In this document: positions 1 through 53,116 of the stretch, piece after piece
Position numbering within the stretch: position 1 is the stretch's first letter
How the letters are laid out: each line of letters starts with the position of its first letter
Assembly (NCBI GenBank): GCA_017616655.1
Contig: JAFZXU010000029.1
Span: 1-53,116 of the forward strand
Length of the DNA: 53,116 nucleotides
From: Bacteroidales bacterium
Lineage (GTDB): Bacteria; Bacteroidota; Bacteroidia; Bacteroidales; UBA932
Reading direction: 5' to 3'
The notes under the pieces: generated by a model
The model's input: only the letters and a program-made list of their open reading frames with translations
Databases searched by the model: none
What the model was told of the DNA's origin: nothing
Program-made: the position numbers and the translations under genes

Positions 1-681
1 ACTCCGACTTTAAGGCCATGACGCCTCATCGACATCGTGATCTTCATCAAGGCAAACTAGATGACAAAGTTAGATGGGTTAATGTAAGAATAATGCTGTA
101 GAAATTGAGCCAAAATGAAGACTTTTCTTTGATTTTGGCTGATTTTCCGGGACGATAGCAAATGAGTAATCGGCTTTGTTTCAGCAAATTAGCATAACAA
201 CTAACAGTTCCTCAGTTGTTTACATAAAGGGTGATTATTAATGCTATCTTACGACTGTCATAAATGACGTCAGTTATCCTCGTCAATATGGCAAATCCGT
301 TTTTCCAAGGCAATTTCAGGTGTTTTTGTCCGTTTTTCCAAGGTTGAAGCCAGGGCGCTATACTTCCCGCATGTCGGTACCGGCCTTGATTTCGTGTTAA
401 AATGCGAGTCTGTAAAGCTTGATTTCGTGTAAACAATAGCCACACAGGCGAACAATCTTGTCAAAAAAAGGGGAAAAGTGACTACAACATGTCGGCGTAG
501 CTCAATGAGTTTCGCCGGCCGCGTCATGTCCGAAAAACCGAATCGTCATCATACAGAGCGAATTAGTTTTCGGCCCGAACGCGGCTAAATCGCAGCGGTA
601 GTCCTGCCGTTCTCAGGGCAAAATCCATTTTCAAACCGCGCTGAATGCGCAATACCGTGTCCATACGGACACACCCATACC
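1..681. other. AT-rich left edge without a convincing gene
   Basis: No well-supported gene is visible. A short open frame at 3-101 (+) ends in TAG and could be the 3' end of a gene lying outside the window, but 32 codons are too few to judge. Two pairs of short direct repeats lie here. CCGTTTTTCCAAGG occurs at 297-310 and 330-343, and CTTGATTTCGTGT at 385-397 and 418-430. Each pair has a spacing of exactly 33 bp. The minus-strand open frames across this stretch look like chance products of these repeats. Confidence 0.5.
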
Positions 682-1203
682 ATGGACAAGTTAGTGCTTG
701 ATGACGATACCAAGGCTCTTGTCCTCGCGGTCAGAGACCTACTGAAGGACCTTAGGGCGCGGGGACTAAACGACGACCAAATCGATACCCTCGTGAAGAG
801 GGACGGACCGGGGAGAATCTCCCTGGAAAGGAACGGCATCCTTTCCCTGCCGGATTACGGAGACGTGAAGATCTATCTGAATCCGATGGAAAGAACCCTT
901 TATACCCTGCTTCTAAGATATGTCGACGGCATAGCAGCCGAAGATATATGGAAGTACTACGACGAACTCTGCGAGATCTACCGGAAGCAGACCATCTATG
1001 ACGATCCCGACCAGATCGAGGCTGCCGTGGATGCCCTGTGCGACGATGACAGGGCGACCCTTCAGACCAACGTCTCCAGGATCAAGAGGAAACTGGTCGA
1101 CAAGGTCGGCAGGCTCGCCGCGGACCAGTATGCTATTGTCAGGGGAAGAGACGGTGTCTACAGGATTGCCGTGCCGAGGGACCTTGTAGCAATGTTGGCA
1201 TAG
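682..1203 (+). CDS. Conserved-looking hypothetical protein with winged-helix-like C-terminus
   Basis: This is a 173-residue protein rich in charged residues, with no signal peptide or membrane segment, so probably cytoplasmic. A central segment (NPMERTLYTLLLRYVDGI, about residues 73-90) resembles a linker seen in Bacteroidota hypothetical proteins. The C-terminal part (a basic helix NVSRIKRKLVDKVG followed by a YAIVRGRDGVYRI beta hairpin) looks like the recognition helix and wing of OmpR-type effector domains. That resemblance is pattern-based, and DNA binding is an inference. The ATG at 682 is the first good start. The gene stands alone, followed closely by a small ORF on the same strand. 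Confidence 0.7.
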   Translation: MDKLVLDDDTKALVLAVRDLLKDLRARGLNDDQIDTLVKRDGPGRISLERNGILSLPDYGDVKIYLNPMERTLYTLLLRYVDGIAAEDIWKYYDELCEIYRKQTIYDDPDQIEAAVDALCDDDRATLQTNVSRIKRKLVDKVGRLAADQYAIVRGRDGVYRIAVPRDLVAMLA

Positions 1204-1273
1204 CCTGCAAGACTTGCAAGGATTTCATAGTCTTGCGGGCATGCCTTACCTTTGCCTTTCAAAACGATTGGAA

Positions 1274-1441
1274 ATGCAGCTGCCGCAGCATATCATAGAC
1301 CTCGTCGGTAATCTCTTTGACGAAGGCATGGACGACGAGACAATATGCCACGCCGTCATTAAAGAATGGAGAAAACGTATGGAACGTCCCCGCAGGAGCG
1401 TGTTTGGTGGCGAGGGCGAGATTATCCTGACTCTCGAATAA
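1274..1441 (+). CDS. Small hypothetical protein
   Basis: This open frame encodes 55 residues from the ATG at 1274 (MQLPQHIIDL). The frame extends upstream to a TTG at 1214, but that extension reads poorly as protein. The product is short and helical, with a basic patch (KEWRKRMERPRRS), and has no recognisable family. It lies 70 bp downstream of the 173-residue gene on the same strand and may be its operon partner. It stops just before the convergent lipoprotein gene. Confidence 0.4.
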   Translation: MQLPQHIIDLVGNLFDEGMDDETICHAVIKEWRKRMERPRRSVFGGEGEIILTLE

Positions 1442-1446
1442 TAAAA

Positions 1447-1950
1447 CTATTTTGAAAGCTGACGGATGTGGCTGAAGCCAGCTAGATACTTACTCTTTCC
1501 CTTAACTAAAAATCTATCGCTGAAGAAGCAGATATCCAGCATTCTCTCTTTGCCTTCATTACTGTTCACCTTAAATCGGAATTCTTTTTCCTTAGACGAG
1601 ATGCTTTTGGAGTCAATCAAAGAAATGCACTGCTGATCCTGCACATCTTCCGGAATAAAAAACTCGGGATGGAAATCAAGAGCATAATCGCTGGTATTGG
1701 TTACCCGAATGATTACTTCGCCACCTTCAGCAGTGATTGTCGTATCAGCAGGGTTTGATTTCAGGCATAATACCATACCCGTTCCACTCAAGATCTTTCC
1801 TCCTTGCTCAACATAATGCACCCAGGCAGCGGAATCCTGGGGAGATAATAATACAAAAAGGTTATCACCATCACCAGGTTCAATGCTATTGTTCTGACAC
1901 CCAGCCAAAACCAAACAAAAGAGTCCAATTAGAAAGATTTTCGTTTTCAT
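1447..1950 (-). CDS. Hypothetical lipoprotein downstream of a C10 protease
   Basis: This 167-residue protein has a lipoprotein signal (MKTKIFLIGLFCLVLAGCQ; lipobox LAGC), so it is expected to be membrane-anchored. The rest is beta-rich with no family I recognise. It follows the C10 protease gene on the same strand by 24 bp, so the two are probably co-transcribed. In Bacteroides fragilis, C10 proteases are found next to small inhibitor genes. A protective role here is possible by analogy, but no inhibitor motif is visible. The base composition is AT-rich, like its partner and unlike the core genes to the right. Confidence 0.75.
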   Translation of the reverse strand: MKTKIFLIGLFCLVLAGCQNNSIEPGDGDNLFVLLSPQDSAAWVHYVEQGGKILSGTGMVLCLKSNPADTTITAEGGEVIIRVTNTSDYALDFHPEFFIPEDVQDQQCISLIDSKSISSKEKEFRFKVNSNEGKERMLDICFFSDRFLVKGKSKYLAGFSHIRQLSK

Positions 1951-1974
1951 TTCAATATTCTTTAATTTTGATTA

Positions 1975-3309
1975 TCAATATGTCCAACCTGTATAAATTG
2001 ACCGCTGATAGGGATAAAAACTATTCTCATCAGTCCAAAAAAGAAAGTAGAATCCTGGCTCGGCACTTCCGCTATTTATATGCCACTCGACATCATCATC
2101 GTAGAAATAGTTTTCTTCAAGTATACTACCATCAATGTCATATATGACTTCGTGAGCGAGAGTATACAATCTGCTGTATCCATCATACAAAAAGCAATGA
2201 CCATAAGTAGCAGTCAAAGAAGCAAGTCCGTCACCGATAACGGGTCTGCCATTAGAGATTTCAGTCATTATGCTACTCCTGGAATAGTTGTTGCAAACAG
2301 CGTTATTGATTCCCATTGAAGCTAATCCTGCCGGAATGAAGAATGACGATGTGGAGCCTTCTCCATCGGAGTAATCGGTAATGGTAACATAGCTCATAAA
2401 CGCTATCAATGCCGCTACAGGTTGAGTTGAATGAAGAATAATGTCACCGTCGTTGAGTGCCATATTATTCCATGAATAAGCAGACAAATTATAAAAACCA
2501 AAAGAATAGGGATGCTGATAATAATAGGAATTACACTCCGCATACGAATATGACTGAGCTGGAACATTGTAAGCGTAGTGGGTATAATACAGAAATTGGG
2601 CCAAAGCGACAGGTACGCATCCTGTCAAACACCTTTCATTTGAATTATATAAAGGGACTGCCGAATTGAATGGCTCCACTGGATGCCATTTGGTTACTGT
2701 TAGGGCCGGATAATGTTGATTGACCAGAGTATCTATTGTATACTCGTACCAAGAATCTAAAGTATCTGGCTCATCGCCATCGCGAGTACCAACCGATTCT
2801 TGTATTGAAAGCAGCTTTGCCGCCTTCCATTTCCTTTGATTATTATTAACCTCCCGGGAATCTGCATTACTTCTGTTCTCAACAATGTTATTGGCTATAC
2901 CTGCCAGCCATCCTTTCACAAACGAGCTATTGCTTGAAGAAAGATTTATGTTGCCTTCTTCGCTATGGGCAATAACCGGTTTATAATCATAATCACCGGA
3001 GATAATGAGCCATCCAGAATCGTTTTTCAGGTTAACTAAAAAAATATGTGCAGAATCTGATAAATCAAGTTTTCTGATACTATGGATTCTATCACCGTCT
3101 ATTTTCTGGAAGAACTTCAAATATGACTTGACATCGTCAATGTCAGGCCCGTCTGAATTTAAAGTTATTATACCAGAGCGTGTAGGCCCTTTTAGTAATG
3201 ACGCATCATTAGTTTGCATTTCCTGTCCATTATTCTCTATTACTTCTGAACAAGAGAAAGTTACAAACAATAGGACAATTAATAACGGATAGAATCTCTT
3301 AGCGGACAT
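1975..3309 (-). CDS. C10 family (streptopain-like) cysteine protease, lipoprotein-type signal
   Basis: This 444-residue protein has an N-terminal export signal ending in FSCSE, probably a lipobox. A long propeptide-like region follows (about residues 25-190). The mature domain carries the C10 catalytic Cys in TGCVPVALAQF (Cys231) and the catalytic His in YGHCFLYDGYS (His371), with family-typical spacing. The expected role is extracellular or surface proteolysis. The propeptide segment (FLVNLKNDSGWLIISGDY, RPVIA-like downstream) matches the Spi/propeptide style of the family. A TACCTTTG -7 element lies upstream at 3369-3376. The gene heads a two-gene operon with the 167-residue lipoprotein. 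Confidence 0.9.
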   Translation of the reverse strand: MSAKRFYPLLIVLLFVTFSCSEVIENNGQEMQTNDASLLKGPTRSGIITLNSDGPDIDDVKSYLKFFQKIDGDRIHSIRKLDLSDSAHIFLVNLKNDSGWLIISGDYDYKPVIAHSEEGNINLSSSNSSFVKGWLAGIANNIVENRSNADSREVNNNQRKWKAAKLLSIQESVGTRDGDEPDTLDSWYEYTIDTLVNQHYPALTVTKWHPVEPFNSAVPLYNSNERCLTGCVPVALAQFLYYTHYAYNVPAQSYSYAECNSYYYQHPYSFGFYNLSAYSWNNMALNDGDIILHSTQPVAALIAFMSYVTITDYSDGEGSTSSFFIPAGLASMGINNAVCNNYSRSSIMTEISNGRPVIGDGLASLTATYGHCFLYDGYSRLYTLAHEVIYDIDGSILEENYFYDDDVEWHINSGSAEPGFYFLFWTDENSFYPYQRSIYTGWTY

Positions 3310-3360
3310 TGTGTTGATGACTTGAATTGTAATGAGTAAGTAGGTATTATTGTAATGATA

Positions 3361-3402
3361 AGTATTAGCAAAGGTAAAAAAAGTATTAGCAAAGGAAAAA
3401 AA
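3361..3402. repeat. Two tandem 21-bp direct repeats upstream of the C10 protease
   Basis: The unit AGTATTAGCAAAGG plus an A-tract occurs at 3361-3381 and again at 3382-3402, with essentially one difference (T/A after AAAGG). The period of 21 bp equals two helical turns. The first copy contains the minus-strand -7 element, so the repeats may be regulator half-sites or a partial promoter duplication. Confidence 0.7.
3369..3376 (-). promoter_or_regulatory. Putative -7 element for the C10 protease operon
   Basis: On the minus strand this reads TACCTTTG, a perfect match to the Bacteroidota TAnnTTTG consensus. It lies about 60 bp upstream of the protease start at 3309. No TTTG is found at the expected -33 spacing, so the call rests on the -7 box alone. 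Confidence 0.45.
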
Positions 3403-3544
3403 ACACGGGTTGCTCCCTTTTGTGCTGTTGGCTCTGCCAGGAAGTACAATAATAAATAACCCTCTATTAATATAAATGCAATAATCGCGAAATATGACGC
3501 TACTCAGGCAACTTTTTTCTAAATAATCGATGAAAACTACTGTT

Positions 3545-3576
3545 TTTGTATTAATCCCGGAGTTTTTGTAATTTTG
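3545..3576 (+). promoter_or_regulatory. Bacteroidota-type promoter for pyrH-frr
   Basis: A -33 TTTG at 3545-3548 is separated by 20 bp from a -7 TAATTTTG at 3569-3576. This is the full consensus layout (TTTG, 19-21 bp, TAnnTTTG). The predicted transcription start is about 14 nt before the pyrH ATG at 3597. Confidence 0.8.
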
Positions 3577-3596
3577 GCAGGATAAACCCGAAAGAT

Positions 3597-4304
3597 ATGA
3601 AGTACAACAGGATAATACTCAAACTCAGCGGCGAGGCCATAGGCGGCCCCGACGGACAGGGACTCGACGAGGATGTGCTCGAGAAATTCGCCTCACAGAT
3701 AGCCGAAGTGGCGAAGAAGGGCGTACAGATAGGCATTGTGATAGGCGGCGGCAACATCTTCCGCGGCCTGCAGGGCAGCAGGCGCGGCTTCGACCGCGTG
3801 CGCGGCGACCAGATGGGAATGCTTGCGACGGTCATCAACAGCATAGGCCTCTCCCTCTTCATAAAGGGGCAGGGCGTGCCTGCAGAGGTTTTCACCTCCA
3901 CCCCGATGCGCCCGATGGCGAAGTACTATATGCGCGACGAGGCCCTGGAGTTTATGGAGAAGGGCGGAGTGGCCATAATCGCAGGCGGAACCGGCAACCC
4001 TTTCTTCACCACCGACAGTGGCGCTGCCCTTCGCGCATGCGAATTGAAAGTGGATGCGCTTCTGAAAGGCACGAAAGTTGACGGGGTGTACGACTGCGAC
4101 CCGAAAAAGAACCCGCAGGCAAAGAAATATGAGACTCTCACCTTCGACAAGGCCATAGCCGACGGCCTCGGGGTGATGGATATGACGGCCTTCACCCTCT
4201 GCAAGGAGAACGACGTTCCCATCGTGGTGTTCAACATCAACAAGGAGGGCGAATTCCTCAGGGTGGTGGAAGGCGAAAAGGTCGGCACCGTAGTGAGTAA
4301 TTAA
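3597..4304 (+). CDS. pyrH: UMP kinase
   Basis: This 235-residue cytoplasmic kinase phosphorylates UMP to UDP in pyrimidine nucleotide synthesis. It belongs to the amino-acid-kinase fold family. Visible motifs are the N-terminal phosphate-binding strand (IILKLSGEAIGG), the IGIVIGGGNIFRG loop, the UMP-contact segment DQMGMLATVINSI, the TGNPFFTTDSGAALRACE loop, and the C-terminal DGVYDCDPKKN segment typical of bacterial PyrH. Length is normal for the family. The ATG follows the promoter at 3545-3576. frr follows 12 bp later, the conserved pyrH-frr arrangement. Confidence 0.97.
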   Translation: MKYNRIILKLSGEAIGGPDGQGLDEDVLEKFASQIAEVAKKGVQIGIVIGGGNIFRGLQGSRRGFDRVRGDQMGMLATVINSIGLSLFIKGQGVPAEVFTSTPMRPMAKYYMRDEALEFMEKGGVAIIAGGTGNPFFTTDSGAALRACELKVDALLKGTKVDGVYDCDPKKNPQAKKYETLTFDKAIADGLGVMDMTAFTLCKENDVPIVVFNINKEGEFLRVVEGEKVGTVVSN

Positions 4305-4316
4305 AAAAGGAAAGAA

Positions 4317-4880
4317 ATGATAGATAAAGCCAAACAAGTCGTCGCTGCAGCAACGGAAAAGATGACCGACGCGGTGACGCATCTGGATGAATCACTCCAG
4401 AATTACCGTGCAGGAAAGGCAAATCCTGCAGTCTTCAATCCGGTTATGGTGTCGTACTACGGCACTATGACTCCGCTCCCGCAGACCGCCAGCATCACCG
4501 CTCCGGACGCGAAGACGATTCTCATCCAGCCTTGGGACAAAACCCTCATCAAGGTTATCGAGAAGGCGATTATGGATGCGAACCTCGGCTTTACCCCGCA
4601 GAACAACGGCGAGATGATCCGCATCAACGTGCCCGCCCTCACCGAGGAGCGCCGCCGCGAGCTGGTCAAGAAGTCCAAGGGCGAAGGCGAGAACACCAAG
4701 GTCAGCATCCGCACCGCCCGCCGCGAGGCTATCGAAGTCCTCAAGAAGATGATCAAGGACGGCCTTCCCGAGGATGTCGAGAAGGATTGCGAGGACGAGG
4801 TCCAGAAAGAAACCGACAAGTACTCCAAGAAGGTCGAGGAGCTCCTCGCCGCAAAGGAGAAGGAGATAATGACCGTCTAG
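4317..4880 (+). CDS. frr: Ribosome recycling factor
   Basis: This 187-residue protein is the usual length of RRF, which with EF-G splits post-termination ribosomes. It shows the family N-terminal helix ([25 protein letters not shown]), the central domain ([20 protein letters not shown]) and the C-terminal basic helical segments ([25 protein letters not shown], which includes the conserved VSIR-x-x-RR motif). It is in an operon with pyrH. Its last 32 bp (4849-4880) are repeated perfectly at 6103-6134. Its TAG stop shares the palindrome CTAG with the stop of the convergent GH43 gene. Confidence 0.97.
4849..4880 (+). repeat. Left copy of the 32-bp direct repeat (native frr 3' end)
   Basis: The last 32 bp of frr, from CCGCAAAGG to GACCGTCTAG, recur without mismatch at 6103-6134. 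The left copy is in frame and completes frr (ending AKEKEIMTV). It also supplies the stop codon of the convergent GH43 gene. Confidence 0.97.
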
Positions 4881-6055
4881 TCAAGTTTTTTCTTTCGCAT
4901 TTTGCGAAAATAAATACAATATTCCTTGATATTCCAGGTGTCCATCCATTCGAGGTACGGAGTTCCGTCGGCATCGAACTGGATGGGCAGCCATATATAG
5001 CGCGCGTCGATCGGGTGGCGGGGGCGCCAGATGTCGGCCATGAAGATGAAGAGGTCCTTCTTGCCCGGGACGGGCAGGATGTAGGTGCTCTGTCCGCCGT
5101 AGGTGATTTCAGACTGGTCTCCACGGCAGGGGTTCGGATGCTGCTTCCAGGGGCCGAAGATTGACGGTGCGGAGAACAACCGGGCCGCGTTCGGGGCCCA
5201 GCCCGTGCAGCCGGAAGTGATCATCCAGTAAGTCCCGTTCCGCTTGAAGATGGCGGGCGCTTCGTTTTGGCCGGCCGGAGCGACACGGACATAGCGGCCG
5301 CTGTGGGAAAGGTAGTCGTCCGAGAGTTCGGCGATGTTGAGGGTCATGTTCTCTTCCGAAGCGTAGATGTGGTAGGCCTTCCCGTCGTCATCCACGAACA
5401 GGGTCATGTCCCGGGCCATCTGGCCTCCCTCGAAATCCCGTTTGAAGAACAGGCCCTTCGAAACGGCTGTCAGCCATTCGGGCGTCCACTCCTTGGGCGT
5501 TTCCGGGAGCGCATCGAAGTAGGCAAGATCCTTTTCCGTTACGTTCTCGGCCATGATGCCAGGATTCACACGGTCGGAACCCAGGTAGGTGAAGGGGCCG
5601 GCGGGGGAGTCGCTCACAGCGACGCCGGACCGGGCCGCACTGTACCCTTTTCCTTTGAGCTCAAGGTGGAACCACATGACATATTTCCCGGTCTTCCGGT
5701 TGAAGATGACTTTCGGACGTTCCAGGACGCATCCTCGCGTGATCTCGCTCTCGGGATCGTCGGACACGCTGAGGGCCACGCCCTCGTATTTCCAGTTAAC
5801 AAGGTCCTTGGATGAATAGCAGGTTACTCCCACAAGGGCTCTGCTGGTATTCTCGCTCTTGTGTTCGCCGTACCAGTAGAAGGTCCCGTCATGGACGAGG
5901 ATTCCGCCGCCGTGGGCGTTGATATGCTCTCCTCGGTCGTCCGGCCAGTTTTCGCCGGACCGGATGGGCTGATAGGTGTAGGGGGAGCAGGCGAAAGCCC
6001 CCATCGCGGCCAACAGGGCTGCGATGGGGATTAACCGGTGAAAGAACAGTTTCAT
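4877..6055 (-). CDS. Glycoside hydrolase family 43-like surface lipoprotein
   Basis: The protein has 392 residues from the ATG at 6055 ([15 protein letters not shown]), with a lipobox-type signal ending AMGAFAC. An ATG-like extension to 6076 is unlikely because it would cross the -7 box. The body reads as a five-blade beta-propeller of the GH43 type. It has [20 protein letters not shown] near the N-terminus, the repeated blade motif [23 protein letters not shown], and late [14 protein letters not shown]. Substrate cannot be read from sequence. The gene is inserted between frr and the BPL_N gene, flanked by 32-bp direct repeats, and uses a stop codon inside the left repeat. It has its own -7 box at 6074-6081. 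Transfer as a one-gene cassette is the simplest reading. Confidence 0.88.
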
Positions 6056-6073
6056 AATCAGTGATTTATCCTG

Positions 6074-6081
6074 CAAAGATA
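6074..6081 (-). promoter_or_regulatory. Putative -7 element for the GH43 gene
   Basis: The minus-strand sequence TATCTTTG matches TAnnTTTG and lies 18 nt before the ATG at 6055. It sits inside the inserted segment, so the cassette carries its own promoter. No correctly spaced -33 TTTG is seen. Confidence 0.5.
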
Positions 6082-6102
6082 GATTGCCGCAGAATCCCCT
6101 TT

Positions 6103-6134
6103 CCGCAAAGGAGAAGGAGATAATGACCGTCTAG
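6103..6134 (+). repeat. Right copy of the 32-bp direct repeat (displaced frr 3' end)
   Basis: This is a perfect copy of 4849-4880 that is not part of a functional frr. It lies 1,254 bp from the left copy. Its CTAG contains the stop codon of the leftward BPL_N gene (6131-6133). This implies that frr and the BPL_N gene were once directly tail-to-tail, sharing the same CTAG. Confidence 0.95.
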
Positions 6135-7843
6135 CGTCCCTTGAATATATCAGGTATTTCGGGCATCTTCGTAGCCGTAGAGTCGGCTTCGAAGATGCTG
6201 TCGTAATAGACCGTACCTGAAGCGTTCAGGCAGTCTGTGCCATCCACCTCTTCCAGCGCGTTCAGGTAGCAGAACATAAAGGAAGCGGTGCGGTTGGTGT
6301 AGATTTCGGCCGCAGGCGAGGAGACGGTAATGGTGGCAGTGGCCTCGTCCCAGGAGGCGTATATCGGCGCCGAGCCGCGTTCGCTCACGAGGGTTCCGGC
6401 CGCCGAAGGGTCGTTGGCGCGGAACACTATCCTGCGTATCAGCGAATCCCTCGAAATCTTCCTCACTCCGGGGGTGAATCCGGGCGAGGCGAGGCCCTTG
6501 ATTATCTCGTTGAAGTCGCTTCCGGTGCGCAGAACGGCCTTCTGGCCGGCACTGAAGCCGCTTTTCCAGCTGACGCTTATCTTATAGGGAGCGCCGTTGA
6601 GGACCGCGGTGCGGCCGACATAGTTGATGCCGTGGTTGCCGTAGAAGTTGGAGACGGCATCCTCGCACTGTACCCCGATATACCAGGTGCCGGCCTCCAG
6701 GGTGTCGAAGCGGAGTTCCTTGACGCTCTCGCCGTTCTCAACGGCATACTGCGCATCCTCCATGAAGGCAAAAGTGCCTTCTACGAGCCTCAGGCTCAGG
6801 TTGAATTCCTCTCCGGCCTCCAGGCGGATGCGGATGTCACGCGCCCCCTCAGGCAGGCCGAAGACGAAGTGGTGGCACTGCCTGTCGCCTATCCTGGCGT
6901 GTGCGGGGTCGTCTTCGTTGGAGTACTTGTCCATAATGCGCGTATCGCCGTTTCGCAGCACCGCCTTGACCCTGGCGTAGCCTATGCCATCCAACGCATA
7001 CTTGACCAGGGCGGCCATGAAGTCGCGCCTCTCGCCCTCCTTATACTGCTCCGGATGGCCTCCGCAGGGGATTACGCGGCCGGTCGCGGCCGATGCCTTA
7101 TAGGCTATGACTGAGGGCAGAAGATGATACTTGTATGCGGGATAATCGTTTATAGCGAGCACCTCCGTTCCCGGAACGGCGTCGTAGAACTCGAAGTAGG
7201 GGCCGTTCCAGTGCTTCATGCTGTCCACCCTGCGGTCGCCTCCGAAGTCATAATAGCGCAGCAGCGGGCTGGTCTCGGGCAGGATGTAGGTTGGATAGAT
7301 GTCGTATACATCGGTATTGTTGGCCAGGCCGGGCCAGAGGCCGAGATAGCCGTTGTTGGTGTAGCCACCGTTCTCCACGAGGCCGTCGCAGGCCACGAAG
7401 GCTCCCGCGCAGGAACCCACATAGCTTCCTCCCTCCTCCACGAACTGCCTGAAGCGGTCGCGTCCCGTCGCGGTGAGGCTGCGGCCGTGGTAGGAGGCGA
7501 GGCCGCCGTTCACATAGACCATCCTGTATCTCGGAGCGCCGTCAGGATAGAGCAGGATGCCGTTCAGGTCCTCCGGCGAGCCGCAGAAGAAACGCTTCTG
7601 GATCTCCATATTCTCCGCCGTGGTCTCCGGGCAGAATAGGGTCTCGGTGCTGAGATTGAGATAATCCGTCACCGGCATCGTCCTGTAATCCGACATCTCG
7701 ATGCCGGTATCCATCAGAAGGTCCTTGTAGAAGGCCTTGTTGGGTACGTCGGTGCGGATTGTGACGGATACTTCCTGCGCCGAAAGGATTGTCGCACAGA
7801 GAAGCAGCGCCACCGAAAGCGAGGGGCGGAGTATGGATTTCAT
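6131..7843 (-). CDS. Exported BPL_N-type (class I glutamine amidotransferase-like) protein
   Basis: This 570-residue protein has an N-terminal signal peptide (LRPSLSVALLLCATILSAQ). The first half resembles the BPL_N family, a class I glutamine amidotransferase-like fold. It has VYVNGGLASYHG, the nucleophile elbow VGSCAGAFVA (Cys145) and a conserved His in CGGHPEQY. The second half is beta-rich (LEAGEEFNLSLRLVEG, LEAGTWYIGVQ), as in PPC-type secreted C-terminal domains. The substrate is unknown. The pgk start lies downstream in gene order, and the 13-bp gap to the pgk stop suggests one transcript. Its stop overlaps the displaced frr end. Confidence 0.8.
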   Translation of the reverse strand: MKSILRPSLSVALLLCATILSAQEVSVTIRTDVPNKAFYKDLLMDTGIEMSDYRTMPVTDYLNLSTETLFCPETTAENMEIQKRFFCGSPEDLNGILLYPDGAPRYRMVYVNGGLASYHGRSLTATGRDRFRQFVEEGGSYVGSCAGAFVACDGLVENGGYTNNGYLGLWPGLANNTDVYDIYPTYILPETSPLLRYYDFGGDRRVDSMKHWNGPYFEFYDAVPGTEVLAINDYPAYKYHLLPSVIAYKASAATGRVIPCGGHPEQYKEGERRDFMAALVKYALDGIGYARVKAVLRNGDTRIMDKYSNEDDPAHARIGDRQCHHFVFGLPEGARDIRIRLEAGEEFNLSLRLVEGTFAFMEDAQYAVENGESVKELRFDTLEAGTWYIGVQCEDAVSNFYGNHGINYVGRTAVLNGAPYKISVSWKSGFSAGQKAVLRTGSDFNEIIKGLASPGFTPGVRKISRDSLIRRIVFRANDPSAAGTLVSERGSAPIYASWDEATATITVSSPAAEIYTNRTASFMFCYLNALEEVDGTDCLNASGTVYYDSIFEADSTATKMPEIPDIFKGR

Positions 7844-7856
7844 ATAGTTATAGGTT

Positions 7857-9107
7857 TTATTCGCGGATGGCCTTGATGCCGGGGAGTTCGATGCCTTCGA
7901 GGTATTCGAGCATCGCGCCGCCGCCGGTGGAGACGTAACTCACCTTATCGGCATAGCCCAGCTGGTTGATGGCAGCCACCGAGTCGCCTCCGCCTACCAG
8001 GGTGAAGGTGCCTTTGGCGGTAGCCTCGGCCAGCAGGCGTGCCATGGCGTTGGTGCCGGTAGCGAAGTTGCTCATCTCGAAGACACCCATCGGGCCGTTC
8101 CAAAGCACGGTCTTCGAGTTGTCTATAACCTCTTTCCAGAGCGCCACCGAAGAGGGGGCAGCATCCATTCCCATCCAGCCGTCGGGAATGTCCATCTTAT
8201 TGACTACCTGTGACTTGGCCTCATTGTCAAAGGCGTCCGCAACCACCACTTCCTCTCCAAAGACCATCTTCACGCCCTTCTCCTTGGCCTTTGCGAGGAT
8301 ATTGAGCGCGGTCTCGATCTGGTCATCCTCGCAGAGCGACTTGCCTACCTTTCCGCCCTGCGCCTTAACGAAGGTATAGACCATTCCGCCGCCGATGATG
8401 ATGTTGTCCACCTTGTCGATGAGGTTCTCTATGATGCCGATCTTGGAGGAAACCTTTGCTCCGCCCAGCACTGCAGTAACGGGATGCACGGGATTCTTGA
8501 CCACCTTGTCGATGGCGGTAATCTCGGCCTCCATCAGGTAGCCGAACATCTTGTCCTTGGGGAAATACTTGGCAATCAGAGAGGTGGAGGCGTGGGCGCG
8601 GTGCGCCGTGCCGAAGGCGTCGTTCACATAGCAGTCGGCGTAGGAAGCCAGCTTGGCTGTGAATGCCTTCTGGCTCTCCTTCACGGCAGCCTTCGCCGCC
8701 TTCTTCTCCTCTTCGGATGCATCCTCAGCCAGTCCGCGGGGCTTGCCCTCCTCCTCGGCGTAGAAGCGGAGGTTTTCGAGAAGCAGGACGTCGCCGGGCT
8801 TGAGCGCTGCAGCCTGCTCGTCCGCCTTCTGGCAGTCGGGAGCGAACTGCACCGGAACCCCCAGGAGTTCCTGTACCCTTGCCACGATATGCTTGAGGGA
8901 GAACTTCTCCGCGGGGTCCTTGGGCTTTCCGAGGTGCGACATCACTATCAGCGCCCCGCCGCCTGCGAGAATCTTCTTGAGGGTCGGAATCGCCGCCCTG
9001 ATGCGGGTATCGTCGGTTATGTTGAAATCAGCGTCGAGCGGAACATTGAAATCCACCCTGACAATGGCCTTCTTGCCGGTGAAATCGTAAGTGTCGATAT
9101 TTTTCAT
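7857..9107 (-). CDS. pgk: Phosphoglycerate kinase
   Basis: This 416-residue monomeric glycolytic kinase interconverts 1,3-bisphosphoglycerate plus ADP and 3-phosphoglycerate plus ATP. Family landmarks are visible in order: [14 protein letters not shown], the substrate loop [23 protein letters not shown], the hinge [20 protein letters not shown], and the nucleotide-binding [11 protein letters not shown] with the C-terminal [13 protein letters not shown]. Length is standard. A TAAATTTG -7 box lies 22 nt upstream. The exported BPL_N gene follows on the same strand 13 bp after the stop, with no obvious functional link. Confidence 0.98.
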
Positions 9108-9129
9108 TGTACTTGTATTTACAGATATG

Positions 9130-9137
9130 CAAATTTA
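9130..9137 (-). promoter_or_regulatory. Putative -7 element for pgk
   Basis: The minus-strand TAAATTTG is a perfect TAnnTTTG and lies 22 nt before the pgk ATG at 9107. A -33 TTTG at the right spacing is not evident. Confidence 0.55.
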
Positions 9138-9235
9138 AGGAAAGTCTGAGAATTGTACTATTATTATAATTTGCATGACAAATGGAGGAGGCTAAAGCTA
9201 CATATCGGGGATATGTTACATTTTATCAGATTATA

Positions 9236-10096
9236 TCAATTATCATATACTATTATGGGAAGAATGATTTTACTTAAGTCAGTGTTATTAGAATATACTT
9301 TAAGGTAACAGGCGACATCACGAAAAAAATCACTGTCAGAAATACGACTGACAACCTTTTGCGGAACAGCTGTAGTGAAGCTGTTATTGTAATCAATTGA
9401 ATCGGCATAATAAATGGTGTCGTACACAGGAAAATGAAATGACGTAGAATCACACATAGGATAATACTCTACAATAGCTTTAACAGGGAAAAATCGCTTT
9501 CTCTCTGTCGGATAGAGTTTCTTTTTATATAGATATACTTTCGAGTAATTAGCGCTAATACTATCTATCAACCTCGCTAATTGGGCATATTGGAAGTTAA
9601 AAATGTATTGTCCCTTGGAATTAAACACAGCTGGTGAGGGTTCATAGATTAATTTATGCTCTAGATAAGATTCAGGATTATTAATCCAAAATAGAGGATG
9701 CCCATACACACAACAACCAACTCTCTTTCGAGGCGAGTAAATAAAGATTGAGTCTCCGTAATATGCAAATCTCAGTCTATTCTTTTTGAGAATATCGACA
9801 TAATCATTACCCGAATCGTCGAAATAATCATAGCTGGTCGAATCCTGCTTTTTCCATTCATTTAAGAAATCGGTAATATCAGAAATACTTGAAGGAAGGG
9901 CATAATTACATCTTGAATAGAAATCGACAATACTATTAAGCTCTGACGAACACTCGTGTTTTTTTGCTTTTTGCCTAATGCTCTCCTTATTGCTGCAGCA
10001 ACCCCCTAAAAGCATTACTAATACTGCAACAATTGAAGCACTCTTAAGGGAAAAGATTTTGAATCGCTTTTGAAAACTTGTTTGCATTTTCCTCAT
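9236..10096 (-). CDS. Hypothetical lipoprotein following an RHS C-terminal cassette (candidate immunity protein)
   Basis: This protein has 286 residues from the ATG at 10096, with an alternative ATG at 10087. It has an N-terminal hydrophobic stretch and a lipobox (SIVAVLVMLLGGCC), so it is probably lipid-anchored. The rest, rich in Tyr and Ser, matches no family I know. Its start overlaps the 3' end of the RHS gene by about 45-50 bp, the tight coupling expected of a toxin and immunity pair. It is strongly AT-rich, like the RHS C-terminal region and unlike the RHS core. The immunity role is inferred from position only. Confidence 0.65.
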   Translation of the reverse strand: MRKMQTSFQKRFKIFSLKSASIVAVLVMLLGGCCSNKESIRQKAKKHECSSELNSIVDFYSRCNYALPSSISDITDFLNEWKKQDSTSYDYFDDSGNDYVDILKKNRLRFAYYGDSIFIYSPRKRVGCCVYGHPLFWINNPESYLEHKLIYEPSPAVFNSKGQYIFNFQYAQLARLIDSISANYSKVYLYKKKLYPTERKRFFPVKAIVEYYPMCDSTSFHFPVYDTIYYADSIDYNNSFTTAVPQKVVSRISDSDFFRDVACYLKVYSNNTDLSKIILPIIVYDN

Positions 10097-11459
10097 CAAA
10101 ATTTATCTGTAATACCTCGTATTCATGGTTGTTGCTTAATATCAAAAAGAACCCTTCCCAACGCGTAGAATTAAAAGGACCGAACTTGATCTCTTTACTC
10201 TTTTGGGGCATCTGTTGTATGTGTAGCTGATTATTCTCTCTATTGTTTTTTGCTCTATAAAAAGTTCCACTCTCTTTTCCGTATTTACTTTTAAAGGATT
10301 TTCCTTCATAGCAGAATAAGTATTCCTTAGGCGTCATGCCGAAGTAAAAGTCTTCATGCGCTTCGCCATCTCCTTTTGTGTAAGCTTTAATAATGATCTT
10401 ATCAATCCTCTGATACAATAATCCATTTAGCAATAACTTTCCTTCTTTGTTTTTTAGAGGTACTTTATTACCAAACAAAGAATAATATGTATTATCTTTA
10501 ACAAAAGTGTATCCCAAATGCGTATAATTACCATTTTTCAATTCACCGTCGCTTAGTTTGTGATCAAAATACACATAGTCTATTACACCATTATCATTCT
10601 TTTCATACCAATCAAGTCCATATGGATCCACAAAGTTCACCGGATCATTCCCACAATAGTTATACTGGGTGAAGCTGGTGTATTTGTCCGCCATCGGGTC
10701 CTGCTGCAGCCAGCGACCGATGACAGGGTCATAGAATCTTGCTCCGAAGTCAAGATAGGGTGCTAGGCCTGTAGAGATGTTCTGCCGTTCCTTGCCGCTG
10801 AAGCCATAGCGGTTGCTTGAAAGGGTAGGGAATGTCGAGTTCGGATGCTTGACGCCAAATGGATAGTAGTCACTACGTTCTACTACTGCATTGTCAGTGA
10901 CAATAACCCTGACACTTCCCAGATGGTCTGTTACATACTTCCTGACGGTCAAGCCCGTTCCACTGGCCTCAATCCTTCCTCCTGCATATGGTGCGCTCTC
11001 GAATGAGTAGCTGGCGCTATCTTCCTCTTCATCTTCAGGGCCCCGTAGATTGACATTCTTTGCCACCTTTATATAAGTGCCTGTCGTATCCCGCCATCTC
11101 TTTGCCGTAGCGTTCGCGCCCCTGCTTTCATCCCCCGGGCCGCCAGGCTCTGCGACAGGTTCCTGCAGATTAAAGACTATATCTCCCAGCCAGGCGAGCC
11201 CCAGCCCTGTCTCCTCGCGGTGCAGGGCCACCTTGGTGCCGTCGGCAAGGTAGTCGTAGAACACCATCAAGTCGCTCTGCCCGTCGTTGAACCACGATGG
11301 AAGATTAAGTATGTTGTAGCCTATGGCCATACCTCTTGCCGCATCTCCGGTGACGTTGCCGTTCTTGTCGTATGTTATGCCTCTTTCGTTCCAGGCATTG
11401 GAAGAAGCCGTGAAACGATTATATATAACCACAGGATCCTGCTGGAATAGTATCGTCAT
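10044..11459 (-). pseudogene. RHS core fragment with variable C-terminal domain (displaced RHS-CT module)
   Basis: The 471-residue frame begins inside an RHS protein: YDKNGNVTGDAARG and FYDYLADGTKVALHR are YD-repeat-type segments, and there is no signal peptide. It contains the RHS-associated core end (YGFSGKERQ, LDFGARFYDPVIGRWLQQDP, YNYCGNDPVNFVDPYG). After DPYG an unrelated AT-rich C-terminus of about 190 residues begins (DWYEKNDNGVIDY...), the usual place for a polymorphic toxin domain. I cannot name its activity. A stop codon lies in frame just before the nominal ATG, so the N-terminal part of the gene is missing. The ATG at 11459 lies in the 3' end of the preceding lipoprotein gene. Confidence 0.75.
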
Positions 11460-12093
11460 GCTTATCTAAATAATGATAACGGTTTATGCTGTTCTGCTTA
11501 ATAGAGGGATTGTTTTTTTCAAAGTAGTGAATATCTCTTTTTGAAAAGACTGGTGCAAGAGTCAGTTTATAAAACTGAAAATCATTCTGCAGTATATCTA
11601 ATTCTTCTGGAGAATGATAGAAGCAATCAGGCCTAGTTAAGATAATAATAAAATAGCGGGGCACTCTCTTGAACTTATATACAGTGCCGAAGTCAGTCTC
11701 CTTATACTTGTCAAGGAAATCATAATAGAGATAACGCAATGAGATATCTTCGTTATACTGCGGATAAAGGAAACCATTATGGCGAATATCTTTTACAGCA
11801 ACACAAAAATTGTTCAAAAAAAGCGAGGACAATGCATTCTCAAAGTCATCTACAGTATACATCCAATAGACATATTTACTTTTTGTTAAGTCTTGCTCAT
11901 ATAATGAATCTAATAATCTTTCAGAAGAAACATATATAGCAGAGTCCGATTGAATGACTATAGGATTGTCTATAGAAAGATTATCGATTATATATGAGTA
12001 AGGGATATTGTTAGGGAAAAAAAACGATTCCTCCCTGCATCCTAAAATAGCAGTCATTGTCAACAATAACAGAACTACCGAACGGTTATTCAT
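11419..12093 (-). CDS. Hypothetical lipoprotein paired with an RHS-type metallopeptidase domain
   Basis: This 224-residue protein has a lipoprotein signal (VVLLLLTMTAILGCRE). The middle is AT-rich and not recognisable. Its start overlaps the stop of the preceding HExxH-domain fragment by 4 bp (ATGA), which supports translational coupling and a partner or immunity role (inference). The last residues (DTIPAGSCGYI) are encoded by RHS core DNA read in another frame. The natural C-terminus was therefore probably replaced when the RHS fragment was joined here. Confidence 0.65.
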   Translation of the reverse strand: MNNRSVVLLLLTMTAILGCREESFFFPNNIPYSYIIDNLSIDNPIVIQSDSAIYVSSERLLDSLYEQDLTKSKYVYWMYTVDDFENALSSLFLNNFCVAVKDIRHNGFLYPQYNEDISLRYLYYDFLDKYKETDFGTVYKFKRVPRYFIIILTRPDCFYHSPEELDILQNDFQFYKLTLAPVFSKRDIHYFEKNNPSIKQNSINRYHYLDKHDDTIPAGSCGYI

Positions 12094-12482
12094 TTGAAAA
12101 AACTCTTTAGATAATCAATAAATGTTTGTTTATATATTGTTTGGCCATGTCCTTTTTCAATGATATCATTAATAGTGCCCTGAGTAATGCTGGTGTCATC
12201 AATAACCTTAGGACGATAATCTCTCATTAAACCTTCATTAGCGTGTCTATCCTGGTCGTCTATGGGATTGTTCCCGCCTAATGAATGTATCATTTCATGT
12301 GCAATGGAGTAATAATCATCATCAGACTTATTGCCAATAGTTATTAATCTATGATTTACTGGAGATGTACCTGCTAGGGCATTGCCTTTTTTTCCGACAT
12401 ATTCTTTTGGGGACAAGTCAATACGGTTGTAATCAGACGAAGAAAAGATGTCATTAATATTTATTAATGAGATTTGCTCAGA
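12090..12482 (-). pseudogene. Orphan RHS C-terminal domain with HExxH metallopeptidase motif
   Basis: An open frame runs from about 12482 to 12090 with no good start. The only candidate is a TTG at 12416, and residues upstream of it (NDIFSSSDYNRIDLSPKEY) continue in frame. It encodes YYSIAHEMIHSLGG, a clear HExxH zinc-peptidase motif, followed by DDQDRHANEG, which could supply further ligands. Such domains occur as RHS toxin tips. It lies directly behind the RHS N-terminal fragment but in a different frame, with the RHS repeat body missing. It may be untranslated, or read through a frameshift. The lipoprotein gene overlaps its stop by 4 bp. Confidence 0.65.
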
Positions 12483-12751
12483 TTATTGAAAGAATAATCC
12501 AGAGAGACCGGTATTTCGAAATCTTCGTCCTTATATGTGTATATCGGCAGCGAATATTGAAATGTTCCCGTATATAGCGATGGCGTCAGATTGCCGTACT
12601 TCGTCATTTCAAAGGCCTGTGCCGACGGACGGATGTTAGCATTGTAGCTGAACGGGTCTGTGTCCTGGGCGTAACTATATTTCGAGCCAAAGAGGACGAT
12701 GAATATGAATAAGAACCACCGTCTAAAAGAATAATAACAAGATAAAGCCAT
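12464..12751 (-). pseudogene. N-terminal fragment of an RHS family protein
   Basis: This 95-residue remnant has a signal peptide (FLFIFIVLFGSKYSYAQ) followed by the typical Bacteroidota RHS N-terminus (TDPFSYNANIRPSAQAFEM, GNLTPSLYTGTFQYSLPIYTYK, FEIPVSLDYSFN). The similarity breaks after YSFN, and the frame closes a few codons later. The bulk of an RHS gene, normally thousands of bases, has been deleted, joining the N-terminus to the HExxH cassette out of frame. It is unlikely to be functional. Confidence 0.8.
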
Positions 12752-13099
12752 ATTATTGCGATAGGTTGTTTCAAAGGTAATGATTTATACCAAAAGATAC
12801 AATTGACGTTAGGTTGTCGTATTCCCTTTCCGGGCAAAGTGGAGCAGGATAGTAAAATGTAACTTGTTGATTATCAGGATTCTTTTGCGGAAGAATCTGC
12901 TCCACGTGCCAAGTAAGGACTATGGAGTAGGTGGCCAAAAGCTAACCGTCTGATTATTAGTTTTTTACAAATGGCGAGTCTGCTCCATTTTGCCCAAAAC
13001 ACCTAAAAGAAACGACTTTCAGCCGGAGACGATACTCTGGAGTATCGCGAAGGCGCGGAAAGCCATAATAGCGAAGTTTTTGGTATATTTGCATTCGTT
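12752..13099. other. Intergenic region with MITE-like inverted repeats
   Basis: No gene is visible in this stretch. GGGCAAAGTGGAGCAG at 12832-12847 and CTGCTCCATTTTGCCC at 12980-12995 form an inverted repeat with one mismatch over 16 bp. They bound a 164-bp segment. A third partial copy (CTGCTCCACGTGCC) lies at 12897-12910. This looks like a miniature inverted-repeat element or a transposon remnant. No clear target-site duplication is visible. The 3' part of the region carries the promoter of the methyltransferase gene. Confidence 0.5.
13084..13091 (+). promoter_or_regulatory. Putative -7 element, possibly leaderless start
   Basis: TATATTTG is a perfect TAnnTTTG and ends 8 nt before the ATG at 13100. 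Transcription would start at or within a base or two of the start codon, so the mRNA may be leaderless. No -33 TTTG is seen at the consensus distance. Confidence 0.5.
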
Positions 13100-13999
13100 A
13101 TGACCATCGAATATCCTTCGCCGGACTGGTCCGACTATGAGCTTTTAGACTCGGGAGACGGCTCGAAGCTTGAGCGCTTCGGGCGGTGCGTGATGATTCG
13201 CCCCGAGCCCAAGGCGCTGTGGCACAAGACAATGAGCGACGAGCAGTGGCGCTCCGCAGCCCACGTGGAATTCAAGCCCGGCGCCGGATTCGCCAAGGCC
13301 GGAAAGGAGGACAGCGGATCGTGGGTCAATCTCAAGAAGACCCCCGAACAGTGGGTGATAGGCTATCCCCAGGTGGGCTTCAAGCTGCGCCTCGGCCTCA
13401 CCGCATTCAAGCACGTGGGAGTCTTCCCCGAACAGGCCACCAACTGGGACTACATCTACGCCAACACGCGTGAGATAGCTAAGCGTACCGGCGCCAAACC
13501 CAAGGTCCTCAATCTCTTTGCCTACACCGGCGCCGCATCCCTCGCCGCCTGCAAGGCCGGAGCCGAGGTAACACACCTCGACTCTGTGAGGCAGGTGGTT
13601 ACCTGGGCCCGCGAAAATATGGAGCTCAGCGGGCTGGACGGCATAAGGTGGATGGTGGAGGACGCCCTGAAGTTCGCCAAACGGGCACAGCGCCGCGGCA
13701 CCCTATACAACGGCATAATCCTCGATCCGCCCGCATACGGCCGCGGACCCGACGGGGAGCGATGGACCCTCGAGGAGAGTCTCTACGAGATATTGCAGTG
13801 CTGCGCCTCAATCCTGGCGCCGAAGGACAGTTTTCTGGTACTCAATTTGTACTCGAACGGATACTCAGCGGTGCTGGCCGAGACCCTCGTGCGCTGTGCC
13901 TTCGGCCCGGAAGGGGAGCTGCAGTGCGGCGAGTCAGTGCTTCGCGACAATTTCGGCAAGTCGCTGCCGCTCAGTGTTTTCACAAGACTAAAACGATAA
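13100..13999 (+). CDS. Class I SAM-dependent methyltransferase (RlmI/RlmK-like)
   Basis: This 299-residue cytoplasmic protein is of the Methyltrans_SAM type related to 23S rRNA methyltransferases. The SAM-binding motif I is visible (VLNLFAYTGAASLAACKAGA, near residue 140), followed by the acidic end of strand 2 (VTHLDSV). The catalytic-site signature is LDPPAYGRGPDG (about residue 212). The N-terminal portion precedes it as in bacterial homologues lacking a PUA domain. The target, rRNA or other, cannot be fixed from sequence. lgt follows 6 bp later on the same strand, so they probably share a transcript. Confidence 0.88.
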   Translation: MTIEYPSPDWSDYELLDSGDGSKLERFGRCVMIRPEPKALWHKTMSDEQWRSAAHVEFKPGAGFAKAGKEDSGSWVNLKKTPEQWVIGYPQVGFKLRLGLTAFKHVGVFPEQATNWDYIYANTREIAKRTGAKPKVLNLFAYTGAASLAACKAGAEVTHLDSVRQVVTWARENMELSGLDGIRWMVEDALKFAKRAQRRGTLYNGIILDPPAYGRGPDGERWTLEESLYEILQCCASILAPKDSFLVLNLYSNGYSAVLAETLVRCAFGPEGELQCGESVLRDNFGKSLPLSVFTRLKR

Positions 14000-14005
14000 T
14001 TTGAT

Positions 14006-14875
14006 ATGGATTTTCTCTCTGTCGTCTGGAACGTCGATCCCATCATCTGCCGCATAGGCCCCCTGGCCCTGCGCTACTATTCCATACTCTTCGTGCTCGG
14101 GTTCCCGATCGGATACTGGCTCTTCATCAAGTTCTACAAGCGTGAAAAGGTCGATACCGACCTTCTGGAGCCGCTGCTCTATGCCCTGTTGATAGGTACC
14201 ATAGTGGGCGCGCGCCTCGGCCACTGCTTCTTCTACCAGCCCGATTACTACCTGACAAAAGCCCATTGGCTGGAAATTTTCCAGCCCTGGAAGGGCGGCC
14301 TGGCATCCCACGGCGGCGCTATCGGAGTGCTGCTGGCAGTGTGGTGGTATAGCGCGAAATACGGTAAGAAGAACAATTTCGACATGATGTGGGTGCTCGA
14401 CCGCCTGGTCATCGCAGTCTGCTTCGCCGGCTGTCTCATCCGCCTCGGAAACCTCTTCAACTCAGAGATTTACGGCAACGAGACCACCCTTCCCTGGGGC
14501 TTCATCTTCCAGCGCCGCGGAGAGGTCGTGCCCAAGCATCCCACCCAGATTTACGAGGCGCTCTCCTATCTGATTCTCGGATTCATCCTCCTCTGGGTCT
14601 ATTGGCGCAAGAGTGAAAAGGTCTTCCGCGGATGGCTTTTCGGCGCCTTCTTCATCGGCTGCTTCGGAATGCGCTTCCTGATAGAGTTCATCAAGATGCC
14701 GCAGGTCGATTTCGAGGTGGGTATGAAACTCAATATGGGCCAGTTGCTCAGCATACCCTTCATCATTGCAGGTATAATCAGCATAATCTGGAGTTACAGG
14801 GCCAGGAAGCCGCTTCTGCGCGAGGAGCCGAAAAACTACTGCCCCCCGCCCAAATCAGCGAAACAGGCTGCCTAG
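14006..14875 (+). CDS. lgt: Prolipoprotein diacylglyceryl transferase
   Basis: This 289-residue inner-membrane enzyme transfers diacylglycerol from phosphatidylglycerol to the lipobox Cys of prolipoproteins. It is the first maturation step for the many lipoproteins in this window. Several hydrophobic segments are visible ([38 protein letters not shown]). The Lgt core motifs are present: [13 protein letters not shown] and the signature [14 protein letters not shown], then [12 protein letters not shown]. The C-terminal tail is basic. Its TAG overlaps the smpB stop through a shared CTAG (14872-14875). Confidence 0.96.
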
Positions 14876-15327
14876 TAGCGCTCCGATTCGCGCCTGAGGT
14901 CCTTTTCCTTGATGCTTTCGCGCTTGTCGAACTCGCGTTTACCGCGGGCGAGGGCGATGTTGACTTTAGCGTAGCCGTTCTCGGAGATGAACATCCGCGT
15001 CGTGACTATGGTGAGCCCCTTTTCCTTGACGGCGCGCTGCAGTTTGTTCAGCTCCTTGCGGGTAAGCAGCAGCTTGCGGTCACGCTTGGGCTCCTGGCGG
15101 CTGAAGGCCGAACCCCACCAGTATTCCGCTATGTTCATATTCCTGACATAGAGCTCGTTGCCCGAGAAATAGCACCAGCTGTCCACCAGCGAAACCTTCC
15201 CTTCGCGCACGCTCTTGATTTCGGTGCCGCTCAGGACGATGCCGGCCGTGAAGGTCTCCAGGAACTCGTAGTCGAAGGAGGCTTTCTTGTTGCGGATGTC
15301 TGTTTTCGGTCTCTTTGTCTTTGCCAT
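14872..15327 (-). CDS. smpB: SsrA-binding protein
   Basis: The protein has 151 residues from the ATG at 15327 ([20 protein letters not shown]). The longer frame to 15351 adds a hydrophobic octapeptide not found in SmpB. It binds tmRNA and brings it to stalled ribosomes. Family motifs are visible: [21 protein letters not shown], then [29 protein letters not shown], and the basic C-terminal tail [23 protein letters not shown]. It is convergent with lgt and transcribed alone. The tmRNA gene is not in this window. Confidence 0.97.
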
Positions 15328-15406
15328 AGCGGCTGCAAAAATAGTAAACAATACGTTTTTTTGTGTATAATTGCATATTATTGTAGAAATAACAACCTAA
15401 CACAAT

Positions 15407-18400
15407 ATGCCGATGAAAAAATCTGTTTATTTGAGAAACCTGATACTTCTCCCGGTCCTGCTGCTCGCTGCGTTTGTCGGGCAGGCAAGGACGCTGGACC
15501 CTCAGGGCCAGACGGATGTGAAAAATCAGGTTTCCGGCACTGTGACCGACACGCAGGGTGAAATCCTGGTAGGCGTGGCGGTCCACAATGATGTTACCGG
15601 ACAGTACACTGCGACCGGAGTGGATGGAAACTACACCATCCGGGCGTCCGCCGGTGACAAGCTTACATTCACCTATCTCGGAATGGTTACGCAGACCGTA
15701 CAGGTCGCCGGCCGGAACCGGGTGGATATCATCATGTCTCCTGACAAGGAGATGCTCGAGGAAACTATCGTAGTCGGTTACGGTACGGCCAAGAAGATCA
15801 GTTCCGTGGTCGGTGCTTCAACCCTCGTCAAGTCCGATGCCTTCACCAAGATTCCTGCCGCCAGCGCGGGAGACGCCCTTCAGGGCAAGGTTGCCGGCCT
15901 GCAGGTCTATACCAGTTCCGGTGAGCCGAGCGCTACCGTGTCGATGCGTCTGCGCGGAGTCAACTCCATCAACGCTTCGAACACGCCGCTCTTCATCCTT
16001 GACGGGACTCCGGTCGACGTATCCATCTTCACGGCCCTGAATCCCAACGACATCGAGAACGTGACGGTCATGAAGGACGCTTCCTCCACCGCCATCTACG
16101 GTTCCAGGGCTGCAAACGGCGTCGTTTACATCACCACCAAGAAGGGCTCGGGCGAGAAGCCTACGGTGACTTTCAGCGGTTCGTACGGTATCTCCAACAT
16201 GGCACAGTTCCCTATGGAACTGATGAATGCCGAGGAGTGGTTCGCCTTCCGCGAACTGGCCGATCCGAGCCTCAAGGAAAACGCCCAGTTCCAGCAGCTC
16301 AAGGATTTCCGCCTGAAAAACAACATCGGCACCGACTGGCGCAAGTGGATCCTCAACGAGAACGCCCCGACCTGGAAGGCGGACGTGAGCATTTCCGGCC
16401 GCAGCCAGAGGAGCGACTACTACATTTCGCTTGGCGCATTCAGCCGGGAGGGTATCGAGCCCTACTCCGACATGCAGCGCTACTCCGTCCGTTCGAATGT
16501 AAACAGCAGGATCACGGACTGGCTCAAGATGGGCATCAACCTCAACCTCACATGGCAGGACCACCACACGGCCGGTTATTCGACGGTCAGCACCGGTTAC
16601 TACAACCCTATGAACATCATAGCCTGGGGTCTTCCTTATGCCACTCCCTATGAAATCCTGACCGACGACGCCGGCAATTTCACCGGATACGGCGATGAGC
16701 CCGACTACATCACCGACCTGGGCATGTGGAACTACTTCCGCCGCATGGAGGCTCAGCCTACCAAGCGCACCACCGCCCGCCTGAACGGAAACATCTATCA
16801 GGAAATCACCCCGTTCAAAGGTTTCACCCTTCGCGCGGTCCAGGCTATCGAAGGTTCGGACTACCGCTATACCGGCAAGGTCCTGCCCAACAACATCAAC
16901 CTTGCTACCGTTACGGAAGAGTCGTTCGAGCGCTTCTACCGCCTGACCTCCACCAATACGGCCGAATACAAATTCGCGATTGCCGAAAAGAACCATTTCG
17001 TGCTGCTGGCCGGCCACGAGTCGATCTACTCCAGGGACGAGTACTTCTCCACCTGGACTAACGGACAGACCGATGAGCGCCTGACTAACGTCAACCACGG
17101 TACGCAGGCGAACATTCCTTCCTATACCTTCTCGGAAATCGCCTACAATTCCTTCTTCTCCCGCCTTTCCTACGACTTCGCCGACAAATACTTCCTCGAT
17201 GCCACATACCGTATCGACGGCTCGTCGCTCTTCGGCGCAAACCGCCGTTATGCAAGCTTCTGGTCGGTGGGCGCCATGTGGAACATCGGCAAGGAGGCCT
17301 TCCTCCAGGATGTCGGATGGATTGACAATCTCCAGCTGAAGGCTTCTTACGGAACGACCGGTAACTCCGGCATCAGCAACTATCTGTCATACGGCCTTAC
17401 TTCTACCGGCCGCGTCTATGACGGACAGACCTCCTGGTACCTGGCCTCCCTGAGCAATCCGAACCTGACATGGGAAACCCTCGAAACTCTCAACGTCGGA
17501 CTCAACGGCCGTCTCTGGAATATGTTGAATTTCAATGTCGAGTTTTACAACAAGAAGACGAAGGACATGCTGATGAACATCCCCTATTCCTATATCTCCG
17601 GTTTCTACGGAGGCTGGGGCAATGTGGGTTCGATGCGCAACCGCGGTGTCGACGTGGAGCTGAAATTCGATGTGGTCAACACAAAGGACTGGTATTTCGG
17701 CCTGGGCTTCAACATGAACTACAACAAGAACGTCATTACCGAACTGTATGACGGCCGCGACGAATTCGTGGACGGCAGTTCCGGCCTGAAATATCAGGTG
17801 GGACACGCTTACGGCGAGTTCTTCCTGGTCGACTTCGCAGGAGTTGATCCGGCCAACGGAAAATCGCTCTGGCGCAATGCGGACGGCACCCTGACCAGCA
17901 CCTACTCCGAGAGCAATGCGGTCTTCCTCGGCAAGAACCGCTTCGCGCCCTGGTCGGGCGGCGCTTCGATCGATGCCAGATGGAGAGGCTTCTCATTGAA
18001 CGCCACCTTCTCCGGAGTCGTCGGTAAATATATGGAGAACTACGACCGCTACTTCGTGGAGAATCCGGCATTCGCCGACGAGTCGAACATGACCAAGAGG
18101 ATGATGAATATCTGGACGACCCCCGGGCAGATTACCGACATCCCCAAAGTTGGAGAGGCGGTGCGCCACGACAGCCGTTTCATCGACAACGCTTCGTTCG
18201 TCCGTATGAAGAATCTCCAGATCTCTTACGAATTCCCCAAGGCTCTGATGCAGCGCACCGGCTTCCTGGGAAGTGCAAAACTCTATGTGTCCGGCCGCAA
18301 CCTGCTGACTTTCACCAAGTACACTGGCTGGGATCCGGAAGTCGACGCCATCACGGCCATGGGTAATTATCCTAATACGAAGCAGTATGTCTTCGGAGTC

Positions 18401-18415
18401 GAGCTGACTTTCTAA
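15407..18415 (+). CDS. SusC-type TonB-dependent outer-membrane transporter
   Basis: This protein has 1,002 residues if the ATG at 15407 is used; a second ATG at 15413 (MKKSVYLRN) is equally good. A signal peptide precedes a carboxypeptidase-regulatory-like domain (VSGTVTDTQGEILVGVAV). Next come the TonB-linked segment (EETIVVGYGTAKK), the plug (LRGVNSINASNTPLFILDGT, DASSTAIYGSRAANGVVYITTKKG) and a long beta-barrel ending in an aromatic residue (VFGVELTF). It forms the pore of a SusCD importer with the next gene, 16 bp downstream. No degradative enzyme is encoded in the operon, so the nutrient cannot be predicted. Confidence 0.95.
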   Translation: MPMKKSVYLRNLILLPVLLLAAFVGQARTLDPQGQTDVKNQVSGTVTDTQGEILVGVAVHNDVTGQYTATGVDGNYTIRASAGDKLTFTYLGMVTQTVQVAGRNRVDIIMSPDKEMLEETIVVGYGTAKKISSVVGASTLVKSDAFTKIPAASAGDALQGKVAGLQVYTSSGEPSATVSMRLRGVNSINASNTPLFILDGTPVDVSIFTALNPNDIENVTVMKDASSTAIYGSRAANGVVYITTKKGSGEKPTVTFSGSYGISNMAQFPMELMNAEEWFAFRELADPSLKENAQFQQLKDFRLKNNIGTDWRKWILNENAPTWKADVSISGRSQRSDYYISLGAFSREGIEPYSDMQRYSVRSNVNSRITDWLKMGINLNLTWQDHHTAGYSTVSTGYYNPMNIIAWGLPYATPYEILTDDAGNFTGYGDEPDYITDLGMWNYFRRMEAQPTKRTTARLNGNIYQEITPFKGFTLRAVQAIEGSDYRYTGKVLPNNINLATVTEESFERFYRLTSTNTAEYKFAIAEKNHFVLLAGHESIYSRDEYFSTWTNGQTDERLTNVNHGTQANIPSYTFSEIAYNSFFSRLSYDFADKYFLDATYRIDGSSLFGANRRYASFWSVGAMWNIGKEAFLQDVGWIDNLQLKASYGTTGNSGISNYLSYGLTSTGRVYDGQTSWYLASLSNPNLTWETLETLNVGLNGRLWNMLNFNVEFYNKKTKDMLMNIPYSYISGFYGGWGNVGSMRNRGVDVELKFDVVNTKDWYFGLGFNMNYNKNVITELYDGRDEFVDGSSGLKYQVGHAYGEFFLVDFAGVDPANGKSLWRNADGTLTSTYSESNAVFLGKNRFAPWSGGASIDARWRGFSLNATFSGVVGKYMENYDRYFVENPAFADESNMTKRMMNIWTTPGQITDIPKVGEAVRHDSRFIDNASFVRMKNLQISYEFPKALMQRTGFLGSAKLYVSGRNLLTFTKYTGWDPEVDAITAMGNYPNTKQYVFGVELTF

Positions 18416-18431
18416 ACAAGGAGGATTCATT

Positions 18432-19937
18432 ATGAAAAAGATATTATTCAGCCTTTGTGCTTTTGCAATGATCTTTGTCTCGGCTTGCGATCTGGACCTG
18501 AAACCCACGAGTTCCATATCGACCGAAGAGGCTCTCCGCTCCATGGACGATGCCCAGAAACTCCGCCGCGACATCTACATTACCATGCGTAACAGCCTTA
18601 ATTCCGGTGCGCCCGTCTATCTGATGGAACTCATGTCCGATTCTTTCCACGGCTCGATAACCTACGGTAACCGCAACGGCGAGTACTACAAGTGGGAGAT
18701 GCGTTCCACCTTCGGCAACGTGGAGTCCCTCTGGGGAAGCGCATACTACCTGGTGGCGCTGGCCAACTTCCTGGAAGACGGCATTCCCGCCCTGCAGGCT
18801 GAGGCCACCGCAGCCGACAAGGCGAAATATGACGTAATCCTGGGTGAATGCGCCTTTGCCAAGGCTTATTCGATGTTCATCCTGACTGAACTGTTCTGCA
18901 AGAACTATTCTGCAAACGCTTCGTCCGACTACGGAGTCATGCTGTCCGACAAGAAGTTCACGACTCCAAGCGATCAGTCGACCTATGTCGGCCGCAGCTC
19001 TCTGACGGAAACGTATGATTATATCGAGCGCAACCTCACCAAGGCGGAACAGCTCCTCTCTTCGGTGTCGGGTTCCGAAGGTTCGATCTACCTCACCGCC
19101 GATGCTGTCAAGGCTTTGGAGGCCCGCGTAGCCCTCACCAAGGGAGAGTATTCGAAGGCGGCAGGCCTTGCTGCGCAGCTTGTTGACGCCGGAACTTATC
19201 CGCTGCTCGCTTCCCAGGAGGAGTTCACCTCGCTTTGGACCAACGACAGCGGCAAGGAGTGCATAGTCCAGTTCTGGTCGAGCATCCTCTCCAACGCCAA
19301 TACCGACGATTACGGCTATCTCCAGTTCACCGGCGGCATCTATGCTCCGAATTACATTCCGGAAAAATGGATCGTGGATGCATACGACAAGAACGACCTC
19401 CGCTTCAAGACCTGGTTCCTGAAGACTCCGGTCAACCTGGGCAATTTCTCCGGTACTGTCTATCTCTGCTCGAAATTCCCCGGCAACCCGGAACTGATGT
19501 CTTCGACGGGAGCCTCGACCTATATGCATAAGGTCAAGCCCTTCAGGATTGCAGAGCAGTATCTGATTGCCGCCGAGGGTTATGCTATGTCCAGCCGTCC
19601 GGATCAGGCAAACAAGTATCTGAACCTTCTCCGCGCCAGCCGCATCCCCGGATGGTCCGAAAAGAACTATTCCGGAGACGAGCTGATGGCCCAGATCAAG
19701 ATGGAGCGCGCGAAGGAACTCTATGGCGAAGGATTCCGTTTCAAGGATCTCAAGCGCTGGAACCAGGGCTTCTCGCGCAGCGAGGCACAGGACAAGAACC
19801 TGGTCATCGATGCAGGCAGCACCTATACCGAACTGATGTCCCGCGAAGCGTCCGATCCCTTCTTCGTATGGCCGATTCCGCAGGCTGAGATCGACGCCAA
19901 CCCGCAGATCCGCAATCAACAGAATACCGGTTATTAA
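18432..19937 (+). CDS. SusD/RagB-type substrate-binding lipoprotein
   Basis: This 501-residue surface lipoprotein has a signal and lipobox ending VSACD. The SusD fold is recognisable from N-terminal LKPTSSISTEEALRS, the TPR-like helices (LGECAFAKAYSMFIL, AVKALEARVALTKGEYSKA), the RIAEQYLIAAEGYA segment, and the C-terminal MERAKELYGEGFRFKDLKRW with FFVWPIPQAEIDANPQI. It acts as the lid and substrate binder over the SusC barrel encoded just upstream. The third gene of the operon begins 18 bp later. Confidence 0.95.
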   Translation: MKKILFSLCAFAMIFVSACDLDLKPTSSISTEEALRSMDDAQKLRRDIYITMRNSLNSGAPVYLMELMSDSFHGSITYGNRNGEYYKWEMRSTFGNVESLWGSAYYLVALANFLEDGIPALQAEATAADKAKYDVILGECAFAKAYSMFILTELFCKNYSANASSDYGVMLSDKKFTTPSDQSTYVGRSSLTETYDYIERNLTKAEQLLSSVSGSEGSIYLTADAVKALEARVALTKGEYSKAAGLAAQLVDAGTYPLLASQEEFTSLWTNDSGKECIVQFWSSILSNANTDDYGYLQFTGGIYAPNYIPEKWIVDAYDKNDLRFKTWFLKTPVNLGNFSGTVYLCSKFPGNPELMSSTGASTYMHKVKPFRIAEQYLIAAEGYAMSSRPDQANKYLNLLRASRIPGWSEKNYSGDELMAQIKMERAKELYGEGFRFKDLKRWNQGFSRSEAQDKNLVIDAGSTYTELMSREASDPFFVWPIPQAEIDANPQIRNQQNTGY

Positions 19938-19955
19938 CAGTGAAAACAGACTGAC

Positions 19956-21362
19956 ATGAAAAAGTTGCTTTCAACAATATCCGTTTTGACGGTAGCGTTA
20001 TTTGCGTTTGTTTCCTGCGAACAGACCAGCTACCTCTATGAGCCGACCAACGAGTGCCTGACATTCAGCGCAAACAGCGGCGCCTGGCTCTTTACCGACG
20101 AGCCCGTCATCGAGTTCCAGCTCATACGCGGCGTAATTACCAGCGACCTTACGGTCGATCTGACCCTGTCGGGTGACGATCTGTTTGCCCTTGCCACTCC
20201 TTCACAGGTCCATTTTGCGGCAGGTGAGTCGACGGCGACCGTACGGGTCGGATACGACGTCGATCAGGCGGAGCCCGGCTCTTCCTACGGTTTCACTGTT
20301 TCCTTCGACGAGAAGATGGTCTCGCCGGCCGGATGGAACGTCTTCACCGGAACCATGTCCATGCCCGGAGGCGATGATTCCGAATTCGTGGACTACGCGA
20401 CCGTGGAGTTCTACCAGGGCAAGATGAACAGTTCCGTCAACCTGTATGACGAGAAATACTCTACACTTCAGGTCTCCAAGTATGACAAGACCAAATACCG
20501 TATCCGCAACGCGATGAATTCAGGCATCGACCTCGACTTCACGCTTGCATCCGACGGAATAGTCTATCTGCTCAACGAGACCACGGAATGCCCGTACGAC
20601 AACGAGCAGTACATCAAGATTCCCAGTACGATAGAGTACAATGGCGAACTGGTCACCTTCTGGCTTGATCCGAACCCTAAGTACAACAAGGTGGACGCCA
20701 ATATCGGTACCGGCGAATATACCATGGACATGACTTCGAACGGCGGTACTTCCATTACCTGGTACGTATGGATGGAGACGGCTTCGAAGGGCATCCTGAA
20801 GTTCTCCGACACCGACGACGGATGGTGGCGCATGTACTACGACGTGGTGAACATGAGCCCCAGGCCGAACCCTGACGCCGATTATATGCGTCTGGGCAAG
20901 GTGGAGTTCTACCAGGGCAAGATGAATGCGAGCGTCACCTCCGAGAAGGTGAAGCATTCCACACTGCTGGTCAACAAATACGACCCGACCCGCTACCGCA
21001 TCAAGAATGCCATCAATTCCGACATCGACCTCGACTTTACGCTGGCTTCCGACGGAGTGGTCTATCTGCTCAACGAAACCACCGAATGCCCGTACGACAA
21101 CGAGCAGTACATCAAGATTCCGAGTTCCATCATATACGACGGGGAGCCGGTCACCTTCTGGATCGACCCGAACCCGAAGTACAACAAGGTGGACGCCAAC
21201 ATCGGCACCGGAATGTACACGATGGACATGACGCCGAACGGAGGCACCTCCATTACCTGGTATGTCTGGATGGAGACGGCGTCGAAGGGCATCCTGAAGT
21301 TCTCCGATACCGACGACGGATGGTGGCGCATGTATTATGACGTGACGGAAGTCTATTACTAG
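19956..21362 (+). CDS. Surface lipoprotein with two tandem near-identical domains (SusE-position)
   Basis: This 468-residue lipoprotein (signal ends AFVSCEQ) is in the SusE position of the operon. The N-terminal about 140 residues look like a beta-sandwich (VHFAAGESTATVRVGYDV). Two copies of a domain of about 150 residues follow, each starting VEFYQGKMN and ending DDGWWRMYYDV. The DNA copies begin at 20403 and 20901 (498-bp period) and are highly similar, so the duplication is recent or under conversion. Aromatic clusters (SITWYVWMETASKG, DDGWWRMYY) could bind ligand. It is probably a surface glycan- or ligand-binding accessory protein (inference). Confidence 0.85.
   Translation: MKKLLSTISVLTVALFAFVSCEQTSYLYEPTNECLTFSANSGAWLFTDEPVIEFQLIRGVITSDLTVDLTLSGDDLFALATPSQVHFAAGESTATVRVGYDVDQAEPGSSYGFTVSFDEKMVSPAGWNVFTGTMSMPGGDDSEFVDYATVEFYQGKMNSSVNLYDEKYSTLQVSKYDKTKYRIRNAMNSGIDLDFTLASDGIVYLLNETTECPYDNEQYIKIPSTIEYNGELVTFWLDPNPKYNKVDANIGTGEYTMDMTSNGGTSITWYVWMETASKGILKFSDTDDGWWRMYYDVVNMSPRPNPDADYMRLGKVEFYQGKMNASVTSEKVKHSTLLVNKYDPTRYRIKNAINSDIDLDFTLASDGVVYLLNETTECPYDNEQYIKIPSSIIYDGEPVTFWIDPNPKYNKVDANIGTGMYTMDMTPNGGTSITWYVWMETASKGILKFSDTDDGWWRMYYDVTEVYY
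20403..21347 (+). repeat. Intragenic tandem duplication of about 450 bp
   Basis: Segments about 20403-20849 and about 20901-21347 are strongly similar at DNA and protein level. They share runs such as YDNEQYIKIPS, KYNKVDANIGTG and GILKFSDTDDGWWRMYYDV. The offset is 498 bp. Differences are mostly at third codon positions, with scattered replacements near the start of each copy. Confidence 0.9.
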
Positions 21363-21383
21363 CATCGAAGATTGATTCTTTGG

Positions 21384-21424
21384 AAATCGGTTCCATTGCC
21401 GCAAGGCAGTGGAGCCGATTTTAT
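21384..21424 (+). terminator. Intrinsic terminator after the SusCD operon
   Basis: AAATCGGTTCCATTGCC and GGCAGTGGAGCCGATTT pair over 17 bp (two G-U pairs) around a GCAA loop, followed by a short T-rich stretch. It lies 21 bp after the lipoprotein stop. Confidence 0.85.
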
Positions 21425-21426
21425 AT

Positions 21427-21434
21427 TATCTTTG
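21427..21434 (+). promoter_or_regulatory. Putative -7 element for the aroD-aroA fusion gene
   Basis: TATCTTTG matches TAnnTTTG and lies directly after the terminator, 28 nt before the ATG at 21463. The -33 position falls within the terminator stem and does not read TTTG. Confidence 0.5.
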
Positions 21435-21462
21435 TGCCCTGTTTCAACCGGAGCGATAATCT

Positions 21463-23385
21463 ATGGGATGTATCTGTTACAGCTTGAAGTCGGTGACCCC
21501 GTTCTACTGCCAGTACCTGGCCGAGACGAGGCCCGACTCCGCCATTGAGATACATCTCGACACATGCGGCTTCACCGAGGAGGAGATTAAGGAGACCTTC
21601 TCCACGCCCCGTGAATCCATAATGATAGCCACAGGCAAGATGGAGGGCGAATGGGACCGCGACGCGGCCGTCCGGCAGCTATCAGCCGCCATCCTGGCCG
21701 GCGCCGACTGCGTGGAACTGCGTCTCGACATGCCCCGCGACATCCGCGAATGGCTCACTACCCTCGCCTTCAACAAGGAGTGTCTCGTGATGTTCTCCTA
21801 CTACAACAGCCACGAAACCCCTTCCACCGAAGTTCTCGAGGGAATTGCAAATACCGCATTCACCTATGGCGCCGACGTGGTCAAGATAGTAACGGCGGAA
21901 CGCAGCCAGGAGGATTGCGACAGGCTCATTTCGCTCTACGACAAATACAAGCCATCCACCTTGATGGCCTTCGCGGCGGGAGATAACGCCACCAGGACCC
22001 TTCTGAGGGCGCAGGAAAAGGGGGCTCCTTTTTTCTATCTTTCGCCCCGCCACGGAGGGGAGACCTTCACCGGTGAACTCTGCTACAGCGACCTCTCCAA
22101 GCCAGGTCATATAGTGCTGCGTGGCGAGGCAACGATGCCCGGCTCAAGTTCGATGGCGCAGCGCTCGATCCTGATGGCAGCTCTCTGCGAAGGGCCTACC
22201 GCCATCTTCGGAGTATCTGACTGCGCCGCGGTACGCGACGCCATTTCGGTTGCGCGACAGCTTGGCGCCGACATTCTCGAAGAGGAGGGCAAAATCACCG
22301 TAACCGGCCACCAGGATATCCAGGCGCGCGGTCTGGTGGCGAAGGACAACATCATTTCGGTAGGGGAATCAGCTCTTCTGGCCCGGTACTGCATACCGCT
22401 TGCGGGTCTCTCGAGGCGCAGCGTTACAGTGACCGGCGAGGGAACGCTGCTGGCAATGGAGGTGAACGAATACAGCGAAGCCCTCTCCAAAACCGGGCTT
22501 AAGGTGGAATACACCTCCGGCCGTTTCCTTCCCGTCTCGGTTTCCGGAGCTATGGACGGCGCCGACCTCAATCTTGACGGCACCTGCGGTCCGGATATGA
22601 TCTCCGGCCTGGTGCTCGCCCTTTCGCAGTGCGCCTCCCCGAGCGAGGTCTATGTCCACAACGAGGGGAGCCAGCTCAACCTCGACCTTGCCGCCACCAT
22701 CGGCTCCTGGTTCGGGATGGAAGACAATATGTCCTTATTCGAATACGACGAATTCAGCCGGACCTTCCACGTGCGCGGCGCACAGCGGCTCAAACCGGTG
22801 GGCGGAATGGTGCTGGAGGGGGACTGGGGCTGTGCTGCATACCTTATGGCCGCGGCTGCGATAGCCGGCAAGGTGACCTTCAAGGGGCTGAAATCCGACT
22901 CCGAGCAGGCCGAATCGCTGATGATGGATATGATGGACGACGGCGGCATCGACATCTTCCGGGAAGACAACGGAGACATAACAGTCCATCGCTCGATAAT
23001 CTGCCCATTCTCCTTCGTGCTGGCCGATATGCCCGACCTTCTGGCGCCGCTGATGATACTCGCGCTGAGGGCCGGAGGAGAGAGCTGCCTGCAGGGCCTT
23101 TACGACTTAAGGAAGGATGATGCTCTTCGTGCAGAGCTGATTATCAAGGAGTTCCGGAGGATCGGCGCCGACGTTTGGATTGAAGGCAACGACATCTATA
23201 TCCAGGGAGATGAAAAACTTGAACTCCGTGGAGGCCGCTGCTCGTCGCACGGTGACCCGTGGCTTGCCGTAGCCCTTCAGACAGTCTCGATAATCTGCCG
23301 CAAACCCCTCAGGATCGATGGCATTGAGTGCGCTGAGAAGGTCTTCCCCGGCTTCTTCAAACTCATAGAGTCGCTGCGAAGCTGA
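21463..23385 (+). CDS. Fused type I 3-dehydroquinate dehydratase / EPSP synthase-like protein
   Basis: This 640-residue protein corresponds to two shikimate-pathway steps. Residues 1 to about 215 resemble type I dehydroquinase, with VELRLD (Glu85) and the Schiff-base-type lysine in ADVVKIVTA (Lys141). The position of the catalytic His (SYHDF in the family) reads SYYNSHETP, so Tyr114 replaces it, with a His three residues on. Residues from about 220 resemble EPSP synthase but are divergent. PGSSSMAQR replaces PGSKS (Lys to Ser229), VGESALLARY replaces GNSGT-R, and SHGDPWLA replaces HDHR-A. EGDWGCAAYLMAAAAIAG and DMPDLLAPLMILAL retain the fold signature. Activity of either half is uncertain. 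The 3' end overlaps the convergent glycosyltransferase by 23 bp. Confidence 0.82.
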   Translation: MGCICYSLKSVTPFYCQYLAETRPDSAIEIHLDTCGFTEEEIKETFSTPRESIMIATGKMEGEWDRDAAVRQLSAAILAGADCVELRLDMPRDIREWLTTLAFNKECLVMFSYYNSHETPSTEVLEGIANTAFTYGADVVKIVTAERSQEDCDRLISLYDKYKPSTLMAFAAGDNATRTLLRAQEKGAPFFYLSPRHGGETFTGELCYSDLSKPGHIVLRGEATMPGSSSMAQRSILMAALCEGPTAIFGVSDCAAVRDAISVARQLGADILEEEGKITVTGHQDIQARGLVAKDNIISVGESALLARYCIPLAGLSRRSVTVTGEGTLLAMEVNEYSEALSKTGLKVEYTSGRFLPVSVSGAMDGADLNLDGTCGPDMISGLVLALSQCASPSEVYVHNEGSQLNLDLAATIGSWFGMEDNMSLFEYDEFSRTFHVRGAQRLKPVGGMVLEGDWGCAAYLMAAAAIAGKVTFKGLKSDSEQAESLMMDMMDDGGIDIFREDNGDITVHRSIICPFSFVLADMPDLLAPLMILALRAGGESCLQGLYDLRKDDALRAELIIKEFRRIGADVWIEGNDIYIQGDEKLELRGGRCSSHGDPWLAVALQTVSIICRKPLRIDGIECAEKVFPGFFKLIESLRS

Positions 23386-24484
23386 GAAGCCTGGCGGCGA
23401 ATTCTTCCCATGTGTTTTCGGCCTTGAAGGCGGCGATGCTTTCGCGGCAGCGGGCGTCGTCTTCTGCCGTGAATCCTGCTATAGCGCGTGCGATGGCTTC
23501 TGCGGAAACATCTTCGGTCATCCTGCCGATGCCCGCCCCGCCTACGCTCTGCGGCAGCCCTCCTACGGGAGTGGCGACGACCGGCAGGTCGAAATGGGTG
23601 GAGATGGCGGTGATGCCGCTCTGGGTGGCACTCTTGTAGGGAAGCACGCAAAGGTCCGCAGAGGAGAAGAAGGCGGGAACCTCTTCATCCCCGATGTAGC
23701 GGTTGAAGGTCTTTATCCTGTCGCGGGCTGGCGAAGCGGCAATCTGCGCCTCGTATTTCTCGAAGCTGCCGTAGCTCTCACCGGCTATAACCAATTGATA
23801 CTCATCGCCCAGCAGCGCCATTGCATCTATCAGCAGGTCGAGCCCCTTGTAGTCGCGGATCAGGCCGAAGAAGAGCAGCGTGCGTTTCGCAGGGTCGATG
23901 CCGAGCCTGGAGGCCGCCTCGCCGCGTTCCATCCCGGCTCCGAAGTGGTCGTAAAGGGGATGGTTGACAAGGATATGGGGCTTGTCGGGGGTGAGGGAGA
24001 GCATATCCGAGAGCACCGCGTCGCTCATCGCCACGCAGCCGCTGTTCTGCTTCAGGAACCACTTTGAGAAGGGTTTGTCGAAGAACTTGGTCTCGTGGGG
24101 GATGACATTGTCGAGGACCGTCACCACCTTCACACCCTTCCTTCGGAGTATGCGGGCCACCGTTCCGAGCGAGGGAGCAAGATAACTCATCCAGTACTTC
24201 ATTATGAGTATATCCGGTTTCCAGGCCGCGATCTTGCGGGCCGCGGAGCAGTATGAGAACGGGTTTGCGGTGTTTAGAACCGCCTCGCTATCAATGACTT
24301 TCGCCTTGTCCTGCTCGGTCACGTACTGGGTCTTTCCGGGGAAGAGGAACGATGGATACTGCACCGTGAAGGTGAAGGCCTTGACCTCATGCCCGGCGGC
24401 AGCAAGGGCCTCGTAGAGATCGGCGTTGAACTGTGCGATGCCGCCCCTGAAGGGATAGAAGGTGGAAAGGTATGCTATTCTCAT
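23363..24484 (-). CDS. GT4-type glycosyltransferase in heptose operon
   Basis: This 373-residue protein has the GT-B fold. The N-terminal half starts YLSTFYPFRGGIAQFNADLYEAL. The C-terminal half carries KRTLLFFGLIRDYKGLDLLIDA and the donor-binding region VLPYKSATQSGITAISTHFDLPVVATPVGG, where GT4 enzymes normally have an E-x7-E element. It is the last gene of the GDP-heptose operon, 2 bp after the hddC-gmhB gene. Transfer of a heptose or another sugar to a surface glycan is a reasonable inference. Its 3' end overlaps the aroD-aroA gene tail-to-tail. Confidence 0.9.
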   Translation of the reverse strand: MRIAYLSTFYPFRGGIAQFNADLYEALAAAGHEVKAFTFTVQYPSFLFPGKTQYVTEQDKAKVIDSEAVLNTANPFSYCSAARKIAAWKPDILIMKYWMSYLAPSLGTVARILRRKGVKVVTVLDNVIPHETKFFDKPFSKWFLKQNSGCVAMSDAVLSDMLSLTPDKPHILVNHPLYDHFGAGMERGEAASRLGIDPAKRTLLFFGLIRDYKGLDLLIDAMALLGDEYQLVIAGESYGSFEKYEAQIAASPARDRIKTFNRYIGDEEVPAFFSSADLCVLPYKSATQSGITAISTHFDLPVVATPVGGLPQSVGGAGIGRMTEDVSAEAIARAIAGFTAEDDARCRESIAAFKAENTWEEFAARLLSFAATL

Positions 24485-24486
24485 AA

Positions 24487-25665
24487 TCAGTCGATCAGTT
24501 TGTCGGCAAGGCGGCGAAGGGTGAATTCTCCGTCAACCATTGCGCCCCAGATGCCGGCACGCTCGGCGAAGAGCATGTCGGAGGGCTTGTCGCCCACCAT
24601 TAGGCAGCGTGAAAGGTCGATGTCGGGGAAGTCGGCCTTCACATCCTCCATCATCCCAGGATTGGGCTTGCGTCGGGGGCATGAGTCATTAGGTTCGGTG
24701 CAGTAATAAACGGCATCCAGATGGCCTCCTGCGCGTTCAATCTCGCCGCACATATAGTCGTGGACCGTCTTCAGGTCCTTTTCGGTCATAAGTCCCTTGC
24801 CCACTCCGCGCTGGTTGGTTATCACCATCATACGCCTGAAGAAGGGTCGCAGCATCGCCAGGGCCTCGAGGGCTCCCGGAATGAACTCCATCTGCTCCGG
24901 ACGGCGCACATAGTCGCCCACGATCTGGACGTTTATGACCCCGTCGCGGTCGAGGAAAAGCGTGTCGAAACGTTTATAAACGGCTTTTGCGAACTCCTCC
25001 TGAGCCCGGGCATAGTCCTCCGGGATGCCTATGTCGATGAAATAGCCGTCGGTGACGAACCCGGCCAGCGTTCCACGTGAAACCTCCTTTTCGAAGAAGT
25101 CCTTCTCTATTGAGAACTTCTCCGGCAGCACCTCGAGGGCGTTGCGGCGGATGACATAGACGCCGCCGTTGATAAGCCCCTCTTCACAGGGGCGCTTTTC
25201 CCGGAATGCGGCAATCCTTCCTTCCGGGCCGAGGACCACCTCGCCGTAGCGGTCGAAGTTCTCCATCGGCTTGAGGGCGAGGGTTGCAACCGCTCCGGAA
25301 GCCTTGTGCAGGTCCAGCATCTTGCGATAGCGGACATCGAGCCAAGTGTCACCGTTGAGGACGAATACATCCTCTTCTTCCGCCTTCGAGAGGGCGAAAC
25401 GGACTCCGCCGCCCGTGCCGAGGGGTTCCTCTTCCACCACAGTGGAGATGCGTGCACGGCCTTTGCGGCCCGCAATCCACTCTTCAATGGCTTCGTGCTT
25501 ATATCCCAGCGAGAGAATTATGTGGTCGAATCCGGAGGCCTCGAGCTGCTCCAGCAGATAGTGCAGGAAGGGCTTTCCGGCAACCGGCGCCATACATTTG
25601 GGCAACCCGCTCACGACGCTGCGCAGGCGGGTACCCATTCCTCCGGCCAGAATGACGCACTCCAT
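24487..25665 (-). CDS. Fused HddC nucleotidyltransferase and GmhB-type phosphatase
   Basis: The protein has 392 residues from the ATG at 25665 (MECVILAGGMGTRLR). The first about 230 residues form a sugar-1-phosphate nucleotidyltransferase (LAGGMGTRLRSVVSGLPKCM, EEEPLGTGGGVRFAL, VLNGDTWLD), as in D-glycero-D-manno-heptose-1-phosphate guanylyltransferase. From about 235 a HAD-IIIA phosphatase follows: LDRDGVIN (Asp239, Asp241), ITNQRGVGKG, a Cys cluster (YYCTEPNDSCPRRKPNPGM) and MVGDKPSDM. This fits the heptose-1,7-bisphosphate 7-phosphatase. One polypeptide therefore carries two steps of the pathway supplied by gmhA and hddA. It sits 1 bp after gmhA. Confidence 0.9.
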   Translation of the reverse strand: MECVILAGGMGTRLRSVVSGLPKCMAPVAGKPFLHYLLEQLEASGFDHIILSLGYKHEAIEEWIAGRKGRARISTVVEEEPLGTGGGVRFALSKAEEEDVFVLNGDTWLDVRYRKMLDLHKASGAVATLALKPMENFDRYGEVVLGPEGRIAAFREKRPCEEGLINGGVYVIRRNALEVLPEKFSIEKDFFEKEVSRGTLAGFVTDGYFIDIGIPEDYARAQEEFAKAVYKRFDTLFLDRDGVINVQIVGDYVRRPEQMEFIPGALEALAMLRPFFRRMMVITNQRGVGKGLMTEKDLKTVHDYMCGEIERAGGHLDAVYYCTEPNDSCPRRKPNPGMMEDVKADFPDIDLSRCLMVGDKPSDMLFAERAGIWGAMVDGEFTLRRLADKLID

Positions 25666-25666
25666 C

Positions 25667-26242
25667 TTATTTGCCGCCGAAAATGGCCGCCTCCACAAGT
25701 TCGCAGATTATGTGGCCGGCAGTGATGTGGGCCTCCTGGATGCGCGGAGTGTCGGTGGAGGGTACGTTGATGAGTATGTCGCTCCACTCCTTCATCTTTC
25801 CGCCGGTGGCTCCGGTGAGCCCGATGGTCTTTATCTCCTTCTGGCGGCAGACCTCGAAGGCCTTCAGAATGTTGCCCGAGTTGCCGGAGGTGGAGATTCC
25901 CACCAGGATGTCCCCCTTGCGGCCCACGCCGGAAATCAGTCGGGAGTAGATGATGTCGTATGAGTAGTCGTTAGACACCGCGGTGAGGTAGGAGGTGTTG
26001 CAGTGAAGCGCCTCTGCGGGAAGCACTTCGCGGTCGATATAGAATTTGCCGGAGAACTCCGCAGCCAGGTGCTGGGCATCCGCCGCGCTGCCTCCGTTAC
26101 CGCAGAAAAAGACCTTTCCTCCTGCGCGGAAGCAGGCCTCGATGGCATCCGCAGCCGCCTTTACGGCACTTTTCAGCCCCTCGTCGCCTGCGAAGAGTTC
26201 CATCATCTTGATATGCGCGTCGAGGCGCGCGTCTATTGTCAT
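25667..26242 (-). CDS. gmhA: Phosphoheptose isomerase
   Basis: The protein has 191 residues from the ATG at 26242, which overlaps the hddA stop as ATGA; an in-frame ATG at 26254 is less likely. It converts sedoheptulose 7-phosphate to D-glycero-D-manno-heptose 7-phosphate. The SIS-domain motifs are visible: VFFCGNGGSAADAQHLAAEFSG, ISTSGNSGNILKAF and IGLTGATGGKM. The C-terminal Zn-type helix QEAHITAGHIICELVE is also present. Length is standard. It is the second gene of the operon. Confidence 0.95.
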   Translation of the reverse strand: MTIDARLDAHIKMMELFAGDEGLKSAVKAAADAIEACFRAGGKVFFCGNGGSAADAQHLAAEFSGKFYIDREVLPAEALHCNTSYLTAVSNDYSYDIIYSRLISGVGRKGDILVGISTSGNSGNILKAFEVCRQKEIKTIGLTGATGGKMKEWSDILINVPSTDTPRIQEAHITAGHIICELVEAAIFGGK

Positions 26243-27270
26243 TTTACCGTCCATGTGGTCAATCCTTCCTTGCTGAATTCAAAATCGTATATCTCGCCTA
26301 TTTCAAGCTTGCCGAGGGCCTCTTCCACGGCGTAGCGGGTGTTGCCGGGGCAGTAGAAGAACATGAATCCGCCTCCACCCGCGCCGGAAATCTTGCCGCC
26401 TGTGGCTCCTGCCGCCATCGCCGTTTCGTAAACAGTATCGATGAACTCGTTGGAGATGCCTTCGGCCATCTTTTTCTTGTTTATCCAGCTGGTATTCAGG
26501 GCGTCGCCGAGGGTGGCGAGATCGTCCTGCAGAAGCGCCTTCTTCACCCTGAAGGCCTCTGCCTTCACCTGATGCATCGCCTCCACCGAACCGCTCTTCT
26601 TCTGCTTCACGTTGGAGACCTGCTGCTCGATGATGTTGGCAGACTTGCGCCTCTGGTTGGTGAAAATCAGAACGGTGTTCATCGCCCACTCGTAGAGAGT
26701 GCTGTCTTTTATGCTCAACGGGTTGACTATTACCCTGTTACCCTCAAGGAATTCGATAAAGTTCACTCCTCCGAAGGTGGCTGCGTACTGGTCCTGCTTT
26801 CCGCCCGCCATACCAAGGTCGATACGCTCGATTTCGTAGGCGTACTGCGCCGTGTCGTATTTTCCGAGGGGCAGGCCGAGCCACTCGGTGAAGGCGCCGA
26901 TTATGGCTACCACGAGGGTCGAGGAGGTGCCCAGGCCGCTGCCGGAAGGGACGTCCATCTGCGTCGTGAGCTCGAAGGAGAGCGGTTTGCCGTCGCAGTA
27001 TTTGCGCGCTATCGAATTGTAGATGCCGCACTGCAGCTCGAGCCCCTCGGCCGGGGTTATCTCGGGCGCGGAGTCGAAGGTGCGCACGATCTTGTCGTTG
27101 ATGTGGATGAAGGTAATCTTTCCATCGTCGGTGGGCCTTATGGTGGCGTGAGCGAAACGGTCTATTGTGACATTGAGTACCGCGCCTCCGTAGAGGTCGG
27201 AATATGGCGAGACATCCGTTCCTCCTCCCGCGATGCCCAGCCTGAAAGGTGCTTTGCTTCTGTATAACAT
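26239..27270 (-). CDS. hddA: D-glycero-alpha-D-manno-heptose 7-phosphate kinase
   Basis: The protein has 343 residues from the ATG at 27270 (MLYRSKAPFRLGIAGGGTD). The longer frame to 27324 crosses the -7 box and is rejected. It is a GHMP kinase: the ATP-binding loop is VPSGSGLGTSSTLVVA, motif 1 is RLGIAGGGTDVSPY, and the C-terminal motif 3 is GATGGKISGAGGGGFMFFY. It makes heptose 1,7-bisphosphate (alpha) for the GDP-heptose branch. It leads the operon hddA-gmhA-hddC/gmhB-glycosyltransferase, overlapping gmhA by 4 bp. The promoter box lies only 5 nt upstream of the ATG. Confidence 0.93.
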   Translation of the reverse strand: MLYRSKAPFRLGIAGGGTDVSPYSDLYGGAVLNVTIDRFAHATIRPTDDGKITFIHINDKIVRTFDSAPEITPAEGLELQCGIYNSIARKYCDGKPLSFELTTQMDVPSGSGLGTSSTLVVAIIGAFTEWLGLPLGKYDTAQYAYEIERIDLGMAGGKQDQYAATFGGVNFIEFLEGNRVIVNPLSIKDSTLYEWAMNTVLIFTNQRRKSANIIEQQVSNVKQKKSGSVEAMHQVKAEAFRVKKALLQDDLATLGDALNTSWINKKKMAEGISNEFIDTVYETAMAAGATGGKISGAGGGGFMFFYCPGNTRYAVEEALGKLEIGEIYDFEFSKEGLTTWTVK

Positions 27271-27275
27271 ATTGA

Positions 27276-27283
27276 CAAAGTTA
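27276..27283 (-). promoter_or_regulatory. Putative -7 element for hddA operon (leaderless)
   Basis: The minus-strand TAACTTTG is a perfect TAnnTTTG ending 5 nt before the hddA ATG at 27270, so transcription should begin at or next to the A of the start codon. It is divergent from the +-strand -7 box at 27306-27313. Confidence 0.5.
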
Positions 27284-27305
27284 ACAATTATTCCAATGTA
27301 ATTAG

Positions 27306-27313
27306 TATTTTTG
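27306..27313 (+). promoter_or_regulatory. Putative -7 element for the DUF47-Pit operon
   Basis: TATTTTTG matches TAnnTTTG and lies 22 nt before the ATG at 27336. A correctly spaced -33 TTTG is not seen. Confidence 0.5.
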
Positions 27314-27335
27314 CAGATTACCAAAGAAACGAAAT

Positions 27336-27986
27336 ATGAAACTTGACGACATCCTGCAGATTTTCGTAGTGAAGGAAAAGAAGTTCTTCCCGCTCTTCGT
27401 GCAGTCGGCGGAGAATATCAAAAAGGGAGCGGAACACCTTGTGAAGCTCACTCTCGAAGAAGATTTCGACCATCGCGACAGCCTCTCCAGACGCATTCAG
27501 GAGTATGAGAACGAGGAGGACGAGGTGACGACCAAGATAATGAACGAGCTGCTTGACTCCTATGTCACCCCGTTCGACAGGGACGACGTCCACGACCTGG
27601 CGCTGGCGCTCGACACCGTGATGGACAATATCCGCGACTCGGCCAAGAAGATTGCCATCTACCAGCCCAAGGGGGTGGAGCCCAAGCTGACGGAGATTTC
27701 CCAGCTGCTCGTGGATGCCGCCGACAAGTTCATCGAAATGACCTCGAAGTTCGACAACATCCGCAAGAACTCCGAAGCGATAGATGATATTTGCAACCAG
27801 GTGAGGGAGATAGAGCACAATACCGACGATATCTACGCCTCATTCATGAGTCACCTCTTCAAGGAGGAGAAGGATACCGTGGAACTCATCAAGAAGAAGA
27901 ACATAGTCCAGGCCCTCGAGGATACCTGCGACTCGGCCAAAGTGGTTTCCGACCTTGTCAGGAGCATCCTGGTCAAAATGAGCTGA
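27336..27986 (+). CDS. DUF47 family protein, Pit accessory/regulator (PhoU-like)
   Basis: This 216-residue helical cytoplasmic protein belongs to the DUF47 family, which is structurally PhoU-like. It shows the N-terminal KEKKFFPLFVQSAENIKKGAEHL, the acidic E-x3-D motif segment EYENEEDEVTTKIMNELLDSYVTPFDRDDVHDLALALD (quoted here only in family terms), and DDIYASFMSHLFKEEKD. DUF47 genes usually precede Pit transporter genes and are thought to modulate them. Here the Pit ATG follows 2 bp after the stop. It is the first gene of a six-gene run. Confidence 0.92.
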   Translation: MKLDDILQIFVVKEKKFFPLFVQSAENIKKGAEHLVKLTLEEDFDHRDSLSRRIQEYENEEDEVTTKIMNELLDSYVTPFDRDDVHDLALALDTVMDNIRDSAKKIAIYQPKGVEPKLTEISQLLVDAADKFIEMTSKFDNIRKNSEAIDDICNQVREIEHNTDDIYASFMSHLFKEEKDTVELIKKKNIVQALEDTCDSAKVVSDLVRSILVKMS

Positions 27987-27988
27987 CG

Positions 27989-29041
27989 ATGGTAATTGTT
28001 GTCATAATAGCCGCCCTCATCGCCCTTGCGTTCAGTTATATGAACGGAATGAACGATGCGGCCAACGCCATAGCCACGGTGGTCGCCACCAAGGCGCTCT
28101 CTCCGAAAAAGGCTGTATGGTGGGCCGGAATATGGATTTTCCTCTCCTGCCTGGTCTTTTTCGTGATTCCGCCCTATGTGGCCGAGACGATGGGACGCGG
28201 CATCGTGCAGGAGTGCAAGATAGACCACTTCGTGATCCTTTCTGCGCTTCTGGGAGCCGTGCTGTGGACCTGGGTCTGCACCCATTTCGGACTGCCCATT
28301 TCCGCCTCCCATGCCCTTATCGGCGGCCTTATCGGCCCGGTCTGGTTCGTTTACGGGGCGGATTACCTGGTCACATCCGGTATCTATCAGATTCTGCTCT
28401 TCATAGTGCTGTCGCCGCTTATCGGAATGGTGCTGGGATTTGTGCTGCACTGCCTTTCCCTCTTCCTGCTGCGCAATTCCCGCCCGAAGGTGACAGACCG
28501 CGTGCTTCGCAAGATGCAGCTCTTCTCTTCGGCCCTCTTCTCCTTCAGTTTCGGCCTCAACGACGGCCAGAAGACCATGGGTATCGTGGCTGTGCTGCTC
28601 TCCGCTGCCCTGGCGGCTCAGCCTGACAACGCCGTCCTGCAGGTGCTTTACAACGTGCAGCCCGGTCAGTTCGTGCCTTACTGGCTGATGATTACCTCCT
28701 ATCTGCTGATTTCGATGGGAACCATCATCGGAGGATGGAAGGTCATCAAGACCCTCGGCAGCGGCCTCACCAGGGTGACTCCCATTACCGGCTTCTGCTC
28801 AGAGATATCCGGCTCGGCGACGCTGATAATCACCGCCATTCTCGGTATCCCTGTTTCTACTACACATACTGTGACAGGCGCAATTATCGGTACCGGCCTC
28901 ACCAAGGGAGTGAAGAGCGTCAAGTGGCTGACAGCCAAGAGTATAATATCTGCCTGGGTGCTCACGATCCCTGCTACGATAGTGGTATCCGGGCTTATTT
29001 ACAAACTGATGGTTCTCTGCGGAGCGCCCATTATCCCTTAA
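27989..29041 (+). CDS. PiT-family inorganic phosphate transporter
   Basis: The protein has 350 residues from the ATG at 27989; the open frame upstream is only a shadow of DUF47. It is an inner-membrane protein with about ten hydrophobic segments. The two PHO4 signature repeats are present: FSYMNGMNDAANAIATVVAT near the N-terminus and FSFGLNDGQKTMGIV in the second half. Conserved PISASHALIGGLIGP and PVSTTHTVTGAIIGTG are also seen. It imports phosphate with a coupling ion. It is 6 bp upstream of the HprK-like kinase gene, so phosphate transport and the following genes are probably co-transcribed. Confidence 0.95.
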   Translation: MVIVVIIAALIALAFSYMNGMNDAANAIATVVATKALSPKKAVWWAGIWIFLSCLVFFVIPPYVAETMGRGIVQECKIDHFVILSALLGAVLWTWVCTHFGLPISASHALIGGLIGPVWFVYGADYLVTSGIYQILLFIVLSPLIGMVLGFVLHCLSLFLLRNSRPKVTDRVLRKMQLFSSALFSFSFGLNDGQKTMGIVAVLLSAALAAQPDNAVLQVLYNVQPGQFVPYWLMITSYLLISMGTIIGGWKVIKTLGSGLTRVTPITGFCSEISGSATLIITAILGIPVSTTHTVTGAIIGTGLTKGVKSVKWLTAKSIISAWVLTIPATIVVSGLIYKLMVLCGAPIIP

Positions 29042-29047
29042 TCGCAA

Positions 29048-29950
29048 ATGACCAAACACTATATAGTCGCAGGACACCGGTTCGACTTCACGATGCAGGA
29101 CGACTGCCCCCTTTGGGCGGGCCTCGGCAACTACGCCCCCTTCGAGGTGGCGGAATCCGACCGGGAACCCGTATTCTCTCTCGAGTTCGTCTATCAGATG
29201 GAGAAGATGAAGAAGGTGCCCGTGTATGTGGAGAAGGCCGAAGATCCCGACCAGCCCCGTATCGAGATTTTCCACCGCGCCCCGGACGAGGCGGATCCAG
29301 AAGGAAAGGAGTGGATCATCGAAATGGCGCCTGTACAGAAGATGGATATCTGCGCACGCCTCGTGGCATCGCCCGACTTCAGGAGCGGCCGCGTGGCCGT
29401 AGCCCACGGCAGGGTCGGCGAGTTCGCCATCAACAATGCGATGATGATTCTCTACGCCTTCACGACGGCTCCGATGGGTACTCTCGAGATGCACTCTTCG
29501 GTCATTAAACGCGAAGGCTACGGATATATGTTCCTGGGTAAGAGCGGCACCGGCAAAAGCACACACAGTAACCTGTGGCTCAAGTATATAGAGGGCAGCG
29601 AACTGCTCAACGACGACAACCCGGTCCTGCGTGTCGGCGAGGATGGAGTAGCGCGCGTGTACGGCTCCCCCTGGAGCGGCAAAACGCCTTGCTACAAGAA
29701 CGACAGCGTCCCGGTGGGCGCCATCGTGAGGCTCAACCAGTACCCCGAGAACCGCATTTCGCGCAACTCTCTCGTGGAGGCTTATGCTGCCGTCTATCCC
29801 TCCTGCTCCGGCTTCAGGGCGCTTTCCGGAATTGCCGACGGAATGCACTCCACCATCGAGAAGGTGGTGCTTTCAATCCCCTGTTTCACCCTCGACTGCC
29901 TGCCCGACGAGGCGGCGGCGCTGCTGAGCTGCAAGACTATATCAAGATAA
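29048..29950 (+). CDS. HprK-like P-loop kinase of a PqqD/ABC cluster
   Basis: This 300-residue protein has a Walker A of HPr-kinase type, LGKSGTGKSTHSNLW (about residues 163-177). It also has LLNDDNPVLR, matching the acidic position after the P-loop, and YGSPWSGKTPCY, a conserved segment of this subfamily. The N-terminal about 140 residues are unlike classical HPr kinase. Such kinases occur with PqqD proteins in RiPP loci, for example as the lasso-peptide kinase in paeninodin-type clusters. The substrate here is unknown. Its TAA shares one base with the start of the peptidase gene (29950). Confidence 0.8.
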   Translation: MTKHYIVAGHRFDFTMQDDCPLWAGLGNYAPFEVAESDREPVFSLEFVYQMEKMKKVPVYVEKAEDPDQPRIEIFHRAPDEADPEGKEWIIEMAPVQKMDICARLVASPDFRSGRVAVAHGRVGEFAINNAMMILYAFTTAPMGTLEMHSSVIKREGYGYMFLGKSGTGKSTHSNLWLKYIEGSELLNDDNPVLRVGEDGVARVYGSPWSGKTPCYKNDSVPVGAIVRLNQYPENRISRNSLVEAYAAVYPSCSGFRALSGIADGMHSTIEKVVLSIPCFTLDCLPDEAAALLSCKTISR

Positions 29951-30378
29951 TGGAAAAACGGACCATACCCAACGATATCCTCCTCGGGGAGGTAACCACG
30001 CTTCTGGCTGAGGGTCAGGAAGTTGTGCTGCTTACCAAGGGTGGCAGCATGATGCCTTTCCTGCGCAGCGAGAAGGACAGCGTGGCTCTCCGCAAGAGAG
30101 ATGACGTGGAGGTCGGCGACATAGTCCTCGCCCATCTGGGCGAGGGACGCTACGTGCTGCACCGCATCATATCCGTCGACGGGGACCGTCTGACCCTGAT
30201 GGGCGACGGTAACCTGAAGGGGACGGAGAATTGCCGGAAGGAGGATGTTTCCGGCACGGTGGTCCGCATTATCAAGGATTCAGGCAGGGAATTTGTACCT
30301 GGGAAGGGCCGGTTCTGGAGGTTCCTTAAGCCGGTACGACGCTGGATATTAGGTGTTTACAGAAGAATATACAGATAG
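29950..30378 (+). CDS. S24/S26 peptidase-like protein with SipW-type Ser-His signature
   Basis: This 142-residue protein has the nucleophile motif TKGGSMMPFL (Ser about residue 36) followed by EVGDIVLAHLG. It then has YVLHRIISVDGDRLTLMGDGN, where His stands at the place of the usual Lys general base. This resembles SipW/ER-type signal peptidases. It lacks the N-terminal transmembrane anchor of those enzymes, and its C-terminus is a basic amphipathic stretch (WRFLKPVRRWILGVYRRIYR). A role in trimming an exported peptide fits its place between the kinase and PqqD genes, but this is inferred. Confidence 0.78.
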   Translation: MEKRTIPNDILLGEVTTLLAEGQEVVLLTKGGSMMPFLRSEKDSVALRKRDDVEVGDIVLAHLGEGRYVLHRIISVDGDRLTLMGDGNLKGTENCRKEDVSGTVVRIIKDSGREFVPGKGRFWRFLKPVRRWILGVYRRIYR

Positions 30379-30380
30379 CT

Positions 30381-30650
30381 ATGAGAATAAAAGAAGGTTT
30401 CAGGATGCGCTCCCTCGGCAATGAGTTCATCATTGTCGGCGAAGGGCTTGCGCAGGTCAATTTCAACAAGATGATCTCCCTCAACGCCACCGCCGCATAT
30501 TTGTGGCAGGAGGTTTTCGGCAAGGAGTTCACCTCGGAGGATCTCGTGAAGCTGCTGCTCGACAAGTATGAGGTCGAGGAGGCAGTTGCCGCAGCCGATG
30601 TGGACAACCTCGTCAAGAAGTGGTTCGAGGCTGGTTTGATTGAAGAATAA
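30381..30650 (+). CDS. PqqD-family peptide-binding protein
   Basis: This 89-residue protein matches the PqqD/RRE fold in length and pattern. It has beta strands (FRMRSLGNEFIIVGEG), then ISLNATAAYLWQEVFG, a helix EDLVKLLLDKYEVEEAVAAAD, and DVDNLVKKWFEAGLIEE. PqqD proteins bind leader peptides of ribosomally made, modified peptides and hand them to modifying enzymes. No precursor gene is visible next to it. It lies 2 bp after the peptidase gene and 10 bp before the ABC exporter. Confidence 0.88.
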   Translation: MRIKEGFRMRSLGNEFIIVGEGLAQVNFNKMISLNATAAYLWQEVFGKEFTSEDLVKLLLDKYEVEEAVAAADVDNLVKKWFEAGLIEE

Positions 30651-30660
30651 CCAACTGAAA

Positions 30661-32283
30661 ATGAAGGATTTCCGAAGCTGTATGCGCGGTCTGCGGAAGA
30701 TGTTCCGTCCGATCCGGTGGCAGGTGCTCGTACGCATCCTGATAGGGCTCGTGCGCATTGCGGCTTCGCTCGCCTTCGTCTGGATTTGCAAGGCGCTGGT
30801 GGATATCGCCACCGGCAACCTCGATGCCGACATCCGCACCTATGCATGGATTCTGGTCGGCATCATGCTGGTGCAGCTGCTCTCTAACGTCGGCGCCTCC
30901 TACTGGGAGTCGCTCGTCACCGTAAAGGCGCAGAACAAGCTGCGGTTCGATACCTTCGGCCACGTGATCCGGAGCCGTTGGAACGGCCGCGAGACCTTTC
31001 ACAGCGGCGATACGGTGAACCGTCTGGAGGAGGATATCCGGGTGGTGACCGACCTGCTCTGCAGCCGTCTGCCCGACGTGGTGGTGACGCTCTGCCAGCT
31101 GATTGCCGCCTCCGTTTTCCTTACCACCATGGCGCCCAAACTCACCTGGCTGCTGCTGGCGCTTATGATCGTGGCGGTGGTGGGCAGCAGGATGTTCTTC
31201 AAGACATTCCGCCGCCTTACCGCCCTTATCCGGGCGCGCGACAGCGAGATACAGGGTTACATGCAGGAGAATCTGCAGAACCGCATCATCGTGCTTACGC
31301 TGACGGGCGCCGAGAGGGTCATGACGCGCCTCGGATGGCTTCAGGAGGATGTTCTCGACAATACTGTCAAGCGCCTGAATTACAATGCGGTAGCCCGTTC
31401 GTTCATGAGCCTCGGCTTCATGGCGGGATATGGTTCCGCCTTCCTCTGGGGAGTCTTCGGCATCCGCGACGGGGTGGTCACATACGGTATGATGACTGCC
31501 TTCCTCCAGCTGGTGGGTCAGATCCAGCGCCCTATTGCGGAGATTGCCCGTCACATTCCCTCCTTCATCCATGCGCTGACCTCTGTGGAGCGCCTTATGG
31601 AGCTTGAAGAGCTGCCGCTTGAGGAGAGGGTCGAGCCGGTGAAGATCGAAGGGGCGCCTGAGATCGAGCTACGCAACGTGACTTTCGCTTATGAGCCTTC
31701 CGAACCTCCTGTGTTCAAGGAGTTTTCATATACATTCAAGGCCGGACGGATGACCGCTATCGCAGGCATCACGGGTGCCGGCAAGAGTACCCTCACCAAG
31801 CTGATCCTGGCCCTGCTGCAGCCACAGAAGGGCGAAATCCTTCTCAACGGTACTCCGGTCTGCGCAGGCACGCGCTGCAATTTTATGTATGTGCCTCAGG
31901 GCAACAGCCTTATGAGCGGCACCATCCGCGAGAATCTGCTGCTGGCCGACGCTTCCGCCACAGAGGAGGAGATGCGCGAGGCTTTGAGGTGCGCGGCGGC
32001 CGAGTTTGTTTTCGACCTGCCGGCCGGTCTCGATACGGTCTGCAGCGAGAAGGGGGCCGGGCTGAGCGAGGGTCAGGCGCAGCGTATCGCCATTGCCCGC
32101 GGCCTGCTCCAGAAGGGCGGCGTGCTGATTCTCGACGAGGCTACTTCGGCCGTGGATGCCGTCACGGAGCAGCTCCTCCTTCAGAATCTCTCCTCCAAGT
32201 ACAAGGGAGCCAAGACGATCATCTTCATCAGCCACCGCGAAGCCGTCACCTCCTGCGCCGACGAAGTCCTGAAAATCGAATAG
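30661..32283 (+). CDS. ABC exporter (fused permease and ATPase)
   Basis: The protein has 540 residues from the ATG at 30661; a TTG at 30640 would overlap pqqD and is less likely. The N-terminal half has membrane segments of the type I exporter fold (VRILIGLVRIAASLAFVWI, LTWLLLALMIVAVVG). The ATPase domain has Walker A GITGAGKST (369-377), a signature LSEGQ (about 468), where the consensus is LSGGQ, Walker B GVLILDEATSAVD and the H-loop ISHRE. No C39 peptidase domain is fused, so a separate protease such as the preceding gene would have to process cargo. It is the last gene of the run. Confidence 0.9.
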   Translation: MKDFRSCMRGLRKMFRPIRWQVLVRILIGLVRIAASLAFVWICKALVDIATGNLDADIRTYAWILVGIMLVQLLSNVGASYWESLVTVKAQNKLRFDTFGHVIRSRWNGRETFHSGDTVNRLEEDIRVVTDLLCSRLPDVVVTLCQLIAASVFLTTMAPKLTWLLLALMIVAVVGSRMFFKTFRRLTALIRARDSEIQGYMQENLQNRIIVLTLTGAERVMTRLGWLQEDVLDNTVKRLNYNAVARSFMSLGFMAGYGSAFLWGVFGIRDGVVTYGMMTAFLQLVGQIQRPIAEIARHIPSFIHALTSVERLMELEELPLEERVEPVKIEGAPEIELRNVTFAYEPSEPPVFKEFSYTFKAGRMTAIAGITGAGKSTLTKLILALLQPQKGEILLNGTPVCAGTRCNFMYVPQGNSLMSGTIRENLLLADASATEEEMREALRCAAAEFVFDLPAGLDTVCSEKGAGLSEGQAQRIAIARGLLQKGGVLILDEATSAVDAVTEQLLLQNLSSKYKGAKTIIFISHREAVTSCADEVLKIE

Positions 32284-32661
32284 TTTTTCCCGGCCTCTCC
32301 TGATTCGGCTTCGGGTTGTGTACCCTTCGGGCTAGGGTGCTCCCGTGCCTACTCGGTTCCGCTCTGCTTCGCAGCTCCGTGGGGTCCCCCGCTCGACAAG
32401 CTCGCTCCCCACTTCGCTTTTGCTCGCATAGCGGGCCTCGCTACGGCCCTCTGCAATAGCCCTCAGGGCACACAAGCCACTCCGCCTCACGTCGGGCCGG
32501 AACCGTAATTCCCGCATCATCTTGCCGACATTTACAAAAATGACGAATACTCATTTTTTGTAATCAGTTCAACGCCACTATCTGTTATATTTGACGGAGG
32601 CAGATAACAAGTATCTACCTAAAAAGACTTAACATTAATGTAAATTTTATATATTCGCATC
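32284..32661. repeat. Structured GC-rich intergenic repeat
   Basis: No convincing gene is visible. The part from 32284 to about 32505 is full of short inverted repeats such as CTGCTTCGCAG and GGGCC/GGCCC segments, and reads like a chain of hairpins. A minus-strand frame at 32332-32520 looks like an artefact of these repeats. A 27-bp segment beginning CCACTCCGCC at 32478 recurs at 33438 with 4 mismatches, so both sides of the toxin-antitoxin remnant carry it. From about 32520 the sequence is AT-rich. Confidence 0.5.
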
Positions 32662-33089
32662 ATGAAGAAAAGAACGACGCTGGAGTTGGTAGAACAATCC
32701 GAGAAAGTCAGTCTGTATTCTATTAGTTTTGCTATGGACAATATGACTGAATTTGAAAGGTTTATGTTAAAGTTTAGAGAGGAGGCCTCGTTTAATAAAG
32801 ACTATCAGAGAATCCTGTACGCTATTTCAATTATTCTGGACAAAGGAGCGTTGGAACGTTATTTCCGACCGGAAGGCTGTTTTGTCTTCGTATCTCAGAT
32901 GAGATTCTTATCCTTGGTAATGGTGACGTGAAGAGAGCATCGGCCTATGAGGATGATCCTGCACTTTTGGGATACGCTTTAGACTTGCAGAAATTTGACA
33001 GATTACTTAGAAAAGATTTAGAAAAAGGAATTGTCAGAATAGAGGAGAAAGAACTTCGTAATGCAGAAGATATTCAATACCACATATGA
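32662..33089 (+). pseudogene. Frameshifted toxin-like gene of a toxin-antitoxin module
   Basis: The 5' part (32662 to about 32875) encodes MKKRTTLELVEQSEKVSLYS... to ALERYFRPEG. The 3' part continues in another frame from about 32877, LFCLRISDEILILGNGDVKR, to a TGA at 33087-33089. The two halves look like one protein, with a segment lost and the frame changed at the RPEG junction. As it stands only an 89-residue product could be made. The stop overlaps the start of the HTH gene by 4 bp (ATGA), the usual toxin-antitoxin coupling. The family is not certain; HigB-like is suggested by order and length only. Confidence 0.7.
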
Positions 33090-33349
33090 AACATAATAAT
33101 GTACTTCATTCCGAATTGGAAAAGGTTTCGCCGGCACTAAAACAGGAAATGGACTGGTCTTGTGCCATTATTGACAAGATTGATGCGGCGCTCAAGAAAA
33201 AAGGGATGACGCAGCGGGAACTTGCAAAAATAATTGGCTGTAATGAGACACAAATTACCAGGTGGACCAGAGGTTTTCCCAATTTCACATTATCATCGTT
33301 GGCAAAGTTATCACATGCTTTAGGAGAGCCGCTAATCTATGTTGATTAA
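33086..33349 (+). CDS. XRE-type HTH antitoxin
   Basis: This 87-residue DNA-binding protein has an HTH: KKKGMTQRELAKIIGCNETQITRWTRG, followed by NFTLSSLAKLSHALGEPL. This is typical of HigA-like antitoxins that autoregulate their operon. It overlaps the broken toxin gene by 4 bp and is intact, so the module now seems to encode antitoxin only. Confidence 0.85.
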   Translation: MKHNNVLHSELEKVSPALKQEMDWSCAIIDKIDAALKKKGMTQRELAKIIGCNETQITRWTRGFPNFTLSSLAKLSHALGEPLIYVD

Positions 33350-33585
33350 TTACTTGGATTAAAAACGTCATCATTCGCTATCTTGGCAGTTATTATAATG
33401 GAAGGCCGAGAGTGGCATAGGTTTGAAACGAAACAACCACTCCGCCCGACGTCAGGCCTGGAAGATGATATTGTTCCCCGGGACGATGCAATATTTTGCT
33501 ATTATTGCAATTATAATAATGAAAGGCCGGCTGGATAGCCTTCGATTAGAGGAATAAATCGTTAAAACATAATCGAATTCACATC
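33350..33585. other. Intergenic region with short repeats
   Basis: No gene is visible. Two similar A/T-rich segments ending in GAAGGCC or GAAAGGCC (near 33388-33407 and 33508-33529) form an imperfect direct repeat. Between them lies the second copy of the CCACTCCGCC repeat at 33438. Confidence 0.4.
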
Positions 33586-34062
33586 ATGAAAAAGTTTGTC
33601 ATTTTATTATTGATGATGCTTCCGTTCTGTTTATTCTCTTGCGGTGATATAGAAAGAGAACCCACCGGAGTGGATTTGGACTGTCTGCCTGGAAAGTGGG
33701 TAAAGTATAAAGAGCACGTTAAAGGTATGCTGATTGATAACGAGGGTCATCCGCGTAGTGTTGATACTACGTATGAGTATAGTTCCAAACAAATTGAAGA
33801 TATTTATTTTCAGATAAATGCAGATGGAACAGCCACAAATGTATCGGGTTCTTCCAGGGTGGAATGGCTTTGGACGATTGAAGAAGAAAACACTTTGTCA
33901 CTTGTGAGGACATTACCTCGAGACGAGCCGGGCCATGAAATGAAAGGCAGGTATATAATCAGGTTCCTTACAAAGAAAAAGATGTGTCTGTTTGATATTC
34001 TTCAAGCTTATTCTTATGGAGGCGCCAACGTTACCAGCTACTACAAGAAAGTGAAGCAATAA
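33586..34062 (+). CDS. Small lipoprotein, lipocalin-like
   Basis: This 158-residue protein has a lipoprotein signal (MKKFVILLLMMLPFCLFSCG). The mature part has LPGKWVKYKEHV near the start, then several beta strands (EDIYFQINADGTATN, EWLWTIEEENTLSLV, GRYIIRFLTKKKMCLFD). This is the pattern of lipocalin-like Bacteroidota proteins, where a GxW motif opens the barrel. Ligand and role are unknown. It lies just left of the 226-bp duplication and may be the original right-hand neighbour of the Ntn-hydrolase gene before the sigma/serpin block arrived. Confidence 0.75.
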   Translation: MKKFVILLLMMLPFCLFSCGDIEREPTGVDLDCLPGKWVKYKEHVKGMLIDNEGHPRSVDTTYEYSSKQIEDIYFQINADGTATNVSGSSRVEWLWTIEEENTLSLVRTLPRDEPGHEMKGRYIIRFLTKKKMCLFDILQAYSYGGANVTSYYKKVKQ

Positions 34063-34101
34063 TCTCGTCGGCTTCAAATCATATGACTCTCTTCCTGTAG
34101 C

Positions 34102-34208
34102 GTGGTGATTAAGTGGCTGAGTATCAGGTGATAGATAAAAGTCATCCCCCTCGCCGGAGGGGGATGACTTTTAATAATTAGCTGTAAACCAGCGAGTTAA
34201 TCACCACG
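34102..34208. repeat. Palindromic element with 11-bp terminal inverted repeats
   Basis: GTGGTGATTAA (34102-34112) and TTAATCACCAC (34198-34208) face each other around a 16-bp-stem hairpin. The same 107-bp arrangement recurs at 37450-37556, with one base changed in the left terminus. It could be a REP- or MITE-like element carried inside the larger repeat. Confidence 0.6.
34137..34172. terminator. Bidirectional hairpin terminator (left copy)
   Basis: AAAAGTCATCCCCCTC pairs perfectly with GAGGGGGATGACTTTT over 16 bp around the loop GCCG, with A and T tracts on the two sides. It can stop transcription from both directions. The copy at 37485-37520 has loop CGGC. Confidence 0.85.
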
Positions 34209-34236
34209 CGTTGCTGTGGAAGCCTCTACCAGCGCA

Positions 34237-34326
34237 CTACAGCCCATAGACGTCGCGGTAGAAGTCCTTCAGCTTGAGGTCGGTCTCCTTGTTGAGGTCG
34301 TAGATCAGCTGGACGTCGACGTTGTT
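34237..34326 (-). pseudogene. 3' remnant of a C69/C45-like Ntn hydrolase gene
   Basis: It encodes only the last 29 residues (from NNVDVQLIYDLN to FYRDVYGL) and the stop. The peptide is identical to the C-terminus of the intact gene at 37585-38868. The two base differences in the coding part are synonymous. There is no start or upstream part. Confidence 0.9.
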
Positions 34327-34389
34327 ACGCATTTGTTTAAAGTTTTTCGTCATTTTTGTAAAAATCGGCAATTATATATTGGACAGAGG

Positions 34390-34950
34390 ATGAAAGAAGA
34401 GGAACTGGTTTCACTGTGCAGACAGGGCGACAGGGCGGCTTTTGCGGCTCTGTTTAGGGAGTACTCGCCGGTTTTGATGGGAGTGTGCCGGCGCTATACA
34501 GTGCAGGAAGAGGATTCCAGGGAAGTTCTCCAGGAGGGATTTGAAAAGATTATTGAAGGATTCAGCCGGTTCGAGTATCGTGGGGAGGGTTCCTTAAGAG
34601 CCTGGATGTCAAGGGTGATGATGAACCGTTCTCTGGCATACATGAAGAAAAAGCGGCGGACGGAGTATTTGAATGAGCCGTTGTATGATAATCTGATTGA
34701 AGATCCGGTAATGGTCGAAAGTGATGATCCAGAGACCGGGCACATTCCGGAGGAGGTGATGATGGGGTTCATAATGAATCTGCCGCCCGGATGCAGGACA
34801 GTCCTGAATATGTATCTGTTCGAAGAACTTGACCACAGTGAGATAGCGGAAACGCTCAACATATCGAAAGAGGCTACAGCCGCCCGGCTTTACAGGGCGC
34901 GGACGCTGTTGAAAGGGATGATTGGAAACTATTTAAAAAATGGAAAATGA
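34390..34950 (+). CDS. ECF (sigma-70 family) RNA polymerase sigma factor
   Basis: The protein has 186 residues from the ATG at 34390; upstream codons are antisense to the Ntn-hydrolase remnant. Region 2 is visible in FAALFREYSPVLMGVCRRYTVQEEDSREVLQEGFEKI and SLRAWMSRVMMNRSLAYMKKKRR. Region 4 is visible in LPPGCRTVLNMYLFEELDHSEIAETLNISKEATAARLYRAR (described by its key parts). Sigma factors of this type are usually held by a membrane anti-sigma encoded next door. The next gene starts within the sigma stop codon. Confidence 0.93.
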   Translation: MKEEELVSLCRQGDRAAFAALFREYSPVLMGVCRRYTVQEEDSREVLQEGFEKIIEGFSRFEYRGEGSLRAWMSRVMMNRSLAYMKKKRRTEYLNEPLYDNLIEDPVMVESDDPETGHIPEEVMMGFIMNLPPGCRTVLNMYLFEELDHSEIAETLNISKEATAARLYRARTLLKGMIGNYLKNGK

Positions 34951-36110
34951 TGTCAGACAAATTCTTGGAATCGGTTAAAGAAAAGGCGAAGGACATCCGA
35001 AGCGAGGTTCCGAAGGAGATGTTCGATGCCATATGGGAGAATGTCGGCAAGAAGCGCGCACAACGTCGATTATTTGGCTTCATTACAGCAGCGGCAGCTG
35101 CTTCCGCCGCTTTTTTGGCGGTCATCCTGACTGTTTCGCCGAAAGAGAGTCTGATTCCGGAACTGCCTGGTGACACGGTTCAGGCTTCATCCTACACGGA
35201 GCCCGTTTCGGAAGATGCCGAAAGCTCAACTGAAACTGTGGGCACAATACCGTTGACAAAGGCGGTCGCCGATAAACAAGTTGCTATTAATCAGTCAATA
35301 GAGCAATCTGCAATAACGTATCAAGAACGACCAACTCAAGAGTCAACTGTAGCTGTAGAAACAGATACTGGCCATCCTGAAAAGGCAAATCCGGATAACG
35401 GCAGAACATTCGATAGCGAATATTTGGCACAGTTCTTTGACCCCGAAAAAGAACAGCCGAATCGCAGAAAAATACATATATCTGTATCTGGATCGACACC
35501 TGGTATCGGTAATAAAGCTGACGGAATTGTTTTATTCAATAAGAACTCAGGCGTGCTGAATCCTGCTACTATAGGTCTAGGTTCTTTGATCTCTATATAC
35601 GAGCCAGATAATAATCAAGATAATACTATGGAGTATCGCCACCGTATGCCTGTCGATCTGAGGCTTATGGTTTCCGCTGATATCGCAGACAGATTATCTG
35701 CAGAAGGAGGCATCTCCTATTCTTATCATCATACCTCCTTTATTGTTGACTCGTCATATCCTTTCCGTCAGCATTTGCATTTCATCGGTATCCCGGTCGG
35801 ACTCAGATTTGTATTCCTGACATTCAAACACTCTTCTCTCTATGCAAAAGTTGGAGGAGAAGTCGAAAAATGCATATCCGGCAGTATTGTCAATGAGACG
35901 AATAAAAATAGGGAAAGACTTGAAATAGAGCCTTTATTCTGGTCTGCGGAGGCATCTGTCGGCGCACAAGTCGGAATAGCCGGGCCCTTGTATCTCTTTG
36001 CAGAGGGAGGCGGCTCCTATCATTTCGACAACGGCACCGGCAATATCACCTACTATGGCGCACATCCCTTGATGTTCTCGCTCCAGGCCGGTCTCAGGAT
36101 AGGGCTATAA
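34947..36110 (+). CDS. Anti-sigma-like protein fused to a beta-barrel domain
   Basis: This 387-residue protein has three zones. A cytoplasmic N-terminus (SDKFLESVKEKAKDIRSEVP, about 45 residues) precedes one transmembrane helix (FITAAAAASAAFLAVILTV, about 44-63). A low-complexity periplasmic stretch runs to about 175. The C-terminal about 200 residues look like an outer-membrane beta-barrel (YRHRMPVDLRLMVSADIADR, HFIGIPVGLRFVFL, SLYAKVGGEVEK, ...FSLQAGLRIGL). The order with the overlapping ECF gene (ATG inside the sigma stop) suggests an anti-sigma factor. The barrel could let one protein span the whole envelope. Confidence 0.72.
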   Translation: MMSDKFLESVKEKAKDIRSEVPKEMFDAIWENVGKKRAQRRLFGFITAAAAASAAFLAVILTVSPKESLIPELPGDTVQASSYTEPVSEDAESSTETVGTIPLTKAVADKQVAINQSIEQSAITYQERPTQESTVAVETDTGHPEKANPDNGRTFDSEYLAQFFDPEKEQPNRRKIHISVSGSTPGIGNKADGIVLFNKNSGVLNPATIGLGSLISIYEPDNNQDNTMEYRHRMPVDLRLMVSADIADRLSAEGGISYSYHHTSFIVDSSYPFRQHLHFIGIPVGLRFVFLTFKHSSLYAKVGGEVEKCISGSIVNETNKNRERLEIEPLFWSAEASVGAQVGIAGPLYLFAEGGGSYHFDNGTGNITYYGAHPLMFSLQAGLRIGL

Positions 36111-36197
36111 AACGGTTCGCAATAGTATTTTTAAAGTTGTTAAAATAATGAAAACAATCTACCATAAACAAGAAATAATTAACAGAATAATAGAAAT

Positions 36198-37445
36198 ATG
36201 AGATCACATTATTGTACGATAGGATTATGCTTGCTGCTTGTTATCACATCTTGTAACAATTCTAACAACGACTGGATGCCAAGTGAAAACCGACTCATCA
36301 ATCCTAATGCCTGCATAGAGTTGACTCGCGCGGAGAAGAAGATAGCTGCAAAGGATTTGGATTTCGGAATCGATATGTTTAAGCATCTTGCAAAAGAAAA
36401 CGGAAAGGATGAGAATTTTCTTTTTTCTCCATTCAGCGCATCTCTCGCTTATGCGATGCTTTCCGCAGGAGCTGAAGGCAAGACCAGGAAAGAAATTGTT
36501 GACGCTCTTGGGTTTAGTGGATTCGAGTATGCCGATATGGCTTCCTATTACAAGAAACTAACGGAAGGAATGATAGCCTCCGATAAGAAAGTAGAGTTAT
36601 CTTTTGCTAATGCGGTATGGGCTGGAGGAAATATAAAGCCCGACTATGTAGATGAGGTACATAACAATTACAATGCAGAAATCAACGAAGTGGATTTCTC
36701 CAAAACAAAAGAGTCCGCTGTTATAATAAATGAATGGACATCAGATAAAACACATGGTTTGATTCCATCTATAGTCAACGAACAGAGTTTGAAAGGCACC
36801 GTGATGATGATTGAAAACGCTCTTTATTTTAAGAGCCAATGGAGTGAAGGTGTTTATTTTGCCCAAAAAATGTCATTTACCAACTCGTCAGGTAAGACGT
36901 CACAATGCAGTTCGTTTACCAATCAGGAGCCGAAATACTATTATTCGTTATTTGATGACAATGTTTCCGTGCTAAAGATACCATATTCACCATCGTTCAA
37001 TATGATGTTCGTTTTACCCGGGAAAGGCGTGGATATCAATAAGTTCATTTCTACCCTTGACGGACAGAAATGGGACAAATGGAGTGCCTCGTGTACCAGC
37101 CATAAAGTCTGCTTTGAAATCCCTTGTTTCGAAGACGGCAGTTCGATGGATCTGAAGAGTTCTCTAAATGACCGGGGAATGAAGATTCCCTTTACCCCTC
37201 GGGCAGATTTCAGCAAAATGACGGATTTCGCTCTGTTTGTTACAAATTCGGCGCAGAAAACATATATAAAAGTATCTGAAAACGGAACAGAAGCAGCGGC
37301 GGCAACAACAGTGGGAATGGGTCTTACTTGGGCAGGACCTGACAATCAGCAAGAGTACTATTTCATCGCCGACCGGCCCTTCCTCTATGCCATCGAGGAG
37401 GCTTCGACCGGAACGCTGCTGTTCATTGGAGCACACGTGAAATAG
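36198..37445 (+). CDS. Serpin-family protease inhibitor, lipoprotein
   Basis: This 415-residue protein has a lipobox signal (GLCLLLVITSCNN) and a full serpin fold. It shows NFLFSPFSASLAYAMLSAGAEGKTRKEI, MMIENALYFKSQW, and the C-terminal RPFLYAIEEASTGTLLFIGAHV. The reactive-centre hinge GTEAAAATT (363-371) is the inhibitory consensus. By canonical counting P1 is Thr377 in GMGLTWAG, but the distal loop is about six residues longer than in alpha-1-antitrypsin, so P1 is uncertain. It follows the sigma/anti-sigma pair by 87 bp. It may protect the cell from its own secreted proteases or from host proteases (inference). Confidence 0.92.
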   Translation: MRSHYCTIGLCLLLVITSCNNSNNDWMPSENRLINPNACIELTRAEKKIAAKDLDFGIDMFKHLAKENGKDENFLFSPFSASLAYAMLSAGAEGKTRKEIVDALGFSGFEYADMASYYKKLTEGMIASDKKVELSFANAVWAGGNIKPDYVDEVHNNYNAEINEVDFSKTKESAVIINEWTSDKTHGLIPSIVNEQSLKGTVMMIENALYFKSQWSEGVYFAQKMSFTNSSGKTSQCSSFTNQEPKYYYSLFDDNVSVLKIPYSPSFNMMFVLPGKGVDINKFISTLDGQKWDKWSASCTSHKVCFEIPCFEDGSSMDLKSSLNDRGMKIPFTPRADFSKMTDFALFVTNSAQKTYIKVSENGTEAAAATTVGMGLTWAGPDNQQEYYFIADRPFLYAIEEASTGTLLFIGAHVK

Positions 37446-37448
37446 CCC

Positions 37449-37674
37449 CGTGGTGGTTAAGTGGCTGAGTATCAAGCAATAGATAAAAGTCATCCCCCTC
37501 CGGCGAGGGGGATGACTTTTAATAATTAGCTGTAAACCAGCGAGTTAATCACCACGCGTTGCTGTGGAAGCCTCTACCAGCACACTACAGCCCGTAGACG
37601 TCGCGGTAGAAGTCCTTCAGCTTGAGGTCGGTCTCCTTGTTGAGGTCGTAGATCAGCTGGACGTCCACGTTGTT
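37449..37674. repeat. Right copy of the 226-bp direct repeat (native 3' end of Ntn hydrolase gene)
   Basis: This counterpart of 34101-34326 lies 3,348 bp away. It includes the terminator at 37485-37520 and the true C-terminal codons of the Ntn-hydrolase gene. Together the two copies bracket the sigma, anti-sigma and serpin genes. Confidence 0.95.
37485..37520. terminator. Bidirectional hairpin terminator (right copy)
   Basis: This has the same 16-bp stem as at 34137-34172, but the loop is CGGC instead of GCCG, as if the hairpin had been inverted. It lies between the serpin and the convergent Ntn-hydrolase gene and can serve both. Confidence 0.85.
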
Positions 37675-38868
37675 GTGACGGCGCCAGATCTCCTGGGCGG
37701 CCTTGTAGGGCATGAGCAGGCGGGCCTCCTTGGCCATCACCTTCTGCATGATGCCGTCGCCCTTGAGGTTGTAGAGCATCTCCCAGTTGAAGTACCTGTT
37801 ATGGTTGGCCGGCGTGTTGTCGAGGTCGAAGGAATAGACCCTCTTCCTGAGGATCTCGGCGTTGCGGCTCATCGGGGAGTGGAGGGTCTTGTCGGGAGCC
37901 AGCATCTCGGGGATGCCCTTTTCGCCGCCCTTCGTCCAGAGGGGCACGCAAACCGCGCAGGCGGGGTAGCCGATGATGGTCCACATAGTGGTCAGTTCAG
38001 GCTTCTCTCCCCTCTTGATACCCTCGAAAACCATGCTGCTTACAGAGTAGTTGTTCGAGATGAAATCCTCCTGGGCAGCCCAGCCGTTAGTCTTGGGCTT
38101 GTTGAAATCGCCGCTCTTGAGGTCGATGCCCATCACGGGGTTGGCATAGGAACGGGCTAGGTTCTGCAGGATGAAGTCCACGGTTACGGTGCCTTCTGCG
38201 ATGGCCTTGCGCATCTGGCGCTCGACCTCCATGTAACGCATCTGTCCCTTGCCCTCCTTGGCGGGCCTGGTGGAAACGGAGAAGTTGCTGCGCACGAGGA
38301 ACCCTTCGGGAGCCACCTTGGGATCGTTCACGTCAAACTTCTTGTAGCCGTAGCTGTGGCACTCGAAATAAGCTCCGTTGCCCTCCGCGTCCAGTACGCC
38401 CAGGTTGGCGTCGAGACCGGTGGGGATGGGAAGGTCCTCAGGGGTAAGCCTGCCGTAGAGTTCGAAGAGGAAGGCCTCCACCTCGGCCATGTTCTTGCAG
38501 TTGGAGAGCAGCTGGTACTGGAGCTCGCCGTTGGCGGTGGAATTGTTGTCCCTGACGGGTTTGACATCCACGTTGAACGATAGGGTGTTCATCACGCAGA
38601 GGCCTGCGGTGTTGACGCCTCCGTAAACGTTCTTGGGGTTGGCCAGCCCGGGATTGACGATTCCGATGAAGTCGTAATTCTTTCCCTTGAAGAACATAGC
38701 CATATTCTCGCCCTTGGTGGTGTCGCGGTTCTTCCACATCAGGGGACGTCCGTCCGGAGTAAGCTTGCCGGAGATTATGACGCTGGTGCAGGCATACGAC
38801 TCGAAAGCGCCTGCGAAGAGGAAAAGAAGCAGCGCCAGCAGCGCTACCCTATTGATTTTCTTAGCCAT
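37585..38868 (-). CDS. Exported Ntn hydrolase (C69 dipeptidase/C45 acyltransferase-like), copy 1
   Basis: This 427-residue protein has a signal peptide ending SYA just before CTSVIISG (Cys27). The Cys is the expected N-terminal nucleophile. The following motifs (GRPLMWKNRDT, GGVNTAGLCVMNT, FECHSYGYKKFDVNDP) are those of C69/C45/choloylglycine-type Ntn hydrolases, which cleave amide bonds in dipeptides or acyl-amides. The exact substrate is unknown. It is 11 bp downstream of a paralogue (38880-40130), so they form a tandem pair in one operon. Its 3' end is duplicated at 34101-34326. Confidence 0.87.
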   Translation of the reverse strand: MAKKINRVALLALLLFLFAGAFESYACTSVIISGKLTPDGRPLMWKNRDTTKGENMAMFFKGKNYDFIGIVNPGLANPKNVYGGVNTAGLCVMNTLSFNVDVKPVRDNNSTANGELQYQLLSNCKNMAEVEAFLFELYGRLTPEDLPIPTGLDANLGVLDAEGNGAYFECHSYGYKKFDVNDPKVAPEGFLVRSNFSVSTRPAKEGKGQMRYMEVERQMRKAIAEGTVTVDFILQNLARSYANPVMGIDLKSGDFNKPKTNGWAAQEDFISNNYSVSSMVFEGIKRGEKPELTTMWTIIGYPACAVCVPLWTKGGEKGIPEMLAPDKTLHSPMSRNAEILRKRVYSFDLDNTPANHNRYFNWEMLYNLKGDGIMQKVMAKEARLLMPYKAAQEIWRRHNNVDVQLIYDLNKETDLKLKDFYRDVYGL

Positions 38869-38879
38869 TATTCTGTCGA

Positions 38880-40130
38880 TTAAAGGTCAAACTCTTCTTT
38901 GTAGAATGCCGCCAGTTCTTCGTCAACCTTTGCGTTGAGTTCGATGATCTGCTTTGCGTCAACCTTGTTCTTCTTGCGCCAGATGTCGAGGAGAGCCTTG
39001 TACCTGGGCAGCACCTCGGCCTCCTTTGCGAGCACTTTCTGCATAATGCCGTTGCCCTGGAGGTTATAGAGTTTCTCCCAGTTGAAATACTTGCTGTGGT
39101 TTGCGACCGAGGTATCGAGGTCGAAGGTATAGACCGTATTGAGCAGCTTGTTGGCGTTGCGGCTCATCGGTGAGTGACGGGTCTCGTCGGGTGCGAGCAT
39201 CTTGGGAAGGCCCTTCTCGCCGCCCTTTACCCATACGGGAACGCAGACCGTAGCGGCAGGATAGCCTACGATGGTCCACATGGTGGTGAGTTCGGGCTTC
39301 TCATTGCCCTTCACACCCTGGAAAATCATGCCGCTGAGGGAGGAGTAGCGGGTGATGAAATCCTCATCCGCATACCAGCCGTTGGTCTTGGGCTTGTTGA
39401 AGTTGCCGCTCTTGAGATCCACTCCGAGCAGGGGGTTCGAGAAGGAACGGGCGAGGTTGTTGAGGACGAAGTCCACGTTGACGGTGCGGTCTGCGAGGGC
39501 CCTGCGCACCTGGCGCTCGGCCTCCATGAAGCGGATCTGTCCCTTTCCTTCGGATGCGGGATGGGTCGAGATTGAGAAGTTGCTGCGGGCGATGAAACCT
39601 TCAGGAGCCACCTTGGGATCGTTCACGTCATACTTGGTGTAGCCGTAGTTGTGGCACTCGAAATATGCGCAGTTGCCCTTCGCGTCGATGACGCCGAGGT
39701 TGGTGGTAAGGCCGGTAGGCTGCGGCAGGGCTGCGAGGAACTTCTCGAATTCCGCCATGTCCTTGCAGTTTGAAAGGGCGTCGTACTGGATGTTTCCGTT
39801 GCCCGAACTGGTCTTGCCTTCAGCGCCGCGGATGTTGACGTTGTAGGACATCGTATTCATGATGCAAAGGCCCTGGGAGTTGACTCCGCCCCAAATCGAC
39901 TTGGGTTTGGTGGAGCCGGGCGCAACGATTCCCACGAAATCGTACTTTTTTCCCTTGATGAACATCATCATGTTCTGGCCGCCGCCGGAATCGCGGTTCT
40001 TCCACATGATGGGGCGTCCGTCTTCGGTAACCTTACCGGAGATGATGACGCTCGTGCAGGCATAGGATACGCAGATATCCGCAAAGAGGAAAAGGATGAG
40101 CGCAAGCGCTGCTTTTGTGAATCTTGACAT
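38880..40130 (-). CDS. Exported Ntn hydrolase (C69 dipeptidase/C45 acyltransferase-like), copy 2
   Basis: This 416-residue paralogue of the next gene is alignable over most of its length (CTSVIISGKVTEDGRPIMWK, GGVNSQGLCIMNT, DVNDPKVAPEGFIARSNFS, GEKPELTTMWTIVGYP). The signal peptide ends CVSYA before Cys25. It lacks a few residues in the LYGRLTPEDLP region present in copy 1. It is divergent from the peptidase-locus SusC gene, about 200 bp away, and probably shares control with it. It may finish the degradation of peptides in the periplasm or at the cell surface (inference). Confidence 0.87.
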   Translation of the reverse strand: MSRFTKAALALILFLFADICVSYACTSVIISGKVTEDGRPIMWKNRDSGGGQNMMMFIKGKKYDFVGIVAPGSTKPKSIWGGVNSQGLCIMNTMSYNVNIRGAEGKTSSGNGNIQYDALSNCKDMAEFEKFLAALPQPTGLTTNLGVIDAKGNCAYFECHNYGYTKYDVNDPKVAPEGFIARSNFSISTHPASEGKGQIRFMEAERQVRRALADRTVNVDFVLNNLARSFSNPLLGVDLKSGNFNKPKTNGWYADEDFITRYSSLSGMIFQGVKGNEKPELTTMWTIVGYPAATVCVPVWVKGGEKGLPKMLAPDETRHSPMSRNANKLLNTVYTFDLDTSVANHSKYFNWEKLYNLQGNGIMQKVLAKEAEVLPRYKALLDIWRKKNKVDAKQIIELNAKVDEELAAFYKEEFDL

Positions 40131-40335
40131 AAGTTGAAATATATTAGATGGTTAATAATAATCGTGTCGGCCGCTGTCGGTTAGTCTCCGTAAAATTAAA
40201 CAATTTTTTTCTTATCTATATTTTGTTTATATTTACAAGGAATTAAACAGACTGCCAAATATCTCTCATTTAAAGAGGACTTCCATTCTTCGCCCCCTTC
40301 GACAGCCCCGGATGATCCAATCAACCTTATCTATA

Positions 40336-43300
40336 ATGCCTATGAAAGCTAAACTTATCGTATTCGCACTCCTCGCCGGATTGCTGATCCTTCCGCCTCC
40401 TGTCGCCAAGGCGCAGAACGCAGGAACGGTTTCCGGCGTGGTCGTCGACAATGCCGGAGAACCCCTTGCGGGTGTCGCCGTGATTGTGAAAGGCAAGAAT
40501 GCCAATGCCGTAACGGCAGGCAACGGAGCCTTCACCGTCAAGGCCGGCGCCAACGACGTGCTCCAGTTCATCTTCCTCGGAATGAAGGACGCTGAAGTGC
40601 CCGTAAATGGCCAAAGCTGGCTCAACGTGGCAATGGAACCGAGTATCGATGTCCTCGACGAAGTCGTGGTCACCGGTTACGGTACCTTCAAGAAATCCAC
40701 CTACACCGGTTCCGCTTCGGTGGTCAACACAGAGAAGATCAAGAACCTTCCCGTCGTGTCTATGACGCAGCTGATGGAAGGCAACACCACGGGTGTCCAG
40801 ATCTTCACCACTTCCGGACAGCCCGGTTCCACTACTTCGATGCTGGTCCGCGGACGCGGCTCCATCAATGCATCGACGGCTCCTCTCTATGTCATCGACG
40901 GCGTCCCGGTAAGCTCGGGCAACCTCAGCTCCGACTCCAACAATGTCGGCGGTCTCGACATCCTTGCCACCATCAATCCTTCCGATATCGAGAGCATCAC
41001 CGTCCTGAAGGATGCGGCTTCCGCTTCCCTCTACGGTGCCCGCGGAGCGAACGGTGTCATCCTGATCAAGACCAAGTCGGCACAGAAGGGCAAGACCGTC
41101 TACAACTTCAAGGCTTCCGGCGGTGTCTCCGACTTTGCAATGCAGTACCGTCCGATGATGGGCGGACAGGAGCGCAGGGAGCTGATATATGAAGGTTATG
41201 TCAACTATCAGCTCGACAAGGGCCTCTCGCTCGCTGACGCGCAGGCTTGGGCAGACGGCCAGATCGACGCGGTAGCGGGAATTCCGGAAGGCGGTTATGC
41301 CGACTGGGAGGGCGCAATGTTCCACAAGGGATACCAGCAGAACTACGACTTCTCCGCAATGGGCGGCAACGACAACACCAGGTTCACCGCAAGCCTCAAC
41401 TACACCAAGCAGGACGGTATGTCGTTCGACTCCTTCCTGAAGCGCTACAGCGGCCGTTTCGGCCTGGAGAATGTCCACAACAAGCTCGACTTCGGAATGA
41501 ACATCCTCCTCTCGCTGACCCAGAGCAAGGCTACGCCGGAGGACAGCTACTATGCCAGCCCTCTCTGGGGTATCAAGTATGCCCTTACCCCTTCGAATCC
41601 CATTTACCTGGCTGACGGAAGCTACAACCACGCATTCCCCAACAACGGCAACTACAACCCGATAGAGGAGAACGAGGTGAACGATTTCTCAACCCAGGCT
41701 GTAAGGTCCTTCTCATCTGCGCACGTGGGATACACCTTCATCCCCGGCCTCAAGCTGCAGACCACCTTCAATGTCGATATGGCATTCACCAAGGAGTTCC
41801 GTTTCTGGGCTCCCGAATCGGGTGACGGCCGTTCCACCAACGGTAACTGCTATGCTGCGATCTATCAGAACTTCAACTGGGATTCCAGCACTCTGCTGAG
41901 CTATGTCAAGAGTTTCGGAAAGCACAATGTGGACGCAGCTGTCGCATACGAGGCGCTTGCAAAGAACCATGATTATGTATATGCAAGGGCTGTCGAGTAC
42001 GGAAGCACCGCATTCCACGACCTGAACAACGCCTCCACCCCCCGTAACACCAACCAGGCGCAGACCCGCGAAACGATGGAGTCCGTAGTCGCCCGTTTCA
42101 ACTACGACTACGCTTCCACCTATCTCCTCGGCCTCAGCTTCCGCCGCGACGGCTCCTCGAGGCTCGCTCCGGGACACAAGTGGGACAACTTCTGGGCAGT
42201 CTCCGGATCCTGGAGAATCATCAACGAAAGCTTTATGGACGGCATCAAGGATGTTCTCTCCGATCTCAAGCTGAGGGCTTCCTACGGTGTGAACGGTAAC
42301 CTTCCCAACAGCCTTTATGGCTTCTATGGCGTCTTTTCCACAGCCGGCGCATATAACAACAAGCCGACACTCACCGAGAGTTCCATCGCGAATCCCGAGC
42401 TTTCCTGGGAGCGCAACTACGCTCTCAACCTCGGTCTCGACTTCGGCCTCTTCAAGCGGGTCAACGTAGCCTTCGACGTCTATCGCAGGCACACTACCGG
42501 TCTGCTTATGAGCAAGCAGGTGAACGAGATTTCCGGTTTCAGCTCGATAACCGGCAATATCGGTGAGATGGAGAACAAGGGATGCGAACTCGAGCTTACC
42601 TCGAGGAATATCGACAGGAAGAACTTCTACTGGACCACCACCCTGAACCTCTCCCACAACAAGAACAAGATCCTCGCTCTCAACGGCGTGGATGAATTCA
42701 ACGACGGCCGTTATATCAGAAGGGTAGGCGAGTCCTACGGCTCCATCTTCCTCCGCGAATATGCGGGCGTGGATCCCGACACGGGTACCCCTCTGTACTA
42801 TGACAATATCAAGCAGGAGGACGGCACCTTCTCCAAGAACAAGGTGGATAACCCCAACAATGCCTCCCGCATCATAGTATGCGACATCTTCCCCTGGCTG
42901 ACCGGTTCGTTCGGCAACACTATCGGATACAAGGGACTTTCCCTCGCTTTCAACTTTACCTTCACTCTCGGAGGCCACTCCTATGACAACCTGATGTACG
43001 GTGCGCAGGATGATGGTTACAATGCCACCAACAACAAGAGTATCGCACTGCGCGACAGGTGGCAGAAGCCCGGCGACCAGACCGATGTTCCCCGTTATGT
43101 TTACGGACAGGAGTACGGCGGCTGGTGGAACTCTTCCAGGGGTGTCCACAGCACCGACCACATCCGTCTCAAGAGCCTGATTCTCGGCTACAACCTGCCT
43201 CAGAAGTGGATGGATGCGGTTCATATGCGTTCAACCAAGGTATATCTCTCCGGCACCAACCTGCTGACCTTCTCCAAGTACAAACTCTATGACCCCGAGA

Positions 43301-43371
43301 TCCAGGGCGTACACTTCCTGAATGTTCCGCCTTTGAAGACAATCTCTGTAGGTCTTGAAATCGGATTATAA
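40336..43371 (+). CDS. SusC-type TonB-dependent transporter of the peptidase locus
   Basis: The protein has about 1,011 residues from the ATG at 40336 (MPMKAKLIVFALLAG); 40342 is also possible, and the frame to 40312 is poor. After the signal peptide comes a carboxypeptidase-regulatory-like domain (VSGVVVDNAGEPLAGVAV). A TonB-box-like EVVVTGYGTFKK follows, then the plug (VRGRGSINASTAPLYVIDGV, DAASASLYGARGANGVILIKT) and a barrel ending SVGLEIGL. It pairs with the SusD gene 17 bp downstream. The surrounding genes encode peptidases, so peptides are the likely cargo (inference). Confidence 0.95.
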   Translation: MPMKAKLIVFALLAGLLILPPPVAKAQNAGTVSGVVVDNAGEPLAGVAVIVKGKNANAVTAGNGAFTVKAGANDVLQFIFLGMKDAEVPVNGQSWLNVAMEPSIDVLDEVVVTGYGTFKKSTYTGSASVVNTEKIKNLPVVSMTQLMEGNTTGVQIFTTSGQPGSTTSMLVRGRGSINASTAPLYVIDGVPVSSGNLSSDSNNVGGLDILATINPSDIESITVLKDAASASLYGARGANGVILIKTKSAQKGKTVYNFKASGGVSDFAMQYRPMMGGQERRELIYEGYVNYQLDKGLSLADAQAWADGQIDAVAGIPEGGYADWEGAMFHKGYQQNYDFSAMGGNDNTRFTASLNYTKQDGMSFDSFLKRYSGRFGLENVHNKLDFGMNILLSLTQSKATPEDSYYASPLWGIKYALTPSNPIYLADGSYNHAFPNNGNYNPIEENEVNDFSTQAVRSFSSAHVGYTFIPGLKLQTTFNVDMAFTKEFRFWAPESGDGRSTNGNCYAAIYQNFNWDSSTLLSYVKSFGKHNVDAAVAYEALAKNHDYVYARAVEYGSTAFHDLNNASTPRNTNQAQTRETMESVVARFNYDYASTYLLGLSFRRDGSSRLAPGHKWDNFWAVSGSWRIINESFMDGIKDVLSDLKLRASYGVNGNLPNSLYGFYGVFSTAGAYNNKPTLTESSIANPELSWERNYALNLGLDFGLFKRVNVAFDVYRRHTTGLLMSKQVNEISGFSSITGNIGEMENKGCELELTSRNIDRKNFYWTTTLNLSHNKNKILALNGVDEFNDGRYIRRVGESYGSIFLREYAGVDPDTGTPLYYDNIKQEDGTFSKNKVDNPNNASRIIVCDIFPWLTGSFGNTIGYKGLSLAFNFTFTLGGHSYDNLMYGAQDDGYNATNNKSIALRDRWQKPGDQTDVPRYVYGQEYGGWWNSSRGVHSTDHIRLKSLILGYNLPQKWMDAVHMRSTKVYLSGTNLLTFSKYKLYDPEIQGVHFLNVPPLKTISVGLEIGL

Positions 43372-43388
43372 TATTGGAGGACACAGTT

Positions 43389-44813
43389 ATGAAGAAAATA
43401 CTTTTACTTATTTCGATCGTTTTCATAGCGGCTTCCTGCCAGGATTTCCTTGTGGAGTATCCCCATACTTCCATAGTCTCTGACAACGCTATCACTACTG
43501 CCCAGGATGCGGGATACGCAGTCAACGGCATGTACGACCTGATGGCCGTCGCCGGCTACTACAGCGGCGCCATCTTCTATTACGGTGACGTGAAAGGCGA
43601 CGATGTCCAGAGCCTCTACCAGTCCGGCCGCGACGTCTATTACTGCTATATGTTCGCGCACGTGGCCAACGGCCTCCGCGCAGGTTCCCTCTGGGGCCGT
43701 CCGTGGTATGTCATCCGCCAGGCCAGCAACATCATAGAGGCCATCGAGAAGGGCAAAGTAACCGGAAATAAGGACGAACTGAACAATTATCTCGGACAGG
43801 CTTACGCGGTCCGCGCCCTCGCACACTTCGACCTGACCAGATGCTTCGGTTATCCCTATGCAAAGGATAACGGCGCAAGCTGGGGCGCTCCCATCGTGGA
43901 CCACGTGATGGGTATCGACGAGATGCCGATAAGAAAGACCGTGGCAGAGTGCTACGATTTCATCATCGGACAGCTCAACAAGGCCATCCCGCTGCTCTCC
44001 ACCGCAAAGAATGACGGCGGCATCAACCAATATGCCGCACGCGCCCTTCTGGCAAGGGTATATCTCTATTGCGAGAAGAACAAGGAGGCTTACGATACCG
44101 CAAGCGCGCTGATCGAAGAGCTCAAGAGCACCTCATATCAACTTGCTTCCCACGACGGTTACATCGCACAGTTCGCACTCAACAACCGTTTCCGTGCAGA
44201 GTCCCTCTTCGAGATAGCCCACTCCCAGAGCGACAACCCGAGCTGGGACGCCCTGTCCTATCTCTATCACTGGTGGGGCTATGCCGACATGATCGTCACC
44301 CTCGACTTCATCAACCTCCTCCGCGAGGATCCGAACGATGTCCGCTGGGGTCTCGTCTCCAACGAGAGGGGCCAGCAGTGGTGGCTGATGAAGTATCCCG
44401 GAACAGCACACAACCGTGCGGCAGTTTACAACAACTATCCGGTGATCCGCGTCTCCGAGGTTTACCTTATCGCGGCTGAGGCTGCAGCTAAGGGCGGCGG
44501 CGACAAGACAAAGGGTCTCGAGTACCTCAATGCTATCGTCACCAGGGCAAATCCTGCCAAAAGCGTTGCCGCTGCCGACTTCAATCTCGACAGGGTGCTT
44601 AAGGAGCGCCGTCTCGAGCTTGTCGGCGAGGGACACAGGTATTTCGATGCACTTCGCAACCACAAGGTCATCAAGCGTGTCGGCGGTGTCCACCTGACAG
44701 GCGTGCCCACCGATATCGACTGGGATTTCGAGAAATGCATCCTGCCTATCCCCGTGAGCCAGTTCGAAATCAACCCGGATATGCAGCAGAACCCCGGATA
44801 CGCAAGGGAATAA
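43389..44813 (+). CDS. SusD/RagB-type lipoprotein of the peptidase locus
   Basis: The protein has 474 residues from the ATG at 43389 (MKKILLLISIVFIAASCQD), with lipobox AASC. The SusD pattern is visible: YLGQAYAVRALAHFDLTRCFGYPY, ARALLARVYLYCEKNKEAYD, VIRVSEVYLIAAEAAAKGG, ERRLELVGEGHRYFDALR and ILPIPVSQFEINPDMQQNP. It is the lid of the SusC barrel. RagAB-type pairs of this kind are known to import oligopeptides, which fits the neighbours. The C39-like protease gene starts 11 bp later. Confidence 0.95.
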   Translation: MKKILLLISIVFIAASCQDFLVEYPHTSIVSDNAITTAQDAGYAVNGMYDLMAVAGYYSGAIFYYGDVKGDDVQSLYQSGRDVYYCYMFAHVANGLRAGSLWGRPWYVIRQASNIIEAIEKGKVTGNKDELNNYLGQAYAVRALAHFDLTRCFGYPYAKDNGASWGAPIVDHVMGIDEMPIRKTVAECYDFIIGQLNKAIPLLSTAKNDGGINQYAARALLARVYLYCEKNKEAYDTASALIEELKSTSYQLASHDGYIAQFALNNRFRAESLFEIAHSQSDNPSWDALSYLYHWWGYADMIVTLDFINLLREDPNDVRWGLVSNERGQQWWLMKYPGTAHNRAAVYNNYPVIRVSEVYLIAAEAAAKGGGDKTKGLEYLNAIVTRANPAKSVAAADFNLDRVLKERRLELVGEGHRYFDALRNHKVIKRVGGVHLTGVPTDIDWDFEKCILPIPVSQFEINPDMQQNPGYARE

Positions 44814-44824
44814 CCGTTTGAACC

Positions 44825-45841
44825 ATGAAAAGACTTCTTCCCCTTTTACTGATTGCGGTATTTGCATTTGCCGCCTGCGATAAAGAACCGGAACCGAAAC
44901 CCAGCCCCTATGAAATAGGCGGGCAGGATACTACGGCTGCTTCCATATCGATTGACCAGACCACATTCAACCGTTATGCAGCGGCTGACGAAGTGGCCGT
45001 ATATGTTACTGCGGAGGGTGGGGCAAAGTATGCTGTCAGCATTCCCGACAATGCCAAAAGCTGGGTAAGCCTGACTTCATTCTCCGGCTCCGAATCGGGA
45101 TTCGTCCATCTGGCCATAGCCAAGAATACGACCGGATCGTCCAGGACTGCCACTGTCGCCATAACTTACGGACAGGGGCTTTCCAAGACCGTCCAGATAA
45201 GCCAGGATGCAAAGGAGAAAAAGGATTACTTCAAAGTGTGGGGTCTCGAAGGCGAGTATGTCTCTTCGCTCAGCAACGACCGGCCCTATGACTGGTATGT
45301 CGACCAGGGCAGTACCGGAGCGTGCTCGGGCGTGAACTGCGGACCGGCATCCACCACGATGGCGGCCCGCTGGTTCAACGGCTCATACCGCGCGAACACC
45401 GAGAAGGCCAGGGAAGAGTACTACAACAACGGCGGTTGGTGGTACACCAACGACATCAACAGCTTTTTCCGCGCTCATGGCATAAAGAGTTCACAGAAAT
45501 CCTACACCACCAATGAAACCCTCAAAAGCGTGCTTTCGAGGGGGAATGTGGCAATCCTGTGTTTGGATATGTACTATATCACCTACGGAGACGATTCCGG
45601 CAAAAAGGTGAATAAGTTCTACCGGACCGCCAGTGCTAGCTGGGGCCATTTCCTGGTGGTGAAGGGTTATGTGGAGACAACAACGAAGCTATATTGGGAG
45701 GTGTACGATCCATACACCATGGGCAATATGGCCAGCGACGGCACACCCAAGGGGCTGGACCGTTATTATGACGCCTCCGAAATACTTCGCTCCGCCGGTA
45801 TCTGGTGGGGGAATATGATAGCGGTAGGAGAGTCTCTATAG
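44825..45841 (+). CDS. BACON-domain lipoprotein with C39-like cysteine peptidase domain
   Basis: This 338-residue protein has a lipobox (FAFAACDK). A BACON-type Ig domain follows (SISIDQTTFNRYAAADEVAV, SWVSLTSFSGSESGFVHLAI, TATVAITYGQGLSKTVQISQ). The C-terminal half is a papain-fold C39_2 domain. It has CSGVNCGPASTTMAARW with Cys172 as nucleophile, WGHFLVVKGY with His275, and VYDPY with Asp295. It follows SusD by 11 bp, in the position where glycan loci encode a surface glycan-binding protein or endo-enzyme. It may cut proteins at the cell surface before SusCD import (inference). Confidence 0.85.
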   Translation: MKRLLPLLLIAVFAFAACDKEPEPKPSPYEIGGQDTTAASISIDQTTFNRYAAADEVAVYVTAEGGAKYAVSIPDNAKSWVSLTSFSGSESGFVHLAIAKNTTGSSRTATVAITYGQGLSKTVQISQDAKEKKDYFKVWGLEGEYVSSLSNDRPYDWYVDQGSTGACSGVNCGPASTTMAARWFNGSYRANTEKAREEYYNNGGWWYTNDINSFFRAHGIKSSQKSYTTNETLKSVLSRGNVAILCLDMYYITYGDDSGKKVNKFYRTASASWGHFLVVKGYVETTTKLYWEVYDPYTMGNMASDGTPKGLDRYYDASEILRSAGIWWGNMIAVGESL

Positions 45842-45842
45842 G

Positions 45843-47333
45843 CTACAACTCATCTGGTTTACAGTTAGCGGCGTTTATCAAGCTCCAGTAGAGGAGTTGC
45901 GCCGCATCTTCAAGAACCGAGGGGTCCTGGATTTCCCAGGTATCCCTCGGTTCGTGATAATAGCTCACTCCGCCGCGTCCGAAAATGTCCGTGGTGGGAT
46001 AGCCGTTCTTCATGAATACGGCTCCGTCGGTGCGGGGGCGGGTTACGTAGCGGTTGGGGAAGTCGCCGACAGGCCTGTGGATATACTTCTCGTTGGCCTC
46101 CAGCACATACTTGGCAATCTCCCTCGAATCGTACTTGGTGTTGGCCGAGAATCCGTCGCCTATGCCGATCTGCTCGAGATTGAGGATGAATTTCACCTTC
46201 TCCTTAGGAACCACGGGGTGGCCGCAGTAATAGAGGCTTCCGGTCAGTCCCGCTTCCTCGCCGTCGAGGCTGAGGAAGATTACGCTTCGCTTGGGCTTGA
46301 CCTTGCTCTTTGCAAGCGCTTCGGCCACTGCCAGCAGGCAGGCGGTGGAGGAGTTGTTGTCGTTGGCTCCTGCGATGTGGTGCGGCACCATTCCGAGATG
46401 GTCCAGATGGGCCGAAAGAATCACATATTCATTGCAGAGTTCCGGGTCGCTGCCCTTTACGAAACCTATCAGGTTGTGCCCTTCCGCATTGGCGTTGTGC
46501 CGCATCGTCATCTTGATCTTAGCCTTCCTGCCGGTAGCGAACGAAGCGGGCTTCTTCTCGGTGCGGATCTGGCGCAGGGTCTCCCTCATATTCTTCTCCC
46601 TTCCTTCGAAGAACCTGTCGGCAAGCGGGTAGTTGACATATGCATAGACGAACGAGGGGTCGTAGCCGTTGTTGGGGCCGGCGACCCAGCGGTAGAGCAT
46701 TCCTACGGCTCCGTGTTTCACGGCATTTTCCACCTTGTGCTGATGCAGGGTGTAGGGATACCACATACGGAGGGTGTCGTCGTCGCGGCTGGTGTTGGGC
46801 GTCTCGCCTTCGATGAGGACGATTTTGCCTTTCACGTCGATTCCGGCATAGTCGTCATAGCCCAGGTCCGGCGCAGTCACGCCATATCCGGCAAATACCA
46901 CTTCGGCTTCGACGGTGCCGTTGGCGGAGGTACCGCCGGAGAACCAGTCGACAGCCCAGGTAGCCTTCTTTCCGTCAACCTTAACGTAGCATTTTCCCAC
47001 CACCTCGTCACATACCGTAGGATAGTCCTGGCGGTATCCGTTGAGGCCGTCGAAGGTCTCGAGTCCGATTTCGGCATATTTGCCTTCGACCCATTCCACT
47101 GCCCTGAGCATTCCTTCGGAGCCGGAGAGGCGGCCCTGGAAGCGGACGGAGTCGGAGAGGAATTTCACGGTTTCGAATATCTCCTGGCCCTTTATGTTTT
47201 CGAACATCGAGTTGAGATATGCGCGCTCTTCGGTTATCTTGGGAGCGGGCCTCTGGGCGCATAGAGGCAGGGCGGAAACGGTAAGTGCAACCAGCACGGC
47301 AAGGTTGGCCGACAGTATTCTGAAGCGTTTCAT
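45843..47333 (-). CDS. M28 family zinc aminopeptidase
   Basis: This 496-residue exported protein has a signal peptide (VLVALTVSALPLCAQ). The M28 zinc-site motifs are in order: SAHLDHLG, GANDNNSS, LDGEEAGLTGS, LNLEQIG and SYYHEPRDT. An inserted PA-like domain is suggested between residues about 130 and 270 (VFAGYGVTAPDLGYDDYAGIDVKGKIVLIEG). The metal ligand often Asp in NLD is Glu here (NLEQIG). It would remove N-terminal residues in the periplasm. It follows the tricorn-like gene by 38 bp on the same strand and is tail-to-tail with the C39 gene (1 bp apart). Confidence 0.93.
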   Translation of the reverse strand: MKRFRILSANLAVLVALTVSALPLCAQRPAPKITEERAYLNSMFENIKGQEIFETVKFLSDSVRFQGRLSGSEGMLRAVEWVEGKYAEIGLETFDGLNGYRQDYPTVCDEVVGKCYVKVDGKKATWAVDWFSGGTSANGTVEAEVVFAGYGVTAPDLGYDDYAGIDVKGKIVLIEGETPNTSRDDDTLRMWYPYTLHQHKVENAVKHGAVGMLYRWVAGPNNGYDPSFVYAYVNYPLADRFFEGREKNMRETLRQIRTEKKPASFATGRKAKIKMTMRHNANAEGHNLIGFVKGSDPELCNEYVILSAHLDHLGMVPHHIAGANDNNSSTACLLAVAEALAKSKVKPKRSVIFLSLDGEEAGLTGSLYYCGHPVVPKEKVKFILNLEQIGIGDGFSANTKYDSREIAKYVLEANEKYIHRPVGDFPNRYVTRPRTDGAVFMKNGYPTTDIFGRGGVSYYHEPRDTWEIQDPSVLEDAAQLLYWSLINAANCKPDEL

Positions 47334-47371
47334 ATGAGTCGTTTTAAGCGTTTGTAAACGTTTATAAATGG

Positions 47372-50300
47372 TTATTTGCCCAATTGGCTGAGCACTTCCT
47401 TTATGGCTGCGTCAAGCTGCGGGTCTTCGTGGCTGATGCGGTCCTTGAAGGTGGTCTTGACATAGATGTCGGGCTTCACTCCGATGTTCTCCAGGTCGAG
47501 ACCTTCGTTGTTGTAGCAGCCCCATGCGGGCATCCTGCAGCTGGAGCCGTCGATCAGGCCGACGGAGGATGTGTAGATGATCCAGCGGTAGGTCTCGGTA
47601 CCCACGAGCTTCGCTATGCCGAGCGTCTTGATGCCGTTGGAGGTGACCTCCGCGTCGCTGAGGCTGTGTTCGTTGACCAGCACCACGACAGGCTTGTCGG
47701 CCGGGGTTACGTTGGGATGCGAAGTGGTGGGGAAATCGCGGTAGCTCCACCTGTAGTGCTGTTTCTGGCGAAGGAAGTCGATTACCTCCTTGTGGACGTT
47801 TCCACCGTTGTTGTAGCGCAAATCGAGAATCAGGGCATCCCTGTTCACGGCATAGGTATGCATCTCCCTGTAGAAATTGTCGAGGTCCCCGACTCCCATC
47901 GCCCTCATATGGAGATATGCGATGCGGCCTTTGCCCTCCTTCTCGACCTTTGCCTTGCATTCATCCTCCCACTGGCGGTATATCAGGCTCTTGTATTCGT
48001 TGAACGAGGTGGTGTGCACCTTGACATCCTTCTCCTTTCCGCCGCGGCTGAAGGTAAGGCGAACCTCGTCTTTTGCTACTGGAGAGGAGAAATACTTCTC
48101 GCGGTTCTCCTTCGGATCGACCTTCACGCCGTCCACGGCCACCAGCACGTCACCCTTCCTGATGTCCACCTCCACCTTGTCGGCAGGCGACCACGGCACT
48201 ATTCCGGCAACCTTGTAAGGCGACTCCCTGTCGAAGGTGATGCCGGTAATGAGGGAACGGATTGCGGTCTCCTTCTTTTCTTCGGATCCCATCGAATTGA
48301 ATCCGAGGTGCGAGGAGTTGAGTTCGCCCAGCATGTCGGCAATGAGAGTGCGCAGCTGGTCACGGTTCTTTACATATGGCAGGAGCGAAGAGTAGTATTC
48401 GCGCACCGCCTGCCAGTCTGTTCCGTGCAGGTTGACGTCGTAGAAATTCTGGTCCAGCACGCCCCAGACCTCGTAGAACATCTGGCGGAACTCGTCGGAG
48501 AGCACCTTGTCCACATTGACAGAAGCCTCTATCGGCGTAGCGGTCAGGGAGTTGGGCTCAACCTTGCTGACGGTGCCGTTGGAAATGTGGTAGAGGTCTG
48601 TCTTGGATGCGAAGAATGCACCGGGCATAAGTCCCTTGACCGGCTTGGGCCTTGCCTCGGGATCATTGATATCAAGGGCCCTCACCTCGCGTCCGGCATC
48701 TCCGCTGCTGTTGTAGAAGAGGAGTGTCTTTCCCTTTGACTCGAACATGAATAGTCCGTTCTGGGTGCCGCGTCGCTCCAGGCGCTGCAATCTGTCGAAG
48801 ACGTTGTCATAATCTATCACCACAGCGGAATCCTTCTTTGTCTTTTCCTTGCTGAAGAGGCTGTCATAGTTTTCCGACTTGAATTTGGAGTCGTACTTCC
48901 TCAGAGGCAGTTTATAGAGCGCGCAGTTGAACCCCCTGGGGAAGGCTGAAGCGGTAATCACGGCTGTAATGAACATGTTCTTTCCGTCGGGGGAGAAGAC
49001 CATTTCGGTCTCGGTGGAGGCCGAGTTGGTAAGGTTGACCACCTTTTTCTCCTTCAGGTCGCAGATGAAGATATCAGGTTCGAAACGTTTCATGGCCTCG
49101 AACGCCAGTACGCTGTCGTCGAAGGAGAAGGCCAGGGAATAGTTCCAGAAGGACCAGAACTCGGCTTCAGCCACCTTTTCGACCACGTTGTCGGCAATGT
49201 TGCAGATCATCAGGTTGCGCTGTCCGTCCACGAAGGCGATCTTGTCACCCTTGTGCGACAGGGTCAGGCTCTTGACGTTGCGCGCCGGGGCGTATATGGC
49301 CTTCTCCGCTCCGCTGTTGTCGGCCGGAATGCTGTAAAGGCCCGTATAGCCCTTGTCTGTGCGGGTATAATAGATGGTTTTGCTGTCGCCGCTCCAGCAT
49401 ACCTCGTGCACCCTTTCGTCGGAAGGGGTGGCCAGCCGCTGGAAATACTTGCATTTGGTATCTGATACATAGAGCAGGCCGCGGATGGCGAAGGCGAACT
49501 TCTTTCCGTCGGGAGAGACATCGGCCGAAGTGGACTTCTGCTTCTCGAAGGAGCGGCGCACGTCGTTGTCACCGGAAGAGAGGGTTATCTGCGGAACGGC
49601 GTCCTTTCCGGTCTTGGTATCAAGCACATGTATCTGGTAATCAAGTAGATACACTATTGCCGATCCGTCCTTCGAAATCTTCGGATACTGTACCGAACGG
49701 TCGAAGGAGGTCAGCTGAACGGGCTTGCCGCCCTTTACATACCTGACTATGTTCGATTCCTTATTTGCCTCGTCGGAGACATAGTACAGGTTGCCTTTGG
49801 CGTCCACCATCGGCCAGGCGTCCTTGCCGATATAATCCGTAAGCTCGGTGTATTTCCTGCTCCTGGGATTCCAGGATATGATATTTGGATTATGGTCGCC
49901 CACGTAACGTTTCCTGGTGGGGAAATTGATGCTCTCGGCCGATTCATTGAAATAGAACTCGCCGGTCGCGGGATTCTCCACGAGGTTGACTACGGTGGTG
50001 AAATAGCCGTCGAAAAGCTCCTGCGGGGTTCCGCCCTCCACCGCAACCTTGAATGTGGTGCGGGTCGCGCTCGCCCTGCGGGACTCGAAGAAAATATATT
50101 TCGAATCCGCCGACCAGGAGACTGGGAAATCCGCCGCCTCGTGAAAGGTCAGCTGCCTTGCCGCACCGCCCGCCATCGGGATCACATAGACATCCTGGTT
50201 GCCGTTGATGTCGGAGGAGAAGGCGAGATACTTGCCGTCGGGAGAGGGAACGGGATGGTTCTGGTTGCCCTTCATCGACAGGAAACTCATTGCCTGTCCG

Positions 50301-50461
50301 CCCGTGGAGGCAACGGTGAAAAGGTCGCCGTCATAAGAGAAATAGATAGTCTTTCCGTCGGGAGAGAGGGAGGGACGGGATGCGAACCTCAGGTTGTCGC
50401 CGAAAAGGGAGGTGCTGACCAGCATAAGAGCCGTCAGGAGCGCAGGGAATGAGTATTTCAT
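47372..50461 (-). CDS. Tricorn-like S41 family serine peptidase
   Basis: The protein has 1,029 residues from the ATG at 50461 (MKYSFPALLTALMLVSTSLFG, signal peptide). The longer frame to 50557 has no signal-like start. The N-terminal half is a WD40-like beta-propeller (RPSLSPDGKTIYFSYDGDL, NHPVPSPDGKYLAFSSDI, and similar). A PDZ-like part follows (VRKGDVLVAVDGVKVDP-type), then an S41 core with LILDLRYNNGGNV and NEHSLSDAEVTSNGIKTLG (Ser935). These proteins degrade oligopeptides in the periplasm. It is the first gene of a two-gene operon with the M28 peptidase. Confidence 0.93.
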   Translation of the reverse strand: MKYSFPALLTALMLVSTSLFGDNLRFASRPSLSPDGKTIYFSYDGDLFTVASTGGQAMSFLSMKGNQNHPVPSPDGKYLAFSSDINGNQDVYVIPMAGGAARQLTFHEAADFPVSWSADSKYIFFESRRASATRTTFKVAVEGGTPQELFDGYFTTVVNLVENPATGEFYFNESAESINFPTRKRYVGDHNPNIISWNPRSRKYTELTDYIGKDAWPMVDAKGNLYYVSDEANKESNIVRYVKGGKPVQLTSFDRSVQYPKISKDGSAIVYLLDYQIHVLDTKTGKDAVPQITLSSGDNDVRRSFEKQKSTSADVSPDGKKFAFAIRGLLYVSDTKCKYFQRLATPSDERVHEVCWSGDSKTIYYTRTDKGYTGLYSIPADNSGAEKAIYAPARNVKSLTLSHKGDKIAFVDGQRNLMICNIADNVVEKVAEAEFWSFWNYSLAFSFDDSVLAFEAMKRFEPDIFICDLKEKKVVNLTNSASTETEMVFSPDGKNMFITAVITASAFPRGFNCALYKLPLRKYDSKFKSENYDSLFSKEKTKKDSAVVIDYDNVFDRLQRLERRGTQNGLFMFESKGKTLLFYNSSGDAGREVRALDINDPEARPKPVKGLMPGAFFASKTDLYHISNGTVSKVEPNSLTATPIEASVNVDKVLSDEFRQMFYEVWGVLDQNFYDVNLHGTDWQAVREYYSSLLPYVKNRDQLRTLIADMLGELNSSHLGFNSMGSEEKKETAIRSLITGITFDRESPYKVAGIVPWSPADKVEVDIRKGDVLVAVDGVKVDPKENREKYFSSPVAKDEVRLTFSRGGKEKDVKVHTTSFNEYKSLIYRQWEDECKAKVEKEGKGRIAYLHMRAMGVGDLDNFYREMHTYAVNRDALILDLRYNNGGNVHKEVIDFLRQKQHYRWSYRDFPTTSHPNVTPADKPVVVLVNEHSLSDAEVTSNGIKTLGIAKLVGTETYRWIIYTSSVGLIDGSSCRMPAWGCYNNEGLDLENIGVKPDIYVKTTFKDRISHEDPQLDAAIKEVLSQLGK

Positions 50462-50542
50462 AAACAAATGGATTACAGTGATTTTCAGTCTATAAAGATA
50501 ACTCATTTTCACCACCGATGCAACTATATTAAAAATAGTTAT

Positions 50543-50550
50543 TATATTTG
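50543..50550 (+). promoter_or_regulatory. Putative -7 element for the small-peptide/BspA operon
   Basis: TATATTTG matches TAnnTTTG and lies about 55 nt upstream of the ATG at 50606. No consensus -33 TTTG is seen at the right distance. Confidence 0.5.
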
Positions 50551-50605
50551 AATGCATATTTTGCCTAATACTGTTTTCGACAATAACGTAAATTCAACCA
50601 ACGAC

Positions 50606-50758
50606 ATGAAGAAAAGCATTTACACTGCGCCGCTTGCGGAAGTTTCCGAAGTGATGGCCATGGCCGTCCTCTGCGCAAGCAACGAAGGTACCAATGAAGA
50701 CTTCAGCAAGGGTACCGGCTTCTCTTTCGACCTGTTCGAGGGCGTCAAACCATTCTAA
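50606..50758 (+). CDS. Small conserved-type peptide upstream of a surface lipoprotein
   Basis: The peptide has 50 residues from the ATG at 50606 (MKKSIYTAPLAEVSEVMAMA); the frame to 50552 adds an unlikely leader. The pattern MKK-x-Y-x-x-P with a following LCAS and an acidic/Gly-rich tail resembles short Bacteroidota ORFs of unknown function found beside fimbrillin or BspA genes. There is no membrane anchor or clear signal cleavage site. The next gene begins 13 bp downstream. Confidence 0.6.
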   Translation: MKKSIYTAPLAEVSEVMAMAVLCASNEGTNEDFSKGTGFSFDLFEGVKPF

Positions 50759-50771
50759 GGAGGACAGGACG

Positions 50772-52787
50772 ATGAAGAAATCATTGATTATCATGGCATT
50801 CGCAGCCCTCTTCGCAGCCGGCTGCCAGATTTCAGACTTCGCTCCCGATATGAAGAAGGAGCTGAAGGTGTTCACAGGTACCATAGCCGATGAAGGCACC
50901 CGTGCCGCTCTCGTCGCCGACGGCGACGTATATCACGTGACCTGGAGCCTCGGCGACAGGATCATGATAAACGGCGAGTATCCTTTCGATGCCACGGTAG
51001 GTGATGTTACCACCACCTACTTCGTGCAGGATACCACGGGTACGCTTCCCGACGAACCGCCGACCGGTCCCTACAAAGCGGTCTTCCCCGTCAATGTATC
51101 CCGCGGCCTTCCGGGCGTGCAGAACTATGTCCCCAACGGCATCGAGTTCATCCCTATGATGGCCGAGTCAGACAACGAGAACCTTGCTTTCAAGAATCTC
51201 GTCGGCCTCCTGAAGCTCAACGTCAAGACCGGAGATGCAGGCATTGTGGTGAAGAAGATCGTCCTTACCGCCGATCAGCCGATGAGCGGTGAATACACCG
51301 TCGAGAACAATGCTGCCGTAGTTGCAGAAGGCAACGGCGTCACCATCAACTGCGGTGAAGGCGTGGCCATCGGTGCGGACCCGATTCCATTCCTCGTGAC
51401 CGTTCCCGCCAATACCTACACAGGAATGACCGTCAAGGTCTATACTACTGACGGCAAGGTTGCATCCGTAAAGATGAAGTCCGGCGCAAGCGTCACCGTA
51501 GAGCGTTCGAAGGTCTATGCAGCAGAGTTCCCGTTCAACGGATTCGCTTCCATAGAAGGTGTCGGCGGAGTGGCTATCCTCCCTTCCGGTCCCGACTTCA
51601 ACGCCACCATCAAGCAGGTTGCGATGGAAGACGATCTGGCTACCAGTACGACAGTTGACGAGGAGTGCGTTACCAGAATAGTATTCAACACCCTCAGCAC
51701 CGAGACCGAAGGACTTCAGATCCAGGATCTCGCTTCCGACAAACCGATTTATCTGGTTTATGACAAGGCTTCCGGCGTAGTCAGCATCAACAGCCCCGCG
51801 GCTACCCTCAAGACCCCTGAAGATGCCTCTTATATGTTCGCAACCCTCGAGGCGATGACCAATATCGACAACCTCAAGTGCCTCGACACCGAGGATGCCG
51901 AGCTGATGAACCATATGTTCTGCATGACCGGCGGATCCGGCCGCAAGCTCCGTGAGCTCGACCTGAGCAGTTTCAACACTTCGAACGCCACCACCATGCG
52001 CTCTATGTTCAACGGTTTGCGTGAAGTCAAAAGCCTCGACGTCAGCACCTTCGATACGCAGAACGTGGAAAGTATGTATTGTATGTTCCAGTATTGTACG
52101 AAAATCACGTCTATCGACCTGTCTAATTTCAATACCGAGAATGTCTCCAGCATGGAAAAAATGTTCGGATACTGCACCTCTTTGGAAAGTGTCAACTTGA
52201 GCAGTTTCAATACCGAAAACGTTTTGACCTTCGGCTATATGTTCACGGATTGCGAATCCCTTGTCTCTGCAGACCTTTCCAGCTTCAATACCGAAAACGC
52301 CACCAACATCGGCCGCCTGTTCTACAACTGCTACTCATTGACTGATGTAAAGATTACGAACTTCAGTTTCGCTTCCGCAACCGAGGTGCGCTCCTTCTTC
52401 TACAGGTGTTATTCCCTCCAGGTGATCGATGTCAGTATGCTCGACGGAACCGGTATTACCGCAACCGCCAACTGCGGCTACTTCTTCTATCACGACAGAA
52501 GCCTGCGAGAGATTTACTGCGGCGATACCTTCATATTCGGAAACCGCTCTTCGAATTTCATGTGCGGAAAATCTTCCGCGTATGAAGACCGTCCCGGTTC
52601 CGTATTCGGCGGTTTGACCATCTATTGCGACCAGGATATCGCTGACTGGTTCGCATCTACCGGTCTGCGCTGGATAGCACACGGATATAACTCCGCCGGG
52701 CTGGAGACGCCTCCTATTCCGATATACTTCAAGCACTACAAGACCGGCAACGAACTCACCGTTGAATGGTGGGATGATAATGCTTAA
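50772..52787 (+). CDS. BspA/DUF285-type surface lipoprotein with fimbrillin-like N-terminus
   Basis: The protein has 671 residues from the ATG at 50772 (MKKSLIIMAFAALFAAGCQI, lipobox AAGC). The first about 250 residues resemble fimbrillin-type beta domains (LKVFTGTIADEGTRAAL, KNLVGLLKLNVKTGDAGIVV). From residue about 395 there are six 26-residue repeats of the type LDLSSFNT-x-N-x-x-x-M-x-x-MF (78-bp units starting at 51957, 52035, 52113, 52191, 52269 and 52347). These are DUF285/BspA repeats. Such proteins act in adhesion at the cell surface. The terminator follows 25 bp after the stop. Confidence 0.88.
   Translation: MKKSLIIMAFAALFAAGCQISDFAPDMKKELKVFTGTIADEGTRAALVADGDVYHVTWSLGDRIMINGEYPFDATVGDVTTTYFVQDTTGTLPDEPPTGPYKAVFPVNVSRGLPGVQNYVPNGIEFIPMMAESDNENLAFKNLVGLLKLNVKTGDAGIVVKKIVLTADQPMSGEYTVENNAAVVAEGNGVTINCGEGVAIGADPIPFLVTVPANTYTGMTVKVYTTDGKVASVKMKSGASVTVERSKVYAAEFPFNGFASIEGVGGVAILPSGPDFNATIKQVAMEDDLATSTTVDEECVTRIVFNTLSTETEGLQIQDLASDKPIYLVYDKASGVVSINSPAATLKTPEDASYMFATLEAMTNIDNLKCLDTEDAELMNHMFCMTGGSGRKLRELDLSSFNTSNATTMRSMFNGLREVKSLDVSTFDTQNVESMYCMFQYCTKITSIDLSNFNTENVSSMEKMFGYCTSLESVNLSSFNTENVLTFGYMFTDCESLVSADLSSFNTENATNIGRLFYNCYSLTDVKITNFSFASATEVRSFFYRCYSLQVIDVSMLDGTGITATANCGYFFYHDRSLREIYCGDTFIFGNRSSNFMCGKSSAYEDRPGSVFGGLTIYCDQDIADWFASTGLRWIAHGYNSAGLETPPIPIYFKHYKTGNELTVEWWDDNA
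51957..52424 (+). repeat. Six in-frame 78-bp repeats (DUF285/PARCEL-like)
   Basis: Units start at exact 78-bp intervals. The first five share a core such as AGCTTCAATACCGAAAAC, and the later units are more diverged. Known DUF285 repeats correspond to palindromic amphipathic repeat coding elements that spread between genomes. Confidence 0.85.
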
Positions 52788-52812
52788 CCGGCTTATTTAG
52801 TCTTTAATGATT

Positions 52813-52860
52813 AATCCCGGAGACAATTTTGTTTCCGGGATTTCATTTTTAGTTTTTTTT
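52813..52860 (+). terminator. Intrinsic terminator after the BspA-like gene
   Basis: AATCCCGGAGAC pairs with GTTTCCGGGATT (12 bp, one G-U) around a short loop. A long T-rich run (TCATTTTTAGTTTTTTTT) follows. Confidence 0.9.
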
Positions 52861-52862
52861 AT

Positions 52863-52870
52863 TACCTTTG
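52863..52870 (+). promoter_or_regulatory. Putative -7 element for tRNA-Pro
   Basis: TACCTTTG matches TAnnTTTG and lies 15 nt before the tRNA 5' end. Confidence 0.5.
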
Positions 52871-52885
52871 CAGTCCCAAGTTTTT

Positions 52886-52961
52886 CTGGATGTGGCGCAG
52901 TTGGTAGCGCACCTGGTTAGGGACCAGGAGGTCGCTGGTTCAAGTCCAGTCATCCAGACCA
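52886..52961 (+). tRNA. tRNA-Pro with anticodon AGG
   Basis: The full cloverleaf can be drawn. The acceptor is CTGGATG/CATCCAG, the D stem GCGC/GCGC and the anticodon stem CCTGG/CCAGG. The anticodon loop is TTAGGGA (AGG at 52919-52921), the T stem is GCTGG/CCAGT, the discriminator A, and an encoded CCA is present. The C1-G72 pair, A73 and G35-G36 fit proline identity. A34 is unusual in bacteria for proline and would probably be read as inosine after TadA editing. Confidence 0.9.
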
Positions 52962-52964
52962 AGG

Positions 52965-53000
52965 AGTGCCTTGGAGGATTTCCTTCAAGGCACTTTACTT
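52965..53000 (+). terminator. Hairpin after tRNA-Pro
   Basis: AGTGCCTTG and CAAGGCACT pair over 9 bp around a 12-nt loop, followed by TTACTT. It is likely a terminator or processing hairpin separating the two tRNA genes. Confidence 0.7.
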
Positions 53001-53011
53001 AAAAACCTAAA

Positions 53012-53098
53012 GGTGAGTTGTCCGAGTGGTTGAAGGAGCCTGCCTCGAAAACAGGTGTGCGGGTGACCGTACCGGGGGTTCGAATCCCTCACTCACCG
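53012..53098 (+). tRNA. tRNA-Ser with anticodon CGA
   Basis: The acceptor is GGTGAGT/ACTCACC, with a long variable arm typical of serine. The anticodon loop is CTCGAAA (CGA at 53046-53048), the T loop TTCGAAT and the discriminator G73. CCA is not encoded. The anticodon-stem pair closing the loop is C-A. Confidence 0.92.
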
Positions 53099-53116
53099 CA
53101 AAGCGGAATAAACAAT

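Follow-up and report, generated by a model that had tools for sequence, protein, structure and literature searches.

Tyrosine-recombinase integrative elements insert at gene 3' ends, e.g., those of tRNA genes, where a core of a few tens of bp leaves the gene intact. An integron cassette consists of one gene plus one recombination site. A further process, insertion with long target duplication, is reportedly the subject of Nobusato et al. 2000 (Gene 259:99-108). The passages on this process that were available to us concern Helicobacter restriction-modification genes, with restriction-modification cargo appearing there as a frequent association and not as a requirement (PMC1643837, PMC3031569, PMC4978471, PMC3154945, PMC2869330). 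One of these sources also deals with transposed genes of Arabidopsis, i.e., single genes lying between direct repeats of a genic target, for which its authors favour the insertion of circles by homology, the circles deriving from tandem repeats within one genome (PMC2869330).

The DNA analyzed here (the window) is a stretch of 53,116 nucleotides that constitutes contig C68 of a 2.09-Mb Bacteroidales genome, represented by a single draft assembly of 73 contigs (93.2% complete, 4.61% contamination). Within it, a GH43 gene lies between two copies of the 3' end of frr. Judged by its anatomy, this insert appears to match insertion with long target duplication, with a new cargo and a new host. As in the passages on that process, the site is empty in one genome (here G019), direct copies of the target surround the insert, and there is no transposase of its own; the target is single in G019 and doubled directly on both sides here, at 32/32 identity. 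Unlike the Helicobacter cases in those passages, the cargo is GH43 rather than restriction-modification, the 32 bp end exactly at a stop codon, the host is a different type of bacterium, and a companion insert (on contig C27) seems to bring its own gene end. With the Arabidopsis transposed genes, as far as the source describes them, our locus shares a single gene flanked by direct repeats of a genic target, but it belongs to a bacterium rather than a plant and the gene has no close kin in the genus.

A core that measures a few tens of bp and lies at the end of an intact gene is also a property of 3'-end integrative elements, and the C27 insert resembles their gene-end replacement; unlike those elements, our inserts have no integrase and carry one or two cargo genes only, with no reuse of the frr end. 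As in integron cassettes, a single gene with a single recombination site is a possible unit, but here nothing looked like an array or an integron platform, the repeat is the coding end of a host gene, and the cargo has its own promoter-like box. Insertion sequences and composite transposons do not fit, as no transposase was present among the ORFs of the insert, the repeat search found no inverted repeat joining its two ends, and the duplication is 32 bp long. A partial survey of titles and abstracts on frr as an integration site, on duplicated gene ends and on single-gene inserts in Bacteroides did not return this type of locus.

Anatomy of the frr locus

The final 32 bp of frr (4849-4880) occur a second time at 6103-6134 with 0/32 mismatches, at a spacing of 1,254 bp, so that perfect copies surround a single GH43 gene, as had been proposed in a sequence-only reading of the window. 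By our own estimate, the probability that a 32-mer recurs exactly by chance at a distance of a few kb in the window is ~1e-11. The repeat may extend to 44 nt at 89% identity, with 7/12 of the added bases matching. The features of the locus are as follows:

4317..4880, plus strand: frr, ribosome recycling factor, with its 3' end duplicated (PF01765, 212 bits; ORF)
4849..4880, plus strand: left 32-bp copy, the native frr 3' end, whose CTAG doubles as the GH43 stop (repeat search)
4877..6055, minus strand: GH43 gene (PF04616)
4881..4918, no strand assigned: the 38-bp left arm of the insert (26% GC)
6056..6102, minus strand: right arm of the insert, with the promoter-like TATCTTTG at 6074-6081 (sequence)
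6103..6134, plus strand: right 32-bp copy, which supplies the BPL_N-like gene with its CTAG stop (repeat search)
6131..7843, minus strand: BPL_N-like gene (marginal PF09825 match)

The BPL_N assignment is marginal, with a Pfam profile score of 25.4 bits against a cut-off of 24.2. When 4881-6134 was removed in silico, GTCTAG was joined directly to CGTCCC, which is the layout of G019; the claim that this deletion would leave frr tail to tail with the BPL_N-like gene on a common CTAG holds. Because the two genes share this CTAG without spacing, an insertion must duplicate the junction in order to keep both of them whole. The GH43 gene is the only gene encoded by the insert, and the 1,254 bp contain no recombinase and no integrase, relaxase or fragment of either. 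Nor was a recombinase found on contig C68, the four places in the genome with PF00589 being on C7, C28, C43 and C10.

The left arm contains an inverted repeat, TTTCGCA-TTT-TGCGAAA (4893-4909), and only 8/200 shuffles folded into an equally good hairpin. A terminator was considered for this arm and none was returned by the terminator scan; the palindrome had no other occurrence in 40 genomes of the genus with up to 3 mismatches allowed. The Bacteroides -7 consensus is TAnnTTTG. The minus-strand sequence at 6074-6081 in the right arm resembles this box and we take it to be promoter-like, in line with the earlier claim of a -7 box within the insert.

The GH43 gene is a clear member of its family (PF04616, 90.2 bits against a cut-off of 32.2), presumably of subfamily GH43_24, and has a signal peptide that by eye is of the lipoprotein type. 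It starts at the ATG at 6053-6055, the ORF list beginning instead at a TTG at 6076, and its TAG stop is supplied by the CTAG of the left repeat copy, so that the stop codon is indeed borrowed from the repeat as first supposed. Nucleotide homology to relatives spans 4919/4920 to 6012. Because the gene has lost its usual stop, which is followed by 38 AT-rich bases, the protein gains 13 residues and ends in the repeat. The closest relative of solved structure is 6eug (named beta-glucanase; E 4e-153), and galactan 1,3-beta-galactosidases are also among the solved matches.

Matches to the gene at E ≤0.001 were found in 84/299 genomes of the family search, and within the genus, apart from the gene itself, the matches were weak (best 1.2e-9). 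The nearest relatives, at 80-85% protein identity, are in G249 (L033), where the gene sits among other glycosidase-type ORFs, in RGIG3197 (L062), an assembly from goat reticulum, and in RUG12336 (L063). Comparison with the L062 gene gave a dN of 0.118 and a dS of 0.931, values that show the gene to be under constraint. Its GC3 (0.768) equals that of host genes (0.767-0.783), and the donor may therefore be close. Relatives of GH43 do occur on plasmids (25 records), none of them close, since the best reached 69% identity (a Phocaeicola massiliensis record); one phage record contained a relative (43% identity), and none of the viral contigs encoded one. GH43 as a habitually repeat-flanked gene was rejected, as loci L033-L141 had no frr-like end at ≤3 mismatches. 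Some repeat pair of at least 18 bp was present at 14 of these loci, several being simple or paralogue repeats by eye, and the pair at L095 (5580/7597) does bracket the GH43 gene of that locus.

The frr junction in related genomes

In all 40 genomes of the genus (40/40) frr is present, G019 being the closest relative among the genomes examined (frr 89% identical). There, the frr stop runs directly into CGTCCC and the BPL_N-like gene, with 82% amino acid identity to that of the window, ends on the same CTAG, tail to tail. This is the empty junction for which a search among relatives had been advised. The case of relatives all carrying GH43 at this position without a second frr-end copy, named in advance as fatal to the idea of an insertion, did not arise, since neither GH43 nor the repeat lies beside frr in any of 29 genus loci (L026 extending only 278 bp downstream). 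One weak BPL_N-like match beside frr was seen at L004 (40% over 98 aa).

G019 differs from the 32-bp repeat at 1/32 positions and most relatives at >3. At silent sites frr has diverged from that of G019 with a dS of 0.61, yet the two repeat copies in the window are identical. With ~35 free sites by our count, copies older than ~0.086 substitutions/site would be free of mismatches <5% of the time. The direction of change would be a gain here rather than a loss in G019. The frr locus represents a young event, and its empty site is clean.

A degenerate frr 3'-end pattern, with 1 mismatch allowed, was matched in 269/398 genomes of the family, and a pattern of the same type, with 2 mismatches allowed, in 131/198 genomes of an order sample (the 129 and 67 unmatched genomes, respectively, are uninformative). 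Among the matching genomes of either set, a nearby second copy of the frr end was present in our genome only. In G024, frr is present as two whole genes on separate contigs, and G452 of the order sample has a second pattern match that lies on another contig and does not end in a stop. The 14-mers of the last 40 frr bases did not recur within the 6.4-18.9 kb of downstream sequence in 20/20 relatives (of 39), and no larger element was found at the frr end in these 20 relatives or in the 269 family and 131 order genomes. The frr end was absent from viral contigs (exact scan for the degenerate frr end) and from phages, and three plasmid matches at E 0.6 are at chance level. The 3' end of frr thus does not behave as a recurrent site in these sets. 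The sequence-only reading had advised looking for other single-gene inserts between frr 3'-end copies, and none turned up in the 269 and 131 matching genomes. Its broader picture of a minimal cassette at a gene 3' end fares better in part: the empty site, the one gene, the lack of a recombinase and comparable inserts in the genome speak for it, and the failure to find another insert at the frr 3' end speaks against it.

Comparable inserts elsewhere in the genome

Pairs of repeats of 26-120 bp were surveyed in 1.60 Mb (~77%) of the genome after the removal of dispersed families. Near-perfect unique pairs numbered seven at a distance of 0.4-6 kb (two of them being one family on C66) versus three at 6-39.6 kb, even though the latter class offers 2.9 times as many pair positions; close pairs are therefore in excess. 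A looser survey gave 12 pairs in the same 1.60 Mb, several of them dispersed or coding repeats, 2 pairs in 348 kb from 20 relatives, and 3 pairs in 80 GH43 loci totalling 967 kb. A peak of repeat length at 32 bp was dismissed, as it consists of three pairs only and is insignificant alone. The candidate inserts are the following:

L205:12168-14519, contig C39: two-ORF insert at the transketolase 5' end, 34-bp copies with 2 mismatches
L194:10987-14134, contig C27: C10 peptidase and serpin insert at the apbE 3' end, 43-bp copies with 1 mismatch
L233:7993-10504, contig C31: C10 peptidase and 304-aa ORF, repeats of 25 bp exact or 32 bp with 1 mismatch
contig C50: PARG domain and 218-aa ORF, exact 32-bp repeats
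L247:11013-12259, contig C61: PD-(D/E)XK family gene (PF12784), exact 23-bp repeats
L206:6875-12771, contig C43: PF00589 integrase gene in 5.9 kb, exact 23-bp repeats

Two of these repeat-bounded inserts, on C39 and C27, have empty sites in G019. The 34-bp repeat on C39 spans a promoter-like box and the ATG of the transketolase gene, and the first inserted ORF begins at the copied ATG. The copies bracket 2.3 kb with a GC content of 0.40 (flanks 0.58-0.59), and the two ORFs (579 and 171 aa) matched no Pfam family. At the empty site, the flanks are separated by 35 bp in G019 and by 76 bp in G027. A homologue (54% aa) is present elsewhere in G019. In a homologous pair of genes in G019, identity reaches 97% over the final 34 bases of the second gene, the genes being otherwise 66-69% alike.

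The C27 insert has a GC content of 0.39 between flanks of 0.57-0.58, and the fumarase and apbE regions adjoin in G019, which also lacks a 162-aa ORF present next to the insert here. The end now joined to apbE encodes ADTLAGVNLILIGE (36% GC, an AT-richness comparable to that of the insert), which is close to ADTLPGVEVILIGE of G019, and the displaced apbE end encodes ADSLPETRVILIPPL (51% GC, with 49% in G019). The two ends are identical at 21/45 positions, the first of which are inside the core, and the core itself at 42/43; the joined end matches G019 at 31/45 and the displaced end at 25/45. This pattern suggests that the insert may have carried its own version of the apbE gene end, as 3'-end-integrating elements do, and by composition the displaced end would be the native one. 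As the joined end is the nearer to G019 (31 vs 25 of 45), that it is foreign is something we only infer. Simple local duplication followed by decay is unlikely at C27, because the divergence starts sharply at the core.

The inserts on C31, C50 and C61 are of similar appearance, but no readable empty site was found for them in six relatives. The C31 insert has a GC content of 0.37 in surroundings of 0.57, and its right flank was not found in the six relatives. On C50, the left copy overlaps a repeat that occurs elsewhere on that contig, and the C61 insert adjoins REP-like repeats. Rpn-like nucleases (PF12784 at C61) were set aside as the agent, a passage search of PMC5350276 on joints and repeats having returned nothing of use. 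The 23-bp repeats on C43 look like a tRNA 3' end by eye, and ARAGORN detected no tRNA in this stretch.

In the window itself, 3.9 kb (9150-13076) are absent from G019, where the flanks are 72 bp apart, and no end repeat longer than 8 bp was found. The pattern therefore does not extend to every insert. This stretch is AT-rich (GC ~0.35 in much of it) and lies between pgk and a methyltransferase-type ORF, with one ORF that is RHS-like by eye. An AT-rich pair, a C10 peptidase gene with an I69-type inhibitor domain (PF01640, PF13734) and a 167-aa ORF, occupies 1447-3309, for which the survey found no flanking repeat; relatives of this peptidase family are also in the C27 and C31 inserts. The window further contains two 21-bp units in tandem (95%) upstream of pyrH at 3360-3401, several exact copies 498 bp apart at 20403-21334, and exact direct copies of 77 and 71 bp, 3,348 bp apart, at 34157-37665.

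Origin of the GH43 insert

What we observe is the repeat, the empty site, a single gene without close kin in the genus, and two comparable inserts with empty sites. Our best explanation, to which we give a probability of about 0.45, is that a small, horizontally acquired, integrase-less gene cassette was added at the frr end and left 32 bp on both sides. The most probable mechanism would be that a circle with one copy of the gene end recombined with the chromosome at the 32-bp core, the activity for this step being provided in trans, either by a recombinase encoded elsewhere or by short-homology recombination. Duplication of the junction would have left frr and the BPL_N-like gene intact and allowed GH43 to take its stop from the duplicated end. 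The genome would then contain several inserts of ~1-3 kb that lack an integrase, the GH43 insert among them. Against such a cassette we count the lack of a recombinase in the insert or on its contig, the absence of reuse of the frr end, and the equality of the copies with the local frr, as local duplication predicts.

That last point belongs to a serious rival, which we nevertheless hold to be on the doubtful side, in which a long-staggered break at the end of frr took up a foreign GH43 fragment during fill-in repair, the repeat being host DNA duplicated in place, with no cassette or attachment site involved. Both copies equal the local frr end (1/32 from G019, >3 from most relatives), the site is not recurrent, and the other inserts vary in target and in repeat length, all of which would suit local repair. 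The frr locus alone does not decide between recombination of a circle and fill-in repair. The frr copies fit a repeat made by local target duplication; the dissimilar apbE ends at C27, with their abrupt divergence at the core, do not, and the location of the inserts at gene ends is also left unexplained by repair. It is because of C27 that we prefer the cassette. A stronger version of the cassette reading, which we consider unlikely, would make these inserts a family of integrase-less cassettes of ~1-3 kb, with one or two exported-looking genes (lipoprotein signals by eye), cores of 32-43 bp at gene ends, some with a substitute gene end, and an unnamed enzyme acting in trans; three cores of 32 bp (exact on C68 and C50, one mismatch on C31), i.e., three helical turns, would reflect a fixed stagger.

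The insert might instead be the remnant of a larger tyrosine-recombinase integrative element at the frr 3' end, stripped to one cargo gene. A 32-bp core located at the 3' end of a gene is typical of these elements, and the same genome has the 5.9-kb C43 stretch with a PF00589 gene between 23-bp repeats; with no trace of integrase or relaxase across the 1,254 bp, viral contigs and phages devoid of the frr end (plasmids giving chance-level matches), and no larger element at this position in the relatives examined, we regard this as quite improbable. Import by homologous exchange from a near relative that already had GH43 beside its frr end would agree with the host-like GC3 of the gene, but the arrangement is absent from the 29 genus loci and such an exchange merely shifts the first insertion to another genome, which makes it a very unlikely origin. 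Less likely still is an artefact of this metagenome-type assembly; the single draft, its 73 contigs and its 4.61% contamination leave some room for one, but a false join needs real sequence linking GH43 to frr ends on both sides, the GC3 of GH43 is host-like, and for two similar inserts at other places in this assembly G019 shows the empty site.

Bacteria also gain single genes with no transposon, integron or integrase involved, by routes that are poorly understood. The frr locus together with at least two more inserts, one of which has unlike target-gene ends, makes such a route of gene gain testable, and extends a pattern known from restriction genes to surface-type sugar hydrolase and protease genes.
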